A stretch of DNA of 64,000 nt, taken from contig JAJDAN010000032.1 in assembly GCA_029261855.1 (NCBI GenBank), positions 1-64,000 on the forward strand, written 5' to 3'. The stretch is from Deltaproteobacteria bacterium (GTDB taxonomy: Bacteria; Myxococcota_A; UBA9160; UBA4427). The notes beneath the pieces were generated by a model. The model was not told the origin of the DNA. It saw only the letters and a program-made list of their open reading frames with translations, and made no database searches. Made by a program: the position numbers and the translations under genes. Below are positions 1 to 64,000 of the stretch, one piece after another (the first letter of the stretch is position 1; each line of letters begins with the position of its first letter).

Positions 1-231
1 GACAAGCTGTGCTGCGAGGCGCGACCTGGAACGCAGCAACGGGCCGCCCAAGCAGAACTTGCGAACGGGTAGCCCGCGAGTGGTGTGGCCCATCGCGCGA
101 CTCGCAGCGCGCCACGGGAGGCAACGACGAACGAGGCTGCCAGGCGGCGCGAAGCTCAAACCGTGCCGACTGCCCCGAGTGCGCAGCTCTTGAGTTGAGA
201 GAGCCAAGTGCGCGGACCGAGAGTCGTCGCT
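1..231 (-). repeat. Repeated integron cassette, copy 0 (cut by window edge)
   Basis: Partial copy of the recurrent ~400 bp cassette, similar to 367-766, 1684-2081, 2216-2615 and 2750-3151. In array (minus) orientation a frame beginning with TTG about 20 bp after the attC end is open to the window edge and begins LALSTQELRTRGSRHG. The opposite strand frame that is open in copies at 494 and 2881 has a TAG here. No function recognised. Extends beyond the window. Confidence 0.7.
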
Positions 232-366
232 GTATAACGGATAGGCGCTCAGCTGCGTGGCCCAGCGCCACCGAAGACAGCTCAAGCACCAAGGTTCGAA
301 GGCAGAAGGCTACCAAACGCGAGCAACTCCCTGATGGGCCACGTCTGCTGCTGCGCCTTGTTAGAC
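232..366 (-). repeat. attC site, type 2
   Basis: Integron recombination site read on the minus strand: R'' box GTCTAAC at 360-366, R' box GTTATAC at 232-238, with complementary inner arms (GCAGCAGACGTGGC near one end, GGGCCACGCAGCTGAGCGCC near the other). Near-identical to 1550-1683, 2082-2215 and 2616-2749. It closes the cassette lying at 367-766. The R' box departs from GTTRRRY at one position. Confidence 0.85.
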
Positions 367-766
367 AGTCGACGCGCGTACCTGCCCCAACAGCGACTCG
401 CCTGAGAGAGGAAGCTCTAGGCCCAAACGGGGGGTACCACGGCTGCCTGCTCGAGCCCTGGCAACAGACCCCGGGCAAGCGTGGGCCGTCGCGATGAGTG
501 GCACGCATGAGCCCACGCTCCGCGGCCCGCGCTGCGACAAGCTGCGCTGCGAGGCGCGACCTGGAACAGAGCAACGGGCCAGCAAAGCGGAACTTGCGAA
601 CGAGGAGCCCGCGAGTGGTGTGGCCCATCGCGCGGCTCGCAGCGCGTCACGGGAAGCAACGACGAACGAAACTACCGGGCGGCGCGAAGCTCAGGCCGTG
701 CCGACTTCCCCGAGTGCGCGGCTCCTAAGGTGAGAGAGCCAAGCCCGCGGATCGAGAGTCGTCGCT
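367..766 (-). repeat. Repeated integron cassette, copy A
   Basis: Body of a cassette lying between two attC sites, clearly similar along its length to copies 0, B, C and D. In array orientation the TTG-started frame is closed after five codons by TAG and again by TGA further on, so this copy cannot make the ~108-residue product of copy D. On the plus strand a 79-codon frame (494-733) is open and starts at ATG. Function unknown; the mixed frame state argues for non-coding DNA or decaying ORFs. Confidence 0.75.
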
Positions 767-901
767 GTATAACGGATCGGCGTTCAGCGGCCAGCAACAG
801 CGCTGACTGAAACCGATCCTGTCGACAGAGTATGCCGCCAGGCGGCAGCCAAGGTCAATCGAGCCGAGCTGTTGATGGTCCGCTGCAACGGCATGTTGGA
901 C
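767..901 (-). repeat. attC site, type 1
   Basis: Minus-strand attC with R'' GTCCAAC at 895-901 and R' GTTATAC at 767-773. Inner arms TTGCAGCGGACC and GGCCGCTGAACGCC are complementary. It belongs to the same class as 3152-3286 and the right-end site 63802-63934, and differs from the type 2 sites that follow the repeated cassettes. It closes the cassette carrying the secreted protein at 911-1543. Confidence 0.85.
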
Positions 902-910
902 GGCGCGCGC

Positions 911-1543
911 TCAATCGCACCCCGGGCAGGCAGAGACAAGGGGCAAGAGGCCGCCTTCGGCAAGGAGCTCTGACACCGCGAGACCGGTTTCCCACGTGTA
1001 GGGGACCGTGTGCCAGTACTCGGGCAAGCCGTTTTCGTTGAAGTCGGAAACAGCGAGCAGTTCAGCGTGTACGCACTGCTCTTCTCCCGGCGGATAGTCT
1101 CCTTGGGAAACGCAATCGGGTTTCATCTCTCGAAGCGAATTCCGCTCGGCGCGGGTAGGGCTTCGCAGCGCCAGTTCCGGATCGGAGACCCAGAGCCGCC
1201 ACGACTTCCATGGAGACGCTGAGAGTTCTGCCGGGTACTCGCAGTGGTTGACCCCATGGAGATCCATGTACGGCTGGATCGATTTGATGCTGCTTCCCGT
1301 AGCGCTTGTGGATACCGCTTCGTGGAGCGTCAGGCCCACCGACAGGCTGCGCCCGTCGTAAGGCTGGAGCTTCTTCGTCACGAGCAAAGCGAGCGAGTTG
1401 AGGATCGGCGCGCCGGGCGCGGTGTAGCCAACGAAGACAGCCCCTTGTGGCAACGACCCAGAAGTGGAGCACTGGGGATCGCCGTCAGCGAGGGCGACGG
1501 ACGAGGCGAGAAGGAGAATGACGATGGTCGCTACGGTACGCAT
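911..1543 (-). CDS. Secreted hypothetical protein on an integron cassette
   Basis: A 210-residue product from ATG at 1543; an in-frame TTG at 1555 lies inside the neighbouring attC and is less likely. Residues 1-18 (MRTVATIVILLLASSVALA) form a Sec signal peptide with an ALA cleavage site. The mature part holds several Cys residues (PQCS, NHCEY, PDCVS, EQCVH, SACPGCD) that could form disulfides, and a DFNENGLPEYWH stretch resembling an EF-hand-like or thrombospondin type 3 calcium loop. The stop codon is only about 10 bp from attC 767-901, the tight packing expected of a cassette gene. No family recognised; probably periplasmic or exported. Confidence 0.75.
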   Translation of the reverse strand: MRTVATIVILLLASSVALADGDPQCSTSGSLPQGAVFVGYTAPGAPILNSLALLVTKKLQPYDGRSLSVGLTLHEAVSTSATGSSIKSIQPYMDLHGVNHCEYPAELSASPWKSWRLWVSDPELALRSPTRAERNSLREMKPDCVSQGDYPPGEEQCVHAELLAVSDFNENGLPEYWHTVPYTWETGLAVSELLAEGGLLPLVSACPGCD

Positions 1544-1549
1544 CGCGCC

Positions 1550-1683
1550 GTCCAACGGATAGGCGCTCAGCTGCGTGGCCCAGCGCCACCGAAGACAGCT
1601 TGAGCACCGTGATTCGAAGCCGAAAGGCTACCAGACGCGAGCAACCCGAGATGGGCCACGTCTGCTGCTGCGCCTTGTTAGAC
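1550..1683 (-). repeat. attC site, type 2
   Basis: Minus-strand attC with R'' GTCTAAC at 1677-1683 and R' box GTTGGAC at 1550-1556, and the same inner arms as 232-366. The R' box is a perfect GTTRRRY. It closes repeated cassette copy B; the adjacent next cassette is the secreted protein at 911-1543. Confidence 0.85.
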
Positions 1684-2081
1684 AGTCGACGCGCGTACCT
1701 GCCCCAACGACGCGCCGCCTGAGAGAGAAAGCTCTAGGCCCAAACGGGGGGTACCACGGCTGGCAGCTCGAGCCCTGGCAACGGAACACGAGCAAGCTCG
1801 GACCTTCGCGATGCGTGGCACGCATGAGCCCACGCTCCGCTGCGCGCGCGTCGACAAGCTGCGCTGCGAGGCGCGACCCGGAACACAGCAACGGGCCATC
1901 GAAGCGGAGCTTGCAAGCGGGAAGCCCGTGAGTGGTGTGGCCCATCGCGCGGCTCGCGGCGCGTCACGACGCAACGACGAGCCAAACTACCGGGCGGCGC
2001 GAAGCTCAGCTCGTGCCGACTGCCACGAATGCGCGGCTCCAAAGATGAGAGAGCCAAGCCCGCGGATCAAGAGCCGTCGCT
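1684..2081 (-). repeat. Repeated integron cassette, copy B
   Basis: Fourth cassette from the integrase. About 400 bp, similar to the other copies. A TTG-started minus frame of 107 codons (1734-2057) shares its first ~25 residues and its last ~10 residues (PAVVPPVWA) with copy D but is frame-shifted between them, so only the ends agree. A plus-strand frame from ATG 1811 also shifts relative to copies A and D. No reliable product can be named. Confidence 0.75.
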
Positions 2082-2215
2082 GTATAACGGATAGGCGCTC
2101 AGCTGCGTGGCCCAGCGCCACCGAAGACAGCTCGAGCACCAAGGGTTGAAGCCAGAAAGCTACCAGACACGAGCAACCCGAGATGGGCCACGTCTGCTGC
2201 TGCGCCTTGTTAGAC
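2082..2215 (-). repeat. attC site, type 2
   Basis: R'' GTCTAAC at 2209-2215 and R' GTTATAC at 2082-2088 on the minus strand, with the shared type 2 arms. Closes repeated cassette copy C. Confidence 0.85.
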
Positions 2216-2615
2216 AGTCGACGCGCGTACCTGCCCCTAACTGCGGCCCGCCTGAGAGAGAAAGCTCTAGGCCCAAACGGGGGGTGCAACGGCTGCCAGC
2301 TCGAGCCCTGGCAACGAACTTCGGGCGAGCTCGGACCGTCGCGACGCGTGGCACGCATGAACCCACGCCCCGCCACGCGGGCGGCAACAAGCTGCGCTGC
2401 GAGGCGCGACCCGGAACGGAGCACCGGGCCATCGGAGCGGAGCTTGCGAACGGGGAGCCCGCGAGTGGTGTGGCCCAGCGCGCGACTCGCAGTGTGCACG
2501 AGAAGCAACGACGAACGAAACTACCTGGCGGCGTGAAGCTCAGCTCGTGCCGACTGCCACGAATGCGCGGCGCCAAAGATGAGAGAGCCAAGCCCGCGGA
2601 TCGAGAGCCGTCGCT
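2216..2615 (-). repeat. Repeated integron cassette, copy C
   Basis: Third cassette from the integrase. The minus frame from TTG near 2591 starts MALSSLAPRIRGSRHELSF as in the other copies, then shifts frame after about 30 residues relative to copy D and reads on into attC. A second minus frame keeps the segment GHTTRGLPVRKLRSDGP found in copies 0, B and D. Nucleotide similarity is kept while reading frames are not. Confidence 0.75.
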
Positions 2616-2749
2616 GTATAACGGATAGGCGCTCAGCTGCGTGGCCCAGCGCCACCGAAGACAGCTCGAGCACCAAGGTTCGAAGCCAGAAGGCTACCAA
2701 ACGCGAGCAACCCCAGATGGGCCACGTCTGCTGCTGCGCCTTGTTAGAC
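2616..2749 (-). repeat. attC site, type 2
   Basis: R'' GTCTAAC at 2743-2749 and R' GTTATAC at 2616-2622 on the minus strand. Closes repeated cassette copy D. Confidence 0.85.
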
Positions 2750-3151
2750 AGTCGACGCGCGCACCCGCCCCCAACGACGACCCGCCTGAGAGAGAAAGCT
2801 CTAGGCCCAAACGGGGGGTACCACGGCTGCCAGCCCGAGCTCTGGCAACGGGTCACGGGCGAGCCCCCGGCCTTCGCGGTGCGTGGCACGCATGAACCCA
2901 CGCCCCGCCGCCCGCGCTACGACAAGCTGCGCTGCGAGGCGCGACCTGGCACCCAGCAACGGGCCGTCGAAGCGGAACTCGCGAACCGGGAGCCCGCGAG
3001 TGGTGTGGCCCATCGCGCGGCTCGCAGCGCGTCGCGGGAAGCAACGACGAACGAAACTACCAGGCGGCGCGAAGCTCAGGCCGTGCCGACTTCCCCGAGT
3101 GCGCAGCTCTTGAGTTGAGAGAGCCAAGTGCGCGGACCGAGAGTCGTCGCT
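2750..3151 (-). repeat. Repeated integron cassette, copy D
   Basis: Second cassette from the integrase and the copy with the longest tidy frame: minus 2801-3127, TTG start, 108 codons, basic and rich in Arg, Ser, Pro and Ala (MALSTQELRTRGSRHGLS at the start, AAVVPPVWA at the end). Copy 0 keeps the same frame as far as it is visible, but copies A, B and C break it. If coding, this is the ancestral ORF; no domain is recognised and no convincing ribosome binding site is seen. Confidence 0.7.
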
Positions 3152-3286
3152 GTATAACGGATCGGCGTTCAGCGGCCAGGAACAGTGCTGACCGACCCCG
3201 ACCCTGCCGACCCAGTATGCCGCCAGGCGGCAGCCAGAGTCAATTGAACCGAGCTGTTGCTGGTCCGCTGCAACGCCTTGTTGGGC
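3152..3286 (-). repeat. attC site, type 1
   Basis: Minus-strand site of 135 bp: R'' GCCCAAC at 3280-3286, inner arm AAGGCGTTGCAGCGGACC, opposite arm GGCCGCTGAACGCC, R' GTTATAC at 3152-3158. Same class as 767-901 and 63802-63934. Closes the first cassette, whose gene is 3296-3601. Confidence 0.9.
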
Positions 3287-3295
3287 GGCGCCTGG

Positions 3296-3601
3296 CTAAT
3301 TCGTCGGACGAGCAGGGGGTAGTTCGGGCTCCTGCACCCAGCCGTGTCGCTCCATGCACTCTTCAAACTCTACTTCGGCAGTGAACCCGTCCGACAGCTG
3401 GTTGTAGGTGCCGTCACCGTCCTGTCGGCGGTCGGCGCGTTGGATGGCAGAACAAAGCCCAGCGTCAGAACGCCAACGCTGCAGAACCTCGGTCGATGAA
3501 TCGGCAGGGTCATCAGGGGGCCAGTACCAGAAGCGTGGACTGCGGGTGTTGGCGCATCCTGCCAATGACAGAACAAGGGCTGAAACTGTCAACAATCGCA
3601 A
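3296..3601 (-). CDS. Small lipoprotein, first cassette gene
   Basis: A 101-residue product starting at TTG 3601. Residues 1-16 form a lipoprotein signal with lipobox LAGC, so Cys16 should be lipidated and the protein anchored in an envelope membrane. The mature part is acidic to neutral with two further Cys (GLCSAI, EECMERHGW). The start lies about 10 bp from the attI junction and the stop about 10 bp from attC, so the gene fills the cassette. As the first cassette it is best placed for expression from any integron promoter. No family recognised. Confidence 0.75.
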   Translation of the reverse strand: MRLLTVSALVLSLAGCANTRSPRFWYWPPDDPADSSTEVLQRWRSDAGLCSAIQRADRRQDGDGTYNQLSDGFTAEVEFEECMERHGWVQEPELPPARPTN

Positions 3602-3606
3602 CTTGC

Positions 3607-3631
3607 GCCGCCCAACTAGTTATTGACCCGC
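3607..3631 (-). other. attI: Putative attI insertion site
   Basis: The first cassette ends at a GTTGGGC box (3610-3616, minus) that has no attC partner on its integrase side, so the sequence from 3617 toward intI is the attI flank. The motif GGTCAATAACTAGTTGGGC resembles the right-end junction at 62984-63008, with 20 of 25 positions equal over the full segment. Position is inferred from the array boundary, not from a known attI sequence. Confidence 0.65.
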
Positions 3632-3854
3632 AGCCCAGTGTAGTCCGGCTTGCGTCACTCGTGGTCGCCCCATTCGGGTTATGCGGCGGCTCGCGTATCG
3701 GCGAACTGTGGTGGGGTTCGTTGCATTGGCGGGGTCTTGGCTGGCGTTGCGGGCGGGATATGCGGCGGGGCTCGCGGTGGGGGCGCCGCATATGCGGCTT
3801 GGTATCACCTCGGGGGAGCGGGTTGTGTGGAGGGGAGGTTGCGGGGTTGCTGGC
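3617..3854. other. intI-attI spacer with G-rich tract and hairpin
   Basis: Between the intI stop codon and the first cassette. It contains a perfect 10 bp inverted repeat (3758-3767 ATATGCGGCG with 3784-3793 CGCCGCATAT, 16-base loop) that could be an intI terminator or an integrase-binding structure, and runs of G-rich repeats. Expected to hold the rest of attI and possibly a cassette promoter; no clear -35/-10 pair was found by eye. ORFs here look spurious. Confidence 0.5.
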
Positions 3855-4853
3855 TCAGAGGCGCTCCGCGGGACTTGTGACTCCGAGGGGGCCGCTTTGG
3901 GCGGCGTGGGTGTAGATCATCGTCGTCTTGAGGTCTCGATGACCCAGCAGTTCCTGGATGGTTCGGATGTCGGTGCCGGCTTCCAGCAGGTGGGTCGCGA
4001 ATGAATGGCGGAAGGTGTGGGTCGTGATTCGCTTCTCGATGCCGGCGGCGCGGGCGGCTTTTCGGACGGCGCGCTGGGGCACGGACGGGTGCAGGTGGTA
4101 GCGGACCATTTCTCCGGTTCTCGGGTTCGGGGTCAGGCGGGTTGCCGGGAACAGCCACTGCCATTGCCATGACCTCGCGGCGTCCGGCCCGAGCTTCCTG
4201 GCCTGCGCGTAGGGGAGGGGTGCGCAGCCGGCGCCGTCTTCGCGGTCGCTGTCGTGAAGGCGTCGTACCTGGGTCAGGTGCTGCTGCAGTGGCGCCCGCA
4301 GGCTTCTTGCCAATGCGGTGAAGCGGCTCTTGCGGCCTTTGCCCTGGCGGACGCACAGCTGGTTGCGATCGAAGTCCAGGTCCTTGACCCGCACCCGCAG
4401 GCCTTCGATCAGCCGCAGACCGCTTCCGTACAGCAGCGTCACGATCAACTGGTTGCGGCCGTGCAGGTGGGCCAACACGGTTCGGACTTCGTCGACGCTC
4501 ATCACCACGGGGATGGGACGTTCGCCCCGCGCACGGGTTGCCGCCTCGAGCCCCTCGAGGTCGCGTGAGAGGATCGTCCTGTAGAGGAACACCAGCGCGC
4601 TCTGCGCTTGACGTTGGGTGTTGGGGCTCACTTCGAGATCGACGGCCAGGTGCGTCAGGAAGGTGATCACTTCAGGCTCTCCCATCGCGCGCGGGTCGCG
4701 ATTGTCGTGGAAGCGCACGAAGCGCGTCATCCAACGCAGGTAGGTCTTCTCGCTGGACGGGCTGTAGTGACGCCGCCGCATGACGTCGCGCACGTGCTCG
4801 GAAAGGCGTTGCCCCGGCCGCGCAGCTGCAGGCGAATCGTCCACGTTCGTCAC
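3855..4853 (-). CDS. intI: Integron integrase IntI (tyrosine recombinase)
   Basis: A 332-residue tyrosine recombinase that inserts and excises gene cassettes by recombining attI and attC. Residues ~15-100 form the SAM-like N-terminal core-binding domain. Catalytic residues are visible: R147 in YGSGLRLIE, K172 in QGKGRK, H279 and R282 in HTFRHS, H305 in LLGHRDL and nucleophile Y314. The IntI-specific insertion is present at ~225-262 (SWQWQWLFP, then RYHLHPSVPQRAV), which separates IntI from XerC/D. Starts at GTG 4853. It is transcribed toward the cassette array, opposite to class 1 integrons. All motifs look intact, so it is probably active. Confidence 0.95.
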   Translation of the reverse strand: MTNVDDSPAAARPGQRLSEHVRDVMRRRHYSPSSEKTYLRWMTRFVRFHDNRDPRAMGEPEVITFLTHLAVDLEVSPNTQRQAQSALVFLYRTILSRDLEGLEAATRARGERPIPVVMSVDEVRTVLAHLHGRNQLIVTLLYGSGLRLIEGLRVRVKDLDFDRNQLCVRQGKGRKSRFTALARSLRAPLQQHLTQVRRLHDSDREDGAGCAPLPYAQARKLGPDAARSWQWQWLFPATRLTPNPRTGEMVRYHLHPSVPQRAVRKAARAAGIEKRITTHTFRHSFATHLLEAGTDIRTIQELLGHRDLKTTMIYTHAAQSGPLGVTSPAERL

Positions 4854-4897
4854 CCGTCCGGGACCGGGCAGGGCGAAAAAGGGCGCAGAGCGCGAAG

Positions 4898-5629
4898 CTA
4901 TCGCTCGGCGCTCGCTTCTGCCTCTGTCAACGCGGGTTCACGCTTCGCGCGGGTCTTGGGCTTCTTGCATTCCGCTACTCGGGCGTTGCGCGCGGTCAGC
5001 TTCGCTTCTGCCCGCTCGACGTCGTACTTCGCCAGGATGAGACTCTGCTCGGTCGCGAACTCGCGACTTCGCAGCTCGGCGATCGCGTCGTGCTTCTCGC
5101 GCGCGTAGTCGAGGTCGACGGACGCGATGTCCTTGTTCTTCCGCACCAGCGCGCAGCCGAGGACATCGTACTCCGACAGCGAGCTCTCACCGCCCTTGCC
5201 ATCCCCCTGGCCACCGCCCTGGCTGTTGCCGTCCTTCGAGTCGAAGCACTCTCCCCGCAGCACGTCGAGCTTGGCGGCGGCGCGTTCGGTTTCGATCCGG
5301 GCGCGCTCCACTTGCAGCTGTGCCACGTCGCGGTCGTGCTTGCCCTTGAGGTACCGCAGCCGCTCCGTCGACTTGGCTTCCCACAGCGGCTCGAGCAGGT
5401 CGAAGATCGCCTGGTTGGCGCCCGACAGGATGGGCGCCAGCTTCTCGTCTTCGCGCCGCTCTTCGAGGTCGAACTCCGCCTCTGCCACCCGGGCCGCGCA
5501 GGTTCGATTCGCGGGCTCGTCGGCTCGTGCATCGCCGCCGGTGTGTGCAAGCGCGAGCGCGAGGCCGATGATCGAGGCGGACAGGTAGGAGAAGCCGGAC
5601 AGGCAGAAAACAGTCGCGCGCATCGACAT
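4898..5629 (-). CDS. Exported coiled-coil hypothetical protein
   Basis: A 243-residue product from ATG 5629 (an ATG two codons later also works; the longer upstream frame runs through the divergent gene at 5696). Residues ~1-36 are a signal peptide ending near DARADE. The rest is almost wholly charged alpha helix (EAEFDLEERREDEKL, VAQLQVERARIETERAAAK, DAIAELRSREFATEQ), interrupted by a Gly/Ser-rich linker, so a periplasmic coiled coil is likely. Several Cys are spaced through it. No family recognised. It ends 44 bp from intI and is divergent from the next gene. Confidence 0.75.
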   Translation of the reverse strand: MSMRATVFCLSGFSYLSASIIGLALALAHTGGDARADEPANRTCAARVAEAEFDLEERREDEKLAPILSGANQAIFDLLEPLWEAKSTERLRYLKGKHDRDVAQLQVERARIETERAAAKLDVLRGECFDSKDGNSQGGGQGDGKGGESSLSEYDVLGCALVRKNKDIASVDLDYAREKHDAIAELRSREFATEQSLILAKYDVERAEAKLTARNARVAECKKPKTRAKREPALTEAEASAER

Positions 5630-5695
5630 CGAGTCTATCGCCTCGTCCCGCTTCTGGCGTATGCTGGGCAAAGTAGTGTCAGTGAGGTTGCGTGC

Positions 5696-6106
5696 ATGCC
5701 CATCCACGTCCGCGTCGCTTCCGACCTCGGCCTCGTCGTCATCGACTTCGAGGGCGTCGTCACCACCCAGGAACTGGCCGAAGTTGCGCCGCTCGTCGAC
5801 AAGCCCGAGTACGGCCTGCTGCCCCTCGGCCTGGGCAACGCCACGAACGCCACACGCATCGAGCTGCCGAGCGACCTCATTCGCCACCAGGCGCGGCGAT
5901 CGACGGAAGCCGTCGACGGCCAGATCGGCGAGGGTGCTCGAATGGCCCTGGTCGCCACCAATCCGGAATTCTTCGGGCTGGGCCGCATGTACAGCATGCT
6001 TCGCGGCGACTCGCCCGTCGCCTTCAACGTATTCCGGTCGTTGCCCGAAGCCGAGGAATGGCTCGAGCTGCCGGGAGGCTACGCGGACCGGCTCCGCAAG
6101 GTCTGA
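5696..6106 (+). CDS. SpoIIAA/STAS-like hypothetical protein
   Basis: A 136-residue cytosolic protein starting at ATG 5696 (MPIHVRVASDLGLVVIDFEG). The opening beta strand, the VVTTQELAEV helix and a later amphipathic segment ending SLPEAEEWLELP match the pattern of SpoIIAA-like/STAS-fold proteins found next to sensor genes, but no phosphorylatable Ser motif of classical anti-anti-sigma factors is obvious. The match is by pattern only. Divergent from the coiled-coil gene and convergent with 6122-6406. Confidence 0.65.
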   Translation: MPIHVRVASDLGLVVIDFEGVVTTQELAEVAPLVDKPEYGLLPLGLGNATNATRIELPSDLIRHQARRSTEAVDGQIGEGARMALVATNPEFFGLGRMYSMLRGDSPVAFNVFRSLPEAEEWLELPGGYADRLRKV

Positions 6107-6121
6107 GCGCCCGCGGCCGGA

Positions 6122-6406
6122 TCAGGAAGCGCTGGCCTGCGAGCCGAAGCGTTTGGCCGCGCGCTCGCGCGCCTTCTGTGCCTCCACCTCACGATTGCGC
6201 GGGCTCGCCTGGGTGGTGAGTGACGCCAGCAGCGCACCGGCGATGTCGGCGACGGCATCCACCGCCGTCTCGAAGGCCTCTTCGTTCGCCTTGGACGGCT
6301 TGTTGAAGCCGCTCAGCTTGCGGACGAACTGCAGCGAAGCCGCGCGGATCTCTTCTTCGCTGGCAGGCGGCTCGAAGTTGTAGAGGGTCTTGATGTTGCG
6401 ACACAT
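6122..6406 (-). CDS. DUF2277 family protein
   Basis: A 94-residue protein beginning MCRNIKTLYNFEPPASEEEI, the hallmark start of the DUF2277 family, followed by RAASLQFVRKLSGFNKPSKAN. DUF2277 proteins are small helical proteins of unknown function present in many actinobacteria and proteobacteria. Length is normal for the family. Immediately downstream (0 bp gap) of the DUF5063-like gene, so the two are probably cotranscribed. Confidence 0.9.
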   Translation of the reverse strand: MCRNIKTLYNFEPPASEEEIRAASLQFVRKLSGFNKPSKANEEAFETAVDAVADIAGALLASLTTQASPRNREVEAQKARERAAKRFGSQASAS

Positions 6407-6901
6407 TCAGACGTCTCCTTGCTCTTCGTTTGGGTCTTCGTCCTTCAGGCGTTGCGTTTCGCGCAGGTGAAGATAGAGCTGCAGGCTGCGCATGGCCTCG
6501 CCCCAGCTGCGACGGTAGCTGTCGTGCAGGTACCAGAGGCCCGTGTCCCAGTCGCGGTTGCGCCAGAGCCACGCCACCACGTGCAGCGGGTCTGCGATCT
6601 GCGCCACGTCGCTCGCGGCGCTGCGCGTCACCCGGTCGGGCCCGGCGAGCGCCACTGCCCGGTTGTAGTCCCCGAGGCCCGGGAAGCGGCTCGCCGCCAC
6701 CATCTCGAGCACGTCGGTGTTGCGCGGCGGAATCTCGGGCGGCGTTTCCGGTTCGCCCGGGTCGACGCCGTGACGCACCGCCAGCGCCAGTCGGTCGAGC
6801 AGATGCGCTAGCTCGGACTCGTCCGCTTCTGCCGATCCGCTCCCCACCTCGACCAGGTACAGGAACTCGTCGACCAGGTTCTTCAGCTCGTCGTCGCGCA
6901 C
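6407..6901 (-). CDS. DUF5063-like hypothetical protein
   Basis: GTG at 6901 is chosen because the upstream frame overlaps the HAD gene; the product has 164 residues (VRDDELKNLVDEFLYLVE at the start). The C-terminal half, with DVAQIADPLHVVAWLWRNR and YRRSWGEAMRSLQLYLH, follows the DUF5063 pattern of an acidic helix followed by a Trp-Gly containing helix. Function unknown. Abuts the DUF2277 gene and lies 73 bp downstream of the HAD gene in the same direction, so the three may form one operon. Confidence 0.7.
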   Translation of the reverse strand: MRDDELKNLVDEFLYLVEVGSGSAEADESELAHLLDRLALAVRHGVDPGEPETPPEIPPRNTDVLEMVAASRFPGLGDYNRAVALAGPDRVTRSAASDVAQIADPLHVVAWLWRNRDWDTGLWYLHDSYRRSWGEAMRSLQLYLHLRETQRLKDEDPNEEQGDV

Positions 6902-6974
6902 AGGGTCACCGTACAGCGGCAGGGCCGGCGCGTCAGCTATGCGGACATGAGTGTCAGTCGACTGGACATGCGCG

Positions 6975-7643
6975 TCAGCCGAGAATGGCGAGCAGCTCTT
7001 CCAGACGCTCGATGCGGTGACACGGCGGGTCGGCGTCTGCGGGCCACGCAAAGCCCGACTCGGCGTCCGTGATCCAGACGGCCCGCATGCCGAAGCGTTC
7101 CGCGCCCGCGATGTCCTTCTCCGGGTGATCGCCCACGAACCAGCAGTCGCCGGGACCGACACCCAGGCGCTCGCATGCGATTTCGAAGATCCGGGCGTCG
7201 GGTTTCTCGCAGCCGACGGCTTCGGAAATCACCACGGCGTCCAGGCGTTCGGCGAGACCGAGCCGTTCGATCTTGCGGGTCTGCCCCGGCACGGCGCCGT
7301 TTGTCACCAGTCCGGTGGCGATGCCGCGGGCACGCAGCCCATCGAGGACGTCGAGCAGGCCCGGCTGGGGGACGACGGCATCGGCGAAATGGGACCGCCA
7401 GTAGCGGTCCAGCTCGGCCGCCGCCGGTGCCACCCGCCACTCGAGCGTCTCGACGAGATCCTCGGCGCGCCGCTTGTTGTATCCGCCCTGGTCGACGGCC
7501 ACCAGCGTGCGCGCCAGCGCTTCCCGGTCGACGGGCGCGAGCGCCTCGGCGTGATCCGCGGCGAACACGTGCGCGAAGGCCTCGATGCTCGCGCGGCGCG
7601 GCGTCAGCGTTCCGTCGAGGTCGAACAGAACGCCCGTCGTCAT
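6975..7643 (-). CDS. HAD-superfamily phosphatase
   Basis: A 222-residue haloacid dehalogenase-type hydrolase. Motif I is FDLDGTLTP (nucleophile Asp8 and acid/base Asp10), motif II is LVTNGA, motif III is the Lys in CEKPDARIF, and motif IV is GDHPEKDIAGAERFGM. The helical cap at ~20-95 makes it a subfamily I (phosphoglycolate phosphatase/YjjG-like) enzyme. It should hydrolyse a small phosphate ester in the cytosol; the exact substrate cannot be read from sequence. Confidence 0.9.
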   Translation of the reverse strand: MTTGVLFDLDGTLTPRRASIEAFAHVFAADHAEALAPVDREALARTLVAVDQGGYNKRRAEDLVETLEWRVAPAAAELDRYWRSHFADAVVPQPGLLDVLDGLRARGIATGLVTNGAVPGQTRKIERLGLAERLDAVVISEAVGCEKPDARIFEIACERLGVGPGDCWFVGDHPEKDIAGAERFGMRAVWITDAESGFAWPADADPPCHRIERLEELLAILG

Positions 7644-7681
7644 TCCATCTGCCCGCCCAATATCTGCCGACTCTCCGCCGA

Positions 7682-8923
7682 CTAGCCCCGCACTCGCGGC
7701 CCCGGCGTGAACTTCACCTGCATCTCCTTCACGCCGTTGATGAAGGTCGACCGCAGGCGGCGGGGCTCGGCGGCGAGCTCGAGGTCCGGGAGGCGACGCG
7801 TCAAGCCACCGAAGATCTTGCGCAGTTCCATGCGGGCGAGGTTCGCCCCCAGGCAGAAGTGTTCACCGACGCCGAAGGAAAGGTGCTCGTTGGGCGACCG
7901 CGCGACGTCGAAGTCGTCGGCGTTCGGGAAGACGTCCTCGTCGCGGTTCACCGACGGGTACCACAGGATGATCTTGTCGCCTTCGGCGATCTTGACGCCG
8001 CGGATCTCGGTGTCGGCCATCGCCGTCCGCCGGAAGCTGTGCACCGCCGGCTCGTGACGCAGGATCTCTTCCACCGCGGAATTCAGCAGCGAAGGATCGT
8101 CGAGCAGGCGCTGACGCTGGGCCGGGTGCCGGATCAGGTCGAGCATGCCGTTGGTGGTGACGGTGCGCGTCGTCTCGTTGCCGGCGATCGCCAGCAGCAA
8201 GAAGAAGGCATTGAACTCCATCTCGCTGAGGCGCTCGCCGTCGACTTCGGCAGTGAGCAGCGCCGAGGCGAGATCGTCCGACGGGTTCGCGCGCGACTTC
8301 TCTGCCAACTTCGCGGCGTACAGGAACATCTCGGCAGAAGCCGCCTCGCCGTTGTCCTCCCGCACCTCCTGGTCATGGCCTTCCTGCAGCTCCGGGTCGT
8401 CGAAGCCCACCATGCGGTTGCCCAGCTCGTAGATGCCGCGGCGGTCTTCTTCGGGCACGCCCATCATTTCGCAGATGACCTGCATCGGGAGCGGCGCGGC
8501 CAGGTCGTCGACGAAGTCGCATTCGCCCTTCTCGACGACGGCATCGATGATGTCGTCCACCATGCGGTCCACGCTGCTCTCGAGCCCGTGCATCATGCGC
8601 GGCGTGAAGGCCTTGTTGACGATGGCCCGGTACTGGCGGTGCCGGGGCGGGTCCATGTTGAGCATGATCATCCGCAACATCGGAAGGCTCGCCGGATCCG
8701 GGTCGCGCGGCACGGCGCTCATGGCTTCCGACGAGAAGAGCTGCGGGTTCTTCGAGATCATCTTCAAGTCTTCGTGCTTCGTGATCGCCCAGTAGTCTTC
8801 CTGGCCAGGCGCACCCGGGTGACGATGGACGGGCGACTCGTTGCGAAGCAGCTTGAACTGGGCGTGGGGCGTTGCCTTCTCGAAGGTGTCGAGGTTGTTG
8901 AGGTCGACGTCGCTGAGCTTCAT
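7682..8923 (-). CDS. Cytochrome P450 monooxygenase
   Basis: A 413-residue soluble bacterial P450. The heme-thiolate loop is FGVGEHFCLGANLA with Cys357; the I-helix oxygen-activation motif AGNETTRT and the substrate-recognition segment MDPPRHRQYRAIVNKAFTPR are also present. These resemble the CYP125/CYP124/CYP142-like group that hydroxylates sterol side chains or fatty alkyl chains, though the substrate is inferred. No ferredoxin or reductase gene is adjacent. A TetR-type regulator lies 49 bp upstream in the same direction, suggesting induction by a hydrophobic compound. Confidence 0.95.
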   Translation of the reverse strand: MKLSDVDLNNLDTFEKATPHAQFKLLRNESPVHRHPGAPGQEDYWAITKHEDLKMISKNPQLFSSEAMSAVPRDPDPASLPMLRMIMLNMDPPRHRQYRAIVNKAFTPRMMHGLESSVDRMVDDIIDAVVEKGECDFVDDLAAPLPMQVICEMMGVPEEDRRGIYELGNRMVGFDDPELQEGHDQEVREDNGEAASAEMFLYAAKLAEKSRANPSDDLASALLTAEVDGERLSEMEFNAFFLLLAIAGNETTRTVTTNGMLDLIRHPAQRQRLLDDPSLLNSAVEEILRHEPAVHSFRRTAMADTEIRGVKIAEGDKIILWYPSVNRDEDVFPNADDFDVARSPNEHLSFGVGEHFCLGANLARMELRKIFGGLTRRLPDLELAAEPRRLRSTFINGVKEMQVKFTPGPRVRG

Positions 8924-8972
8924 TGGGGGGTCCTTTTCCGTCCGGGCCGGGCGTTCAGCCGGAGCCTGGATT

Positions 8973-9596
8973 TCAGCCGGGGCCGGGGTCGCTCAACGCC
9001 ATCATGCGCGCGAGCTTCTGGAGGAAACGCGTCTGGCGCTCGATGCTCTCGGGTGCCAGCGGGTCGGTGTCGAACACGACGCTCAAGATGGGCGCCATCG
9101 CGAAGTGGCCGAACACGAGGTTCAGCCAGGCGGTGATCACGAGCGGGAATTCTTCCTCGCTCCAGTTCGGCTCTTCCTCGCGCTTCATCTCGGCGATGCC
9201 CGTGGCGATGAGCGGTCGCAGCCAGGTGCGTCCGAGCTTGGCCAGGTACGAGCCGCCGCTGATGACTTCGTGATGGATCAGCCGGGGCAGGTGAGGGCGG
9301 CCGCCGAGGTGTTTCATGATGTCTTCGATCAGCGCGGCCCGGGCGTCGCTCGTGCGGTCCTGGCCGTCGATGCGCTGCATCATTTCGATCAGCGGCTGGA
9401 CGCCCCGCGCCAGCACGGCTTCGTAGAGTTCCTGCTTGCCCGCGAAGTGGTTGTAGAGGCTGGCGGCGGTCAGCCCGACATCGCGCGCGATGTCTCGCAC
9501 CGCCGTGCCCGCCAGACCGTGCTCCGCAAACAGCGCCTCGGCGGCGTCCAGGATTCGCTCGCGCGTGGCGGCGGTTCCGGGCTCGGATGCGGACAC
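8973..9596 (-). CDS. TetR family transcriptional regulator
   Basis: A 207-residue repressor-type protein. The N-terminal helix-turn-helix is at ~12-57 (RERILDAAEALFAEHG, then VRDIARDVGLTAASLYNHF). The C-terminal domain (IHHEVISGGSYLAKLG onward) resembles TetR proteins of lipid and aromatic metabolism. It lies upstream of the P450, and tandem operator-like palindromes lie just upstream of its own start, which suggests autoregulation and joint control of the P450. The ligand is unknown. Confidence 0.92.
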   Translation of the reverse strand: MSASEPGTAATRERILDAAEALFAEHGLAGTAVRDIARDVGLTAASLYNHFAGKQELYEAVLARGVQPLIEMMQRIDGQDRTSDARAALIEDIMKHLGGRPHLPRLIHHEVISGGSYLAKLGRTWLRPLIATGIAEMKREEEPNWSEEEFPLVITAWLNLVFGHFAMAPILSVVFDTDPLAPESIERQTRFLQKLARMMALSDPGPG

Positions 9597-9627
9597 GACA
9601 GGACCCCCGAGAGCTGGGCTTGAGGTT

Positions 9628-9662
9628 ACGAACGTTTGTTCACCAGATGAACGCTTGTTCGT
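9628..9662. promoter_or_regulatory. Tandem TetR-type operators
   Basis: Two palindromic 12-mers, GAACGTTTGTTC (9630-9641) and GAACGCTTGTTC (9649-9660), with centres 19 bp apart, together form a larger inverted repeat ACGAAC...GTTCGT. They lie 32-66 bp upstream of the TetR start codon. The TetR assignment is by position; binding is inferred. Confidence 0.7.
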
Positions 9663-9764
9663 TTACCACGTCCCGAGCGCATCGGTCAACAGACGCAGCC
9701 GCTGTAGCGAAAAGCCCTCTCCCGAGGCGGTCCTGGCGCTGGCTCGAGCGCCGCCGGGCGCGGA

Positions 9765-10184
9765 TCAAGTCTTCAGGTGGCCCCGCCCCGGAACGTGGTT
9801 CACCTCGATGCGGATGCCGTCCGGGTCCTCGAAGAGCACCGAGTAGTAGCCGGGCGCGAAGGCATCTTCCCGCGGCGGGTGGACGACGGTGGCCCCGGGC
9901 AGCCCTTTCGCGAAGGCGTGGATCTCGTCGATCTGCTCGCGCTCCCGCGCCCGCAGGCACAGGTGATGCAACCCGACCCGCCGCTGATCGAAGCGGTCGT
10001 CCGCATGCTCGTCGCTGACCTGGGAGATCGCGATCCCCGTGCGACTGCCGATGCAGTAGTAGTAGGTGTCGGTGTCGATCAGCACCTGCATCTCGAACAG
10101 CTCGAGCAGTGGCTTGTAGAAGGCCTTCGACCGCGCGATGTCGGTGACGGCCAGCTGGATGTGGGCGATTCCGTTGAGCTGCAT
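9765..10184 (-). CDS. VOC-superfamily (glyoxalase/dioxygenase-like) protein
   Basis: A 139-residue vicinal oxygen chelate protein with two beta-alpha-beta-beta-beta modules. The first is LNGIAHIQLAVTDIARSKAFY and the second starts GLHHLCLRARER and ends FEDPDGIRIEVNHVPG. Candidate metal ligands are His8, a His in GLHHL and Glu in IRIEV. Such proteins act as lyases, isomerases or dioxygenases on small organics; the substrate is not evident. It shares the catabolic neighbourhood with the P450, TetR and GST-like genes. Confidence 0.88.
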   Translation of the reverse strand: MQLNGIAHIQLAVTDIARSKAFYKPLLELFEMQVLIDTDTYYYCIGSRTGIAISQVSDEHADDRFDQRRVGLHHLCLRAREREQIDEIHAFAKGLPGATVVHPPREDAFAPGYYSVLFEDPDGIRIEVNHVPGRGHLKT

Positions 10185-10260
10185 CTTGTTCTCCGTGTCA
10201 GGTCCGTGTCAGGCCCGTATCCGGCCGTATCCGGCTAGCGGACCCTGGGGCGCGCTTCGT

Positions 10261-11589
10261 TCATCCATCGACTGAAAAGAGTCTCGCGCCTTGCTTGCGG
10301 ACGCGACAGTCTGCGAGACGGTCGTTCAGCTCGAGCAGCTCCGGTCCGCGCGGGAAGCGCGTCAGCCATTCGGCCACGGCTGCGCGACCGCGTTCGCGGG
10401 TGATTGCCTCATCGAGCACGCGGGCGAGACGCTGCAGCATCCAGACGTGGTACGGCGTCACCATGCGCCTCGCCTCGATGCCGCCGATCTCGAAGCCGTG
10501 GGTCAGGGCGCCGTCGCCCGTCTGGTGCTCCGTCCAGGGCGGGTCGGCGAAGAAGGTCTTGGCCGGTAGCTGGCCGCCGGGGGTGTGCGCGTCGCTCGCG
10601 ATGAAGGCGCTGACTTTTTCCAGGGTGCTCGTGAGCACCGGCCACATCTCTTCGAAGAACACGCCGACCAGCGCATCGAGGCTTTCGGGCACCTGGTCGT
10701 CCGGCAGCCAACGGCCGCCGTCGCTGGTGGCGGGCCGACCGACGAGCTCGCCGTCTTCGCCCAGGGAGTAGAGCTTCTGGTCGTAGGTCCGGGCGTCGAC
10801 GTTCATGCCGTTGCAGCGCTCGACCCACTCGGCGACGACGGGGTGCTGGGTCCGCAGCATGAAGCCCGAGGTGGCGTCGCGATAGAGGTGCGCGTAGAGC
10901 GGGCCCATCAGCCCGAAGTCGCCCAGCGAAGGCAGGCCCCCGAGCACGAAGTCGTGGCGACCCAGGTGGACGTCCAGTAGGGCGAGGATGTTCTCCATCG
11001 AATCCCACCAGGCGTGCTCGGTTTCGGGCGTGCAGCCGAGGTGGACGAGCCCTGCGTAGACCCCGCGTGGATTGGTGCGCGCCTCCGAGATGCCGAACAG
11101 GTTCTCGAAGACGGCCGCGCCCGCCGCCAGCCGCTCGTCCCCCGGCGCGCCTGCGGCGAACACCGATCCCCACTGCATGGCGTTGTAGCGGACGTGGTTG
11201 GGCGTGACGTCGGCGAGGCTGTAGTGCCAGCGTTCCCAGAAGCCGGGCACCACCATCCACTCGTCCGCCAGCAGCTCGACGAGATACGACGCCAACGTCT
11301 GCCGCGGCGCCTCGAGTGCCGACGGGATCACCGGCACCTTGTCGTGGCGCGCCTCGATGAAGTCGATGATGTCGCTCGAGTCCTGCACCCAGGTGCCGTC
11401 GGAAGTCCGCAGCTGTGGCACGGCGCCAGACCCGGTCGCCGGCGTCAGCAGGCCCGCCACAAGCTCGGGCGTGGCGAGCACGTCCTCGAAGCCGGTGCTG
11501 AGGTCGCCCATGCGGTGCTTGTACCGGAGATAGGCGCGCACCTTGCCCGAGAAGTAGCTGAGCTCCCAGCTGAACAGTCGATAGGTCAT
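10261..11589 (-). CDS. Glutathione S-transferase-like protein with long C-terminal region
   Basis: A 442-residue product from ATG 11589. Residues ~1-80 form a thioredoxin-like GST N-domain (MTYRLFSWELSYFSGKVRAY; VPQLRTSDGTWVQDSSDIIDF carries the cis-Pro and the Glu/Asp-Ser pair). Residues ~90-250 form an all-helical GST C-domain (GGLPSLGDFGLMGPLYAHLY includes the N-capping box). An additional ~190-residue tail is uncommon for plain GSTs. It is probably a cytosolic GST-fold protein; the catalytic residue and substrate are uncertain. Confidence 0.85.
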   Translation of the reverse strand: MTYRLFSWELSYFSGKVRAYLRYKHRMGDLSTGFEDVLATPELVAGLLTPATGSGAVPQLRTSDGTWVQDSSDIIDFIEARHDKVPVIPSALEAPRQTLASYLVELLADEWMVVPGFWERWHYSLADVTPNHVRYNAMQWGSVFAAGAPGDERLAAGAAVFENLFGISEARTNPRGVYAGLVHLGCTPETEHAWWDSMENILALLDVHLGRHDFVLGGLPSLGDFGLMGPLYAHLYRDATSGFMLRTQHPVVAEWVERCNGMNVDARTYDQKLYSLGEDGELVGRPATSDGGRWLPDDQVPESLDALVGVFFEEMWPVLTSTLEKVSAFIASDAHTPGGQLPAKTFFADPPWTEHQTGDGALTHGFEIGGIEARRMVTPYHVWMLQRLARVLDEAITRERGRAAVAEWLTRFPRGPELLELNDRLADCRVRKQGARLFSVDG

Positions 11590-11689
11590 GCGTTCTCCGG
11601 CGATGCGAATGGGCCCTGGCGATTGAAGCTGGCGATGGAAGACGACAGCACGTCGCGCCGCGGTCCGCGAAGATGCCATAATCCGGCCC

Positions 11690-12007
11690 ATGCGGCTGAT
11701 CTTCGCGACCTGTTCACCGGGCGAAGCCGAGCCGGTCCTGCGCGCGTTGCTCGAAGAACGACTCGTGGGCTGCGGCAACCTCGTCCCGGCGGTGACGTCG
11801 CTCTACTGGTGGCAGGGCGAGATCGCCCGCGACGAAGAAGTGGTGATGCTGATGGAGACGACCGCCGAGCTCGTGCAACAGGCGGCGGCACGCCTGCGAG
11901 AGCTGCACCCCTACGACGTGCCGAAGATCGTCATCATCGACCCGGCCACCGCCGACCCCGACTACGTGGCTTGGCTACGCGGGGTCACCCGTCAGACCGG
12001 TCCCTGA
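11690..12007 (+). CDS. cutA: Divalent cation tolerance protein CutA
   Basis: A 105-residue CutA1-type trimeric protein: MRLIFATCSPGEAEPVLRAL, then GCGNLVPAVTSLYWWQGEIA, DEEVVMLMETT and ELHPYDVPKIVIID, the last being the conserved HPYxVPE/K core. CutA is linked to copper and other metal tolerance, though its molecular role is not settled. Its 3' end overlaps by 33 bp the convergent DUF4345 gene. Divergent from the GST-like gene with 100 bp between them. Confidence 0.95.
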   Translation: MRLIFATCSPGEAEPVLRALLEERLVGCGNLVPAVTSLYWWQGEIARDEEVVMLMETTAELVQQAAARLRELHPYDVPKIVIIDPATADPDYVAWLRGVTRQTGP

Positions 12008-12379
12008 GCTGCTGCGGCTGAAGAGCGCGAACGACACCAGCGCGAACAGGGTCTCGAAGCCGAGCGCGCCGAACGTGTAGCTGCCGACCCCGGACTCGAC
12101 AATGGCGCCCAGCAGGCGCGCCGAGGCCAACCCGAAGAACAGGAACGCCAGCACGAACAGCACCGGAGGCTGCAGCTCGGACCGCAGCAGCGCCGCCAGC
12201 GCCAGCATGCCCACGGCGGTCTGCAGGCCGCCGTACATGGCGCGCAGCTCGGCGGCGCCGTCGCCGTTCAGCATCGCGAGCCCGGCGGAATCGGCCACCA
12301 CCGATGGAGCTGCCAGGCACACCAGCCCGTAGCCGATGAAGAGCAGTGCGTTGACACCGAGGAAGATCTTCGTCGCCAT
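11975..12379 (-). CDS. DUF4345-like membrane protein
   Basis: A 134-residue protein from ATG 12379 with four predicted membrane helices (IFLGVNALLFIGYGLVCLAA; TAVGMLALAALL; PPVLFVLAFLFFGLASARL; TFGALGFETLFALVSFALF). The arrangement and the motif RAMYGGLQTAVGM fit the DUF4345 family of small integral membrane proteins of unknown role. Lies 23 bp downstream of 12403-12903 in the same direction. Confidence 0.8.
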   Translation of the reverse strand: MATKIFLGVNALLFIGYGLVCLAAPSVVADSAGLAMLNGDGAAELRAMYGGLQTAVGMLALAALLRSELQPPVLFVLAFLFFGLASARLLGAIVESGVGSYTFGALGFETLFALVSFALFSRSSSGTGLTGDPA

Positions 12380-12402
12380 CGTCGTCTCCTGTATCCGCGT
12401 CG

Positions 12403-12903
12403 TCAGCTGGCGGGACGCGGGTCCAGCCGGAAGAACCACACGCTGTCCTGGTCCACTTCACCCGGCGGCAGGCCGCCGTACTTCTCGCCCACCTTCGCGA
12501 GCAGGCGGTCGAAGGCCGCGGGGTCGTCGGTCTTCGACAAGGTCACCGGGTAGCGCTTACCGTCGATGCGGATCTCGGCGCGACCGTCCGCCACCGCCTC
12601 GTGGGGCCACTGCTTCCAGAGACGGAAGTTCGGCACGCCGCACGGGATGTAGGCCTTGCCGTCGTCGACCACGACCCAGACGGTGCGCGAGCGCGGCGGC
12701 TCGAGCAGCTGCATCTGGATCGTGTCGGTGTCCGTCGCGAAAGCCCAGTCGGAAGGCGACGCGACCACGTCCCCCGACGTGAACGCGCCGCCGGAAAAGA
12801 AGCCCATCGGACCGTCCGAGAAACGTCCGGCAACGAAGATCACGAGCACCGCCAGCACGACGATACCGACGAGCGCCCCCAGGATTCGCAGTACGACCTT
12901 CAT
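12403..12903 (-). CDS. Membrane-anchored hypothetical protein
   Basis: A 166-residue protein with one N-terminal helix (residues ~5-26, LRILGALVGIVVLAVLVIFVA) and a soluble, probably periplasmic domain. The pattern RTVWVVVDDGKAYIPCG followed by WPHEAVADGRAEIRIDGKRYP is reminiscent of split-barrel F420/FMN-binding folds, but cofactor residues cannot be assigned, so this is only a suggestion. Probably cotranscribed with the DUF4345-like gene downstream. Confidence 0.7.
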   Translation of the reverse strand: MKVVLRILGALVGIVVLAVLVIFVAGRFSDGPMGFFSGGAFTSGDVVASPSDWAFATDTDTIQMQLLEPPRSRTVWVVVDDGKAYIPCGVPNFRLWKQWPHEAVADGRAEIRIDGKRYPVTLSKTDDPAAFDRLLAKVGEKYGGLPPGEVDQDSVWFFRLDPRPAS

Positions 12904-12944
12904 GGCTCGTCTCCGTTCGTCTCGGCTTGCGGAAGCACCGCCAC

Positions 12945-14213
12945 CTAGCGCACGCCCGTGGGCAAGAGCGACCCGTCTTCAATGAGTCTCGCGGAAGACA
13001 CGTACAGGCTCTGGGAAACGAAGCTCCGCACGTCTTCGGCCAGGGTCCGGCACAGCTCGGCTTTGAACTTGCGGGCGGCCACGACGTCCGGATCGTCACC
13101 CGGCGCGAGCGCCAGCACGTCGACGACGTGGAGGGCCAGCTGCGTCTTGCCGGCATCCGCCAGGGAACGCGCATGTTCGAGCACCGCGCTTCGGTCGCGG
13201 ATCGCCGCGAGCACCGCGGCGCCCGCTTCGTCCGGGTGCGCGGGGTGCAGGTTCGTCGGGTTGCGGTCCCACCAGCCGGTCTCCGCCCGGAAGATGTCGC
13301 GCACGATGTAGTCGGGGTCGCCGTACAGGGGCTGCATCCACGGCTGGTCGAAGAGCGCCTTCGGGTAGTCGAGATCGTGCAGGATCTCGACGGCGCCCAT
13401 GCCGCGGTTGAGCCGCTCGACGACGTTCTCGCGCAGCCAGCGAAGGGCGGCGGACGTCTTCGTCAGGATCTCTTGGATGCGCTCGCGGCCCTCGATGGCC
13501 GGACCGAACTCCATCACCAGCAGCTCGGCACCCAGGGCGGCCAGCCGGTCGAGGGTGTCCGCCCAGCGGACGGGGTCGCGCAGGGAACGCAGGGGCGTGC
13601 CGACGTTGGGGATGCTCGGCGTCACCGCAGCGCCGCCGTACAGCAGCTTCTCTTCCGGCATCCACAGCACGATGGCATCGTCGGTCTCGGACGGCGCCCA
13701 CAGCAGCTGCAGGGTGCGCTCGCCCACGGTGAGAGTGAGCGCGTCGCGGAAGGTCTCGTCGGGCATGTGCGTCTGGATCGGCTGCTTCGCCATCATCCCG
13801 CGCGGCACCCGGAACTGCAGCTCGACGAAGTAGTTCTGCAGGCCCTCGGTTTCCCGGTAGCGGCGCCAGCGCCGCACCAGATTCTCGTGGGCGATGACCC
13901 GGGGCGGCGGGTCACCGCGCTTCGCTGCGTCTTCGAGCCAGGTCTCGACGGCGTTGTTGTAGCCGAGGTGACCGTGGCTGTAGGCGATGGCGAAGACCGG
14001 TGCCTCGGTGATCTCGCGCAGCCGCGCGATCATCTTGCTGGCCTGCTTGCTCGAGACGCCCGTGTCGAGCTGGAAGACGCCGCGCTCGGTCTCCACCGAG
14101 AGCGCGTTCCCCATGCCGCCCACCACGTGCACACCGGGGGCGAGGGTCCCGAGGAAGGAGGGGAAGGTCGCCGGGTTGGCGCGGGAAGCGTCCATCTTGG
14201 CGTGAGCAGGCAT
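12945..14213 (-). CDS. Alkylsulfatase-like metallo-beta-lactamase-fold protein, metal site degraded
   Basis: A 422-residue product from ATG 14213. The N-terminal half has the MBL layout of SdsA1/BDS1-type alkylsulfatases (VHVVGGMGNALSVETERGVF, AIAYSHGHLGYNNAVE), and ~275-340 matches the alkylsulfatase dimerisation domain (MGAVEILHDLDYP, YGDPDYIVRDIFRAETGWW). Active family members carry HxHxDH; here it reads H80-G-H82-L-G84-Y85, and the later His ligands are replaced in YGGAAVTPSIPNVG. It may be a pseudoenzyme, bind another metal set, or have a different reaction. Cytosolic; no signal peptide. Confidence 0.85.
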   Translation of the reverse strand: MPAHAKMDASRANPATFPSFLGTLAPGVHVVGGMGNALSVETERGVFQLDTGVSSKQASKMIARLREITEAPVFAIAYSHGHLGYNNAVETWLEDAAKRGDPPPRVIAHENLVRRWRRYRETEGLQNYFVELQFRVPRGMMAKQPIQTHMPDETFRDALTLTVGERTLQLLWAPSETDDAIVLWMPEEKLLYGGAAVTPSIPNVGTPLRSLRDPVRWADTLDRLAALGAELLVMEFGPAIEGRERIQEILTKTSAALRWLRENVVERLNRGMGAVEILHDLDYPKALFDQPWMQPLYGDPDYIVRDIFRAETGWWDRNPTNLHPAHPDEAGAAVLAAIRDRSAVLEHARSLADAGKTQLALHVVDVLALAPGDDPDVVAARKFKAELCRTLAEDVRSFVSQSLYVSSARLIEDGSLLPTGVR

Positions 14214-14298
14214 GGCGGAAGAGCCTAGCGGACAGCGGCCACGGGGCTCCATCCGAGGCGCGAGCTTCCAGCCAACCGCAAGCCCTACCGTCTGCCGC

Positions 14299-14907
14299 AT
14301 GCAAGAACCCCATCGCTGGCGCCCGCTGACCTGTGAACAGGTCGCGGCCCTGCTCGACGGCGCGACCTTCCCCTGGTGGATCTGCGGCGGGCACGCCATC
14401 GACCTGCTGCTGGGACGCACGACCCGCGCGCATGGCGACGTGGATGTCGGCGTGCTGCGCGGCGATCAACCGGCCCTCTTCGAGCGGCTCACCCGCTTCG
14501 AGGTGCATCTCGCCAAGGATGGTCAGCTGCGCGAACTCTCCTCCGACGAACGTGGCAGGGGAACCCTGGACCCGGACCATCACGGTCTCTGGTGTCGGCC
14601 CCGCGGTGAGTCCGACTGGGCGCTCGAGATCCTGCTGAACGACGGCGACCGCGAAGAGTGGATCTTCAGACGCCACCCGGCGCTGAGGCGGCCGCTGTCG
14701 GAAGTCATCCACCACAGCGAGGACGGCATCCCCTATCTCGCGCCCGAGCTGCAGCTGCTCTTCAAGGCCAAGGCACGGCGGCAACGCGACGAGCAGGACT
14801 TCTCCGTGGCGCTGCCGGTCCTGGATGCGACTCAGCGCGACTGGCTGCGCGGGGCGCTGCACCGCGCCTACCCCGATCACGCGTGGCTCGACCGGCTCGG
14901 GCGCTAG
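14299..14907 (+). CDS. Aminoglycoside adenylyltransferase-like nucleotidyltransferase
   Basis: A 202-residue product from ATG 14299. The segment WWICGGHAIDLLLGRTTRAH followed by GDVDVGVLRGD is the nucleotidyltransferase core (Gly-Gly, then Asp-x-Asp metal ligands) shared with the ANT(2'')/DUF4111-type and AbiEii-like families. The closest general description is an aminoglycoside nucleotidyltransferase-like domain protein; resistance activity is not implied. Divergent from the alkylsulfatase-like gene, convergent with the glycosyltransferase 4 bp away. Confidence 0.82.
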   Translation: MQEPHRWRPLTCEQVAALLDGATFPWWICGGHAIDLLLGRTTRAHGDVDVGVLRGDQPALFERLTRFEVHLAKDGQLRELSSDERGRGTLDPDHHGLWCRPRGESDWALEILLNDGDREEWIFRRHPALRRPLSEVIHHSEDGIPYLAPELQLLFKAKARRQRDEQDFSVALPVLDATQRDWLRGALHRAYPDHAWLDRLGR

Positions 14908-14911
14908 GCCC

Positions 14912-16177
14912 TCAGCGCACCGAGCCCCCGCGGACCTGCTCGAACAACTCCAGGTTCTTGCGCGCGTTGACGTCCCAGGTGTACTGCTCCCGCACGAGTC
15001 GCCGGCCGTTCTGCGAAAGCGACTCTCGCAACGCGCCATCCCGAACGAGCCGTCCCAGGGCAGCCACCAGCGCCGGGACCGAACCCGGCGGCACCAACAG
15101 AGCGGTCTCGGCGTCGCGCACGATGTCCTCGGTCCCCCCGACCCGTGTGAACACCGACGGGATCCCGGCGTGCAGGGCCTCGAACAACACCGTCGCGACG
15201 CCTTCTGAATGCGAAGGCAGGACGAAGATGTCGGACGCCGCCATCCAGACCTTCACCTCGTCATGCCCGACGGGCCCGACGATGACCACATCCTCTTCCA
15301 GGCCCAAAGCTCGGACTCGTCGGGTCAGCGCTCGGCCCAGCAGATTCGGCCCCACGAAGAAGAGCCGCAAGTGCTCCCGCTCCGACTTCCTCAACTCGCT
15401 GAAGGCTTCGAGCAGCTCCCAGCTTCCCTTGCGTTCGCACGCAGTCCCGACGAACAGCAGATTCATAGACCCGCGATAGCGTTCCCGAAGCTTGCGAATC
15501 TCGTCGGAAGCAGCGGCATCCACCTCGAACTTCGCGGGGTTCACCCCGTTGGTGATGAGCGCGGGTTCGCGTCGCAGCGCCCCTGCCGTCATGTCCCGGG
15601 CGATCTCCAGACCTTCGCGGCTGACGAACACCGTGGCGTCCGCTCCGGACAGCGAGTCTGCCACCAGCCGCGCGCATTCCGGGCTGAAGCGCGGCGTATC
15701 GATGATCGACGCGCGATGAACGGTGTGCACCACACCGACACCCGGTAGATGGCGATCGCGAATCTGATTGCCGCAGTAGCCGCACGGGTAGGTGGTGTGT
15801 GCGTTCAGGATCTCGAAGGGCCAGCGGCGATGGAGATCTACGACGGCCTTCTCGATGGCTGCCGTCATCCAATCGCCCGCCCGCTCGAGCCTCCAGTTGC
15901 GCGGCAGCGAGCGATATCGACCGTGCAGCACCTCGATGCCCTGATAGTTCTCACGCGCGGGCGCCCGGTCTGCTTCCAGGTACCTGCGACTCAGGTAACG
16001 CAGCGGGAAGGGCAGCCGAGGCAGCGGCTGGAAGACTTTCACGTCTGCGCCACGATCGCGCAGCGCAGCGGTCTGCTCGTGGACGAAGGTCCCGTAGCCC
16101 GAGTTCTGCTCGCTCGGGTAGTACATCGAGAGCACCAGGACCTTCGGGCCCGCTCCCGTCCCAGAACCCTGACTCAG
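14912..16177 (-). CDS. Family 4-type glycosyltransferase
   Basis: GT-B enzyme of about 420 residues. The N-domain starts KVLVLSMYYPSEQNSGYGTF and the C-domain has NLLFVGTACERKGSWELLEA, VVIVGPVGHDEV and the donor-binding ExxE segment PSHSEGVATVLFEALHAG, typical of GT4 (retaining, nucleotide-sugar donor). The start is uncertain: no ATG lies at the natural N-terminus, so a CTG at 16177 overlapping the stop of the upstream radical SAM gene is used; GTG 16135 and ATG 16126 would cut into the first beta strand. Part of the 14.9-19.4 kb glycan-style cluster. Confidence 0.9.
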   Translation of the reverse strand: MSQGSGTGAGPKVLVLSMYYPSEQNSGYGTFVHEQTAALRDRGADVKVFQPLPRLPFPLRYLSRRYLEADRAPARENYQGIEVLHGRYRSLPRNWRLERAGDWMTAAIEKAVVDLHRRWPFEILNAHTTYPCGYCGNQIRDRHLPGVGVVHTVHRASIIDTPRFSPECARLVADSLSGADATVFVSREGLEIARDMTAGALRREPALITNGVNPAKFEVDAAASDEIRKLRERYRGSMNLLFVGTACERKGSWELLEAFSELRKSEREHLRLFFVGPNLLGRALTRRVRALGLEEDVVIVGPVGHDEVKVWMAASDIFVLPSHSEGVATVLFEALHAGIPSVFTRVGGTEDIVRDAETALLVPPGSVPALVAALGRLVRDGALRESLSQNGRRLVREQYTWDVNARKNLELFEQVRGGSVR

Positions 16178-17274
16178 TGTGCGATCCGCCGCATGAATTC
16201 CGCCAGGGTAACGCGGTCGCGGTGGGGCGCGAATGGATTCTGCAGGGCGTAGATGCTCTGGTACGCGGTGCACGAGCGACAGACGGTGTCGAAGTCGCCG
16301 CGCTGCTGCCGCTCGATCAGGTCCATGTAGCGCTGGTTGGACAACGACAGGATCTCGGCGAGCGGCTGCTCGTTCACGTTGCCGAGCTCGAGGGTTCCCT
16401 CGACGTCGCGACAGGCGCAGGCGTTCACGCGGCCGTCGGCGAGCACGCTGTTCTGCGCGAAGATCAGCGCACAGGCGCCCGTCTTGTCGACCAGCTGCTC
16501 GCCGGCGATCGAGATCTCGAGGCCATCGACGTCGGACTGCGACACGACGCCACCCCAGTTGTCGAACCAGCGGTTGACGTAGATGGGAGAGCCCAGGGTG
16601 TCACGGATCTCCGTCAGCAGATCGCACAGCTCGCCGCCTGCCGAATCCACGCCCTCGAAGCTCCGCGCGCTACGGACGTAGAGGTGAGGCCCGACCGGAC
16701 CCTTCTTCCCGTGCCGAAGCACGGCCCGCAGATTCGCAAGCAACTTGCGATACGCGGGAGCGCTCCCCCTCGTCATGGCGATGAAGCTCTGCTCGTCGTG
16801 GCCGTAGATGCTGATGGAGAGCGGGCGCAGCTTTGGCAGCGCCAGCAACCTCTCGACGTCGGCCTCGCTCGGCAGGATGAAATTGGTGAAGAACGAGTAG
16901 CTCTCGAGGGCCGCGACAGCTTCCAGATGGTCGAGCTTCGCCATGAAGTCGCGATCCGCGAAGACGTCACCCGTAGACGGCGTGAGGGCCAGGGTCGCGT
17001 AGCCCATCTTCATGGCCTCTTCGACCACCTGTCGGAAATTCTCGTCGGCCATGACCGTCTTGCCGCGCACCTTCTTGGGGTACGCGCAGAAGCGGCATCG
17101 CAGGTTGCAGCGACCGGCGGGCTCGATGTACAGCCGCCGGCGCGGGTCCGGAATGCGCTCGTGCCGTCGCCACTTGTTGAACGCGGCCACGGACCGCTGC
17201 AGCGCACGGGCGGGACCCGAGAACTTCAGTCGACTCACGCTGTTGGCGAGGGCTGTGCGTACGACGTGCGTCAT
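16174..17274 (-). CDS. Radical SAM protein with SPASM-like C-terminus
   Basis: A 366-residue enzyme. Cys56, Cys60 and Cys63 in GRCNLRCRFCAYPKK bind the 4Fe-4S cluster that cleaves S-adenosylmethionine. Additional Cys pairs in the C-terminal third (TGACALIF, VNACACRDVEG, VCRSCTAYQS) form a SPASM-type auxiliary cluster region. Family members modify peptides or other substrates by radical chemistry; here the neighbours are a glycosyltransferase, a sulfotransferase and a methyltransferase, so a role in making a decorated glycan or small molecule is inferred. Its stop overlaps the start region of the glycosyltransferase. Confidence 0.9.
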   Translation of the reverse strand: MTHVVRTALANSVSRLKFSGPARALQRSVAAFNKWRRHERIPDPRRRLYIEPAGRCNLRCRFCAYPKKVRGKTVMADENFRQVVEEAMKMGYATLALTPSTGDVFADRDFMAKLDHLEAVAALESYSFFTNFILPSEADVERLLALPKLRPLSISIYGHDEQSFIAMTRGSAPAYRKLLANLRAVLRHGKKGPVGPHLYVRSARSFEGVDSAGGELCDLLTEIRDTLGSPIYVNRWFDNWGGVVSQSDVDGLEISIAGEQLVDKTGACALIFAQNSVLADGRVNACACRDVEGTLELGNVNEQPLAEILSLSNQRYMDLIERQQRGDFDTVCRSCTAYQSIYALQNPFAPHRDRVTLAEFMRRIAH

Positions 17275-17426
17275 GCTGATGTCGAAGGGTCCTCTCCTGC
17301 GCGTCCCGCTGGATTCATCCTATCCTCTCCTGCCCAGACAGTGGGTAACAAACTCGAGAGGAAAGGTGCGAAACCCCGCGGGCGGGCGCTTGCGCACGCC
17401 CTGTCTGTTAGGTGAGGATCCAGCGC

Positions 17427-18347
17427 ATGCCGACGGCCGAGGCCACGCCGAAGAAGTCCCGCTCGCGACGGCCCAGCGTCCACCGGTTCGTCCCGGCTGC
17501 ATTCCGGCCGCTCACGATCCGTCTCGGGCTGGGTGCCCGCGATCTCGGCTACCGCGCCATGAATCTCGCCTCGAGACCGCACCCGAAGCCGCTCTTCGTG
17601 CTCGGCAACCAGAAGTCCGGGACGACGGCAATCGCGGCGGTGTTCGCCCGGGCAACGGGGCAGAGCGTAACCCTCGACCTGACGCGTGAGGTCTGGAACC
17701 CGACGTACTTCCGCATCCCGAGCGGGGCGCTCTCGTTCGACGAGTTCGTGGCCCGAAATCGTTGGGGTTTCTCTCGAGACATCATCAAGGAACCGAATCT
17801 CACGCTCTTTCACCGCGAGCTCGAGCAGCGCTTCCCGGACGCGAGCTACCTGTTCGTCGTGCGAGACCCCCGCGACAACATCCGGAGCATCCTGAACCGG
17901 CTCAAGATCCCCGGTGACCTCGATGTCCTGCCGGACAGCGCCTTGAGCACCGCGAACCCCGAGTCGACGCCCGCCTGGGCCTACGTGTTCGACGGAGACT
18001 GGCGCGGCATCGGCGGCAGGCAGTACATCGATCGTCTGGCGCATCGTTGGCGCTTCTGCCTCGACCTGTACCAGCGTCATGCCGCCGAAATGGCGTTGTG
18101 CCGCTACGAGGACTTCCTGACCGACAAGCTCGCCACGATCGCGCGCCTGGCAGAAGATCTCGGTCGACCCGTCGTCCACGACGCGAGCGACCGACTCGAC
18201 GTCCAGTACCGGCACCGCGGCGACAACTCACAACCCTGGGCCGAGTTCTTCGGCCCGGAGAACCTCGCACGCATCGAGTCGATCTGTGCGGAGGGGATCG
18301 AGAAGATGGGCTACCCCGCCTCCGCATCGGGTCCCGCAGAAGCGTGA
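17427..18347 (+). CDS. PAPS-dependent sulfotransferase-like protein
   Basis: A 306-residue product from ATG 17427 (GTG 17412 would add five residues). The 5'-phosphosulfate loop is FVLGNQKSGTTAIA and the 3'-phosphate motif is YLFVVRDPRDNIRSILNRLK, both diagnostic of PAPS-using sulfotransferases. It should transfer sulfate to a hydroxyl or amine on a glycan, lipid or small molecule; the acceptor is unknown. The stop overlaps the GTG start of the next gene (GTGA), so translation is probably coupled. Divergent from the radical SAM gene. Confidence 0.88.
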   Translation: MPTAEATPKKSRSRRPSVHRFVPAAFRPLTIRLGLGARDLGYRAMNLASRPHPKPLFVLGNQKSGTTAIAAVFARATGQSVTLDLTREVWNPTYFRIPSGALSFDEFVARNRWGFSRDIIKEPNLTLFHRELEQRFPDASYLFVVRDPRDNIRSILNRLKIPGDLDVLPDSALSTANPESTPAWAYVFDGDWRGIGGRQYIDRLAHRWRFCLDLYQRHAAEMALCRYEDFLTDKLATIARLAEDLGRPVVHDASDRLDVQYRHRGDNSQPWAEFFGPENLARIESICAEGIEKMGYPASASGPAEA

Positions 18348-19378
18348 CACCTGACCCCTCGCAAGCGCGGTGCCCCGTCTGCGACGGGCACGGTGCAACG
18401 CTGCTCTGGCGCATCGACGCGGACGAGGTGACCCGGATGGCGCTCGTGGCCGAACGCGACCCGGGTCGTGCGGACGCGCTGCGAGACCACGTCGAACGAC
18501 TCTGGGACGGCGGTGATTGCCAGATGCTGCGCTGCCGCGCATGCGGCTTCGAGTTCGCGGACCCGTTCCGCGCGGGGGACGCACGCTTCTACGATCTCAT
18601 CTATGAGGGCTTCGACTACGCGGGGCACGAGTGGGACTGGCACCTGACGCGCAATCGCCTCCACGAGCTGACCCGAGACGCGAGCCCGAACGAAGCAACA
18701 TTGCTCGAGATCGGAGCGGGCTCGGGCGGCTTCCTGCGCCAGATCGTCCCGAGCCTCTTCGACCCGAAGCAGGTCGTGTGCACGGAATTCAACCCCGAGG
18801 CCGCCCGAAAGCTGCGGGCGACGGGTGTCGACGCGATCGATCGCGACTTCCGCGAGCTTCGAGGCGGCGACTTCCAGGACCGCTTCGCGTTCGTTTGCAT
18901 GTTCCACGTGCTCGAACACCTCGACGGGATCGACCGCGTGTTCGAAAGCCTCAGCTACCTCGCGCGGGACGACGCACGCGCCTTCATCTCGCTTCCCAAC
19001 CCGGAGAACGCCACGTTCTACGAGTCGAACGACCTGTTCATCGAATGGCCTCCCCATCACATCAGTCGCTGGCACCGCCGTTCGTTCGAGATCCTCGGCG
19101 AGCGCTTCGGCTGGGAGGTCGTCGACCACCGCGTCGAGCCGGTCAGCGCCGCCCGCCTTCTGCGCAATCTAGCGTCGGACCGCTTGATCCAACGCAGCCG
19201 GACCGCCGGGTCGATCAGCCGTCGGGCGCGACTCATCCCCGACCGGCTCCTTCGTCTAGCGGCCTGCGCGCCGCTTCTCGGCATCGAGGCGCTGCGCGCG
19301 CTCCCCCTGCTGCGCGCCGCGAATCCCCAGGCCCTGGGACGCTCGCACTGGGTCGAGCTCCGCCGCACCGGTACCTGA
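18344..19378 (+). CDS. Class I SAM-dependent methyltransferase with Zn-ribbon N-terminus
   Basis: A 344-residue product starting at GTG 18344. Residues ~9-60 hold a CPVCDG...CRACGFEF four-Cys ribbon, as in C-methyltransferases acting on nucleotide sugars and in methyltransf_13/23-type proteins. The SAM-binding motif is LLEIGAGSGGFLRQI at ~118-132, with acidic motif II VVCTEFNPEAA and MFHVLEHL as the post-II motif. A C-terminal ~100-residue Arg-rich region follows. Probable acceptor is a sugar or glycan precursor, from its neighbours. Confidence 0.88.
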   Translation: MTPDPSQARCPVCDGHGATLLWRIDADEVTRMALVAERDPGRADALRDHVERLWDGGDCQMLRCRACGFEFADPFRAGDARFYDLIYEGFDYAGHEWDWHLTRNRLHELTRDASPNEATLLEIGAGSGGFLRQIVPSLFDPKQVVCTEFNPEAARKLRATGVDAIDRDFRELRGGDFQDRFAFVCMFHVLEHLDGIDRVFESLSYLARDDARAFISLPNPENATFYESNDLFIEWPPHHISRWHRRSFEILGERFGWEVVDHRVEPVSAARLLRNLASDRLIQRSRTAGSISRRARLIPDRLLRLAACAPLLGIEALRALPLLRAANPQALGRSHWVELRRTGT

Positions 19379-19478
19379 CACGCGCGGCCGCCCGTCGGGA
19401 TCTCCGCAGGCGGCTGCCCGGTCGACCCCGTGTACCCTTGGAGGCTCGCCGAGCTGAGAACCCAGGAAAGGACGACCC

Positions 19479-20636
19479 ATGAAGGTGTCCCTCTTCTACC
19501 TCCCCACCATCGGCCACCGGCGCGAGATCGAGCAGGGTCGCGCGGGTCTGCGCGGCGATCTCTACACCCGCATGCTGAAGGAGATCAGCGAGCAGGCGAT
19601 CCTGGCGGACGAGCTGGGTTACGACTCGATCTCCTTTACCGAACACCATTTCCACGTCGAGGGCTTCGAGATTTCCAACAACCCGGTGATGCTCGATCTG
19701 TACGTCGGCATGCAGACGAAGCGCATCCGCGTGGGCCAGCTCGGCATCGTGCTCCCGGCTCAGAACCCCATCCGCGTCGCCGAAGACATCGCGATGCTCG
19801 ACCACATGACGGGCGGCCGCGCGAACGCCGGCTTCGCGCGCGGCTACCAGCGGCGCTGGGTCGACATCATGGCCCAGCAGACCCACGGCATACACGGCGC
19901 GCTCCCTCACGAACACGACCGCATCGACGAAGCCAACCGAGCGGCCTTCGAGGAATGCTTCCAGATCATCAAGCGCGCCTGGACCGAAGACCTGCTCGAA
20001 GTCGACGGCAACTACTGGCGGGTGCCCGCCGGCGAGACCCCCTGGCAGCTCGACGCCACGGACCAGTGGGGCATCGGCGTCGAGGACGGCGTCCTCAAGC
20101 AGGTGAGCGTCGTCCCGAAGCCCGTCCAGAAGCCGCACCCGCCCATCTTCCAGCCGTTCGCGTCGTCGGAAAACAGCATCCGCTGGTGCGCGCAGGAAGG
20201 CGTGACCGCCGTGCTACCGCCCCTGCACCCGAAGCTCGAACGCCGCCTGTTCGAGCTGTACGCCGAAGTCTCCGGCAAGCCCATCGGCGAAGGCATCGGC
20301 GTGCTGCGCGACGTGGTCATCGCCGACACCGACGAAGAGGCCCAGGCCCTGTGGCGCGACAGCGGTGCCTTCTGCGGAGCCGCCTGGTTCGAGCCCTTCG
20401 GCTTCAGCCGCGGCATGGCCGACCCGGAAACCGGCGAAGCCCCGGACCTGTTCCAGGACAGCATGAACCTCGTGGGCTCGGTCGACACGGTCACCCACCA
20501 GCTGGAACGCCTGTGCGAAAGGCTCCCCGCCCAGTGGATCTTCGCCTGGACCTACAACGGCCTCATCGAGCACCCGAAGCTGATGCGGTCCATCGAAGAC
20601 TTCCACGCCAAGGTGCTGCCGCGAGTCAGCGGCTGA
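19479..20636 (+). CDS. LLM-class flavin-dependent oxidoreductase
   Basis: A 385-residue bacterial luciferase-like monooxygenase with TIM-barrel motifs: YDSISFTEHHFHVEGFEISN, RVGQLGIVLPAQNPIRVAED and MLDHMTGGRANAGFARGY. It uses reduced FMN (or F420) and oxygen; the substrate cannot be inferred. A purine-rich ribosome binding region (CCCAGGAAAGGACG) precedes ATG 19479. A single gene between the methyltransferase and the DUF4349 lipoprotein, same direction as both. Confidence 0.93.
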   Translation: MKVSLFYLPTIGHRREIEQGRAGLRGDLYTRMLKEISEQAILADELGYDSISFTEHHFHVEGFEISNNPVMLDLYVGMQTKRIRVGQLGIVLPAQNPIRVAEDIAMLDHMTGGRANAGFARGYQRRWVDIMAQQTHGIHGALPHEHDRIDEANRAAFEECFQIIKRAWTEDLLEVDGNYWRVPAGETPWQLDATDQWGIGVEDGVLKQVSVVPKPVQKPHPPIFQPFASSENSIRWCAQEGVTAVLPPLHPKLERRLFELYAEVSGKPIGEGIGVLRDVVIADTDEEAQALWRDSGAFCGAAWFEPFGFSRGMADPETGEAPDLFQDSMNLVGSVDTVTHQLERLCERLPAQWIFAWTYNGLIEHPKLMRSIEDFHAKVLPRVSG

Positions 20637-20683
20637 CCGTCTCCAACTGAACCGAGCGGCCCGCCGAGGAGTCCCACCCGCCC

Positions 20684-21379
20684 ATGAAGCATCCCAAGTT
20701 CACGACGGTCTGGTTCGCGCTTCTCGCCGCGCTCCTGGCGACCGCCTGCGCAACCGCCTGCTCAACCGAAGGGGCGCGCCAGGAAACCGGTGCCCTCGGT
20801 CGCGTGCGGGCGCAGAGTGCCATGCTCGAGGCCCCCGCAGAGACGGACCGCCAGATCATCCGCAGCGCGCACCTCACCCTCGAGGTCGACAACCTGGACG
20901 CTGCGCGAGCAGCCGCCGAGCAGGACCTCGTCGCTCGCCAGGGCTATGTGGAAGCGATTCACGAGAGCGAGCAGTCGCTGACCCTGCAGTTCCGCGTGCC
21001 TGCCGACGAGCTCGACGACTTCCTCGCGAAGCTCCACGGGCTCGGCAAAGTGAAGAGCGCGTCGGTGAATTCTCAGGACGTCACCGAGCAACACGCCGAC
21101 CTCGAAGTGCGTCTCGCCAACAACCGCAAGCTGCGCGACCGCCTTCAGCAGCTGCTCGACAAGGCGACCACCGTGGAAGAAATGCTCGCCGTCGAGAAGG
21201 AGCTGGCGCGCGTCCAGTCCGAGGTCGAGTCCCTGCAAGGACGCCTCGACCGGCTCGATTCCCAGATCGCACTCTCGAGCGTGTCCCTCACTCTCGAACG
21301 CGGCCGCATCCTCGGCCCCCTCGGCTGGCTGGGCTACGGCATCTACTGGGCGATCGAGAAGCTCTTCATCATCCGGTAG
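20684..21379 (+). CDS. DUF4349 lipoprotein
   Basis: A 231-residue envelope protein. The N-terminus is a signal with candidate lipobox LLATAC (residues ~17-22). Then DRQIIRSAHLTLEVDNLDAA, a long coiled coil (ADLEVRLANNRKLRDRLQQL, VEKELARVQSEVESLQGRLD) and a hydrophobic C-terminal segment LGPLGWLGYGIYWAIEKLF follow, the layout of DUF4349 proteins. Function unknown; probably tethered to the membrane at both ends. Confidence 0.88.
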   Translation: MKHPKFTTVWFALLAALLATACATACSTEGARQETGALGRVRAQSAMLEAPAETDRQIIRSAHLTLEVDNLDAARAAAEQDLVARQGYVEAIHESEQSLTLQFRVPADELDDFLAKLHGLGKVKSASVNSQDVTEQHADLEVRLANNRKLRDRLQQLLDKATTVEEMLAVEKELARVQSEVESLQGRLDRLDSQIALSSVSLTLERGRILGPLGWLGYGIYWAIEKLFIIR

Positions 21380-21394
21380 CGCCGCAACGACCCG

Positions 21395-21925
21395 TCAGCG
21401 CTTGGCGACGGCTTCCTTCAGCCCGGCCACGGAGCCGCGGTACTCGATGCCCACGACCTTCAGCCGGTTGAGCTTCAGGATCGTCACGCGTCCTTCTTCC
21501 GACGGAAAGGCCGCAGTCGCTTTGCCGTCGCGGTCGAGCAGGGTGGGGTAGGGCCGCTCGTCCTGCATCTTCGGGATGGCGATCATCTTCGCGATCAGGC
21601 TCGGCATCTCGTGGATGTCCGCCACGTAGAGCGCGCGGTTCTTGGTGAGGTACGCGGGACCTTGCTCTGCGAGCAGCGCCTGGATCACCTTGCCGCCTTC
21701 CATCTCGCGCGCGAAGAAGATGACCCGCACGCTCTCGTCGACCGTATGGGGCACATCGTTCTGGTCGAGCAGCGTCACCTTGGCGACGCGGCTTCCAATC
21801 TTCAGCTCCGGCGGCGGCGGCGTGTCTGAAGCGCAGCCGAACGCGAAGACGGCCAGAACGATTGCACACGAAGGGAAACGCGATCGAACGGGCGAAGAAG
21901 CGGGCGAGGAAAAGAGTCGAGTCAT
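21395..21925 (-). CDS. Hypothetical lipoprotein
   Basis: A 176-residue product from ATG 21925. Residues 1-31 include an Arg-containing signal with lipobox VFAFGC, so Cys31 is probably lipidated. The mature part (LKIGSRVAKVTLLDQNDVPH, VRVIFFAREMEGGKVIQALL, RPYPTLLDRDGKATAAFPSE) follows the strand/helix order of thioredoxin-fold redox or reporter domains but has no CxxC, so it would not be a disulfide reductase. Convergent with the DUF4349 gene (15 bp apart). Confidence 0.78.
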   Translation of the reverse strand: MTRLFSSPASSPVRSRFPSCAIVLAVFAFGCASDTPPPPELKIGSRVAKVTLLDQNDVPHTVDESVRVIFFAREMEGGKVIQALLAEQGPAYLTKNRALYVADIHEMPSLIAKMIAIPKMQDERPYPTLLDRDGKATAAFPSEEGRVTILKLNRLKVVGIEYRGSVAGLKEAVAKR

Positions 21926-21976
21926 GGCCGGCATTCTAACTTGCACCGGGCGCTTCCACCTGCGAGCTTCGCCTCC

Positions 21977-22489
21977 GTGACTCTCGCGGCCCGCAGCATC
22001 GCGGAAATCGACTGGACGAGCTGGGAACCCCAGGAATCCGCGACCCTCTGCTTCGTCCACCAGGACGATCGGCTGCTGCTGATGCGCAAGAAGCGCGGCC
22101 TCGGCGCCGGCAAGATCGTCGCCCCGGGCGGCCGCCTCGAGCCCGGCGAGAGCCTCCTCGAATGCGCGGTTCGCGAGGTGCAAGAAGAGCTGCAGATCAC
22201 TCCCACCGGCGTGACCTGCGGCGGCGACCACCGCTTCCAGTTCCGCGACGGCTACGCGATCCACGTATGGGTCTTCCGCGCCACGGGCTTCGACGGCGGA
22301 GAGCCGCGCGAAACCGAAGAGGGCCGGCCCATGTGGACGAACGTAGGCGCCATCCCGTACGCAGAGATGTGGCAGGACAACATCCACTGGCTGCCGCTGC
22401 TGCTCGCCGGCGAGCGTTTCACCGGACGATGGGTTTTCGAAGACGACCGCCTGCTCGATCACGCGATGGAGCGCGGCCAGGCGGGCTAG
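21977..22489 (+). CDS. Nudix hydrolase, MutT/MTH1-like
   Basis: A 170-residue product from GTG 21977. The Nudix box GGRLEPGESLLECAVREVQEEL is intact (G-x5-E-x7-REVQEE). The following FRATGFDGGEPRETEEGRPM and WLPLLLAGERFTGRWVF segments are like those of MTH1/8-oxo-dGTP diphosphatases, so it may sanitise oxidised nucleotides. Its 3' end overlaps the 3' end of tmk by 4 bp (convergent). Confidence 0.9.
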   Translation: MTLAARSIAEIDWTSWEPQESATLCFVHQDDRLLLMRKKRGLGAGKIVAPGGRLEPGESLLECAVREVQEELQITPTGVTCGGDHRFQFRDGYAIHVWVFRATGFDGGEPRETEEGRPMWTNVGAIPYAEMWQDNIHWLPLLLAGERFTGRWVFEDDRLLDHAMERGQAG

Positions 22490-23088
22490 AGACGCGCGTC
22501 CACGATCTCGAAGATTCGCCGGTGCACTTCTTCCGGGCTGCCGTCTCCTGACACCCGCACCAGGTACGGGCAGGGCAGGGCGGCGAACACTTCTGCCACG
22601 GCTCGCTGGAAGGCGATCTCTTCGAAGACGGGCTCCGCGGTTCCGCCCCGGGCTTCGACTCGCTCGAGTCCTCGTTCCGGACTCACTTCGACGAGGATGG
22701 CGAGGTCCGGCAACGGGAAGGCGGCTTCGCTGCTCGCGAGGATGTCCTGCCAGGGAAGTCCGCGCGCACCCTGGTAGGCGACGCTCGACAGGTAGTAGCG
22801 GTCCGTGAGGACGACCTGGCCTGCTGCCAGCGCGGGCGCGATCACCTCGTCCACGTGCTCGCGACGGTCGGCGACGAACCAATCGAGCTCGGTTTCCGGG
22901 GCGACGCGCTCGCCCGAACGCGCCATCTCGCGGATGCGACGGCCGTGCTCACCGTCCGTGGGCTCGCGGGTGGTGACGACGTCGATCCCGCGCGCGCGGA
23001 GTGCAGCAGCCAGCAGCTGCAGCTGCGTGCTCTTCCCGCTTCCGTCGACGCCCTCGAAGGCGATGAGTTTCCCGCGTGTCACGGTCAT
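22486..23088 (-). CDS. tmk: Thymidylate kinase
   Basis: A 200-residue dTMP kinase that makes dTDP for DNA synthesis. The P-loop is FEGVDGSGKSTQLQLL, the dTMP-binding DR(Y/H) motif appears as LTDRYYLSSVAYQGA, and the TTREPTDGEHGRRIREM segment is conserved. Length is normal. It lies 278 bp beyond atpE in the same direction, with a strong hairpin between them, so it is probably separately transcribed. Confidence 0.96.
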   Translation of the reverse strand: MTVTRGKLIAFEGVDGSGKSTQLQLLAAALRARGIDVVTTREPTDGEHGRRIREMARSGERVAPETELDWFVADRREHVDEVIAPALAAGQVVLTDRYYLSSVAYQGARGLPWQDILASSEAAFPLPDLAILVEVSPERGLERVEARGGTAEPVFEEIAFQRAVAEVFAALPCPYLVRVSGDGSPEEVHRRIFEIVDARL

Positions 23089-23140
23089 GGTGTAGCCGTT
23101 TCTTCGCGGCCCGCGCTCGCCCGGGCGCTAGACGCAAGAA

Positions 23141-23171
23141 GGGGCGTGCCGCAGCGTGGCACGCCCCTTGC
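23141..23171 (-). terminator. Hairpin terminator between atpE and tmk
   Basis: A perfect 12 bp stem (AAGGGGCGTGCC with GGCACGCCCCTT) and a 7-base loop, followed on the minus strand by CTTGCGTC with only a weak T content. Placed to end the atpZ-I-B-E transcript; it could also be part of a longer leader for tmk. Confidence 0.65.
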
Positions 23172-23366
23172 TCTATGCGTCGGTGATGCCCTTCTTCGTT
23201 GCGGGGCATCTCCCGCAAGCACCCCTCTAACGGGACCGGGGGTCAGCGGGATCCAGCCGCAGGGCGGGGGCACTGTATTCGGGGCAGGGACAACGGGGTG
23301 ACCCTGCTTCGAGCTTCCGTCCTGCGGCTTTCTATGTTTCTGCGGATCGCCTGCTGCGGATGGGAA

Positions 23367-23678
23367 CTAGAACTTGCCCATCAGCAGGATGGCGATCACG
23401 AGGCCGTAAATGGCGATCGACTCGATGAGCACCATGCCGAGGATGAAGTTGGTGAACATGGCACCCGCCGCGCCGGGGTTCCGGGCGATGGCCTGGGTGG
23501 TGTTCCCCGCCGTGAGGCCCTGTCCGATACCGCAGCCGAGGCCGGCGGCTCCCACGGCGATACCGGCGCCGATGCCGGGGCCCATGCTCATGCCGGCTCC
23601 GCCGTCCTGCGCGAAGGCGATTGCGGGCGCGAGCACCATGACCAGGGTCCACAGGACGAGATTTCCGAGTTTCCTCAC
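23367..23678 (-). CDS. atpE: F0F1 ATP synthase subunit c, Na+-type ligand pattern
   Basis: A 103-residue proteolipid of the rotor ring. Residues 1-23 look like a cleavable signal peptide (ending AIAFAQ). Two membrane hairpin helices follow: GIGAGIAVGAAGLGCGIGQG and FILGMVLIESIAIYGLVIAI. The ion-binding carboxylate is Glu86. Gln53, Ser87 and Tyr91 sit at the same spacing (33, +1, +5) as Q32/E65/S66/Y70 of the Ilyobacter Na+ ring, so Na+ coupling is possible; proton coupling cannot be excluded. Last gene of atpZ-I-B-E. Confidence 0.95.
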   Translation of the reverse strand: MRKLGNLVLWTLVMVLAPAIAFAQDGGAGMSMGPGIGAGIAVGAAGLGCGIGQGLTAGNTTQAIARNPGAAGAMFTNFILGMVLIESIAIYGLVIAILLMGKF

Positions 23679-23778
23679 GACTTGCTCCTTTTTGCAGTGG
23701 CCTTCCGGGCCACTTGTCCGATCTGAAGGGATTGCGACGGCCGTTCCCGGCCAGAGTGCGGGGTCTGTTTCGAGTGGG

Positions 23779-24495
23779 CTAGTGCGGCTCTTCGAGCGCC
23801 TGCCCGATGTAGATCATGGTGAGCAGCGCGAACACGAACGCCTGCAGGATCGACACGACGAGGCCGAGGCCCATGAAGATGGCGGGCAGGATGACGGGCA
23901 CCATCGACAGCCAGATGAGGATGACGGTGTGGTCCGCGAACATGTTCGCGACGAGACGAACGGTCAGGGTCAGCACGCGCGCCAGGTGCAGCACGATTTC
24001 CAGCGGCAGGAAGATCGGGGCCAACACGCGGACGTGATAGTGCTTGCCGCCGATCTCCTTCTCCATCAGCGACGGCCCCATGAACTGGTAGATGTACTTC
24101 CAGCCGTGGGTCTTGATGCCGACGTAGTTGTAGACGACGAAGGAGATGATCGCCCAGGCGAAGGCGGTGTTGACGTCGGAGGTCGCGCCGCCGAAGCCCG
24201 GCACCAGGCCCATCAGGTTCGATACCAGGATGAACATGAAGATGCTGCCGACGACCGGGAAGTAGCTGCGGTACTCCTCGCCCATCACCGAGCGCGCCTG
24301 GCTGACGAGGGCTTCGACGATGACTTCGAGGATGTTGCGGACGGAAAGGCCCTCGTCCGGGATGACGCCGCCGCCCGCACCGCTCACGGCCTTGCGGACC
24401 GCGAGGCCACCGAGCACCAACAGGAAGGCCGCGAGTGCCACCGCCTGGTAGAGCTCGTCGATGCCCCGCTCGTGCAGGAAGGAATAGACGGTCAT
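23779..24495 (-). CDS. atpB: F0F1 ATP synthase subunit a
   Basis: A 238-residue polytopic membrane stator subunit forming the ion half-channels against the c ring. The essential Arg is in LTLTVRLVANMFADH. Flanking segments PVVGSIFMFILVSNLMGLVP and LQAFVFALLTMIYIGQALEE are typical of the family. ATG 24495 overlaps the stop of the atpI-like gene by 4 bp, so the two are translationally coupled. An upstream in-frame extension is rejected because it overlaps that gene. Confidence 0.96.
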   Translation of the reverse strand: MTVYSFLHERGIDELYQAVALAAFLLVLGGLAVRKAVSGAGGGVIPDEGLSVRNILEVIVEALVSQARSVMGEEYRSYFPVVGSIFMFILVSNLMGLVPGFGGATSDVNTAFAWAIISFVVYNYVGIKTHGWKYIYQFMGPSLMEKEIGGKHYHVRVLAPIFLPLEIVLHLARVLTLTVRLVANMFADHTVILIWLSMVPVILPAIFMGLGLVVSILQAFVFALLTMIYIGQALEEPH

Positions 24496-25004
24496 CGGAG
24501 CTTGTCTTCCTCTTGTAGTTCCGCGTCTTCTACTGCGATCTCGTCGGCGCGCTCGATGCGCCAGACGCTGAAGTTGTCCCAGGACGGATCGTCGGGCGCC
24601 GGCACCGGCGGCACGGGCCATTCGCTCGGGTCGATCACCGCCGGCCGGTTGCGCCAGCTGTCGAGCAGCACGGCGGGCATCACGATGGAAAGCCCGACCA
24701 CGAACGCGATCGGGTGTGCGCCGAGGGCGACGGCCAGCACGATGGCACCGGCGACGACGGCGAGACGCAGGCCGACCACACCGACCCAGAGGCCCGGGCC
24801 GCCCAGCTTTCCGGCGAAGAAGCTGCGGGCCGCGCCGTGCATCGCACGGAAGTTGACGACCTCGAGCAGCGCGCCAGCGGCGACGCTCGCAGCGATCTGG
24901 GGCGTGAAGAGCGCGAAGGACGCCGCAACTGCCCCCGTGCTGAGGGTGAAGTTGAGGCGCTCGACCCGCAGCATCCCTGCCCGCGTGTCATCGAGGCCGA
25001 TCAT
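24492..25004 (-). CDS. atpI: ATP synthase subunit I-like membrane protein
   Basis: A 170-residue protein with about four hydrophobic helices (FTLSTGAVAASFALFTPQI, VAAGALLEVVNFRAM, VGVVGLRLAVVAGAIVLAVA, FVVGLSIVMPAVLL) and an acidic soluble tail of ~55 residues. Position between atpZ and atpB and the helix pattern fit the AtpI family, which helps c-ring assembly in some bacteria. The acidic tail is longer than usual. Overlaps both neighbours by 4 bp. Confidence 0.82.
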   Translation of the reverse strand: MIGLDDTRAGMLRVERLNFTLSTGAVAASFALFTPQIAASVAAGALLEVVNFRAMHGAARSFFAGKLGGPGLWVGVVGLRLAVVAGAIVLAVALGAHPIAFVVGLSIVMPAVLLDSWRNRPAVIDPSEWPVPPVPAPDDPSWDNFSVWRIERADEIAVEDAELQEEDKLR

Positions 25005-25333
25005 GATTCTCCGTTTTGATCCCCGTCTGCCGGCCCGGGATCCGCGGGCGCGTCGAGGTCCGCACGGAGTCTAGACAAGCGCAGAACGAACGCGCCGAAA
25101 CCGATTGTTGCACCGGCGAGTACACCCCACGGAGCGGATTCGAAGTAGCTGTCCGCCCACCAGCCGAGCAGCACCGCGATGACGATGGAGAAGACCGCCT
25201 CCATCGCCGCTTGATAGGCGGCGCCCATCTGCCGGGTCTCGGGGTCGGCGCCCGACTGGGGGTCGGCGCGGTAGCGGTCCTTCAGGCGCTGGGCCGCGGT
25301 GCGGCGTCCAGTGCGGCGTTCGGGCTCGCTCAT
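25001..25333 (-). CDS. atpZ: AtpZ/AtpI-type F0F1 ATPase accessory protein
   Basis: A 110-residue product from ATG 25333 (MSEPERRTGRR at the start). After a basic N-terminus come two membrane helices (MEAVFSIVIAVLLGWWADSY and WGVLAGATIGFGAFVLRL), the two-helix hairpin of the AtpZ (F0F1-ATPase subunit, putative Ca2+/Mg2+ transporter) family. First gene of the F0 operon. An acidic tail follows the second helix. Confidence 0.85.
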   Translation of the reverse strand: MSEPERRTGRRTAAQRLKDRYRADPQSGADPETRQMGAAYQAAMEAVFSIVIAVLLGWWADSYFESAPWGVLAGATIGFGAFVLRLSRLRADLDAPADPGPADGDQNGES

Positions 25334-25381
25334 CGCGAGGCATTCCCGAGGGGGCCGCACCCGGGCGAGCGGACCGGCATC

Positions 25382-26683
25382 TCAGCGCACCCGGGCGGCC
25401 CGGCGCATGGCCACCCGGGCCGCGTCGAGGGTGGCCGCGATGTCGGCGGGCCGGTGGGCGAGGGAAACGAACCCCGCCTCGAAGCGCGAGGGCGCCAGGT
25501 AGATGCCCTGCTCGAGCATCGACGTGAAGAACTTCCGGAAGCGCGCATCGTCGGACTGCTGGCTGTCCGCGTAGCAGGTGACCGGGCCGGGGTGGAAGAA
25601 GAAGCCGAACATGCCCCCCACCGAGGTGGCAGAAAACGGAACCCCTTCTTCCTTGGCGATCTCGGCGAGGCCGCCGGCCAGCTGGGCGGCCCGGGCCCCG
25701 AGCTTCTCGTACACCCCCGGCGCTTCGAGCCGGGTGAGCGTCTCGAGCCCCGCGGCGACGGCCAGGGGATTCCCGGAAAGGGTGCCCGCCTGGTAGATGT
25801 CGCCCTCGGGCGCGATGCGCGACATCCAGTCCCGGCGCCCGCCGTAGGCGGCCGCGGGCAGCCCGCCTCCGACCACTTTGCCAAGACACGTGAGGTCGGG
25901 CTTCACGTCGTAGAGCCGCTGGGCACCGCCCTTCGCTACGCGGAAGCCCGTCATGACCTCGTCGAACACGAGCAGGGCCCCGTGCTCGTCGCATACCTCG
26001 CGCAGGCCTTCGAGAAAGCCTGCCAGCGGCGGGATGCAGCCCATGTTACCGGCGACGGGCTCGACGATGATGCAGGCGATGTCCTTGCCCCAGCGGTCGA
26101 AGGCCTGCTGGACAGCGCGCAGGTCGTTGAACGGCGCCTGGACGGTCAGCTCCGTCATCGCCTTGGGGACGCCAGGCGACCCGGGAATGCCGAGAGTGGC
26201 CACGCCGCTGCCCGCGCCGACCAGCAAGCCGTCCGAGTGACCGTGGTAGCAGCCGTCGAACTTCAGGACGCGGTCGCGACCGGTGACACCCCGCGCCAGA
26301 CGGATGGCGCTCATGGTGGCCTCGGTGCCCGACGACACCATGCGCACCTTCTCGACGGACGGCAGCACGCGCTGGATCGCCTCGGCGAGCCGGGTCTCGT
26401 CTTCCGTCGGTGCGCCGAAGCTGGTGCCCTTGGCGAGGGCCCGGCGTACGGCGCGCAACACAGCGGGGTGCGCGTGGCCCAGGATCATCGGGCCCCAGGA
26501 ACCGACGTAGTCGATGTACTCGTTGCCGTCGGCGTCGTGGATGCGCGCGCCCTTGGCGTGGTCGATGAAGGGCGGGCTGCCGCCCACGGACCCGTAGGCG
26601 CGCACCGGACTGTTGACGCCACCGGGGATGCGCTTGCGGGCCTCGCGCAACAGGCGCTTGGACTGGGGGAGGCGCGCGCTCAC
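25382..26683 (-). CDS. hemL: Glutamate-1-semialdehyde 2,1-aminomutase
   Basis: A 433-residue PLP enzyme of the C5 tetrapyrrole pathway that makes 5-aminolevulinate. Motifs: PGGVNSPVRAYGSVGG at the start, MVSSGTEATMSAIRLARG for phosphate binding, LVFDEVMTGFRV with the PLP-ring Asp, and LTCLGKVVGGGLPAAAYGG with the Schiff-base Lys. GTG 26683 is chosen because it begins 1 bp past the gyrA stop; the longer frame would run inside gyrA. It lies between gyrA and the F0 genes, same direction. Confidence 0.96.
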   Translation of the reverse strand: MSARLPQSKRLLREARKRIPGGVNSPVRAYGSVGGSPPFIDHAKGARIHDADGNEYIDYVGSWGPMILGHAHPAVLRAVRRALAKGTSFGAPTEDETRLAEAIQRVLPSVEKVRMVSSGTEATMSAIRLARGVTGRDRVLKFDGCYHGHSDGLLVGAGSGVATLGIPGSPGVPKAMTELTVQAPFNDLRAVQQAFDRWGKDIACIIVEPVAGNMGCIPPLAGFLEGLREVCDEHGALLVFDEVMTGFRVAKGGAQRLYDVKPDLTCLGKVVGGGLPAAAYGGRRDWMSRIAPEGDIYQAGTLSGNPLAVAAGLETLTRLEAPGVYEKLGARAAQLAGGLAEIAKEEGVPFSATSVGGMFGFFFHPGPVTCYADSQQSDDARFRKFFTSMLEQGIYLAPSRFEAGFVSLAHRPADIAATLDAARVAMRRAARVR

Positions 26684-26684
26684 C

Positions 26685-29354
26685 CTATTCGTCCGTTTTC
26701 TCTTCGGCCGATCCCGCTTCGCCGGAATCATTCTCGTCCGCATCCGACGGTTCCGGCTCGCCGGCGGGAGCGAGCGCCGTCTCGGCGGCCGCGGCCTGCC
26801 GCGCTTCGTCGCCTTCGGCGAGACGCGCGATCGAGACCAGCGTCTCTTCGGCGCCGAGGTCCATGATGCGAACGCCCTGGGTGTTGCGGCCCATCACCGA
26901 GATGCCGTTGGCCGCGCAGCGAAGCACCTTGCCACCGTTCGTGATCAGCATCAGCTCGTCTTCGTCGACGACCTGGGCGACGCCCACCACCGGACCGTTC
27001 CGATCCGAGGTCTTGATGGTGATGATCCCGGAGCCGCCGCGATTCTGGATGCGGTAGTCCTCGAGCGGCGTACGCTTGCCATAACCTCGCTCGGTAATCG
27101 TCAAAATAGTCGCGCCGGGGTACAGCACTTCCATGCCGACCACCTCGTCGCTGCCGGACAGGTTGAGGCCGCGGACGCCGGTCGCCGTCCGGCCCATGGT
27201 CCGCACCTGGCTCTCGTCGAAGCGAATCGACTTGCCGCTCTTGCTCGCCAGGATGATCTGGTTGTGGGGCCGCGTGCGAACGGCGCCGATCAGCTCGTCG
27301 CCGTCGCCGAGGTTGATGGCGATGATGCCCGTGCGACGGGGGTTCGAGTACGCGCTGAGGGACGTCTTCTTGACGACGCCCTTGCGGGTGGCCAGCAGGA
27401 CCGACTCGTCGACGATGTCCTCGAAGGACCGGACGGGCAGCATGGTCTGCACGCGCTCGCCTTCCTTCAGGTGCAACACGTTCACGATGGCCTTGCCGCG
27501 TGCGGCCCGCCCGAGCTGCGGCAACTCGTGCACCTTCAGCCAGTAGACCCGGCCGATGTTCGTGAGGAAGAGCAGGTAGGCGTGGGTGGACGCGACGCCG
27601 AGATGCTCGACGAAGTCGTTGTCGCGCGTCTCCATCCCGCGCGCGCCCTTGCCGCCCCGGCGCTGGGCGCGGTACAGGGTGATCGGGTTGCGCTTGATGT
27701 AGCCGAGGTGCGACAGGGTCACGACCATGTCTTCCTCGGCGATCAGGTCCTCGGTGGAGATGCCCTCGACGGGGCCGGTGATCTCGGTGCGACGGTCGTC
27801 GCCGAAGCGCTCCGCCACCTCCTCGACCTCGTCGACCACCACGTCCAGGATGCGACTGTCGCTGGCCAGCAGGTCTCGCAGGTCGGCGATCTTCGCGCGC
27901 AGGCCTTCGAGCTCGTCCAGTACCCGCTGCCGCTCCATGGCGGTCAGTGCGCGCAGGCGCATGTCCAGGATGGCCTGGGCCTGGCGCTCGGTGAGGTCGA
28001 AGCGTTCCATCAAGGCCGTGCGCGCCGCCGCCCCGGACTCGGAAGCCCGGATCAGCGCGATCACCTCGTCGAGGTTGTCGAGGGCGATCGCGAAGCCCTC
28101 GAGGATGTGCGCGCGTGCCTCCGCCTGGTTGAGGTCGTAGATGGTGCGGCGGATGACGACTTCCTTCCGGAAGTCGATGAAGTGCTGGATGGTGTCCTTC
28201 ATCCCCAGGGTCTGGGGACGGTTGTTCACCAGGGCGAGCAGGTTGACGCCGAAGGTCGATTGCAACGGCGTCATCTTGTAGAGCTGGTTGAGGACGACCT
28301 CTTCCGGAGCGTCCTTGCGCAGCTCGATGACGATCCGCATGCCCTCGCGGTTCGACTCGTCCCGCAGGTCGGTGATGCCCTGGATCTTCGAGTCGCGCAC
28401 CAGCTCGGCGATGCGCTCGAGCAGCACCGACTTGTTGACCTGGTACGGGATCTCCTCGATGACGATGCGCATGCCGCGCTTCGTCTCTTCGAACTTCGCC
28501 CGGGCGCGCAGGGTGAGGTGGCCGCGACCGTTCAGGAAATAGCTGCGCACGCCCTCGGTGCCGCAGAGCAGGGCGCCCGTCGGGAAGTCCGGGCCGGGCA
28601 TCCGCTCGAGGATGTCGTCGACCGTGCAGTCGGGGTGGCGGGCCACGTGCACGATGGAAGCCGTCAGCTCCCGCAGATTGTGGGGCGGGATGTTGGTCGC
28701 CATGCCGACGGCGATGCCCGAAGACCCGTTCGCCAGCAGGTTCGGGAAGCGGCTCGGCAGGACGACCGGCTCTTCCATCTGGCCGTCGAAGTTGGGCTCG
28801 AACTCGACCGTCTCGCGGTCGATGTCCTGCAGCATCACCTCGGCGAGCGGGTGCAGCCTCGCTTCGGTGTAGCGGTAGGCGGCCGCGGAGTCGCCGTCGA
28901 TGCTGCCGAAGTTCCCCTGGCCGTCGACCAGCGGGTACCGCAGCGAAAAGTCCTGGGCCATCCGGACCATCGAATCGTAGACCGCGGAGTCGCCGTGGGG
29001 GTGGTAGTGCTTGAGCACCTCACCCACGACACCGGCGGACTTCGAGTAGGGCCGGTTCGAAAGCAGGCCTTCCTGGTTCATCGCGTACAGGATGCGGCGG
29101 TGGACCGGCTTCAGGCCGTCGCGCACGTCGGGCAGCGCGCGACTGATGATGACCGACATCGCATAGGCGAGGAACGACGAGCGGACCTCGTCCTCGATGG
29201 CGATGGGCTCGGTGTTCCCCTCCGGCGGGCTCGGCGGCAGGACGGGGCCATCGCCACCGTCGCCGTTGCCTCCGTCGCCTCCAGAAGAGGTGCTAGGGGA
29301 ATCGGACGCGTCCGCTTCGGGATCCTGTGTGTCGTCGTACGGTTCGTCGGACAT
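26685..29354 (-). CDS. gyrA: DNA gyrase subunit A
   Basis: An 889-residue subunit carrying the cleavage-religation Tyr ([10 protein letters not shown]). The quinolone-resistance region reads [20 protein letters not shown], with Ser and Asp at the two positions usually mutated in resistant strains, so wild-type like. The C-terminal beta-pinwheel begins with the GyrA-box [10 protein letters not shown]. Unusual are a Ser/Gly/Asp-rich N-terminal extension of ~45 residues before [20 protein letters not shown] and an acidic C-terminal tail. Follows gyrB by 17 bp, forming a dnaN-gyrB-gyrA run. Confidence 0.97.
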
Positions 29355-29371
29355 TTCTTCGCTTGGCCCCG

Positions 29372-32156
<2,785 letters not shown>

Positions 32157-33278
32157 TCAGATCCGCATGGGCATGACGACGGCGAGGGTGTCGTCGTCAT
32201 CGGTGGGCACCAGTTGCGCGGGCGACAGATCGTCCTGCAAGCCGAAGCGCACTTCCTTGGCACCCGAAACACCCAGGGCGTCCATCAGGTACTTCGAGTT
32301 GAACCCGATCTGCAGCGTCTCGCCCGCGTAGTCGATGTCGAGCTCTTCGCGGGCATCACCCAGGTCCGGGTTGCTGGAAGAGATCACCAGCTTGCCGTCA
32401 CCCAGTTCGAGCGTCACCGCGCGGCTGCGCTCGGACGCGAGCAACGACACGCGCCGAAGTGCGTGCAACAACGGGTCGGCGGCGAGCACGATCTGACGTT
32501 CGAGACTGCTCGGGATCACCTGGTTGTAGTTCGGGAACTCACCTTCGATCAGGCGCATCACGAGCGTGACGTTGCCACGACGGGCCAGCCCGTTGTTGCC
32601 CTCGAAAGCCAGCTCGATCTCGTCGGCATCGTCCTCGTCGACGAGGCGCTTCAGCTCGGCCAGTCCCTTGCGCGGAATGATCACGCCACTCGCAAGCGCC
32701 TTCGCGTCGTCGCCGATGGTCCGGTCGACGCACGCGAGGCGGTGCCCGTCGGTTGCAACCATGCGAAGCTTGTTGCCGTCGAGCACCTCGAGGTACACAC
32801 CGTTGAGGTTGTATCGGGTCTCGTCCACCGAGGCGGCGTACATGGTGCGTTCGATCATCTGACCCAGCATGGCCGCCTGCACGGGCACGACCTTCTCGGG
32901 CGTGAAAGTCGGTAGCGTCGGATATTCCTCTGCAGCGGTGCCCGCGAGGGTGAATTCGGCCCTTGCGCAGCGAATCGTGAGATACGCGTTGGGAGTCGAT
33001 TCCAGGTGAATCGTCTCGTCGGGCAACTCGCGTGTGATCTCGAAGAGCTTCTTGGCCGAGATCGTGAGCGCACCTTCTTCGCTGACGTCTGCGGGATGCA
33101 AGCCTCGGATACCCACCTCGAGATCCGTGGCGGCAAGCTCGAGAGTTCCCTCCTCACCACTGCCCTTCGCTTCGAGCAGGACGTTCGCGAGAATCGGCAT
33201 CGAGTTCCGTTTCTCGACGATGGCCTGGATACGGGCGAGTCCGCGGGTGAGTTCGGCTTTTGTAATGGAGAGCTTCAT
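32157..33278 (-). CDS. dnaN: DNA polymerase III sliding clamp (beta)
   Basis: A 373-residue clamp made of three topologically similar domains, starting MKLSITKAELTRGLARIQAI. Conserved segments are VEKRNSMPILANVLLEA, MVATDGHRLACVDR and the C-terminal LVPTDDDDTLAVVMPMRI, which matches the clamp ending PxR(L/I/M). Length is standard. First gene of the leftward dnaN-gyrB-gyrA group; no dnaA precedes it. Confidence 0.97.
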   Translation of the reverse strand: MKLSITKAELTRGLARIQAIVEKRNSMPILANVLLEAKGSGEEGTLELAATDLEVGIRGLHPADVSEEGALTISAKKLFEITRELPDETIHLESTPNAYLTIRCARAEFTLAGTAAEEYPTLPTFTPEKVVPVQAAMLGQMIERTMYAASVDETRYNLNGVYLEVLDGNKLRMVATDGHRLACVDRTIGDDAKALASGVIIPRKGLAELKRLVDEDDADEIELAFEGNNGLARRGNVTLVMRLIEGEFPNYNQVIPSSLERQIVLAADPLLHALRRVSLLASERSRAVTLELGDGKLVISSSNPDLGDAREELDIDYAGETLQIGFNSKYLMDALGVSGAKEVRFGLQDDLSPAQLVPTDDDDTLAVVMPMRI

Positions 33279-33914
33279 GCTCTTGTTCCTACTGTTCTAT
33301 GAAATCATTAAAGAAAGCAGTAGCAGTGGTGAGCGACAGAGCGACAAAACAAACTCATCCCCGGGCAGGGCAAGGGGATTCGAATTGTCGGAAGTCGTAC
33401 CAATGCGTCGCATCGACGAGCGGATGGATGGTTCTCGATTGCTGGTTGGCTGAACCCACCTCGATTCGCGCAGGGCGTGGTGCAAGTAAGGTGGGAACGC
33501 GCCGTGTATTGTCGGGGAGTTTACCACGCACGACAGACGGCGAAGGGTCGAAACACCAGACGTGGTCGCGGGCGGTGGCGTCACTGAACCGACGTTTCGC
33601 GCGCGCCTCGAGATGGGCCGCAACCCAGCATCTCGGGTGCGGGAGTCGGATCGCATCCGGGGGGAGGGATGGCGATCCGATCCGCGCCGGCACCCCGCCC
33701 AGGCCCGCCACAGATGGCCGTTGACATCCCGACGCGGAAACGGATACTTCCGGACCTTCCGGGCTCCATCTGGGCCTGGATTCACCGACTGGAATCTGGG
33801 CCTGGAAGCTCTGACCCGGTACCGCCCGGCGCCTCCTCGAGGCACGTCGCGCGGCACCTCGCCGGGTTGGTAACCGCAGGCATTCGAGGGAACTGAGGGA
33901 AAGGAGGGCTCGGA
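33279..33914. other. Divergent dnaN-rpmH intergenic region, candidate origin zone
   Basis: 636 bp between the divergent dnaN and rpmH, the place where dnaA and oriC lie in many bacteria. An AT-richer stretch lies next to dnaN (33283-33355, with CTACTG...CAGTAG inverted repeat). No cluster of TTATCCACA-type DnaA boxes was found by eye, so oriC is not claimed. The rest is GC-rich, and ORFs here (such as 33297-34730 minus) overlap rpmH/rnpA and look spurious. Confidence 0.45.
33721..33748 (+). promoter_or_regulatory. Candidate sigma70-type promoter for rpmH
   Basis: TTGACA at 33721-33726, a 16 bp spacer and GATACT at 33743-33748, about 165 bp upstream of rpmH. It would give a fairly long leader. 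Identified by eye only. Confidence 0.4.
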
Positions 33915-34064
33915 ATGAAGCGCACCTACCAGCCGAGTCGAATCAAGAGATTGCGGAAGCATGGCTTCCGAGCCCGAATGAAGACCCGCGGGGGCCGAGA
34001 TATTCTCCGCCGGCGCCGGCTGAAGGGCCGCAAGCGGCTCTCCGTGTCCGTCGGGTCGAAGTAG
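33915..34064 (+). CDS. rpmH: 50S ribosomal protein bL34
   Basis: A 49-residue basic protein, [20 protein letters not shown] at the start, then [20 protein letters not shown] and SVSVGSK at the end. This is the usual bL34 pattern with the KRTYQPS(N/R) opening. Preceded by AAAGGAGG as an excellent ribosome binding site 7 bp before ATG 33915. It opens the rightward rpmH-rnpA-yidD-yidC group, and rnpA begins 7 bp after the stop. Confidence 0.96.
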
Positions 34065-34071
34065 CAGGCGC

Positions 34072-34461
34072 ATGCTGTCCGAGCGCCTACGGCGGTCGGA
34101 CCGGCTCCTGATCTCGCGAGATTTCGCACGCGTTGCCCGACAGGGAAGTCGCACCGCATCCCGAGAGTTGGTGATGTTGGTGGCACCGGCGCGCGTCACC
34201 GAAGACCGCACCCTACTGGACCCGGTTCGTCGCATCGGAATCACGGCCAGCCGCAAGGTCGGCGGGGCTGTGGTTCGCAATCGCATCAAGCGCGGCGTAC
34301 GCGACTGGTTCCGGCGCTCGAGAGATGAGCTGCCTGGGGGAGTCGACGTCGTGGTGATCGCTCGGCGTCCGGCGGCTCGGCTTTCCGGTAGGGAGCTGAG
34401 CGCGCGCCTCACGGATCTGGCGCAGCGCGCCGCATCCGTCGATCGGAAGCGCCATGCATGA
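34072..34461 (+). CDS. rnpA: Ribonuclease P protein component
   Basis: A 129-residue basic protein that helps the RNase P RNA mature tRNA 5' ends. The RNR motif is clear: [20 protein letters not shown], and [14 protein letters not shown] precedes it. Length is standard. Overlaps yidD by 8 bp. Confidence 0.95.
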
Positions 34462-34690
34462 GGGCCGGACACCCGGGCTCCTGGCGCGGCTGCTGGTGGT
34501 GCTGCTCGGGCTGTATCGGCGTTGGATCTCGCCCCTGCTCGGGCAGAACTGCCGCTTCCACCCAACTTGCTCGCGCTACGCCATCGAGGCCATCGAGGCC
34601 CACGGTGCCGTTCGCGGGGGCTGGCTCGCGCTTCGCCGCGTGAGTCGGTGTCATCCCTTCCACGAGGGCGGGCTGGATCCCGTCCCGTGA
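34454..34690 (+). CDS. yidD: Membrane protein insertion efficiency factor YidD
   Basis: A 78-residue protein with the family pattern [20 protein letters not shown] followed by [20 protein letters not shown] and [18 protein letters not shown]. It has an amphipathic N-terminus and three conserved Cys. Acts with YidC at the inner membrane. Overlaps rnpA and lies 23 bp before yidC. Confidence 0.95.
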
Positions 34691-34713
34691 GGCCCTGACC
34701 GAGGCCCCTGAAA

Positions 34714-36432
34714 ATGGACAGAAACACCATCCTTGCGGTCGCGCTGTCGATCGCGGTCTACAGCCTCTGGCTGGGCTATCAGGCCACCCAGGAGCCACCG
34801 CCGATCCCGGAGTCGACGGTTGCTGCGGTGCGTCAAGATGCGCCCAGCGAGCCGAAAGCGGATGACGCGCGCGTCATCATGGATGTGGCGAGGGCGGACC
34901 GCGATGAGGCGGGTCAGACCGCGCTGCCTCGTGGCGCGGACGCTGCCGAGTTGGGCACCGGTCCGACCGTGGCGCCCTGGAAGGGCACGATCGAAGGCGT
35001 GCAGTACATCGCCACCCTCAGCAACCGCGGCGGAGCGCTCAGCGGCTGGGCGCTGAGGGACTACAGCGAACTCGACGACAATGGGGCGAAGGGTCAGCCC
35101 GTCGAACTGGTGAACGTCGACCCGGGCATGCCGGGCGCGCTCAGCATGGCGTTCCGCGATCTCGGCATCGGCGACTTGCGCGAGCAGCTGTTCCGGGTCG
35201 AGAGTGCGACGGCGGACAGCGTGGTGTTCGTGCTCGAGCGCGGCGGCATCGAGGTCCGCAAGACCTACGCGTTCGACCTCGAGGGCCACGGCTTCGATCT
35301 CTCGGTCGAAGTGAAGAACGGCTCCAACCACCTGATTGCGCCCGATTTCTCGCTTTCCTGGCCGACCGCCGTTCGCGAGGGCAACGACTACAAAGAACAG
35401 TCGCTCGTCGTCATGCATGCGGAAGACGTCGAACGCGAGCTCGTGACGTCCGTCGGGGGTACCGGCTTCCTCGGTATCGGCGGCAGCGACGCGGGTGAGG
35501 CGTGGCGCGACGTGCACTGGGGTGGCGTCGACCTCAAGTACTTCGCGGCCGTGCTGCTTCCGGACCCGATCGCAGGCACGAGTGCGATGTTCACGTCGCT
35601 CACCGAAGGCAAGGCGGCAGAGATCACGCTCAGCTATCCGCCCGCGGAAATCGCGCCGGGCCAGGCTGCGCGGCGACACTGGAACGCGTTCCTCGGGCCG
35701 AAGAAGCCTGCGCTCCTCGAGTCGGTGGGGCGCGACCTCTCGAAGTCCGTCGACCTCGGGTATTCGTGGTTCGAGCCGCTCACGCGCTTCTTCGTCTGGC
35801 TGCTGCACTCCTGTTACAAGTTCATCCCCAACTACGGCTGGTCGATCATCCTGATCACCATCCTGGTCCGGCTGTTGACGCTCCCCATCATGAATCGCCA
35901 GATGCGATCGATGGAGAAGATGCGCGCCTTGCAGCCGCGCATGAAGGAGATCCAGGCCAAGTTCGCGGACGACCGCCAGAAGCAGTCCGAAGCCATGATG
36001 GCGATGTACAAGGAAACGGGTGTAAATCCCCTCGGCGGTTGTCTACCGATGCTGCTGCAGTTCCCGGTCTTCATCGGCCTGTTCTTCGCCTTGCAGAGCT
36101 CGTTCGATCTTCGCCAGGCGCCGTTCGGCCTATGGATCGACGACCTTTCGGCGCCTGACATGCTCTTCATGATCCCGGGCCTGGATTTCCCGTTCCGCCT
36201 GCTGCCCATCATCATGGGCGGTTCGATGATCCTGCAGCAGAAGCTGACGCCGACCACCGTCGATCCGAGTCAGCAGATGATGATGATGGTCATGATGCCC
36301 GTCATGATGACCGTGCTCTTCTACCAATTCCCGTCGGGCCTGGTGCTCTACTGGATGGTCAGCAACTTCCTTGGGATCGCCCACCAGATGCTGGTAGGCC
36401 GTCGCATGAAGGCCAAAGAGAAGGCCGCCTGA
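34714..36432 (+). CDS. yidC: Membrane protein insertase YidC
   Basis: A 572-residue Oxa1/YidC insertase of the Gram-negative type. One N-terminal helix (residues ~4-20), a periplasmic beta-sandwich domain (~85-345) and five C-terminal helices are visible, including NYGWSIILITILVRLLTLPI with the conserved hydrophilic-groove Arg, and GVNPLGGCLPMLLQFPVFIG. The stretch QQMMMMVMMPVMMTVLF is exceptionally Met-rich. The C-terminal end is short and basic. Confidence 0.97.
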   Translation: MDRNTILAVALSIAVYSLWLGYQATQEPPPIPESTVAAVRQDAPSEPKADDARVIMDVARADRDEAGQTALPRGADAAELGTGPTVAPWKGTIEGVQYIATLSNRGGALSGWALRDYSELDDNGAKGQPVELVNVDPGMPGALSMAFRDLGIGDLREQLFRVESATADSVVFVLERGGIEVRKTYAFDLEGHGFDLSVEVKNGSNHLIAPDFSLSWPTAVREGNDYKEQSLVVMHAEDVERELVTSVGGTGFLGIGGSDAGEAWRDVHWGGVDLKYFAAVLLPDPIAGTSAMFTSLTEGKAAEITLSYPPAEIAPGQAARRHWNAFLGPKKPALLESVGRDLSKSVDLGYSWFEPLTRFFVWLLHSCYKFIPNYGWSIILITILVRLLTLPIMNRQMRSMEKMRALQPRMKEIQAKFADDRQKQSEAMMAMYKETGVNPLGGCLPMLLQFPVFIGLFFALQSSFDLRQAPFGLWIDDLSAPDMLFMIPGLDFPFRLLPIIMGGSMILQQKLTPTTVDPSQQMMMMVMMPVMMTVLFYQFPSGLVLYWMVSNFLGIAHQMLVGRRMKAKEKAA

Positions 36433-36486
36433 CCGGGCCCGTCACCTCAAACCCTATCCATCCTCAACACGGAGTCAGCTCAACCC

Positions 36487-37443
36487 ATGTCGTATGATGC
36501 CACCTCTGAACCGAACGAATTCGTCGGCGATAGCCGCGACGAAGCCATCAGCAAGGCAGTTGCCTTCTTCGGCACCGAAGAGAGCGAGCTGCGGATCACC
36601 CAGCCCGCCGATGTCTTCGGGCTCGGCGCGCGGGTCGCGCTCGTCGCAGTACCGAAGAACGCACCGCCCCCGAGGCCCAGCAGCGAGCGAAGTGGTCGAG
36701 GCGACCGTGGAGATCGCGGAGATCGTGGCGACCGTGGTGGTCGGGATCGCGATCGCGGAGGTCGTGGTGGTCGCGAGCGCGGTGGGCGCGACCGGGATCG
36801 CGGTCCTCGAAGTAGTCGCGACCGGGACAGTGGTGGTCGTGGTCGCGACCGGGACGACGATCGGCAGGACCGCGGTGAGCCCGGCGAGACCAATGCCGAG
36901 AAGCTGTCTGCGGAGCCCGTTGAATCGAAGGGCACGAAGAACGGAGAGACCAGCGACATCGGCGATTACGTGCTCGGGATCGTGGAGCGGATGGGCCTCG
37001 GCAACTTCCAGCTGACCGAAACCGAGGAAGACGACTTCCTGGTGGTCCAGCTCGAGGGACCGGCCGCGGATCGTCTGGGTGCCGAGGATCGATCGATCGG
37101 CGCCATTCAGCTGCTGGCCAACCAGGCCGCCATGCGCGGGGACGACGATCCCAAGCGCGTGGTGGTGGACTGCGAGGGTGACGAGTCACAGCGGGAGTCG
37201 TTCCTCGAGCGGACTGCGGGCCGGGCGGCGAAGCGCGCGAAGGACACTGGGCGCTCGGTCGCGCTCGACCCGATGAACGGTCGTGACCGGCGAGCGCTGC
37301 ACGTCGCTGTGCGGGACATCGAAGGCGTCGTGACGATGAGCGTGGGCACCGGCCGCTATCGCCAGGTCGTGATCGTCCCGGAAGGCGCCCCGGAGTACGC
37401 CGAAGCCGAAGCGGCGTCCCGCGAGGCCGCCGAGCGCGACTAG
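36487..37443 (+). CDS. jag: Jag/KhpB-like RNA-binding protein with RG/RD-rich linker
   Basis: A 318-residue protein with the layout of Jag/KhpB (SpoIIIJ-associated): a Jag-N domain (residues ~10-60, DEAISKAVAFFGTEESELRI), a low-complexity linker, a KH-like domain (~160-225, YVLGIVERMGLGNFQLTETE) and an R3H domain (~240-300, ALDPMNGRDRRALHVAVRD). The linker (~66-130) consists of RGDRGD, GGRDRDRG and similar repeats, far richer than in usual Jag proteins, and likely disordered and RNA-binding. The R3H signature is partly conserved. Confidence 0.88.
   Translation: MSYDATSEPNEFVGDSRDEAISKAVAFFGTEESELRITQPADVFGLGARVALVAVPKNAPPPRPSSERSGRGDRGDRGDRGDRGGRDRDRGGRGGRERGGRDRDRGPRSSRDRDSGGRGRDRDDDRQDRGEPGETNAEKLSAEPVESKGTKNGETSDIGDYVLGIVERMGLGNFQLTETEEDDFLVVQLEGPAADRLGAEDRSIGAIQLLANQAAMRGDDDPKRVVVDCEGDESQRESFLERTAGRAAKRAKDTGRSVALDPMNGRDRRALHVAVRDIEGVVTMSVGTGRYRQVVIVPEGAPEYAEAEAASREAAERD
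36690..36880 (+). repeat. Degenerate tandem repeat encoding RG/RD-rich linker of Jag
   Basis: Short degenerate repeats of GACCGTGG/GATCGCGG type units, mostly in multiples of three, encode about 60 residues of Arg, Gly and Asp. Units vary, so length changes by slippage are expected. Confidence 0.75.
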
Positions 37444-37451
37444 GAAGCTCG

Positions 37452-37498
37452 CGTTCCACGCGGAACGTTCCCGTTCCGCTGGCGTTCCACGGGGAACC
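37452..37498. promoter_or_regulatory. parS: Two parS-like centromere sites
   Basis: GTTCCACGCGGAAC at 37453-37466 and GTTCCACGGGGAAC at 37484-37497, each one base away from the palindromic parS core GTTCCACGTGGAAC, and 31 bp apart. They lie between jag and rsmG, about 0.75 kb before parA, as expected for origin-proximal ParB loading sites. Confidence 0.75.
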
Positions 37499-37500
37499 CC

Positions 37501-38121
37501 GTGACCCCCACACCTCTCGAAGATCTGATCTCGTCCGGCCTGGCGGAGCTGTCGCTGGAGCCCGAAGCGGCAGGCCCACTCGCTTCGCTGGCGACCCTGG
37601 TCGACGACTGGGGGAAGCGCATCAACCTCACGGGCCATCGGGATGCCTCTGCGGTGGCACGCCGTTTGGTCCTCGACGCTGCCGCTCTACACACCGTCCT
37701 GCCTGCAGTGGGAAGCCTGGTAGACCTGGGCTCGGGGGCCGGCTTCCCCGGGCTGCCGCTCGCGATCCTGCGCCCACAAGCGTCCTTCGTCCTGGTAGAA
37801 GCGAGAGAGCGCCGTCATCACTTCCAGCGGCACGCGGTCCGCAGCCTGGGGCTTGAGAATGTTCGGGTCGTGCGCGGGAGGTTCGAAGAACTGGACCCGG
37901 ACCCGGCGGACTGCGTGGTCGCCCAGGCGGTGGCCTCCCCCGATGTGCTCGTCGGCTGGATGCTCCGCTGGGCACGGCCGGGCGCACTCCTGGTAGTTCC
38001 GGGTGGAACGTTCCCGCGCACTGTCGCGGACGCGGGAGCACTCCTCGATCCTCGAAACGACACCTATCGGGTCCCGCTCGGAGGTCCAGAACGAACAGTC
38101 TGGGTTTCCCGAGCCGCCTGA
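37501..38121 (+). CDS. rsmG: 16S rRNA (guanine527-N7)-methyltransferase RsmG
   Basis: A 206-residue methyltransferase starting at GTG 37501 immediately after the second parS-like site. The SAM motif LVDLGSGAGFPGLPLAILRP is diagnostic, together with DDWGKRINLTGHRD and FVLVEARERRHHFQRHAVRS. It methylates G527 of 16S rRNA; loss causes low-level streptomycin resistance in other bacteria. Classic neighbour of parA/parB near the origin. Confidence 0.95.
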   Translation: MTPTPLEDLISSGLAELSLEPEAAGPLASLATLVDDWGKRINLTGHRDASAVARRLVLDAAALHTVLPAVGSLVDLGSGAGFPGLPLAILRPQASFVLVEARERRHHFQRHAVRSLGLENVRVVRGRFEELDPDPADCVVAQAVASPDVLVGWMLRWARPGALLVVPGGTFPRTVADAGALLDPRNDTYRVPLGGPERTVWVSRAA

Positions 38122-38227
38122 GAGCTGAATCAGGTCCCTTTCAGCCGCAAATTGCGCCTCGCTGCGCATCGAGGATGGACGTGCCGCGAAGGCGTGTGGT
38201 ACCTATCCGGCCGTTGGGGGACCTGGA

Positions 38228-39106
38228 TTGACCACGCGCAGCCGAGTCATCGCAGTCGTCAACCAGAAGGGTGGTGTGGGTAAAACCACCACAGCGGTAA
38301 ACCTCGCCGCCTGCCTGGCCGCCTCCGAGCGCGCGACCCTGCTGGTCGATCTTGACCCCCAGGGGAACGCCTCCAGTGCCTTCGGGGTCACCGATCCCGA
38401 GCGCCAGATCTATGACGCACTCATCGGTGACTGCGTCATGAAGGAGACCGTTCACCCGACGGCCCTGAGCCACCTGCACCTGGTGCCGGCGGGTCCGGAC
38501 CTGGTGGGCGCCGAGATCGAGCTCGTCTCGGCCATGAGTCGCGAGCGCCGACTGTCGGCGGCACTCGCAGACCTGCGCGAGTCCTATGAGGTCGTCGTTG
38601 TCGATTGCCCGCCGTCGCTCGGGCTGCTCACCCTCAATGCGCTCACTGCCGCCGACACCATCCTGATCCCGATGCAGTGCGAGTACTACGCGCTCGAGGG
38701 ACTCGCGCGGTTGATGGACACCGTGAACCTGGTGCAGCAGCACCTGAACCCGGACCTCGCGTTGCAGGGCATCGTCCTCACCATGGTCGACATGCGGAAC
38801 AACCTCAGCCGTCAGGTCGAGGCCGAGGTGCGCAGCCACTTCGGACAGAAGGTCTATCGCACCCGCATCCCGCGGAACGTGCGCCTGAGCGAAGCGCCGA
38901 GTCACGGCAAGCCCATCATCCTCTACGACATTCATTCGCGCGGCGCGATCGCGTACCTGCGACTCGCCGACGAAGTACTTGCGGGGCTCGGTCTCGAAAC
39001 CCCGCGACACCCGCCCCAACTCGCGCAGATGCTGGACGAAGGCTCGCGTGCAACCAGCGCCGCGATCGGTAGTCCTGCCGATGGCGCTGAAGGAGAGAGC
39101 CGATGA
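38228..39106 (+). CDS. parA: Chromosome partitioning ATPase ParA (Soj)
   Basis: A 292-residue deviant Walker-A ATPase. P-loop VVNQKGGVGKTTTAVNLAAC (residues ~10-29), Walker A' LLVDLDPQGNASS and switch VVVDCPPSLGLLTLNAL are intact. Starts at TTG 38228. It moves ParB-parS complexes during chromosome segregation. The C-terminal tail of ~30 residues is loosely conserved. parB starts 4 bp before its stop. Confidence 0.96.
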   Translation: MTTRSRVIAVVNQKGGVGKTTTAVNLAACLAASERATLLVDLDPQGNASSAFGVTDPERQIYDALIGDCVMKETVHPTALSHLHLVPAGPDLVGAEIELVSAMSRERRLSAALADLRESYEVVVVDCPPSLGLLTLNALTAADTILIPMQCEYYALEGLARLMDTVNLVQQHLNPDLALQGIVLTMVDMRNNLSRQVEAEVRSHFGQKVYRTRIPRNVRLSEAPSHGKPIILYDIHSRGAIAYLRLADEVLAGLGLETPRHPPQLAQMLDEGSRATSAAIGSPADGAEGESR

Positions 39107-40029
39107 GTGCACCGCGAAATGCTTTGGGACGCGGGCTCGGTGCGCTGCTTCCGTCCGCCGAAGGCCGTCCGCCCGCGCCGCGCGCTGGCGCGCCCGCGAC
39201 CGCGGAAGCGCCGCCGTCCGAAGCGAGCGTGCCGCGCATCCGCGTCGATCTGATCGACCCCAATCCCGACCAGCCGCGGCGGGTCTTCGATCCGGCGCGG
39301 ATCGAGGACCTCGCGCGCTCGATCGTTCGCAGTGGCTTGCTGCAGCCGGTCGTCGTGCGGCGTGCCGGCGACCGCTACGAGCTGATCGTCGGGGAGCGCC
39401 GCTGGCGCGCATCGCGCCAGGCCGGTCTCGAATCCATCCCCGCGGTTGTCGCGGACGTGGATGCCGGCGACCGCCTCGAGCTGGCCATCGTCGAGAACGT
39501 GCAGCGGCACGACCTCAACCCCATCGAGCTGGCGTATGCGTACCGCGCCCTTGCCGAGCGGGGCGCCACCCAGGAAGACATCGGCCGGCGCGTCGGCATG
39601 GATCGCTCCAGCATCGCCAACCACTTGCGACTCCTCGATCTTTCGGTCGACATCCAGGAGGCCGTCGAGACCGGAACGCTCAGCATGGGACACGCCAAGG
39701 CGCTGCTGCAGGTGATGGAGCCGGAGCGCCGGAAGAGCCTATGCGAACGCGTTCTCAGAGAGGGTCTGTCGGTTCGCGAGACCGAGAAGACGGGCCGCGA
39801 GATCGCCGGGCCGTCCCCGGTCTCGCGCCAGCGCAAGCCGCGCGAGACCCGGTCGGAAGCCACGGCCAGCAGCAACCCGCACCTGAAGAGCTTGCAGGAA
39901 CTGCTGCAGCAGCACTTCCAGAGTCGCGTCCGCATCCTGGGCAGCGGTGACAGCGGACGGGTCGAGATCGAGTACAGCAGCAGCGAGGACCTGGACCGCA
40001 TCAGCCGGCTGATGCTCGAAGGCTTCTGA
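39103..40029 (+). CDS. parB: Chromosome partitioning protein ParB (Spo0J)
   Basis: A 308-residue CTP-dependent clamp. The N-terminal NALGRGLGALLPS is the ParA-activating segment, IVGERRWRASRQAGLESIPA is the CTP/arginine box, and TQEDIGRRVGMDRSSIANHL is the helix-turn-helix that reads parS. A short C-terminal dimerisation domain follows a Ser/Asn-rich linker. Binds the two parS-like sites upstream of rsmG, by position. Confidence 0.96.
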   Translation: MSAPRNALGRGLGALLPSAEGRPPAPRAGAPATAEAPPSEASVPRIRVDLIDPNPDQPRRVFDPARIEDLARSIVRSGLLQPVVVRRAGDRYELIVGERRWRASRQAGLESIPAVVADVDAGDRLELAIVENVQRHDLNPIELAYAYRALAERGATQEDIGRRVGMDRSSIANHLRLLDLSVDIQEAVETGTLSMGHAKALLQVMEPERRKSLCERVLREGLSVRETEKTGREIAGPSPVSRQRKPRETRSEATASSNPHLKSLQELLQQHFQSRVRILGSGDSGRVEIEYSSSEDLDRISRLMLEGF

Positions 40030-40442
40030 TGACCGCAAGCGTCCACCCGCATCCCGCACCCGACCGCCCCCTCCCCAGCCCGGCGCGGCCGAGGCCCTCC
40101 GCAGATGCCCCCGATGCCGGGCCGGTGGTGGTCCCCGCGTCGGCCCGCTTCGAAGGGCTGCTCACCTTCCGGGGACGGGCGCAGGTGCACGGGGAGATCG
40201 AAGGGGAGGTCCTGTGCCGCGGCACCCTCGTCGTCGGTGCGGCCGGCCAGATCGTCGGCACCATCGAGGCCGACGAGGTCGTGGTTGCGGGAAGCGTCCA
40301 AGGGGACATCACCGCCCGAGGGCGAATCGAGCTCACCCCCAGCGCGCGCGTTCAGGGGACCCTGCGCGCGCCCCGCATCCACCTGGCCGACGGCTGTGTG
40401 CTCGACGGTCGCTGCGAAACCGGGGACGCTTCGCGCACCTGA
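40029..40442 (+). CDS. bacM: Bactofilin
   Basis: A 137-residue cytoskeletal polymer subunit. After a Pro-rich tail of ~40 residues comes the right-handed beta-helix: FEGLLTFRGRAQVHGEIEGE, LVVGAAGQIVGTIEADEVVV, GSVQGDITARGRIELTPSAR, with the regular 6-residue rung pattern. Its start overlaps the parB stop, so it belongs to the parAB operon; in myxobacteria, bactofilins help position ParAB and origins, which suits this placement. Confidence 0.92.
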   Translation: MTASVHPHPAPDRPLPSPARPRPSADAPDAGPVVVPASARFEGLLTFRGRAQVHGEIEGEVLCRGTLVVGAAGQIVGTIEADEVVVAGSVQGDITARGRIELTPSARVQGTLRAPRIHLADGCVLDGRCETGDASRT

Positions 40443-40636
40443 ATTCCGGCCGCGCGGGCGGGGCCGGAACCCTACCCACCTGCCCCATGCAGCGTTTCGA
40501 TGCGTTGTGGCAAGGCACCGGGAACGCTTTCGTTTCCGCTCTCCCGCGAGTCGAGCAACGTGCTGCCGCGCCCGTCCGAAGCGAAGGGTGCGCGTCGTGT
40601 CGGGTTCGAGCACTTCACCTCAGGAGCGATGCAACC

Positions 40637-41185
40637 TTGACGTCCCTCGCCGCACGGGCGGTCCCCGCCGCCTTCGCGTTCGCCTTCGCGCTGGTGGTGG
40701 TGCTGGCCCAGGCGCTCGTCGCGCTCCCCGCGCAGGCTGCTGGCACCCTCGAGCTGACGCCGGACCTGGTGGTCACCGTCAGCCTCCTGGTCGTCTTCAT
40801 CCTCATCATCTTCCCGCTCAACAGCCTGATCTTCCGACCGCTGCTTCGGGTGATGGACGAGCGCGAAGAGAAGATCGCCGGCGCCAAGCAGAAGGCCGAA
40901 CGGGTCGCCCAGCAGGCACAGGAAGCCCTCGACCGCTACGAAGAATCGATCCGCGTCGCGCACGACGAAGCGACGGCCGAACGCCGCCGCAAGCTGGACG
41001 TCGCCCGGGCCGAGATGCAGGACGTCACGAGCAAGGCGAAGACCGACGCGAACAGCGACATCGTTCGCGCGCGCGAAGAGCTCAGCGCATCCCTTGGCGA
41101 GGCGCGCCAGACGCTGCGCGGCAGCGCCGAAGAGCTCGCGGGTCTCGCCGCCGAACGCATCCTGGGTCGGAGTCTTTCGTCATGA
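40637..41185 (+). CDS. atpF': F0F1 ATP synthase subunit b'
   Basis: A 182-residue peripheral-stalk subunit starting at TTG 40637, with AGGAG 10 bp upstream. A hydrophobic N-terminus resembling a signal (ending ALPAQAAG) is followed by one membrane helix (VVTVSLLVVFILIIFPLNSL), then FRPLLRVMDEREEKIAGAKQ and a long coiled coil. Together with the next gene it gives the b/b' pair of cyanobacteria, chloroplasts and many deltaproteobacteria. First gene of atpF'-F-H-A-G-D-C. Confidence 0.88.
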   Translation: MTSLAARAVPAAFAFAFALVVVLAQALVALPAQAAGTLELTPDLVVTVSLLVVFILIIFPLNSLIFRPLLRVMDEREEKIAGAKQKAERVAQQAQEALDRYEESIRVAHDEATAERRRKLDVARAEMQDVTSKAKTDANSDIVRAREELSASLGEARQTLRGSAEELAGLAAERILGRSLSS

Positions 41186-41772
41186 AGCAGTCGAAGGTCC
41201 CGACCCGGTTCAGCCAGGCTGCGCCGTTCGCTTGCGTGCTGGCCCTGCTGGCGGCACCCGCCCATGCGGCCGAGGGTGGTGGCGCCTGGGATCTGTTCAT
41301 CCAGGCGGCGAACCTCGCGCTGCTCTTCGCGGTGCTCATCTACTTCGGTCGCAAGCCCATCCAGGCCTTCTTCGCCGACCGCCGCAGTCAGATCAAGAAG
41401 GACCTCGACGAAGCGGCGAAGCTGCTCGAAGCCGCCGAGACGCGTTATGCCGACTGGCAGCGCAAGCTGATCGACCTCGACCGGGAGACCGACAAGATTC
41501 GCGCCCAGGGTGTGCGGCATGCCGAGGAAGACGCGGCACAGATCCTGTCGGATGCCCAGGCCGCCGCCGAGCGCATCCACCGCGATGCCGAGGCCGCCGT
41601 CGAGCAGGAGCTGCGGCGTGCCCAGGCCGAGCTGCGTGCCGAGGCGGTGACTCTCGCCGCCGAGCTCGCCGAACGCATCCTGCGGGAAAAGCTGGTGGAC
41701 AGCGACCGCGATCGGCTCCTCGACGAGTTCATCGTGCGTGTCGAGCCGTCGGCTCGCGGAGGAGCGAACTGA
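41182..41772 (+). CDS. atpF: F0F1 ATP synthase subunit b
   Basis: A 196-residue stalk subunit from ATG 41182. A possible signal peptide (ending APAHAAEG) precedes one membrane helix (WDLFIQAANLALLFAVLIYF), the FGRKPIQAFFADRRSQIKKD turn and a long amphipathic coiled coil ending SDRDRLLDEFI. Overlaps atpF' by 4 bp and atpH by 1 bp. Confidence 0.92.
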   Translation: MKQSKVPTRFSQAAPFACVLALLAAPAHAAEGGGAWDLFIQAANLALLFAVLIYFGRKPIQAFFADRRSQIKKDLDEAAKLLEAAETRYADWQRKLIDLDRETDKIRAQGVRHAEEDAAQILSDAQAAAERIHRDAEAAVEQELRRAQAELRAEAVTLAAELAERILREKLVDSDRDRLLDEFIVRVEPSARGGAN

Positions 41773-42317
41773 TGCCGAGCTCTCCCGCCGCCCGCCGCTA
41801 CGCGCGCGCCCTGTTCGGCCTCGCCAAGGAAGACGGTCGCACCAGCGAAGCCGCCACCGAGCTCGACACCCTGGCGGCGCTGTTCGAAGGCGCACCGGAG
41901 CTGCGTGAGGCGCTCATCATCCCGCTCTATCCCGTGAAGGAGCGGCTCGCCGTCCTCGAGGCCGTCGCACAGGCCGAGAGCCTGTCGAAGCTGGTGACCA
42001 ACTTCTACTCGTTCCTCATCGAGCAGCGCCGCATGGTGGACTTCGCGGGTATTCGCGAAGAGTACGCGCGGCTGGTCGATCTGGACTCGGGCCTGGTCAC
42101 CGCCGAGGTGGTGTCTGCGAGCCCCCTCGACGAACGTAAGCAGGACCGCCTACGCCGGGCCCTGTCCGAGCGCACCGGCATGGAAGTCCGACTCGAAGTG
42201 ACCGTGGACGACAGCCTGATCGGCGGCGCCATCGCCAAGGTGGGCGACCTGGTCTTCGACGGAAGCATCCGCGCGCAGCTGCATGACCTGCGCGCAAACC
42301 TCACGAAGGAATCCTGA
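41772..42317 (+). CDS. atpH: F0F1 ATP synthase subunit delta
   Basis: A 181-residue stator cap subunit, helical N-domain ([20 protein letters not shown] at the start) and C-terminal beta/alpha region with the conserved [20 protein letters not shown]. It links the peripheral stalk to the alpha3beta3 head. Overlaps atpF by 1 bp, then 4 bp before atpA. Confidence 0.95.
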
Positions 42318-42321
42318 CCCG

Positions 42322-43869
42322 ATGAAGATCAAGCCCGGTGAGATCACCGACATCCTGCGCCGCGAGATCCGCGAGTACGACCGCGAGATCGACGTCGCCG
42401 AAACCGGACGGGTCTTGATGGCCGGCGACGGCATCGCCCGCGTCTACGGCCTCGAGAACGTGATGGCCGGCGAGCTGGTGGAATTCCAGAACGGCGCCCG
42501 CGGCATGGTGCTCAACCTGGAAGAGGACAATGTCGGCGTCGCGATCATGGCCGACTCCCACGGCATCAGCGAGGGCGACAGCGTCAAGCGGACGGGCGAG
42601 ATCATCCAGGTGCCCGTCGGCGAGGCGCTGCTCGGCCGGGTGGTCGACGCCCTCGGTCAGCCCATCGACGGCAAGGGCCCCATCGAATCGACGGAGAGCC
42701 GGCAGGTCGAGATCAAGGCCCCCGGCATCGTGACCCGCAAGTCGGTGGACGAGTCGCTCGCCACGGGCATCAAGGCCATCGACGCCATGGTGCCCATCGG
42801 GCGCGGCCAGCGCGAGCTGATCATCGGCGATCGCCAGACGGGCAAGACCGCCATCGCGGTCGACACCATCATCAACCAGAAGGGCGGCGATGTCTTCTGC
42901 ATCTACGTCGCCACCGGTCAGAAGCAGTCCACGGTGGCCCGGGTCGTCGACCGGCTTCAGCAAGCCGGTGCCATGGACTACACGATCGTGGTCGCCGCGA
43001 CCGCGTCCGAGCCGGCGCCGCTGCAGTTCATCTCGCCCTACTCGGGCTGCACCATGGGCGAGTGGTTCCGGGACAACGGCAAGCACGCGCTGATCGTGTA
43101 CGACGATCTCTCGAAGCAGGCCGTCGCCTACCGCCAGCTGTCGCTGCTGCTTCGCCGTCCGCCGGGACGCGAGGCCTACCCGGGCGACGTCTTCTACGTG
43201 CACTCCCGGCTGCTCGAGCGCGCCGCCAAGCTCAACGACGATCTTGGCGGAGGAAGCCTGACGGCGCTCCCCATCATCGAGACCCAGGCCGGCGACGTGT
43301 CCGCCTACATTCCGACCAACGTCATCTCGATTACCGACGGACAGATCTTCCTCGAGACCGAGCTCTTCAACTCGGGCGTGCGTCCCGCCATCAACGTCGG
43401 CATCTCGGTGTCGCGGGTGGGCGGCTCGGCGCAGACGAAGGCCATGAAGAAGGTGGCCGGTACCTTGAAGCTGTCCCTCGCCCAGTACCGTGAGCAGGCG
43501 GCCTTCGCCCAGTTCGGCAGCGACCTCGACGCCGCCACCCAGGAGCAGCTGGCCAACGGCGACCGCCAGGTCGAGATCCTGAAGCAGGGTCAGTACGCAC
43601 CGATGACCATGGCCGAGCAGGTCGTGGTCCTGTACGCGGCGACGCCCCAACGCGACCGGAAGTCGTGGATCCGGGCGCTCGCACTCGACGACATCAAGCG
43701 CTTCGAAGCCGAGCTGCTCGTGTTCATGCACGAGAGCCACGGCGACGTCGTCGAGACGATCACGAGCACGGGACAGCTGACCGACGAGACGGAGGCCAAG
43801 CTGGTCGCCGCCCTCGACGCCTTCGCGAAGGTGTTCCGGCCGTCACGCACCGGCGAGGCTGCCGCCTAG
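42322..43869 (+). CDS. atpA: F0F1 ATP synthase subunit alpha
   Basis: A 515-residue non-catalytic nucleotide-binding subunit from ATG 42322. P-loop [20 protein letters not shown], the alpha signature [20 protein letters not shown] and the catalytic-site Arg in this region are present. Standard length. The longer upstream frame overlapping atpH is rejected. Confidence 0.97.
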
Positions 43870-43930
43870 CGCGACCCGCAGCGCGCGTCCCGTCACCCCC
43901 GGTCCGGTGGACCCGGACCCACGAGGAAAG

Positions 43931-46301
<2,371 letters not shown>

Positions 46302-46355
46302 GCCAGTCGAGTCGAGCCGGCTCGAGTCGATCGCGAAGAAGGACCTACCCACATC

Positions 46356-46766
46356 ATGCCCATCGAGCTCGTTGTCGTGACACCCCAGGGCCAGGCCTTC
46401 CAGGGCCCGGTCGACGAGGTCGTGCTCCCCGGCGCCGCCGGTGAGTTCGGCGTACTCGAGAGTCACGAACGCTTCCTGTCGGCCCTGGACCACGGCTGCA
46501 TGGAGATCCGCACGAGCGCGGGCTCGCAGTTCTCCGCCGTGTCCGACGGCTTCGCGGAAGTGACGGGCGAGAAGGTGGTGGTGATGGTCGACTCGCTGGT
46601 GGCGGCCGACAAGATCGACGTGGCCGCGGCAACCACCGCACAGCAGGAAGCAAGCACCGCCCTCGAAGCCCTGGGCGACGGCGAAGAGAACGACGCCCAG
46701 CGAGCCGAGCTGGAAGACGCCCTGGCAAGAGCAACGGCCCAGCTGGAAACCGCCGCCAAGTCCTGA
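46356..46766 (+). CDS. atpC: F0F1 ATP synthase subunit epsilon
   Basis: A 136-residue rotor subunit with the N-terminal beta sandwich (ELVVVTPQGQAFQGPVDEVV, PGAAGEFGVLESHERFLSAL) and a two-helix C-terminal domain that inhibits ATP hydrolysis in many bacteria. Closes the rightward atp operon. Confidence 0.95.
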   Translation: MPIELVVVTPQGQAFQGPVDEVVLPGAAGEFGVLESHERFLSALDHGCMEIRTSAGSQFSAVSDGFAEVTGEKVVVMVDSLVAADKIDVAAATTAQQEASTALEALGDGEENDAQRAELEDALARATAQLETAAKS

Positions 46767-46781
46767 TCCAGCCCAGTCGCG

Positions 46782-47408
46782 CTACTTGATTGGCGCAGCC
46801 TTCAGCTTGACCTTGCCCTTCTGCACGACCACGCGGAACTGCACGTCCTGGCAACCGAGCTTGTCGCGCAGGCTCTTGGTCTGCTTGTCGACGACGGACT
46901 GCAGCTTCTTGGCCGACAGGCCTTTGACGTTCTGCCCGCAGGCGAGCGCCGCGTCCCGGTAGCTCTCGAAGAGCGCATTGCCCGCCTTTGCGCTGACCAC
47001 CGCGTCGTCCGTTCCCGCGCCCGCGTTGCGCGGGCCACCGGGGCGGGCGGCGCCGCCACGCATGTTGGCCTTGAAGACGTCGCGCTTGTAGGTGCCCGCT
47101 TCCATCTGACGCAGGATGTTGTCCCACTGGCGCTTCATGGCCTGGTAGCGCGAGTTGATGGTGCTGAAGCGAAAGCGCAGGGCCGTGTTCTGAATGGGCA
47201 TGTTCGACCACTGGGTGACGAACTTCTGGATCTCCTGGCGGAGCACCACGGGCTCGCGCGGCCGACTTCCGAGGAAGTACCGCTCGTAGTCGAGCTTCAG
47301 CATGTTGAGCTTGCTCTCGAGGATGCGGAGCTCCTCCTCGGTGAGCGTGCTGGTGCTGGTCCTGTGGGTGGCCACGTGCGTCTCCCTGGGGAGCCTGATC
47401 GACCGCAC
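46782..47408 (-). CDS. MXAN_5187-type domain protein
   Basis: A 208-residue protein starting at GTG 47408 (an in-frame GTG at 47375 is another choice). Residues ~20-125 carry LNMLKLDYERYFLGSRPREP, IQNTALRFRFSTINSRYQAM and QMEAGTYKRDVFKANM, the pattern of the C-terminal domain of MXAN_5187-like myxobacterial proteins; function unknown. The tail (~150-208) resembles a small basic fold with FRVVVQKGKVKLKA. Convergent with atpC. Confidence 0.75.
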   Translation of the reverse strand: MRSIRLPRETHVATHRTSTSTLTEEELRILESKLNMLKLDYERYFLGSRPREPVVLRQEIQKFVTQWSNMPIQNTALRFRFSTINSRYQAMKRQWDNILRQMEAGTYKRDVFKANMRGGAARPGGPRNAGAGTDDAVVSAKAGNALFESYRDAALACGQNVKGLSAKKLQSVVDKQTKSLRDKLGCQDVQFRVVVQKGKVKLKAAPIK

Positions 47409-47564
47409 CGACGAGGGCCTTTAGCCACGCTGCGCGCAGGCGCGATTCAGCGTCGCCAGAGTGCGATAACGCGGTGCTTGACGCAGGCGGCGACGCAAGT
47501 CGAACTCATCGCGTCAAAGGACTGGTGACGCGGAATGACGCGCCCGATAGCTCTCGGGCCGCGC

Positions 47565-48647
47565 CTACTGGCCCGCGACAGGGTCCGCAGCGATCTCCGG
47601 CTTGAGGAGCTGGTCGCCGCCACCCGGGATGCGGAATGCGCCATGACGCGCGTCATCTGCGTCGTAGAGCGGGTTGCCCTCCACCTCGAAGCCTGCGTCT
47701 CGGATCATCTCATACGTGTCGCGGGCCGCGTCGCCCCGGGTCGTCAGGTATCCCTCGACGAACAACGAGTTGGCGGCGTACAAGGCCAGGGGTTGGAGGG
47801 ACCGCAGGTTGCCCTCGCGCCCTCCCGCGATCCGGATCTCGGCGGCCGGGTTCACGAGACGCATCAGGCACACCGCCCGCAGGCAGCGTTCCGGGGTCAG
47901 GGAACCGTCCTCGGTCACCTGGTTGCCTTCGATGGGAATCAGGAAGTTCAGTGGGATCGAAGGCACCTCGAGCTCGCGCAGCTGGAAGGCCACGTCCACC
48001 AGGTCTGCGGTCTGCTCGCCCATGCCCATGATCAGACCGCTGCAGGTCTCGATGCCATTGCGGCGCGCGGCCTCGAGAGTCGCCAGGCGGTCCGCGTAGC
48101 TGTGGGTCGAGCAGATCTCGGGGTAGTGGCGCTCGCTGGTGTTGAGGTTGTGGTTGAGTCGGTCGAGCCCGGCCTCCGCCAGGATCTTCGCCTTCTCGTC
48201 GTCGACGAGGCCGGCGGAAAGGCAGACTTCCACGGGAAAGCGCCGCTTGACCTCGGCGATCACCTCGGCGAGGCGGCGCGTATAGGCGAGATTCGGTCCG
48301 CGGCCGGAAAGAACCATGCAGTAGCGGGAAGCGCCGGCCCGGGCGGCGGCCTCGGCTTCCGCGAAGATTTCCTGCTCGTCCTTCATCGGGTACTGACGGA
48401 TGGCGGCGCCGGAATCGCGGTTCTGCGAGCAATAGCCGCAATCTTCCGGGCAGAGGCCGTTCTGGACGTTGTTGAGCACGTGGACCATGACCTTGCGGCC
48501 GAAGTGCTTGCGGCGCGGCTGGTAGGCGGCGTCGACGAGTCGCAGCAGCTCGACATCCTTGGCGTCCAGCAGCCAGGCCGCTTCTTCACGTGAGGGGGCG
48601 CCGCCTTCGAGGGCGCGATCCGCGAGCTGGTGGTAGTCGATGGTCAT
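47565..48647 (-). CDS. bioB: Biotin synthase
   Basis: A 360-residue radical SAM enzyme that inserts sulfur into dethiobiotin. The 4Fe-4S motif is NGLCPEDCGYCSQNRDSGA. Conserved further segments are GIETCSGLIMGMGEQTADLV and SIPLNFLIPIEGN. The GGREGNLRSLQPLALYAANS segment supplies the 2Fe-2S Arg. No other bio gene and no BirA operator was recognised nearby, so it is a lone gene, divergent from the prenyl synthase. Confidence 0.97.
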   Translation of the reverse strand: MTIDYHQLADRALEGGAPSREEAAWLLDAKDVELLRLVDAAYQPRRKHFGRKVMVHVLNNVQNGLCPEDCGYCSQNRDSGAAIRQYPMKDEQEIFAEAEAAARAGASRYCMVLSGRGPNLAYTRRLAEVIAEVKRRFPVEVCLSAGLVDDEKAKILAEAGLDRLNHNLNTSERHYPEICSTHSYADRLATLEAARRNGIETCSGLIMGMGEQTADLVDVAFQLRELEVPSIPLNFLIPIEGNQVTEDGSLTPERCLRAVCLMRLVNPAAEIRIAGGREGNLRSLQPLALYAANSLFVEGYLTTRGDAARDTYEMIRDAGFEVEGNPLYDADDARHGAFRIPGGGDQLLKPEIAADPVAGQ

Positions 48648-48854
48648 TGCGGGTCTCCGTGCTTGAGGCTCAAAAACGGGTCGGCAGCCTAGCGTGCCGT
48701 CGACCCCGTGGCAGCCGCAGGGTTGACGGTGACCGGCGCGCTCCGAACGCTCCGGACCTCATCCGTGAACGCGCGTTAACCAGCTGTTTTTCCTAGGCTT
48801 TGTCGCCACAGGTGCTTTGACACTGCAGGATCCCGCGGCTAAGATCGACGCCCG

Positions 48855-49937
48855 ATGACGCAGCCCCCCTCGGCTACGCCGCAGCCCGTCCCGGAAAGGT
48901 CGCCGATCGCGGGCGTCTTCCGCCGCCTCGCCGGCCGGCTCGATCTCGTCGAGCGCGCCATGCGCGACCAGCTCGGCGGGCCCAGCGAGCTGGTGGTCTC
49001 GATTGGCGACCACGTCCTCTCTTCGGGCGGCAAGCGCATGCGCCCGGTGCTCGTCCTGATGAGCGCGGAGATGTGCGGCTATACGGGTCCGCGCAGCATC
49101 CAGGTCGCTGCGGCCATCGAGCTACTGCACACGGCAACGCTGTTGCACGACGACGTGGTCGACTTCTCGGACCTCCGCCGGGGCCGCCCGTCGGCGAACG
49201 CCATCTGGGGGAACCGGCGCGCGGTGCTCGGGGGCGACTTCCTCTACGCGTCCGCGTCGAACATGATCATCGAAGACGGCAGCATCGAAATCCTCGAGCG
49301 CTTCGCGGACACCATCGGCTTGATGGCCGAGGGCGAGCTGCTCCAGCTCGAATTCAGCTTCGACGTCGGCGCCACCGAGGCGCAGTACTACAAGGTGATC
49401 GATCGCAAGAGCGCCACCTTGTTGAGCGTCGCCTGCGAGTCCGGTGCGCTGCTCGGCGGCGTCACTCGCAGCGAGCGGCGGAGCGTTGCCGAGTTTGGCC
49501 GCGAGCTCGGTCTGGCGTTCCAGCTGCGCGACGATGCCCTCGACTACGACGGCAGCGTCTCGACTCTCGGAAAGCGCGACCACACGGATCTGCACGAGGG
49601 CAAGGTGACCCTGCCGCTGTTGCTGACGCTGAAGCGTTGCACCGGCGGCGAGCGCGAGTTGATTGCCAGCGTTCTCAAGCGCGCGCGCCAGGCCGACGCG
49701 CTGGGTCTCGACCCGACGGACCCGCGAAGCCAGGAAAAGGACGTCGACGTGGTCAGTGAGGCGGACTTCGGCTCGGTGGTCGAGCTGGTCGACCGTTACA
49801 ACGGTGCCCCCGACACGGTGAAGCGCGCCTGTGAGCACGTCGTCCGCGCGAAGGCCGCAATCGCAGCCTTCGCGGACGGTCCCGCAAAGGAAGCACTGAT
49901 CGCGGCTGCCGACTATGCGGCGGGGCGAGATCACTAG
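48855..49937 (+). CDS. Long-chain polyprenyl diphosphate synthase
   Basis: A 360-residue trans-prenyltransferase making the side chain of quinones (IspB/HepT type). First Asp-rich motif TATLLHDDVVDFSDLRRGRP and second AFQLRDDALDYDGS are present; SSGGKRMRPVLVLMSAEM is also conserved. The residues upstream of the first motif suggest long products, but chain length cannot be set by eye. Membrane-associated, cytosolic. Confidence 0.92.
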   Translation: MTQPPSATPQPVPERSPIAGVFRRLAGRLDLVERAMRDQLGGPSELVVSIGDHVLSSGGKRMRPVLVLMSAEMCGYTGPRSIQVAAAIELLHTATLLHDDVVDFSDLRRGRPSANAIWGNRRAVLGGDFLYASASNMIIEDGSIEILERFADTIGLMAEGELLQLEFSFDVGATEAQYYKVIDRKSATLLSVACESGALLGGVTRSERRSVAEFGRELGLAFQLRDDALDYDGSVSTLGKRDHTDLHEGKVTLPLLLTLKRCTGGERELIASVLKRARQADALGLDPTDPRSQEKDVDVVSEADFGSVVELVDRYNGAPDTVKRACEHVVRAKAAIAAFADGPAKEALIAAADYAAGRDH

Positions 49938-50000
49938 CTCTACCACTTGCTCGACTCTTGTCTCGACCACTTGCTCGTTTGAAGCCGAAAGCTGGAAGCC

Positions 50001-50060
50001 CAGTTCGACGTCCAGTTCGACATCCAGTTCGACGTCCCATCGGACGTCCAGTCTGACGCC
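50001..50060 (+). repeat. Five-unit 12 bp tandem repeat
   Basis: Five successive 12-mers of the pattern CAGTTCGACGTC; three nearly identical and two diverged, in the short gap between the prenyl synthase and the ComEA-like gene. Function unknown; possibly slippage-generated. Confidence 0.7.
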
Positions 50061-50094
50061 CTGACGGTCACCCGCGGTCCCGCGGAGCACGACC

Positions 50095-50451
50095 ATGAAC
50101 CGAACCACCGACTCGTTGCGGCAGCTCGCCGTGAAGAGAGTCCTCCTGGCCTGCGCGTTGACCCTGGGCTTGTCCCTGGCCGCCGCACAGGCGCAGGCTG
50201 CGAAGCCTGCAGCGAGCACGCCGCCGATTGCCGGTGTCGTGAACGTGAACACGGCCACGCCCGCCGAGCTCGAGCTTTTGCCCGGCGTGGGCGCCGCCCG
50301 GGCGACGGCCATCGTCGCGTTCCGGAAGGAACAGGGCGGCTTCAAGCAGGTGGAAGACCTGCTGGCCGTGAAGGGGATCGGAGAGTCCATGCTCGAGCGC
50401 ATGCGACCCTTCGTGACCGTCACGGGCAAGACCACCGCACGCAAGCTGTAG
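50095..50451 (+). CDS. ComEA-like helix-hairpin-helix protein
   Basis: A 118-residue protein with a signal peptide (residues 1-35, LALTLGLSLAAAQAQA type) and one ComEA HhH DNA-binding domain: GVVNVNTATPAELELLPGVG, AIVAFRKEQGGFKQVEDLLA, VKGIGESMLERMRPF. ComEA binds DNA during uptake in competent bacteria; the short form with only the HhH is widespread and its role is often untested. Followed by a terminator. Confidence 0.9.
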   Translation: MNRTTDSLRQLAVKRVLLACALTLGLSLAAAQAQAAKPAASTPPIAGVVNVNTATPAELELLPGVGAARATAIVAFRKEQGGFKQVEDLLAVKGIGESMLERMRPFVTVTGKTTARKL

Positions 50452-50467
50452 GCGCGACCGGGCACGG

Positions 50468-50505
50468 GGTGCCGGGCGCCAGAAGAGGCGTCCGGCACCT
50501 TTCTT
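50468..50505 (+). terminator. Intrinsic terminator after comEA-like gene
   Basis: A 13 bp stem (GGTGCCGGGCGCC with GGCGTCCGGCACC, one mismatch) and 6-base loop, followed by TTTCTT. Confidence 0.8.
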
Positions 50506-50597
50506 GCCCACCCGCCCACCCGCCCACCCGCCCATGCCCGCCCGCCTGCCCGGGTGCCGAGCTTCCCCCGCCTCTGGATCGGTCGTATCCTCGCTGC

Positions 50598-51767
50598 ATG
50601 CCGCTTCCGGACTTCGTGCTCGACCCGATGCCCGGCGATGCCATGCACGCAACGCTGCGTCGGTTGCGCGAAGAAGGGCCGCTCGCGCGGGCGCTCTTCG
50701 GTGGCAACCCGGTCTTCGTCACCACCGACTTCGAGACCCTGCTCGCCGGCTTCCTCGACCCGGAAGCCCTGCCGCCTGCGCCCTTCTACCAGAACTCCAT
50801 CGCGCAGATCATCGGGCCGAACTTCCAGTCCATGGAGGGCGAGAGCCATCGCCGCTACCGCAAGCTCGCGACGCCGGCCTTCCGCTCGCGCGCCGTCGAT
50901 CGCTTCGCCGAAGGCGGGCTGTCAGATCTCGCCCACGAGGTGCTGGACCGCATCGCCGGCGAAGACGAGGTGGACCTCGTACCGCGGGTCACGCGCATCT
51001 TCCCCTTCCTCGTGATCTCGCGTCTGCTCGGCGTCCCGCGTGAGGGCGAGTCGGACTTCTACCGCTGGGCGTGGGAGATGCTGGGCGCGCCGGGCACTCC
51101 CCGCGAGGTCTCGTTGCAGGCCGCAGACGAGTTCACGCGTTACCTGTCGCCGACCCTGGAGGCGCGGCGGCGGGAGCCGGCCGGCGACGTGATCTCGGAG
51201 CTGCTGCTTTCGGAAGTCGAGGGACAACGTCTCACCGATTCCGAGGTGATGGCCCACATCCGTCTGATGTTTTCGGCGGGCGCGACGACCACCCACGACG
51301 GACTCGGCAGCTTGATCCACACCCTGCTCAGCCAGGCCGGTGCCTGGAAGACCGTGGTGGACGACCCGGCAGCGCGTCCGGGCGCCATCCGCGAGCTGCT
51401 GCGCTGGGAGCCGCCGGTCGCAAACCTGCCTCGTATCTCCCGCGACGAGCCTGTGGAGTTCGCCGGCACCCGGCTGCCGGCGAACAGCATGGTGCTGTTC
51501 AGCATGTCGGCGGCGAATCGCGACCCCGCCGTCTTCGACGAACCGGACCGATACGACCTCGCGCGGCCGGAGAAGGACGCCCTGACCTTCGGGCGAGGGG
51601 AGCGGTCCTGCCCGGGTATGCATCTCGCGAACAAGTCACTCGAGATCGCCCTCGATGCCTTCGCGGAGCGCTTCCCGGACATGCGGCTGGTCGGAGATCC
51701 GCTGGCCTCGGCGCCGTGTCGCGCCATCGTCCGCGGGCCGGACCGGCTCACCGTCGCCCTCCGCTGA
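50598..51767 (+). CDS. Cytochrome P450 monooxygenase
   Basis: A 389-residue P450 starting at ATG 50598. The heme loop is FGRGERSCPGMHLANKS with Cys338, the ExxR motif is in AIRELLRWEPPVANLPRISR, and the I-helix motif reads FSAGATTTHDGL. Substrate unknown; not closely similar in sequence detail to the P450 at 7682-8923. Upstream of a BtuFCD-type importer with 54 bp spacing; functional link not obvious. Confidence 0.93.
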   Translation: MPLPDFVLDPMPGDAMHATLRRLREEGPLARALFGGNPVFVTTDFETLLAGFLDPEALPPAPFYQNSIAQIIGPNFQSMEGESHRRYRKLATPAFRSRAVDRFAEGGLSDLAHEVLDRIAGEDEVDLVPRVTRIFPFLVISRLLGVPREGESDFYRWAWEMLGAPGTPREVSLQAADEFTRYLSPTLEARRREPAGDVISELLLSEVEGQRLTDSEVMAHIRLMFSAGATTTHDGLGSLIHTLLSQAGAWKTVVDDPAARPGAIRELLRWEPPVANLPRISRDEPVEFAGTRLPANSMVLFSMSAANRDPAVFDEPDRYDLARPEKDALTFGRGERSCPGMHLANKSLEIALDAFAERFPDMRLVGDPLASAPCRAIVRGPDRLTVALR

Positions 51768-51821
51768 GCCGGCCCCTGCCGAAGACGGAGCCGTTTGGGC
51801 CCCGTCCGCTAGCTTGGGCCG

Positions 51822-52715
51822 ATGCACCACAGCGGTCGTCGTAGAGCTCTGCTGGCCGCCCTCGTGGCGGTGGTCCTGGGCTGCGGCGAGCCGGAGCAGT
51901 CAGCGCGAGCAGCCGACCCGGCGGCCCGCGCGCCGGACAACCTGCGCATCGTCTCCATCAACCCCTCGCTGACGGCGATCCTCCTGGCGCTGGGTGCGGG
52001 CGAACAGCTCGTTGGGGTCGACGAGTTCTCGGCCCTGCAGCAGCCGGAAGTCGCCCACCTGCCGCGCGTTGGCGGGCTCTTCAATCCGAGCCTCGAGGCC
52101 GTGGCTGCGCTCGAGCCAGACGCCGTGGTGGTGGTCCCGAGTGTCGAGCAGCGCGACTTCGTGGCGCGACTGCGCAAGCTGGGCGTCCGGGTGATCGTCT
52201 GCGAGAACATCGAGCTGTCCCAGGTGCTCGCGAACATCCGGGAAATGGGAAGACTGGTGGGCAAGGACAAGGAGGCGGCGGCGCGGATCGCGGCCATCGA
52301 GGGCACCGCGGCGGCGGCGCGCGCGCGCAGCGCCACCGGTCCGAGACCGCGGGCGCTCATCGTCTTGCAGCGCGACCCGGTCTTCGTGGTGGGGAGCGGC
52401 GGCTTCATCGACGAGCTGCTCGCGGTCGCCGGCGCCGACAACCTGGGCGCCGGCTTCGGCGAGCCCTATCCCCAGGTCGCCGTGGAGTGGTTGATCGACG
52501 CGGCGCCCGACGTGCTGATCGACATGAGTGACGAGCCCGGCGATCCCCTCGACTACTGGTCGCGTTGGCCGGCGATCCCGGCGGTGGCGTCCGGGCGGGT
52601 GCTGCACCTCGAGCCGCAGATCGTCACCTTGCCCGGCCCCTTCCTCGACCGCGCGTTGCTGGCGCTGGTGGCGGCGCTGCACGGCCCGGCGGCCGCCGCG
52701 GAGCTCGAGCGGTGA
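51822..52715 (+). CDS. ABC importer substrate-binding protein, BtuF/FhuD type
   Basis: A 297-residue periplasmic or lipid-anchored protein. The N-terminal signal ends with the lipobox VVLGC (Cys ~20). The body matches class III solute-binding proteins: LRIVSINPSLTAILLALGAG, LEAVAALEPDAVVVVPSVEQ and DELLAVAGADNLGAGF. Overlaps the permease gene by 4 bp. Ligand is a corrinoid, heme or ferric siderophore class molecule; not decided by sequence. Confidence 0.9.
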   Translation: MHHSGRRRALLAALVAVVLGCGEPEQSARAADPAARAPDNLRIVSINPSLTAILLALGAGEQLVGVDEFSALQQPEVAHLPRVGGLFNPSLEAVAALEPDAVVVVPSVEQRDFVARLRKLGVRVIVCENIELSQVLANIREMGRLVGKDKEAAARIAAIEGTAAAARARSATGPRPRALIVLQRDPVFVVGSGGFIDELLAVAGADNLGAGFGEPYPQVAVEWLIDAAPDVLIDMSDEPGDPLDYWSRWPAIPAVASGRVLHLEPQIVTLPGPFLDRALLALVAALHGPAAAAELER

Positions 52716-53731
52716 AGCACCTGACGCCCGGACGCTACGCGACTGTCGTACTGCTGTTGCTGTTGTTGCTCGCGCTGGCGGTCGTGTTGGGTGTCGCGCT
52801 GGGTCCCAGCCGGCTCGGGCTCTCAGAGGTCGCCGCGGCCCTGGCGGGTCGCGGCGAGGGCGCGGCAACGGACATCGTCTGGGGGATCCGGTTGCCGCGC
52901 GTCGCGCTGGCGGGCCTGGTGGGTGCGTGCCTCTCCCTCGCGGGCGTCGTCTTCCAGGCGCTGCTGCGCAACCCGCTCGCGGATCCGTTCATCCTCGGTG
53001 TTTCCGGGGGCGCGGCCCTGGGCGGCATCGCGATGCTGTCCCTCGGCGGCCTCCTGGGGCTCGGGTACGCGGCTGTGCCGCCGGCGGCGTTCGTGGGGGC
53101 GATGGTCGCGACGGGCCTCCTCTATCTGGTGGCGGGCGTCGGCGCCCGGGTCTCCGCTGCCAATCTGTTGCTGACCGGCGTTGTCTTCAATGCTTTCGCG
53201 TCCGCGGCCATCGTGTTCCTGGCGTCGGCGGCGGGGCTGACCGAGGGTGCGCGCATCTTCCTGTGGCTGGTGGGCAACCTGTCCGCGGCGCGCATCGACG
53301 TCGCGCCCTGGTTGGTGGTCTTCCTCGTGCTGGGCGCCGGCGCGGCGCTGACCTTGTCGCGGTCGCTCAACGTACTGGCGCTCGGCGACGAAGCCGCCGA
53401 GCAACTCGGTGTTCCCGTCGCGCTCCATCAACGGATCCTGCTGCTCGCCACTTCACTGATGGTGGGGGCGGCCGTATCGGTCGCCGGCCTGGTGGGCTTC
53501 GTCGGGTTGATCATCCCTCACTTGTTGCGGCTGATCGTCGGGCCCGATCACCGCTTGCTGGTTCCGGCGGCGGCGCTCGGGGGCGCGGCCTTTCTCATCG
53601 TCTGCGACACGGCGGCGCGCACCTTGCTGGGCGGACGCGAGCTACCCGTTGGCGCCATCACGGCCATCGTCGGCGGTCCGCTCTTCCTGGTGCTGCTGCG
53701 GCGTCATCACCTCCGGGTCCTGTCCGGATGA
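52712..53731 (+). CDS. ABC importer permease, BtuC/FecCD type
   Basis: A 339-residue polytopic protein with about ten helices, starting at GTG 52712. Family motifs are VWGIRLPRVALAGLVGACLS, LAGVVFQALLRNPLADPFIL and the coupling-helix region GFVGLIIPHLLRLIVGPDHR. With the binding protein upstream and ATPase downstream it makes a complete type II importer. Confidence 0.95.
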   Translation: MKHLTPGRYATVVLLLLLLLALAVVLGVALGPSRLGLSEVAAALAGRGEGAATDIVWGIRLPRVALAGLVGACLSLAGVVFQALLRNPLADPFILGVSGGAALGGIAMLSLGGLLGLGYAAVPPAAFVGAMVATGLLYLVAGVGARVSAANLLLTGVVFNAFASAAIVFLASAAGLTEGARIFLWLVGNLSAARIDVAPWLVVFLVLGAGAALTLSRSLNVLALGDEAAEQLGVPVALHQRILLLATSLMVGAAVSVAGLVGFVGLIIPHLLRLIVGPDHRLLVPAAALGGAAFLIVCDTAARTLLGGRELPVGAITAIVGGPLFLVLLRRHHLRVLSG

Positions 53732-53756
53732 GGGCTCTTTCCCGGAGCAGGGCGAG

Positions 53757-54530
<774 letters not shown>

Positions 54531-54540
54531 CTGGGTCTAA

Positions 54541-56909
<2,369 letters not shown>

Positions 56910-56911
56910 CG

Positions 56912-56932
56912 GCCGGAACCGTGGGTTCCGGC
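56912..56932 (+). terminator. Hairpin after 56007-56909
   Basis: A perfect 9 bp stem GCCGGAACC / GGTTCCGGC with a 3-base loop, directly after the stop codon. No T-run follows, so strength is uncertain. Confidence 0.55.
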
Positions 56933-57203
56933 GTGCTGCGGCTGCGCGGCCCTCTGCCGCGCACGCTCCTGGCCGCCTTCGCTAGCCCTCCCGGTGGCGC
57001 TCCCGGTGGCCCTGATAAATCCACGAATTCTCCAATTCAGGGCTAATGCAAGCGGCCACCTATACCGAATAGATCTCCAGTGGAACGCACCAGGGTGCCG
57101 TAACCCCTGAAGAGTTCAGGAGTTGCGGCCACCGACGCACACCCGGGAGCAGGCAATCCGCAACCGTGAAGGCGGAAGCCTCCCGACCCACGGGAGCCAC
57201 CTG

Positions 57204-57809
57204 ATGAGCCAACCGCAGCGACTCAACATCCTCGTCGTCGATCCGGACGAAGAAACCAGCCTCCAGCTCAAGAACATCCTCAGCGAGGAGGGCTACCGGG
57301 TCAGCGCCGTGACCGACCCGGCCGGCGCCATGCAGGAAGTCCGGAACAACCGCTTCCAGCTGGTCGTCATCGACGTCTCGCCGGAGAACGAGCCGGGCAT
57401 GAACGCGCTCGAGCAGCTGCGCTCGTCCGACAGCGACCTCTGCATCATCGCCACCACCGAGTTCCCGACCGTCGAGATGGCGGTGGCCGCCATGAAGCAG
57501 CAGGCCTTCAACTACCTGCGCAAGCCGGTCGACCCCGACGAGCTGCGCATCGTTCTGCGAGAGGCCATCCAGGAAAAGGGTCTCCTGGTGGATCTCGAGA
57601 CCCGCCTCAACCTGGAGGTCGGTCGCCGCATCCGGGAACGCCGCCACTCGCGGCCGCTCACCCTCAAGCAGCTGGCCAACCGGACGGGTCTGTCGGTGAG
57701 CCTCATCTCGCAGATCGAGCTGGGCAAGAGCGCGGCGTCCATGTCGACGCTTCACAAGCTCGCGACCGCGCTCGGCACCAAGATGACCTACTTCTTCGAG
57801 ACGGTCTGA
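57204..57809 (+). CDS. Receiver-domain / XRE helix-turn-helix regulator
   Basis: A 201-residue protein. Residues 1-115 are a response-regulator receiver with Asp13/Asp15 in LVVDPDEE, phospho-acceptor Asp57 in LVVIDVSPENEPGMN, Thr84 and Lys107 (LRKPVD), all expected for an active receiver. Residues ~143-198 are an HTH_3/XRE domain (LKQLANRTGLSVSLISQIEL). REC fused to XRE instead of an OmpR/NarL DNA-binding domain is uncommon. No sensor kinase adjoins; 18 bp upstream of the aldolase gene, so a role in its control is plausible. Confidence 0.92.
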   Translation: MSQPQRLNILVVDPDEETSLQLKNILSEEGYRVSAVTDPAGAMQEVRNNRFQLVVIDVSPENEPGMNALEQLRSSDSDLCIIATTEFPTVEMAVAAMKQQAFNYLRKPVDPDELRIVLREAIQEKGLLVDLETRLNLEVGRRIRERRHSRPLTLKQLANRTGLSVSLISQIELGKSAASMSTLHKLATALGTKMTYFFETV

Positions 57810-57827
57810 GGCACACTACTCCGCGTC

Positions 57828-58916
57828 ATGCGGAGCGTAGAAGACACTCACCCGTGCCACGGCCTTTCGGTGCCGGTCATGACCGTGCTCGACGCGGACG
57901 GGCGGCTTCTCGAAGCCGATCAACGGGCTCTCGTTCGCCACGTCATCCAGGACGGATACGGGGCGGACGTCGTTTTCGCCGCCGGGACTACCGGCGAGTG
58001 GGACAAGGTCGACAACGACACCCGCCAGCGGGTGATCCAGGTCTGCGCCGAAGAGTGCCAGAAGCTCAACACGAGCCTGCAGGCCGCCACCGGTCGCGGC
58101 GTCGAATCGTGGGCCGGGGTGACCGCACCGACCGCGCAGGAGACCCTCGAGAACCTCGACTTCGCGATGTCCTGCGGTGTGGATGCCGCGGTGCTCGCGC
58201 CGCTTTCCATCAAGGGCATCACGGACCCGGTGCGCTTCGTGCAGCGCGACGTGTCCGACCTGCTCGACCAGCGGCCGCGCCGTATCCCCGTCTATCTCTA
58301 CGACAACGCCGACATCGCCGTCGACCCGAACGCGCCGCACATCCGCACGCGCCAGGTGAAGGCCATGTCGCGCCTCGACTTCGTGCGGGGCATCAAGGTG
58401 TCGGCCACCCGCAAGGTGCTCGGCAACTACACGAAGGCAGCGGCGAGCTTCCGGGACCGCGGCGAGTTCGGCATCTACGTCGGCAGCGCCATGCTGATCT
58501 TCGATCTCTTCAAGCCGCGAACCGGTGTGCTCGGGACCATCGCCGAACACTGGTACCGCTACCGCATGCACAACGCGCTGCCCATCGGCGTCGTGTCCGG
58601 CCCGGCCAACGCACTACCCCGTGAATGGGCCCGGGCCTGGCAGGTCTGCCGGGCCGGGGACATCGAACGCATGGCGGAGATGCGGGCGATCCTCGACGCA
58701 TTCCGCGCCGCCACCGAGATCGCCGCGGGCGGACGTCGCACCATCGCCTGCCTGAAGCGCGCCCTGCTGCTCGACGGCGTGATCAGCAGCGCCGCCGTCG
58801 CGCCGGGAACGCCTTCGCTCGGGGCTCCCGACGCGGACCGCTTCGATGCGCGCTACGAGGCCGTTCGCGACACGGCGCGTGCGCTCGGCGCGCCCTGGGT
58901 TACGGTCGTTCCCTGA
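57828..58916 (+). CDS. DapA-family aldolase/lyase-like protein
   Basis: A 362-residue TIM-barrel protein of the dihydrodipicolinate synthase / N-acetylneuraminate lyase class. Conserved features: VVFAAGTTGEWDKVDNDTRQ (phosphate/carboxylate loop), IPVYLYDNADI for the catalytic Tyr and FVRGIKVSATRKVL with the Schiff-base Lys. It is about 60 residues longer than DapA itself. It probably splits or forms a 2-keto-3-deoxy acid, in line with the neighbouring sugar kinase/isomerase fusion; the actual substrate is inferred. Confidence 0.88.
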   Translation: MRSVEDTHPCHGLSVPVMTVLDADGRLLEADQRALVRHVIQDGYGADVVFAAGTTGEWDKVDNDTRQRVIQVCAEECQKLNTSLQAATGRGVESWAGVTAPTAQETLENLDFAMSCGVDAAVLAPLSIKGITDPVRFVQRDVSDLLDQRPRRIPVYLYDNADIAVDPNAPHIRTRQVKAMSRLDFVRGIKVSATRKVLGNYTKAAASFRDRGEFGIYVGSAMLIFDLFKPRTGVLGTIAEHWYRYRMHNALPIGVVSGPANALPREWARAWQVCRAGDIERMAEMRAILDAFRAATEIAAGGRRTIACLKRALLLDGVISSAAVAPGTPSLGAPDADRFDARYEAVRDTARALGAPWVTVVP

Positions 58917-58958
58917 TTTCCCGGGCCCGGACCCAGGTTCGGTAGCCCCAGGTGATGC

Positions 58959-60593
58959 ATGACTGAGCCGTCCGCCGATCTCGACGTCGTCGGGATCGGA
59001 AGCATGGCGGTGGACCGCGTCCACCGCGCGCCGCGCATTCTCGAAGGTGGCGAGAAGGGTGTGCTGCGGGACGTCGAAGGCGGCGGTCCGGTCCGCAGCT
59101 ACGTGGGGGGCGTGGTCCTCAACCATCTCGGCTGGGCGGCGGTGCTGGGGCTTCGCACCGGCATCTTCGGACGCCAGGGAGACGACGAGGGTGGCCGCTT
59201 CCTGAGAGCGGCCATGCAGCGAGCGGGCATCGAGATGGACATCCACATCGACCCCGACGCGGCCAGCACCGTCGCCGAGATCTTTGTCGACGATTCGGGC
59301 GAGCGGAGCATCTACATGGCGCCTGGCGCCACCAGCGCCACCACTCGCGAACACGTTCGCAAACATCACGCGCCGTTCATCGCGCGTGCGCGCACCCTCA
59401 GCACCGAGGTTTCGCAGCTTCCTCTCGAGGCCACCCTCGAGGCCCTGACCATCGCGCGAGAAGCCGGGCGCCAGACGGTCGTCGACTTCGACGTGCCGGC
59501 CGCCGATGCCATCGCGACGCTCGGCGACGAGGCCAGCCTGATCGCCGTGCTCGAGGCGGCGGACATCCTGAAGCCCGCGAAGATCGCTGGGCGCGCGCTG
59601 TTCCCCGAACACGCCGACGATCCCCTCGCGCTCGCGCGCGCGATCCGGTCGCGCTTCGGCAACGACGCGGTCGTGGTCACGGACGGCGACGGGGGCTGCG
59701 CGATCTCGGCCGCGGACTGGGAGGGCCAGGTTCCCGCGGCTTCCGCGAAGTGCGTGGACAGTACGGGTGCGGGCGACGCCTTCCTGGGTGGCTTGCTGGT
59801 CGCGCGGGCGAGCGGGCTCGACTGGCAGGACACCGGCCGATTCGCGAACGCGTGCGGCGCGGCGTGCGTCGAGCAGATGGGCGCCTTCCCGGAAGATCCG
59901 CTGGCGGCGCGAGCGCGCGTCGAGGCTTTCTATGCCGGGACCGGCGGTGCCGCGTTCGCGCTCGCGCAAGCGACCGTCGCCGTGGACGCGGCGGGCGAAG
60001 GAGCGTCTGCCGGGCTCGCGGTCTTGTACCGGACCGCCCACGAGCTGCAGTCCCTGGCCGAACGCCACGACGGCGAAGCGCTGATCGCGGCGGCACGCAT
60101 CGTCGAGGAATCCCTGGCGCGCGGCGGGCGCGTGCATGTCACGGGCCTCGGCAAACCGGAGCACGTCAGTCGCTATGCGGCGTCACTGCTGTCGTCGACG
60201 GGCACCCCGGCAACCTTCCTGCACACCACCGAGTCGACCCACGGAAGTCTCGGCCAGGTGGTGCCGGGCGACGTGGTGATCGCCATCTCGAACAGCGGCA
60301 GCACGCGCGAAACCGTCGAGCTCGCACACCTGCTCGAGGCCCACGGCGCGCAGGTCATCGCCGTCACTGGCAACCCCGCGTCGGCGCTGGCGTCCGCCGC
60401 ACGGGTCACCCTGGACGCCGGCGTCGAGAGCGAGGGTGGCCCGCTGGATCTGGCGCCCCGCGCCAGCATCGCCGCCGAGGTCGCGGTGCTCGCGGCGCTT
60501 TCGGCACTGCTCGAGGAGAGGTCGGGTTTCAGCCGCGAGGACTACGCGGCGAGGCATCCTGCCGGCGCCCTGGGCGACAAGGCGCGCTCCTGA
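58959..60593 (+). CDS. PfkB sugar kinase fused to SIS isomerase domain
   Basis: A 544-residue two-domain protein. Residues 1-325 are a ribokinase/PfkB kinase: GIGSMAVDR at the start and VDSTGAGDAFLGGLLVA with catalytic Asp273. Residues ~345-540 are a SIS domain of KdsD/KpsF/GutQ type: VTGLGKPEHVSRYAASLL, TTESTHGSLGQVVPGDVVI, ISNSGST and ARHPAGALGDK. Arabinose-5-phosphate isomerases normally add CBS domains, absent here. A kinase joined to an isomerase, next to a keto-acid aldolase, suggests a metabolon for a phosphorylated sugar acid or ketose. Starts 42 bp after the aldolase. Confidence 0.9.
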   Translation: MTEPSADLDVVGIGSMAVDRVHRAPRILEGGEKGVLRDVEGGGPVRSYVGGVVLNHLGWAAVLGLRTGIFGRQGDDEGGRFLRAAMQRAGIEMDIHIDPDAASTVAEIFVDDSGERSIYMAPGATSATTREHVRKHHAPFIARARTLSTEVSQLPLEATLEALTIAREAGRQTVVDFDVPAADAIATLGDEASLIAVLEAADILKPAKIAGRALFPEHADDPLALARAIRSRFGNDAVVVTDGDGGCAISAADWEGQVPAASAKCVDSTGAGDAFLGGLLVARASGLDWQDTGRFANACGAACVEQMGAFPEDPLAARARVEAFYAGTGGAAFALAQATVAVDAAGEGASAGLAVLYRTAHELQSLAERHDGEALIAAARIVEESLARGGRVHVTGLGKPEHVSRYAASLLSSTGTPATFLHTTESTHGSLGQVVPGDVVIAISNSGSTRETVELAHLLEAHGAQVIAVTGNPASALASAARVTLDAGVESEGGPLDLAPRASIAAEVAVLAALSALLEERSGFSREDYAARHPAGALGDKARS

Positions 60594-60714
60594 AGCCACG
60601 GCCCCCTCGGGGGGCGTGATGCTGACCATTCGGCCGCTGAACCACTCAGGTCGCTGAATCTACGGCCGATACATGCCGGGTAGCCGTTGCGTTTTCGCTA
60701 CGGGAGCCCGCTGT

Positions 60715-61734
60715 ATGTCTGCCGCCCACGATCCTCGGGGCCGGGTCGATACCACCGACGCCGAGCTCGAGACGATCCTCACGTCCTTCGATACCAGCTA
60801 CGTCTGGCGCTACGGCTCGGTGAAGGAGGGTCTGCGCGACCTCTACGAGAAGGCCAAGCGCGAGCAGTGGAACGCCGCCGCCCTCGACTGGTCGATCCAG
60901 GTCGACCCCGAAGACCCCATCATCCCGGCGCAGTTCAACCCGCTCGAGGACTACGCGCCCTACAAGAAGCTGTCCGACAAGGAGAAGCGCGAATTCAACC
61001 ACGCGCAGATCTCCTGGCAGCTCTCGCAGTTCATGCACGGAGAGCAGGGCGCCATGATCGTCGCCTCGCAGCTGGTCTCGGCCGTGCCGTGGATGGACGC
61101 CAAGTACTACGCGTCCAGCCAGACCATGGACGAGGCGCGACACGTCGAAGTGTTCAGCCGCTACCTGCGCGACAAGCTCGAGTGGGAATGGCCCATCAAC
61201 GAGAACCTGAAGTCTCTGCTCGACACCATCATCTTGAACGGCGCCTGGGACTTCAAGTATCTCGGCATGCAGATCCTCGTCGAGGGGCTCGCGATGGCGG
61301 CGTTCGCAAATCTCCATCAGCTGGCCGAAGAGCCGCTGCTCAAGGACGTCGTCCACAACGTGATGCGCGACGAGTCGCGACACGTCGCCTTCGGTGTGCT
61401 GTCGCTGCGCGGCTACTACGACGACATGTCCGCGAGCGACCTGCGAGACCGCGAAGACTTCGTCATCGAGGCGTGCCGTCTGATGCGCGACCGCCTGATC
61501 GGTGAGGAGGTCTCGCTCCACATGGGCTTCCCGCCCGAGGACGTCCGCGAGATCCTGCTGCAATCGCCCATTCTGCAGCTCTTCCGGCAGCAGCTCTTCT
61601 CGCGCGTCGTGCCCAACCTCAAGCGTCTGGGGCTGCTCACGCCCTACGTGCGCGAGGCCTTCGAGGAGATGCGCATCCTGCAGTTCGAGGACCTCGACCC
61701 TGCAGAGCAGGACCGCGCCCTCGGCCTGGCTTGA
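60715..61734 (+). CDS. Ferritin-like diiron protein, AurF-type candidate
   Basis: A 339-residue helical protein. Carboxylate/histidine ligands of a diiron site are seen as Glu in GEQGAMIV, QTMDEARHVEVFSRYL, EGLAMAAF and VMRDESRHVAFGVLSLR (two E/D-x-x-H sets). The arrangement fits ferritin-like N-oxygenases and related R2-like proteins. Starts at ATG 60715 (the in-frame ATG 60673 has a poorer context). The substrate is unknown; no ferredoxin nearby. Confidence 0.85.
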   Translation: MSAAHDPRGRVDTTDAELETILTSFDTSYVWRYGSVKEGLRDLYEKAKREQWNAAALDWSIQVDPEDPIIPAQFNPLEDYAPYKKLSDKEKREFNHAQISWQLSQFMHGEQGAMIVASQLVSAVPWMDAKYYASSQTMDEARHVEVFSRYLRDKLEWEWPINENLKSLLDTIILNGAWDFKYLGMQILVEGLAMAAFANLHQLAEEPLLKDVVHNVMRDESRHVAFGVLSLRGYYDDMSASDLRDREDFVIEACRLMRDRLIGEEVSLHMGFPPEDVREILLQSPILQLFRQQLFSRVVPNLKRLGLLTPYVREAFEEMRILQFEDLDPAEQDRALGLA

Positions 61735-61749
61735 CTCGGCCTGGCTTGA
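61720..61749 (+). repeat. 15 bp direct duplication over the stop codon
   Basis: CTCGGCCTGGCTTGA occurs twice head to tail at 61720-61734 and 61735-61749; the first contains the stop codon of the diiron gene. Recent slippage duplication is the likely cause. Confidence 0.75.
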
Positions 61750-61767
61750 ACTTGGGCTCGACGCCCG

Positions 61768-62238
61768 TCAGCCCGCGCGATCTTCCGGTGTGTCGTCCGG
61801 ATGGTTGACGGTCAGGACCGGGCAGCGCGACTTCTGGACCACGCGCTCTGCGATGCTCCCGAGCAGCAGGTGCTTGAGGCCCGAGAGCCCGCGTGACCCC
61901 ATGACGATGAGGTCGGCGCCCTCGGCGATGGCCTCCTCCTCGATGACGCTTGCCGGATAGCCTTCCCGCACGATCTCGTGGACGTCCAGGCCCGCTTCGC
62001 GCAGCTTGTCGCCGTACACCTTGAGGGATCGCTCGGCTTCTTCCTTGACGGAGTCCCAGAAGTCGGCGGGCAGGTAGGCGCCCTCGAGCTGCTGGAATTC
62101 CACCGGCAGGTGGTAGGCATGCAAGAGCAGGATCTCGCTCTCGTGCACCTTGGCCAGATGAGCCGCCCAGCCGACCACCCGGTCTGCGTGTTGGGAGAAG
62201 TCGATTGGGCACAAGATCTTGCGGACCTGGATGGGCAT
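61768..62238 (-). CDS. Universal stress protein (UspA family)
   Basis: A 156-residue cytosolic protein from ATG 62238, starting MPIQVRKILCPIDFSQHADR. The ATP-binding motif is IVMGSRGLSGLKHLLLGSIA with GS/RVVQKSRCPVLTV at the end, so it should bind ATP (UspFG-like). A longer start at 62271 has no better support. Confidence 0.94.
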   Translation of the reverse strand: MPIQVRKILCPIDFSQHADRVVGWAAHLAKVHESEILLLHAYHLPVEFQQLEGAYLPADFWDSVKEEAERSLKVYGDKLREAGLDVHEIVREGYPASVIEEEAIAEGADLIVMGSRGLSGLKHLLLGSIAERVVQKSRCPVLTVNHPDDTPEDRAG

Positions 62239-62393
62239 GATGGAGTCCTCCGTGCAGGTAGCAGGGGGCACACCCGCACAGGGTCAGCACCGAGGCCTCG
62301 GATGTCCAGCCATTTCTCGTCCCTCTCGTCACGTGCGCCCGCACCAGTAGCGACCTGGCGAACATGCGGGCTAAGCTCCCCGCCCCAGATCGT

Positions 62394-62469
<76 letters not shown>

Positions 62470-62983
62470 TTGCCGCAAACCTGTTCGCGACCCATCGGGG
62501 AGCACTCGGGGAGTGGCCCAGGGGCACGTGGCCTCCCCACGCCGCGCTTCTAGCTGCCCCAACCTTGCCGGCGCCCCGGGCCACTCTTCTTCCGAACGAA
62601 CAGAGACGGCCCGGGATGGACTGGCGCCTGCTGCGCCCGGCCGAGGTGCAGCGCCTCGCGACACTGAGCCGGACTCGGCTGGCGCTTCTCGGGTTGCCCC
62701 CACGACTGGTCGGCCGCCGCCTCGTATCGGCGGCGCGTATGCCAACCCCCCAGCTGTGCAACCTCATGCGCGCGAGGAGCCCACACCGGCCGCCCCCGAG
62801 CCTCCCCCACCGGACCAACCCCGGCGCAACCCACCGCCGCCCCAGCACTCTCGCCGAGCGGACGCGAACCCAACCCAGGAGCGGTGCGGGCCGCAAGGTC
62901 GTCGATCTCGCAGATCGCCGCGACTTCCCGCCGCGACCCGGCATGGGCCGCTCGGCCCCGACGGGGGTCGGGTAGACTCCGTC
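62470..62983. other. GC-rich spacer between tRNA and right array
   Basis: About 510 bp, very Pro/Arg/Ala-coding in every frame, with no recognisable gene; the long frames (62364-62975 plus, 62405-63151 minus) overlap the tRNA or the cassette and are rejected. Contains a perfect CGATCT-CGC-AGATCG hairpin around 62910. It may hold a promoter for the cassette gene. Confidence 0.5.
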
Positions 62984-63008
62984 GCGGTTCAATAGAGAGT
63001 TAGGCGGC
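62984..63008 (+). other. Orphan attI-like cassette junction
   Basis: A GTTAGGC box at 62999-63005 marks the left edge of the first right-hand cassette. The preceding bases GCGGTTCAATAGAGA match the left attI flank (20 of 25 positions over this segment, orientation toward the cassettes). No R'' box or complementary arm lies within 140 bp upstream, so it is not an attC. No integrase gene is next to it; the only intI in the window is 58 kb away. Confidence 0.6.
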
Positions 63009-63011
63009 AGG

Positions 63012-63791
63012 ATGCCTGCTGTTCTGGCGATTCGGGATCTTCCGGACTTTCTCACAGCGGACGACTGGGAGTGGAAGCCGTTCGTGAGCCCTGTTGCTGG
63101 CGCGCCGATGTGGATTGGGGTGGAGCCGTCCGGAACAGAGTGGCTGGTCAAGGCCGAGGGAGGCTTCCGTTCCTATCGCGAGCGCACATTCGCCGCGTTG
63201 GCCCAGGAACTTGGCATCTCGTGCCAATCGTCCGTCCTGTTGTCGGTTCCAGAGGACAGCCCACCCTACAAGGAGGCGGGGCCACCGCACGAGTGTTCTC
63301 AACTCGCGATAACTCTCATTGCGCATCACGGTCAATCGTCTTGCGGCGACGATTGTCCTTTGACCAATCTCTGGTCAGAGTCGGAGAGCGCGCCGGACAA
63401 GGCAAAGCTGCTCATGGAATCCGGAATTCAGCACGCAGCCTCTCTGATTGAGGGAGACTTCCTTGCCCACTTCTGTGGCGCGAACGAACGAGCCGAGAAG
63501 ATTCTGACCCCAGATCACGAGCTCGTTCTCATCGACAACTCCCAGGCGTTCTCAACGGGTCCGGCGGATGTTGCCGAGAGCCCGTGGCTTGCCACCAGCG
63601 ACGGCACACCTTCCCCTGTCGCGTGGGCCCTCCTTGAGCAGCTCGCCGCGCGCTTTGCGGCTCTCAGCGACGAGAAGCTCGCTGAGTGCACCGCGATCCC
63701 TTCGACATACGCCGTGGAGCAGCTCTGGCCGATTCCGCCCATGATCGTGGCCGCGCGCGAGGCCGCAAGGCATCTCGTCGCGGCCCTCTAG
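63012..63791 (+). CDS. HipA-like kinase-fold cassette protein
   Basis: A 259-residue product that fills the first right-hand cassette (7 bp after the junction, 11 bp before attC). WLVKAEGG (Lys47), RERTFAALAQELGISCQSSV and LVLIDNSQAF (Asp175) follow the order of HipA-like/PI4K-like kinase folds. Where active members have D-R-H-x-x-N, this protein has NERAEKIL, so the catalytic Asp and Asn are replaced; it may be inactive or a divergent binding protein. The fold assignment is a pattern-level guess. No antitoxin gene is on the cassette. Confidence 0.7.
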   Translation: MPAVLAIRDLPDFLTADDWEWKPFVSPVAGAPMWIGVEPSGTEWLVKAEGGFRSYRERTFAALAQELGISCQSSVLLSVPEDSPPYKEAGPPHECSQLAITLIAHHGQSSCGDDCPLTNLWSESESAPDKAKLLMESGIQHAASLIEGDFLAHFCGANERAEKILTPDHELVLIDNSQAFSTGPADVAESPWLATSDGTPSPVAWALLEQLAARFAALSDEKLAECTAIPSTYAVEQLWPIPPMIVAAREAARHLVAAL

Positions 63792-63801
63792 CCCGCCTGC
63801 C

Positions 63802-63934
63802 GCCTAACAAGTCGTTGCAGCGGACGTGCTAGCGCCTGGGCGTTCTCGTGGCGTGGTAGGATCAAGTTCTTCTTGCGTGTTCAGTGGGCTCTCGGCAGGT
63901 TGCCGCACGCCGCTGAACGCCGGTCCGTTGGGCG
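63802..63934 (+). repeat. attC site, type 1 (right array)
   Basis: R'' GCCTAAC at 63802-63808 and R' GTTGGGC at 63928-63934, both perfect to the RYYYAAC / GTTRRRY consensus. Arms CAAGTCGTTGCAGCGGAC and CCGCTGAACGCCGGTCC are complementary and match attC 3152-3286 read on its own strand. Orientation is opposite to the left array. Confidence 0.92.
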
Positions 63935-63946
63935 GCGAACATCCGA

Positions 63947-64000
63947 TGCGATTGCCTTTCTGGGCCTCTGTCCTCTTCGTCGCTCTCGGCTGCGACGCCG
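63947..64000 (+). CDS. Lipoprotein cassette gene, 5' end only
   Basis: Open frame from ATG 63947 to the window edge, MRLPFWASVLFVALGCDA. This is a lipoprotein signal with lipobox VALGC, 13 bp after the attC end, so it starts the second cassette of the right array. Only 18 residues are visible; the family cannot be assigned. Confidence 0.7.

Follow-up and report, generated by a model that had tools for sequence, protein, structure and literature searches.

A gene-less integron cassette multiplied in a Myxococcota genome is probably passenger or selfish DNA

An integron is a gene-capturing platform. What, then, does a cassette without a gene do in one, and how did it come to be there in several copies? 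The question is raised by a draft Myxococcota genome (6.96 Mb, 91 contigs), at the beginning of its contig C32, of which we analyzed the first 64,000 nt (hereafter the window). Positions 1–3157 hold four complete copies and one truncated copy of a single cassette family of 532–536 bp, here called K, which reads on the minus strand. The first-pass annotation of this DNA had reported five homologous copies; these are real, its coordinates being right within a few bases, and their bodies are 83–92% identical. It had also described the family as conserved in DNA and not in protein, and had proposed a DNA or RNA function or selfish amplification.

The complete copies in the window, all gene-less and all on the minus strand, are K1 (2622–3157, attC 2616–2749), K2 (2088–2621, attC 2082–2215), K3 (1556–2087, attC 1550–1683), and K4 (238–772, attC 232–366). 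Given this orientation, the attC site of each copy lies on its lower-coordinate side. The equally gene-less K5 (1–237, minus strand) was cut by the assembly, since window position 1 is the end of the contig, and its attC lies beyond that end. The earlier statement that all visible copies keep their own type 2 attC therefore holds for the four complete copies, K5 being truncated before any attC comes into view. Throughout the family, a body of 405–409 nt is followed by an attC of ~130 nt, the latter being 91–99% identical between copies. Each junction coincides with the G|TT at which attC is cleaved, and all six complete copies in the genome begin with TTATAC. Since these copies share both the start, TTATACAGCGACG, and the terminal attC, in which R' supplies the G, the copied unit is exactly one cassette.

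Two complete copies are found outside the window, each on another contig of this genome: K6 (C10:1825–2360) is flanked by a cassette of another gene-less family, N2, and by a coding cassette, and K7 (C31:171759–172295) opens the cassette array that follows an attI-like site. A further, probable cut copy at C10:1–138 comprises an attC preceded by the final 9 nt of its K body. In total, the genome carries at least seven copies of this cassette of ~535 bp with a recombination site and no gene: six complete, four of them in one array, plus the cut copy at the start of C32. The copies match in blastn at E-values of 1e-95 or lower, far beyond chance. The contig boundaries C32:1 and C10:1 both interrupt a K copy, which suggests that the assembly broke in the K repeat and that further copies exist. 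Downstream of attI, the order on the minus strand is a cassette with a lipoprotein-like ORF, K1, K2, K3, a cassette with a 214-aa ORF, K4, and K5. K1–K2–K3 form one tandem run; the upstream neighbors of the copies comprise four distinct contexts, namely, the lipoprotein cassette (K1), the 214-aa cassette (K4), N2 (K6), and the attI-like site (K7). The same cassette is hence found in different contexts, as expected of a mobile one.

The machinery that could move it is encoded next to the array. The integron integrase IntI (3855–4853, minus strand, 332 aa) scores 411 bits against NCBIfam TIGR02249 (cut-off 265), aligns over nearly its full length with IntI4 (2a3v, E = 1.8e-82), including the tyrosine-recombinase motifs, and is the sole full-length integron integrase in the genome, present as a single copy. 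Among named records, its nearest relatives, at 72% and 61% identity, are found in Myxococcota MAGs; the assignment of the host to this phylum rests on these relatives and on a grouping of genomes by kinship. The gene for IntI is read in the direction of attI, an arrangement also seen at the related loci L024 and L045. From the sequence, the attI core site is GTTGGGC after ACTA (3610–3616, minus strand), with a 16-nt block, ATAACCCGAATGGGGC, ~65 nt upstream that aligns with a block of the attI-like site on C31. The first cassette (3158–3615, minus strand; type-1 attC 3152–3286) contains an ORF of 101 aa (3296–3601) with a lipoprotein-like signal peptide and no Pfam or NCBIfam family. The coding cassette between K3 and K4 (773–1555, minus strand; type-1 attC 767–901) contains the 214-aa ORF (911–1555), the start of which resembles a signal peptide and which matches no family in Pfam, NCBIfam, PHROGs, or PADLOC.

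A covariance model for attC, trained on 15 sites from the genome itself (threshold E ≤ 0.01), matches 78 sites on five contigs (C10, C28, C31, C32, C42), and the integron is therefore a large sedentary chromosomal one with dispersed arrays. The attI-like site before K7 (L019:14290–14400, i.e., C31:172289–172399 of this genome, G000) combines a TAACTAGTT core with ATAACCCGAATGGGGC, the spacing between them being similar to that at the attI of the window. A thiolase-like gene lies upstream of it and no integrase is found there, the only one being on C32; judging by sequence, the C31 array looks like an integrase-less array begun at a duplicated attI and served in trans. A second small attC cluster, in the opposite orientation, occupies window positions 63802–63933 (plus strand) and C32:65075–67326, with no integrase nearby. 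As single-stranded DNA, attC folds better than shuffled sequences (z = −2.2 and −1.9). In 29 cassettes on the five contigs (C10, C28, C31, C32, C42), the 5' end of the cassette complements the bases immediately preceding that cassette's own R'' box; beyond the R boxes, complementarity averages 5.0/8 with the own cassette vs 3.8/8 with the start of the next one (Wilcoxon p = 3e-4), and the attC stem would therefore gain length in an excised circle relative to a mixed array.

Does the body of K encode a protein? Its variable columns (120/408) are spread evenly over the codon phases (37/42/41; chi-square p = 0.78), Nei–Gojobori pN/pS for all pairs of copies lies between 0.78 and 0.96 in every one of the six frames, and of seven indel events, each of 1–2 nt, none has a length divisible by three. 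On either strand, every frame is interrupted in at least one copy, in line with the stops and frame shifts noted earlier. The positive control, a duplicated coding cassette of a relative (genome G305; 87% identity, 351-nt ORF), run with the same code, behaves in the opposite way, with differences by phase of 15/5/25 and pN/pS of 0.077/0.275 = 0.28; its copies (L163:3782–4150 and L175:4147–4515, minus strand) encode a membrane-type protein of ~116 aa. The phase test, pN/pS, and the indels rule out protein coding in all six frames: the K body is not a gene, and there is no selection for protein in any frame. The excess of synonymous changes, which the first-pass annotation had named as the result that would overturn its non-protein reading, was sought and is absent.

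It is scarcely credible, then, that K encodes a small protein and that errors of sequencing or assembly account for its stops and shifts. The draft state of the genome (91 contigs) and the contig ends within K copies fit such errors, but indel errors cannot produce substitutions that are flat over phases and frames, and the duplicated coding cassette of the relative looks normal under the same test. Another possible link to a protein concerns the origin of K, as a decayed remnant of an ancestral gene cassette copied after the death of its gene, and is compatible with the explanation of its spread favored below. An open frame of 164 codons in K7 can be traced, with breaks, in the other copies, and degenerate genes are known among the gene-less cassettes of Vibrio (PMC11014356). 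However, the longest translations of K have no relative in Pfam, NCBIfam, PHROGs, or PADLOC, nor, in a translated search of 379 genomes (378 of them other Myxococcota), outside their own genome, and we regard this origin as rather unlikely. Since pN/pS is flat in six frames, any protein constraint on K ended before the copies split.

Could the product be an RNA? Small RNAs can be encoded by integron cassettes, e.g., sRNA-Xcc1 of Xanthomonas (via PMC12444791), and a multi-copy, gene-less cassette with conserved ends would suit a functional non-coding RNA of this type. However, Rfam gives no match for K, neither to a catalogued RNA family nor to the remnant of a group II intron. The fold energy of the whole body is within 1.4 sd of shuffled sequences on both strands (z from −0.4 to −1.35), windows of 60 and 120 nt across K average near zero except in attC, and the covariation term of RNAalifold is a penalty on both strands (+3.06 and +2.12). 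Pair counting on the cassette strand does yield a slight excess over letter shuffles, which we attribute to the structure having been derived from the same six sequences. Under a cleaner control, where substitution patterns of columns were permuted among columns of equal consensus base, this signal is lost on the cassette strand (p = 0.19–0.43); on the antisense strand, one of four measures gives p = 0.008 and three are null. A conserved fold is thus unsupported by fold energy, RNAalifold, and permutation at the limited power of six copies, and the covariation check suggested in the first-pass annotation came out negative. A weakly structured RNA could still be made from K, six related sequences offering limited power; a functional RNA as the reason for the copies seems improbable to us.

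The substitutions are distributed unevenly along the cassette. In attC, 17/128 columns are variable, vs 120/408 in the body (p = 2e-4), which is about twice as variable except at its ends: the first ~40 and the last ~80 nt together have 17/120 variable columns, and the middle has 103/288. These borders were picked after inspection of the data; an unbiased permutation of 20-nt bins gives p = 0.006. The description of K as conserved DNA is hence accurate for attC and the body ends but too strong for the middle. In an excised circle, the two ends and attC form one contiguous stretch of ~250 nt. The copies are also mosaic-like, with 510/1035 informative site pairs incompatible (PHI-type p = 0.017). 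Either a signal resides in the conserved ends, or exchange between copies is most frequent beside attC.

One such signal might be a promoter, in which case K would transcribe the cassettes behind it and copies throughout the array would wake silent genes. Of 29 gene-less cassettes from Vibrio, the majority carry promoters in the sense orientation (PMC11014356), gene-less cassettes of Treponema also bear promoters (PMC6557892), and the K body over its final ~80 nt, conserved as strongly as attC, might hold a signal facing the next cassette. Against this analogy, a consensus scan, which covers Myxococcota promoters poorly, finds no sigma70-like site in any K copy; its only two matches belong to type-1 attC sites, those upstream of K1 and of K4. 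These two, of the form TTGACY-18-CATACT, face the following K (window 3214–3243 and 829–858, both on the minus strand; 2 found vs 0.3 expected). The tandem run K1–K2–K3, moreover, would add little for driving genes. On balance, a promoter function appears unlikely, if conceivable.

Multiplication itself separates K from most of its neighbors. Among 68 parsed cassettes, only K (six complete copies) and N2 (two copies) have paralogues at the DNA level, the other 60 being singletons. N2 is a second ORF-less family with an attC of the same type as in K; its copies (L018:1377–1824, plus strand, and L019:13313–13759, minus strand) are 92% identical over 449 bp, with differences by phase of 10/8/8, no conserved frame, and an ORF broken in one copy. 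The N2 body contains several short palindromes, e.g., GCTTCGCAAGC. A common origin of the K and N2 bodies was considered and ruled out, as they have no real similarity outside attC. Since only these two families are multi-copy and both are gene-less, the two properties coincide in this genome.

Beyond this genome, no K homologues were found among other genomes of the family (29), the class (90), or the phylum (378), nor in plasmids, phages, and viral contigs; the copies in other genomes that the first-pass annotation had thought worth seeking did not turn up, and those outside the window are the ones on other contigs of the same genome. Short matches in 27 other Myxococcota genomes (25–80 nt, scattered, E from 1e-6 to 1e-3) were rejected as chance-like similarities of G+C-rich DNA. 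A cassette stretch of this genome (L020:18891–19691) is 94% identical to one (L174:657–1456) in G182, the only sampled congener, which has no K; within the genus, then, cassettes are shared and K is private.

Taking all this into account, we consider it probable (roughly 0.6) that K consists of paralogous non-coding cassettes spread by copy-and-paste of the integrase and represents passenger or selfish DNA in a sedentary chromosomal integron. Of the possibilities left open by the first-pass annotation, selfish amplification is the one the data support best, and it is reached by inference. IntI would fold and cut single-stranded attC, recombining the folded bottom strand, and an excised K would re-enter at attI or at another attC. 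Copies would accumulate because semi-conservative excision leaves the original in place; such copy-and-paste duplication of cassettes has been described (PMC8024014). A gene-less cassette with a good attC would then build up unless harmful. Homologous recombination may have contributed to the growth of the K1–K2–K3 run, and the copies would be kept alike by exchange among them. K would be retained mainly because its attC is a good substrate for the integrase and the cost of the insert is low. That K confers some benefit, whether as a promoter, through an antisense RNA, or by spacing the array, is possible but hypothetical.

Three observations speak against K as a mere passenger. The body ends vary as little as attC, which would not be expected of pure junk unless conversion tracts spread from attC; a regulatory cassette would also be gene-less and multi-copy; and one of the four measures in the antisense structure test was significant. 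More tentatively, K and N2 might both be selfish, gene-less substrates of the integrase, with constraint acting only on the ends and attC (~250 nt) and the middle drifting; if so, they would be the cassette counterpart of non-autonomous transposons.

How does K compare with known gene-less cassettes? Under an RNA reading alone, it would resemble the sRNA-Xcc1 cassette of Xanthomonas, which has an RNA product; K differs from it in showing no fold or covariation signal and no Rfam match, and in being private to one genome and multi-copy there. With the promoter-active cassettes of Vibrio and Treponema (PMC11014356; PMC6557892) it shares the lack of a gene, an attC of its own, and a location in a chromosomal array, and in Treponema integrons intI is likewise transcribed towards attI (PMC3607928). 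Those cassettes, however, were chosen as gene-less and not as multi-copy, and the consensus scan finds no promoter-like site in K. The likeness is closest to the paralogous non-coding cassettes of Vibrio, which are 84–88% identical, show no synonymous pattern, and are often paralogous (Boucher et al., 2006; PMC1382264), with six non-coding copies per array in DAT722 and up to 45 in V. vulnificus CMCP6 (PMC1382264). K shares with them the absence of an ORF, an own attC, multi-copy arrays, similar identity, no synonymous-site pattern, no recognizability as a pseudogene, and restriction to a lineage (PMC1382264). It differs in its host phylum (Myxococcota), high G+C content, unrelated sequence, an integrase transcribed towards the array, and occurrence in, so far, one genome; most Vibrio examples have homologues in related arrays, although 8/25 non-coding cassettes of DAT722 have none (PMC1382264). 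The multiplication of gene-less cassettes alone repeats the Vibrio report in another phylum, and Boucher et al. gave the same two explanations as are considered here (PMC1382264). Gene-less cassettes in G+C-rich DNA, with their long spurious ORFs, are easily misannotated as proteins. K is of a kind already described in Vibrio, its Myxococcota member is new, and it allows a direct test of whether such cassettes are selfish or useful, a question of long standing.
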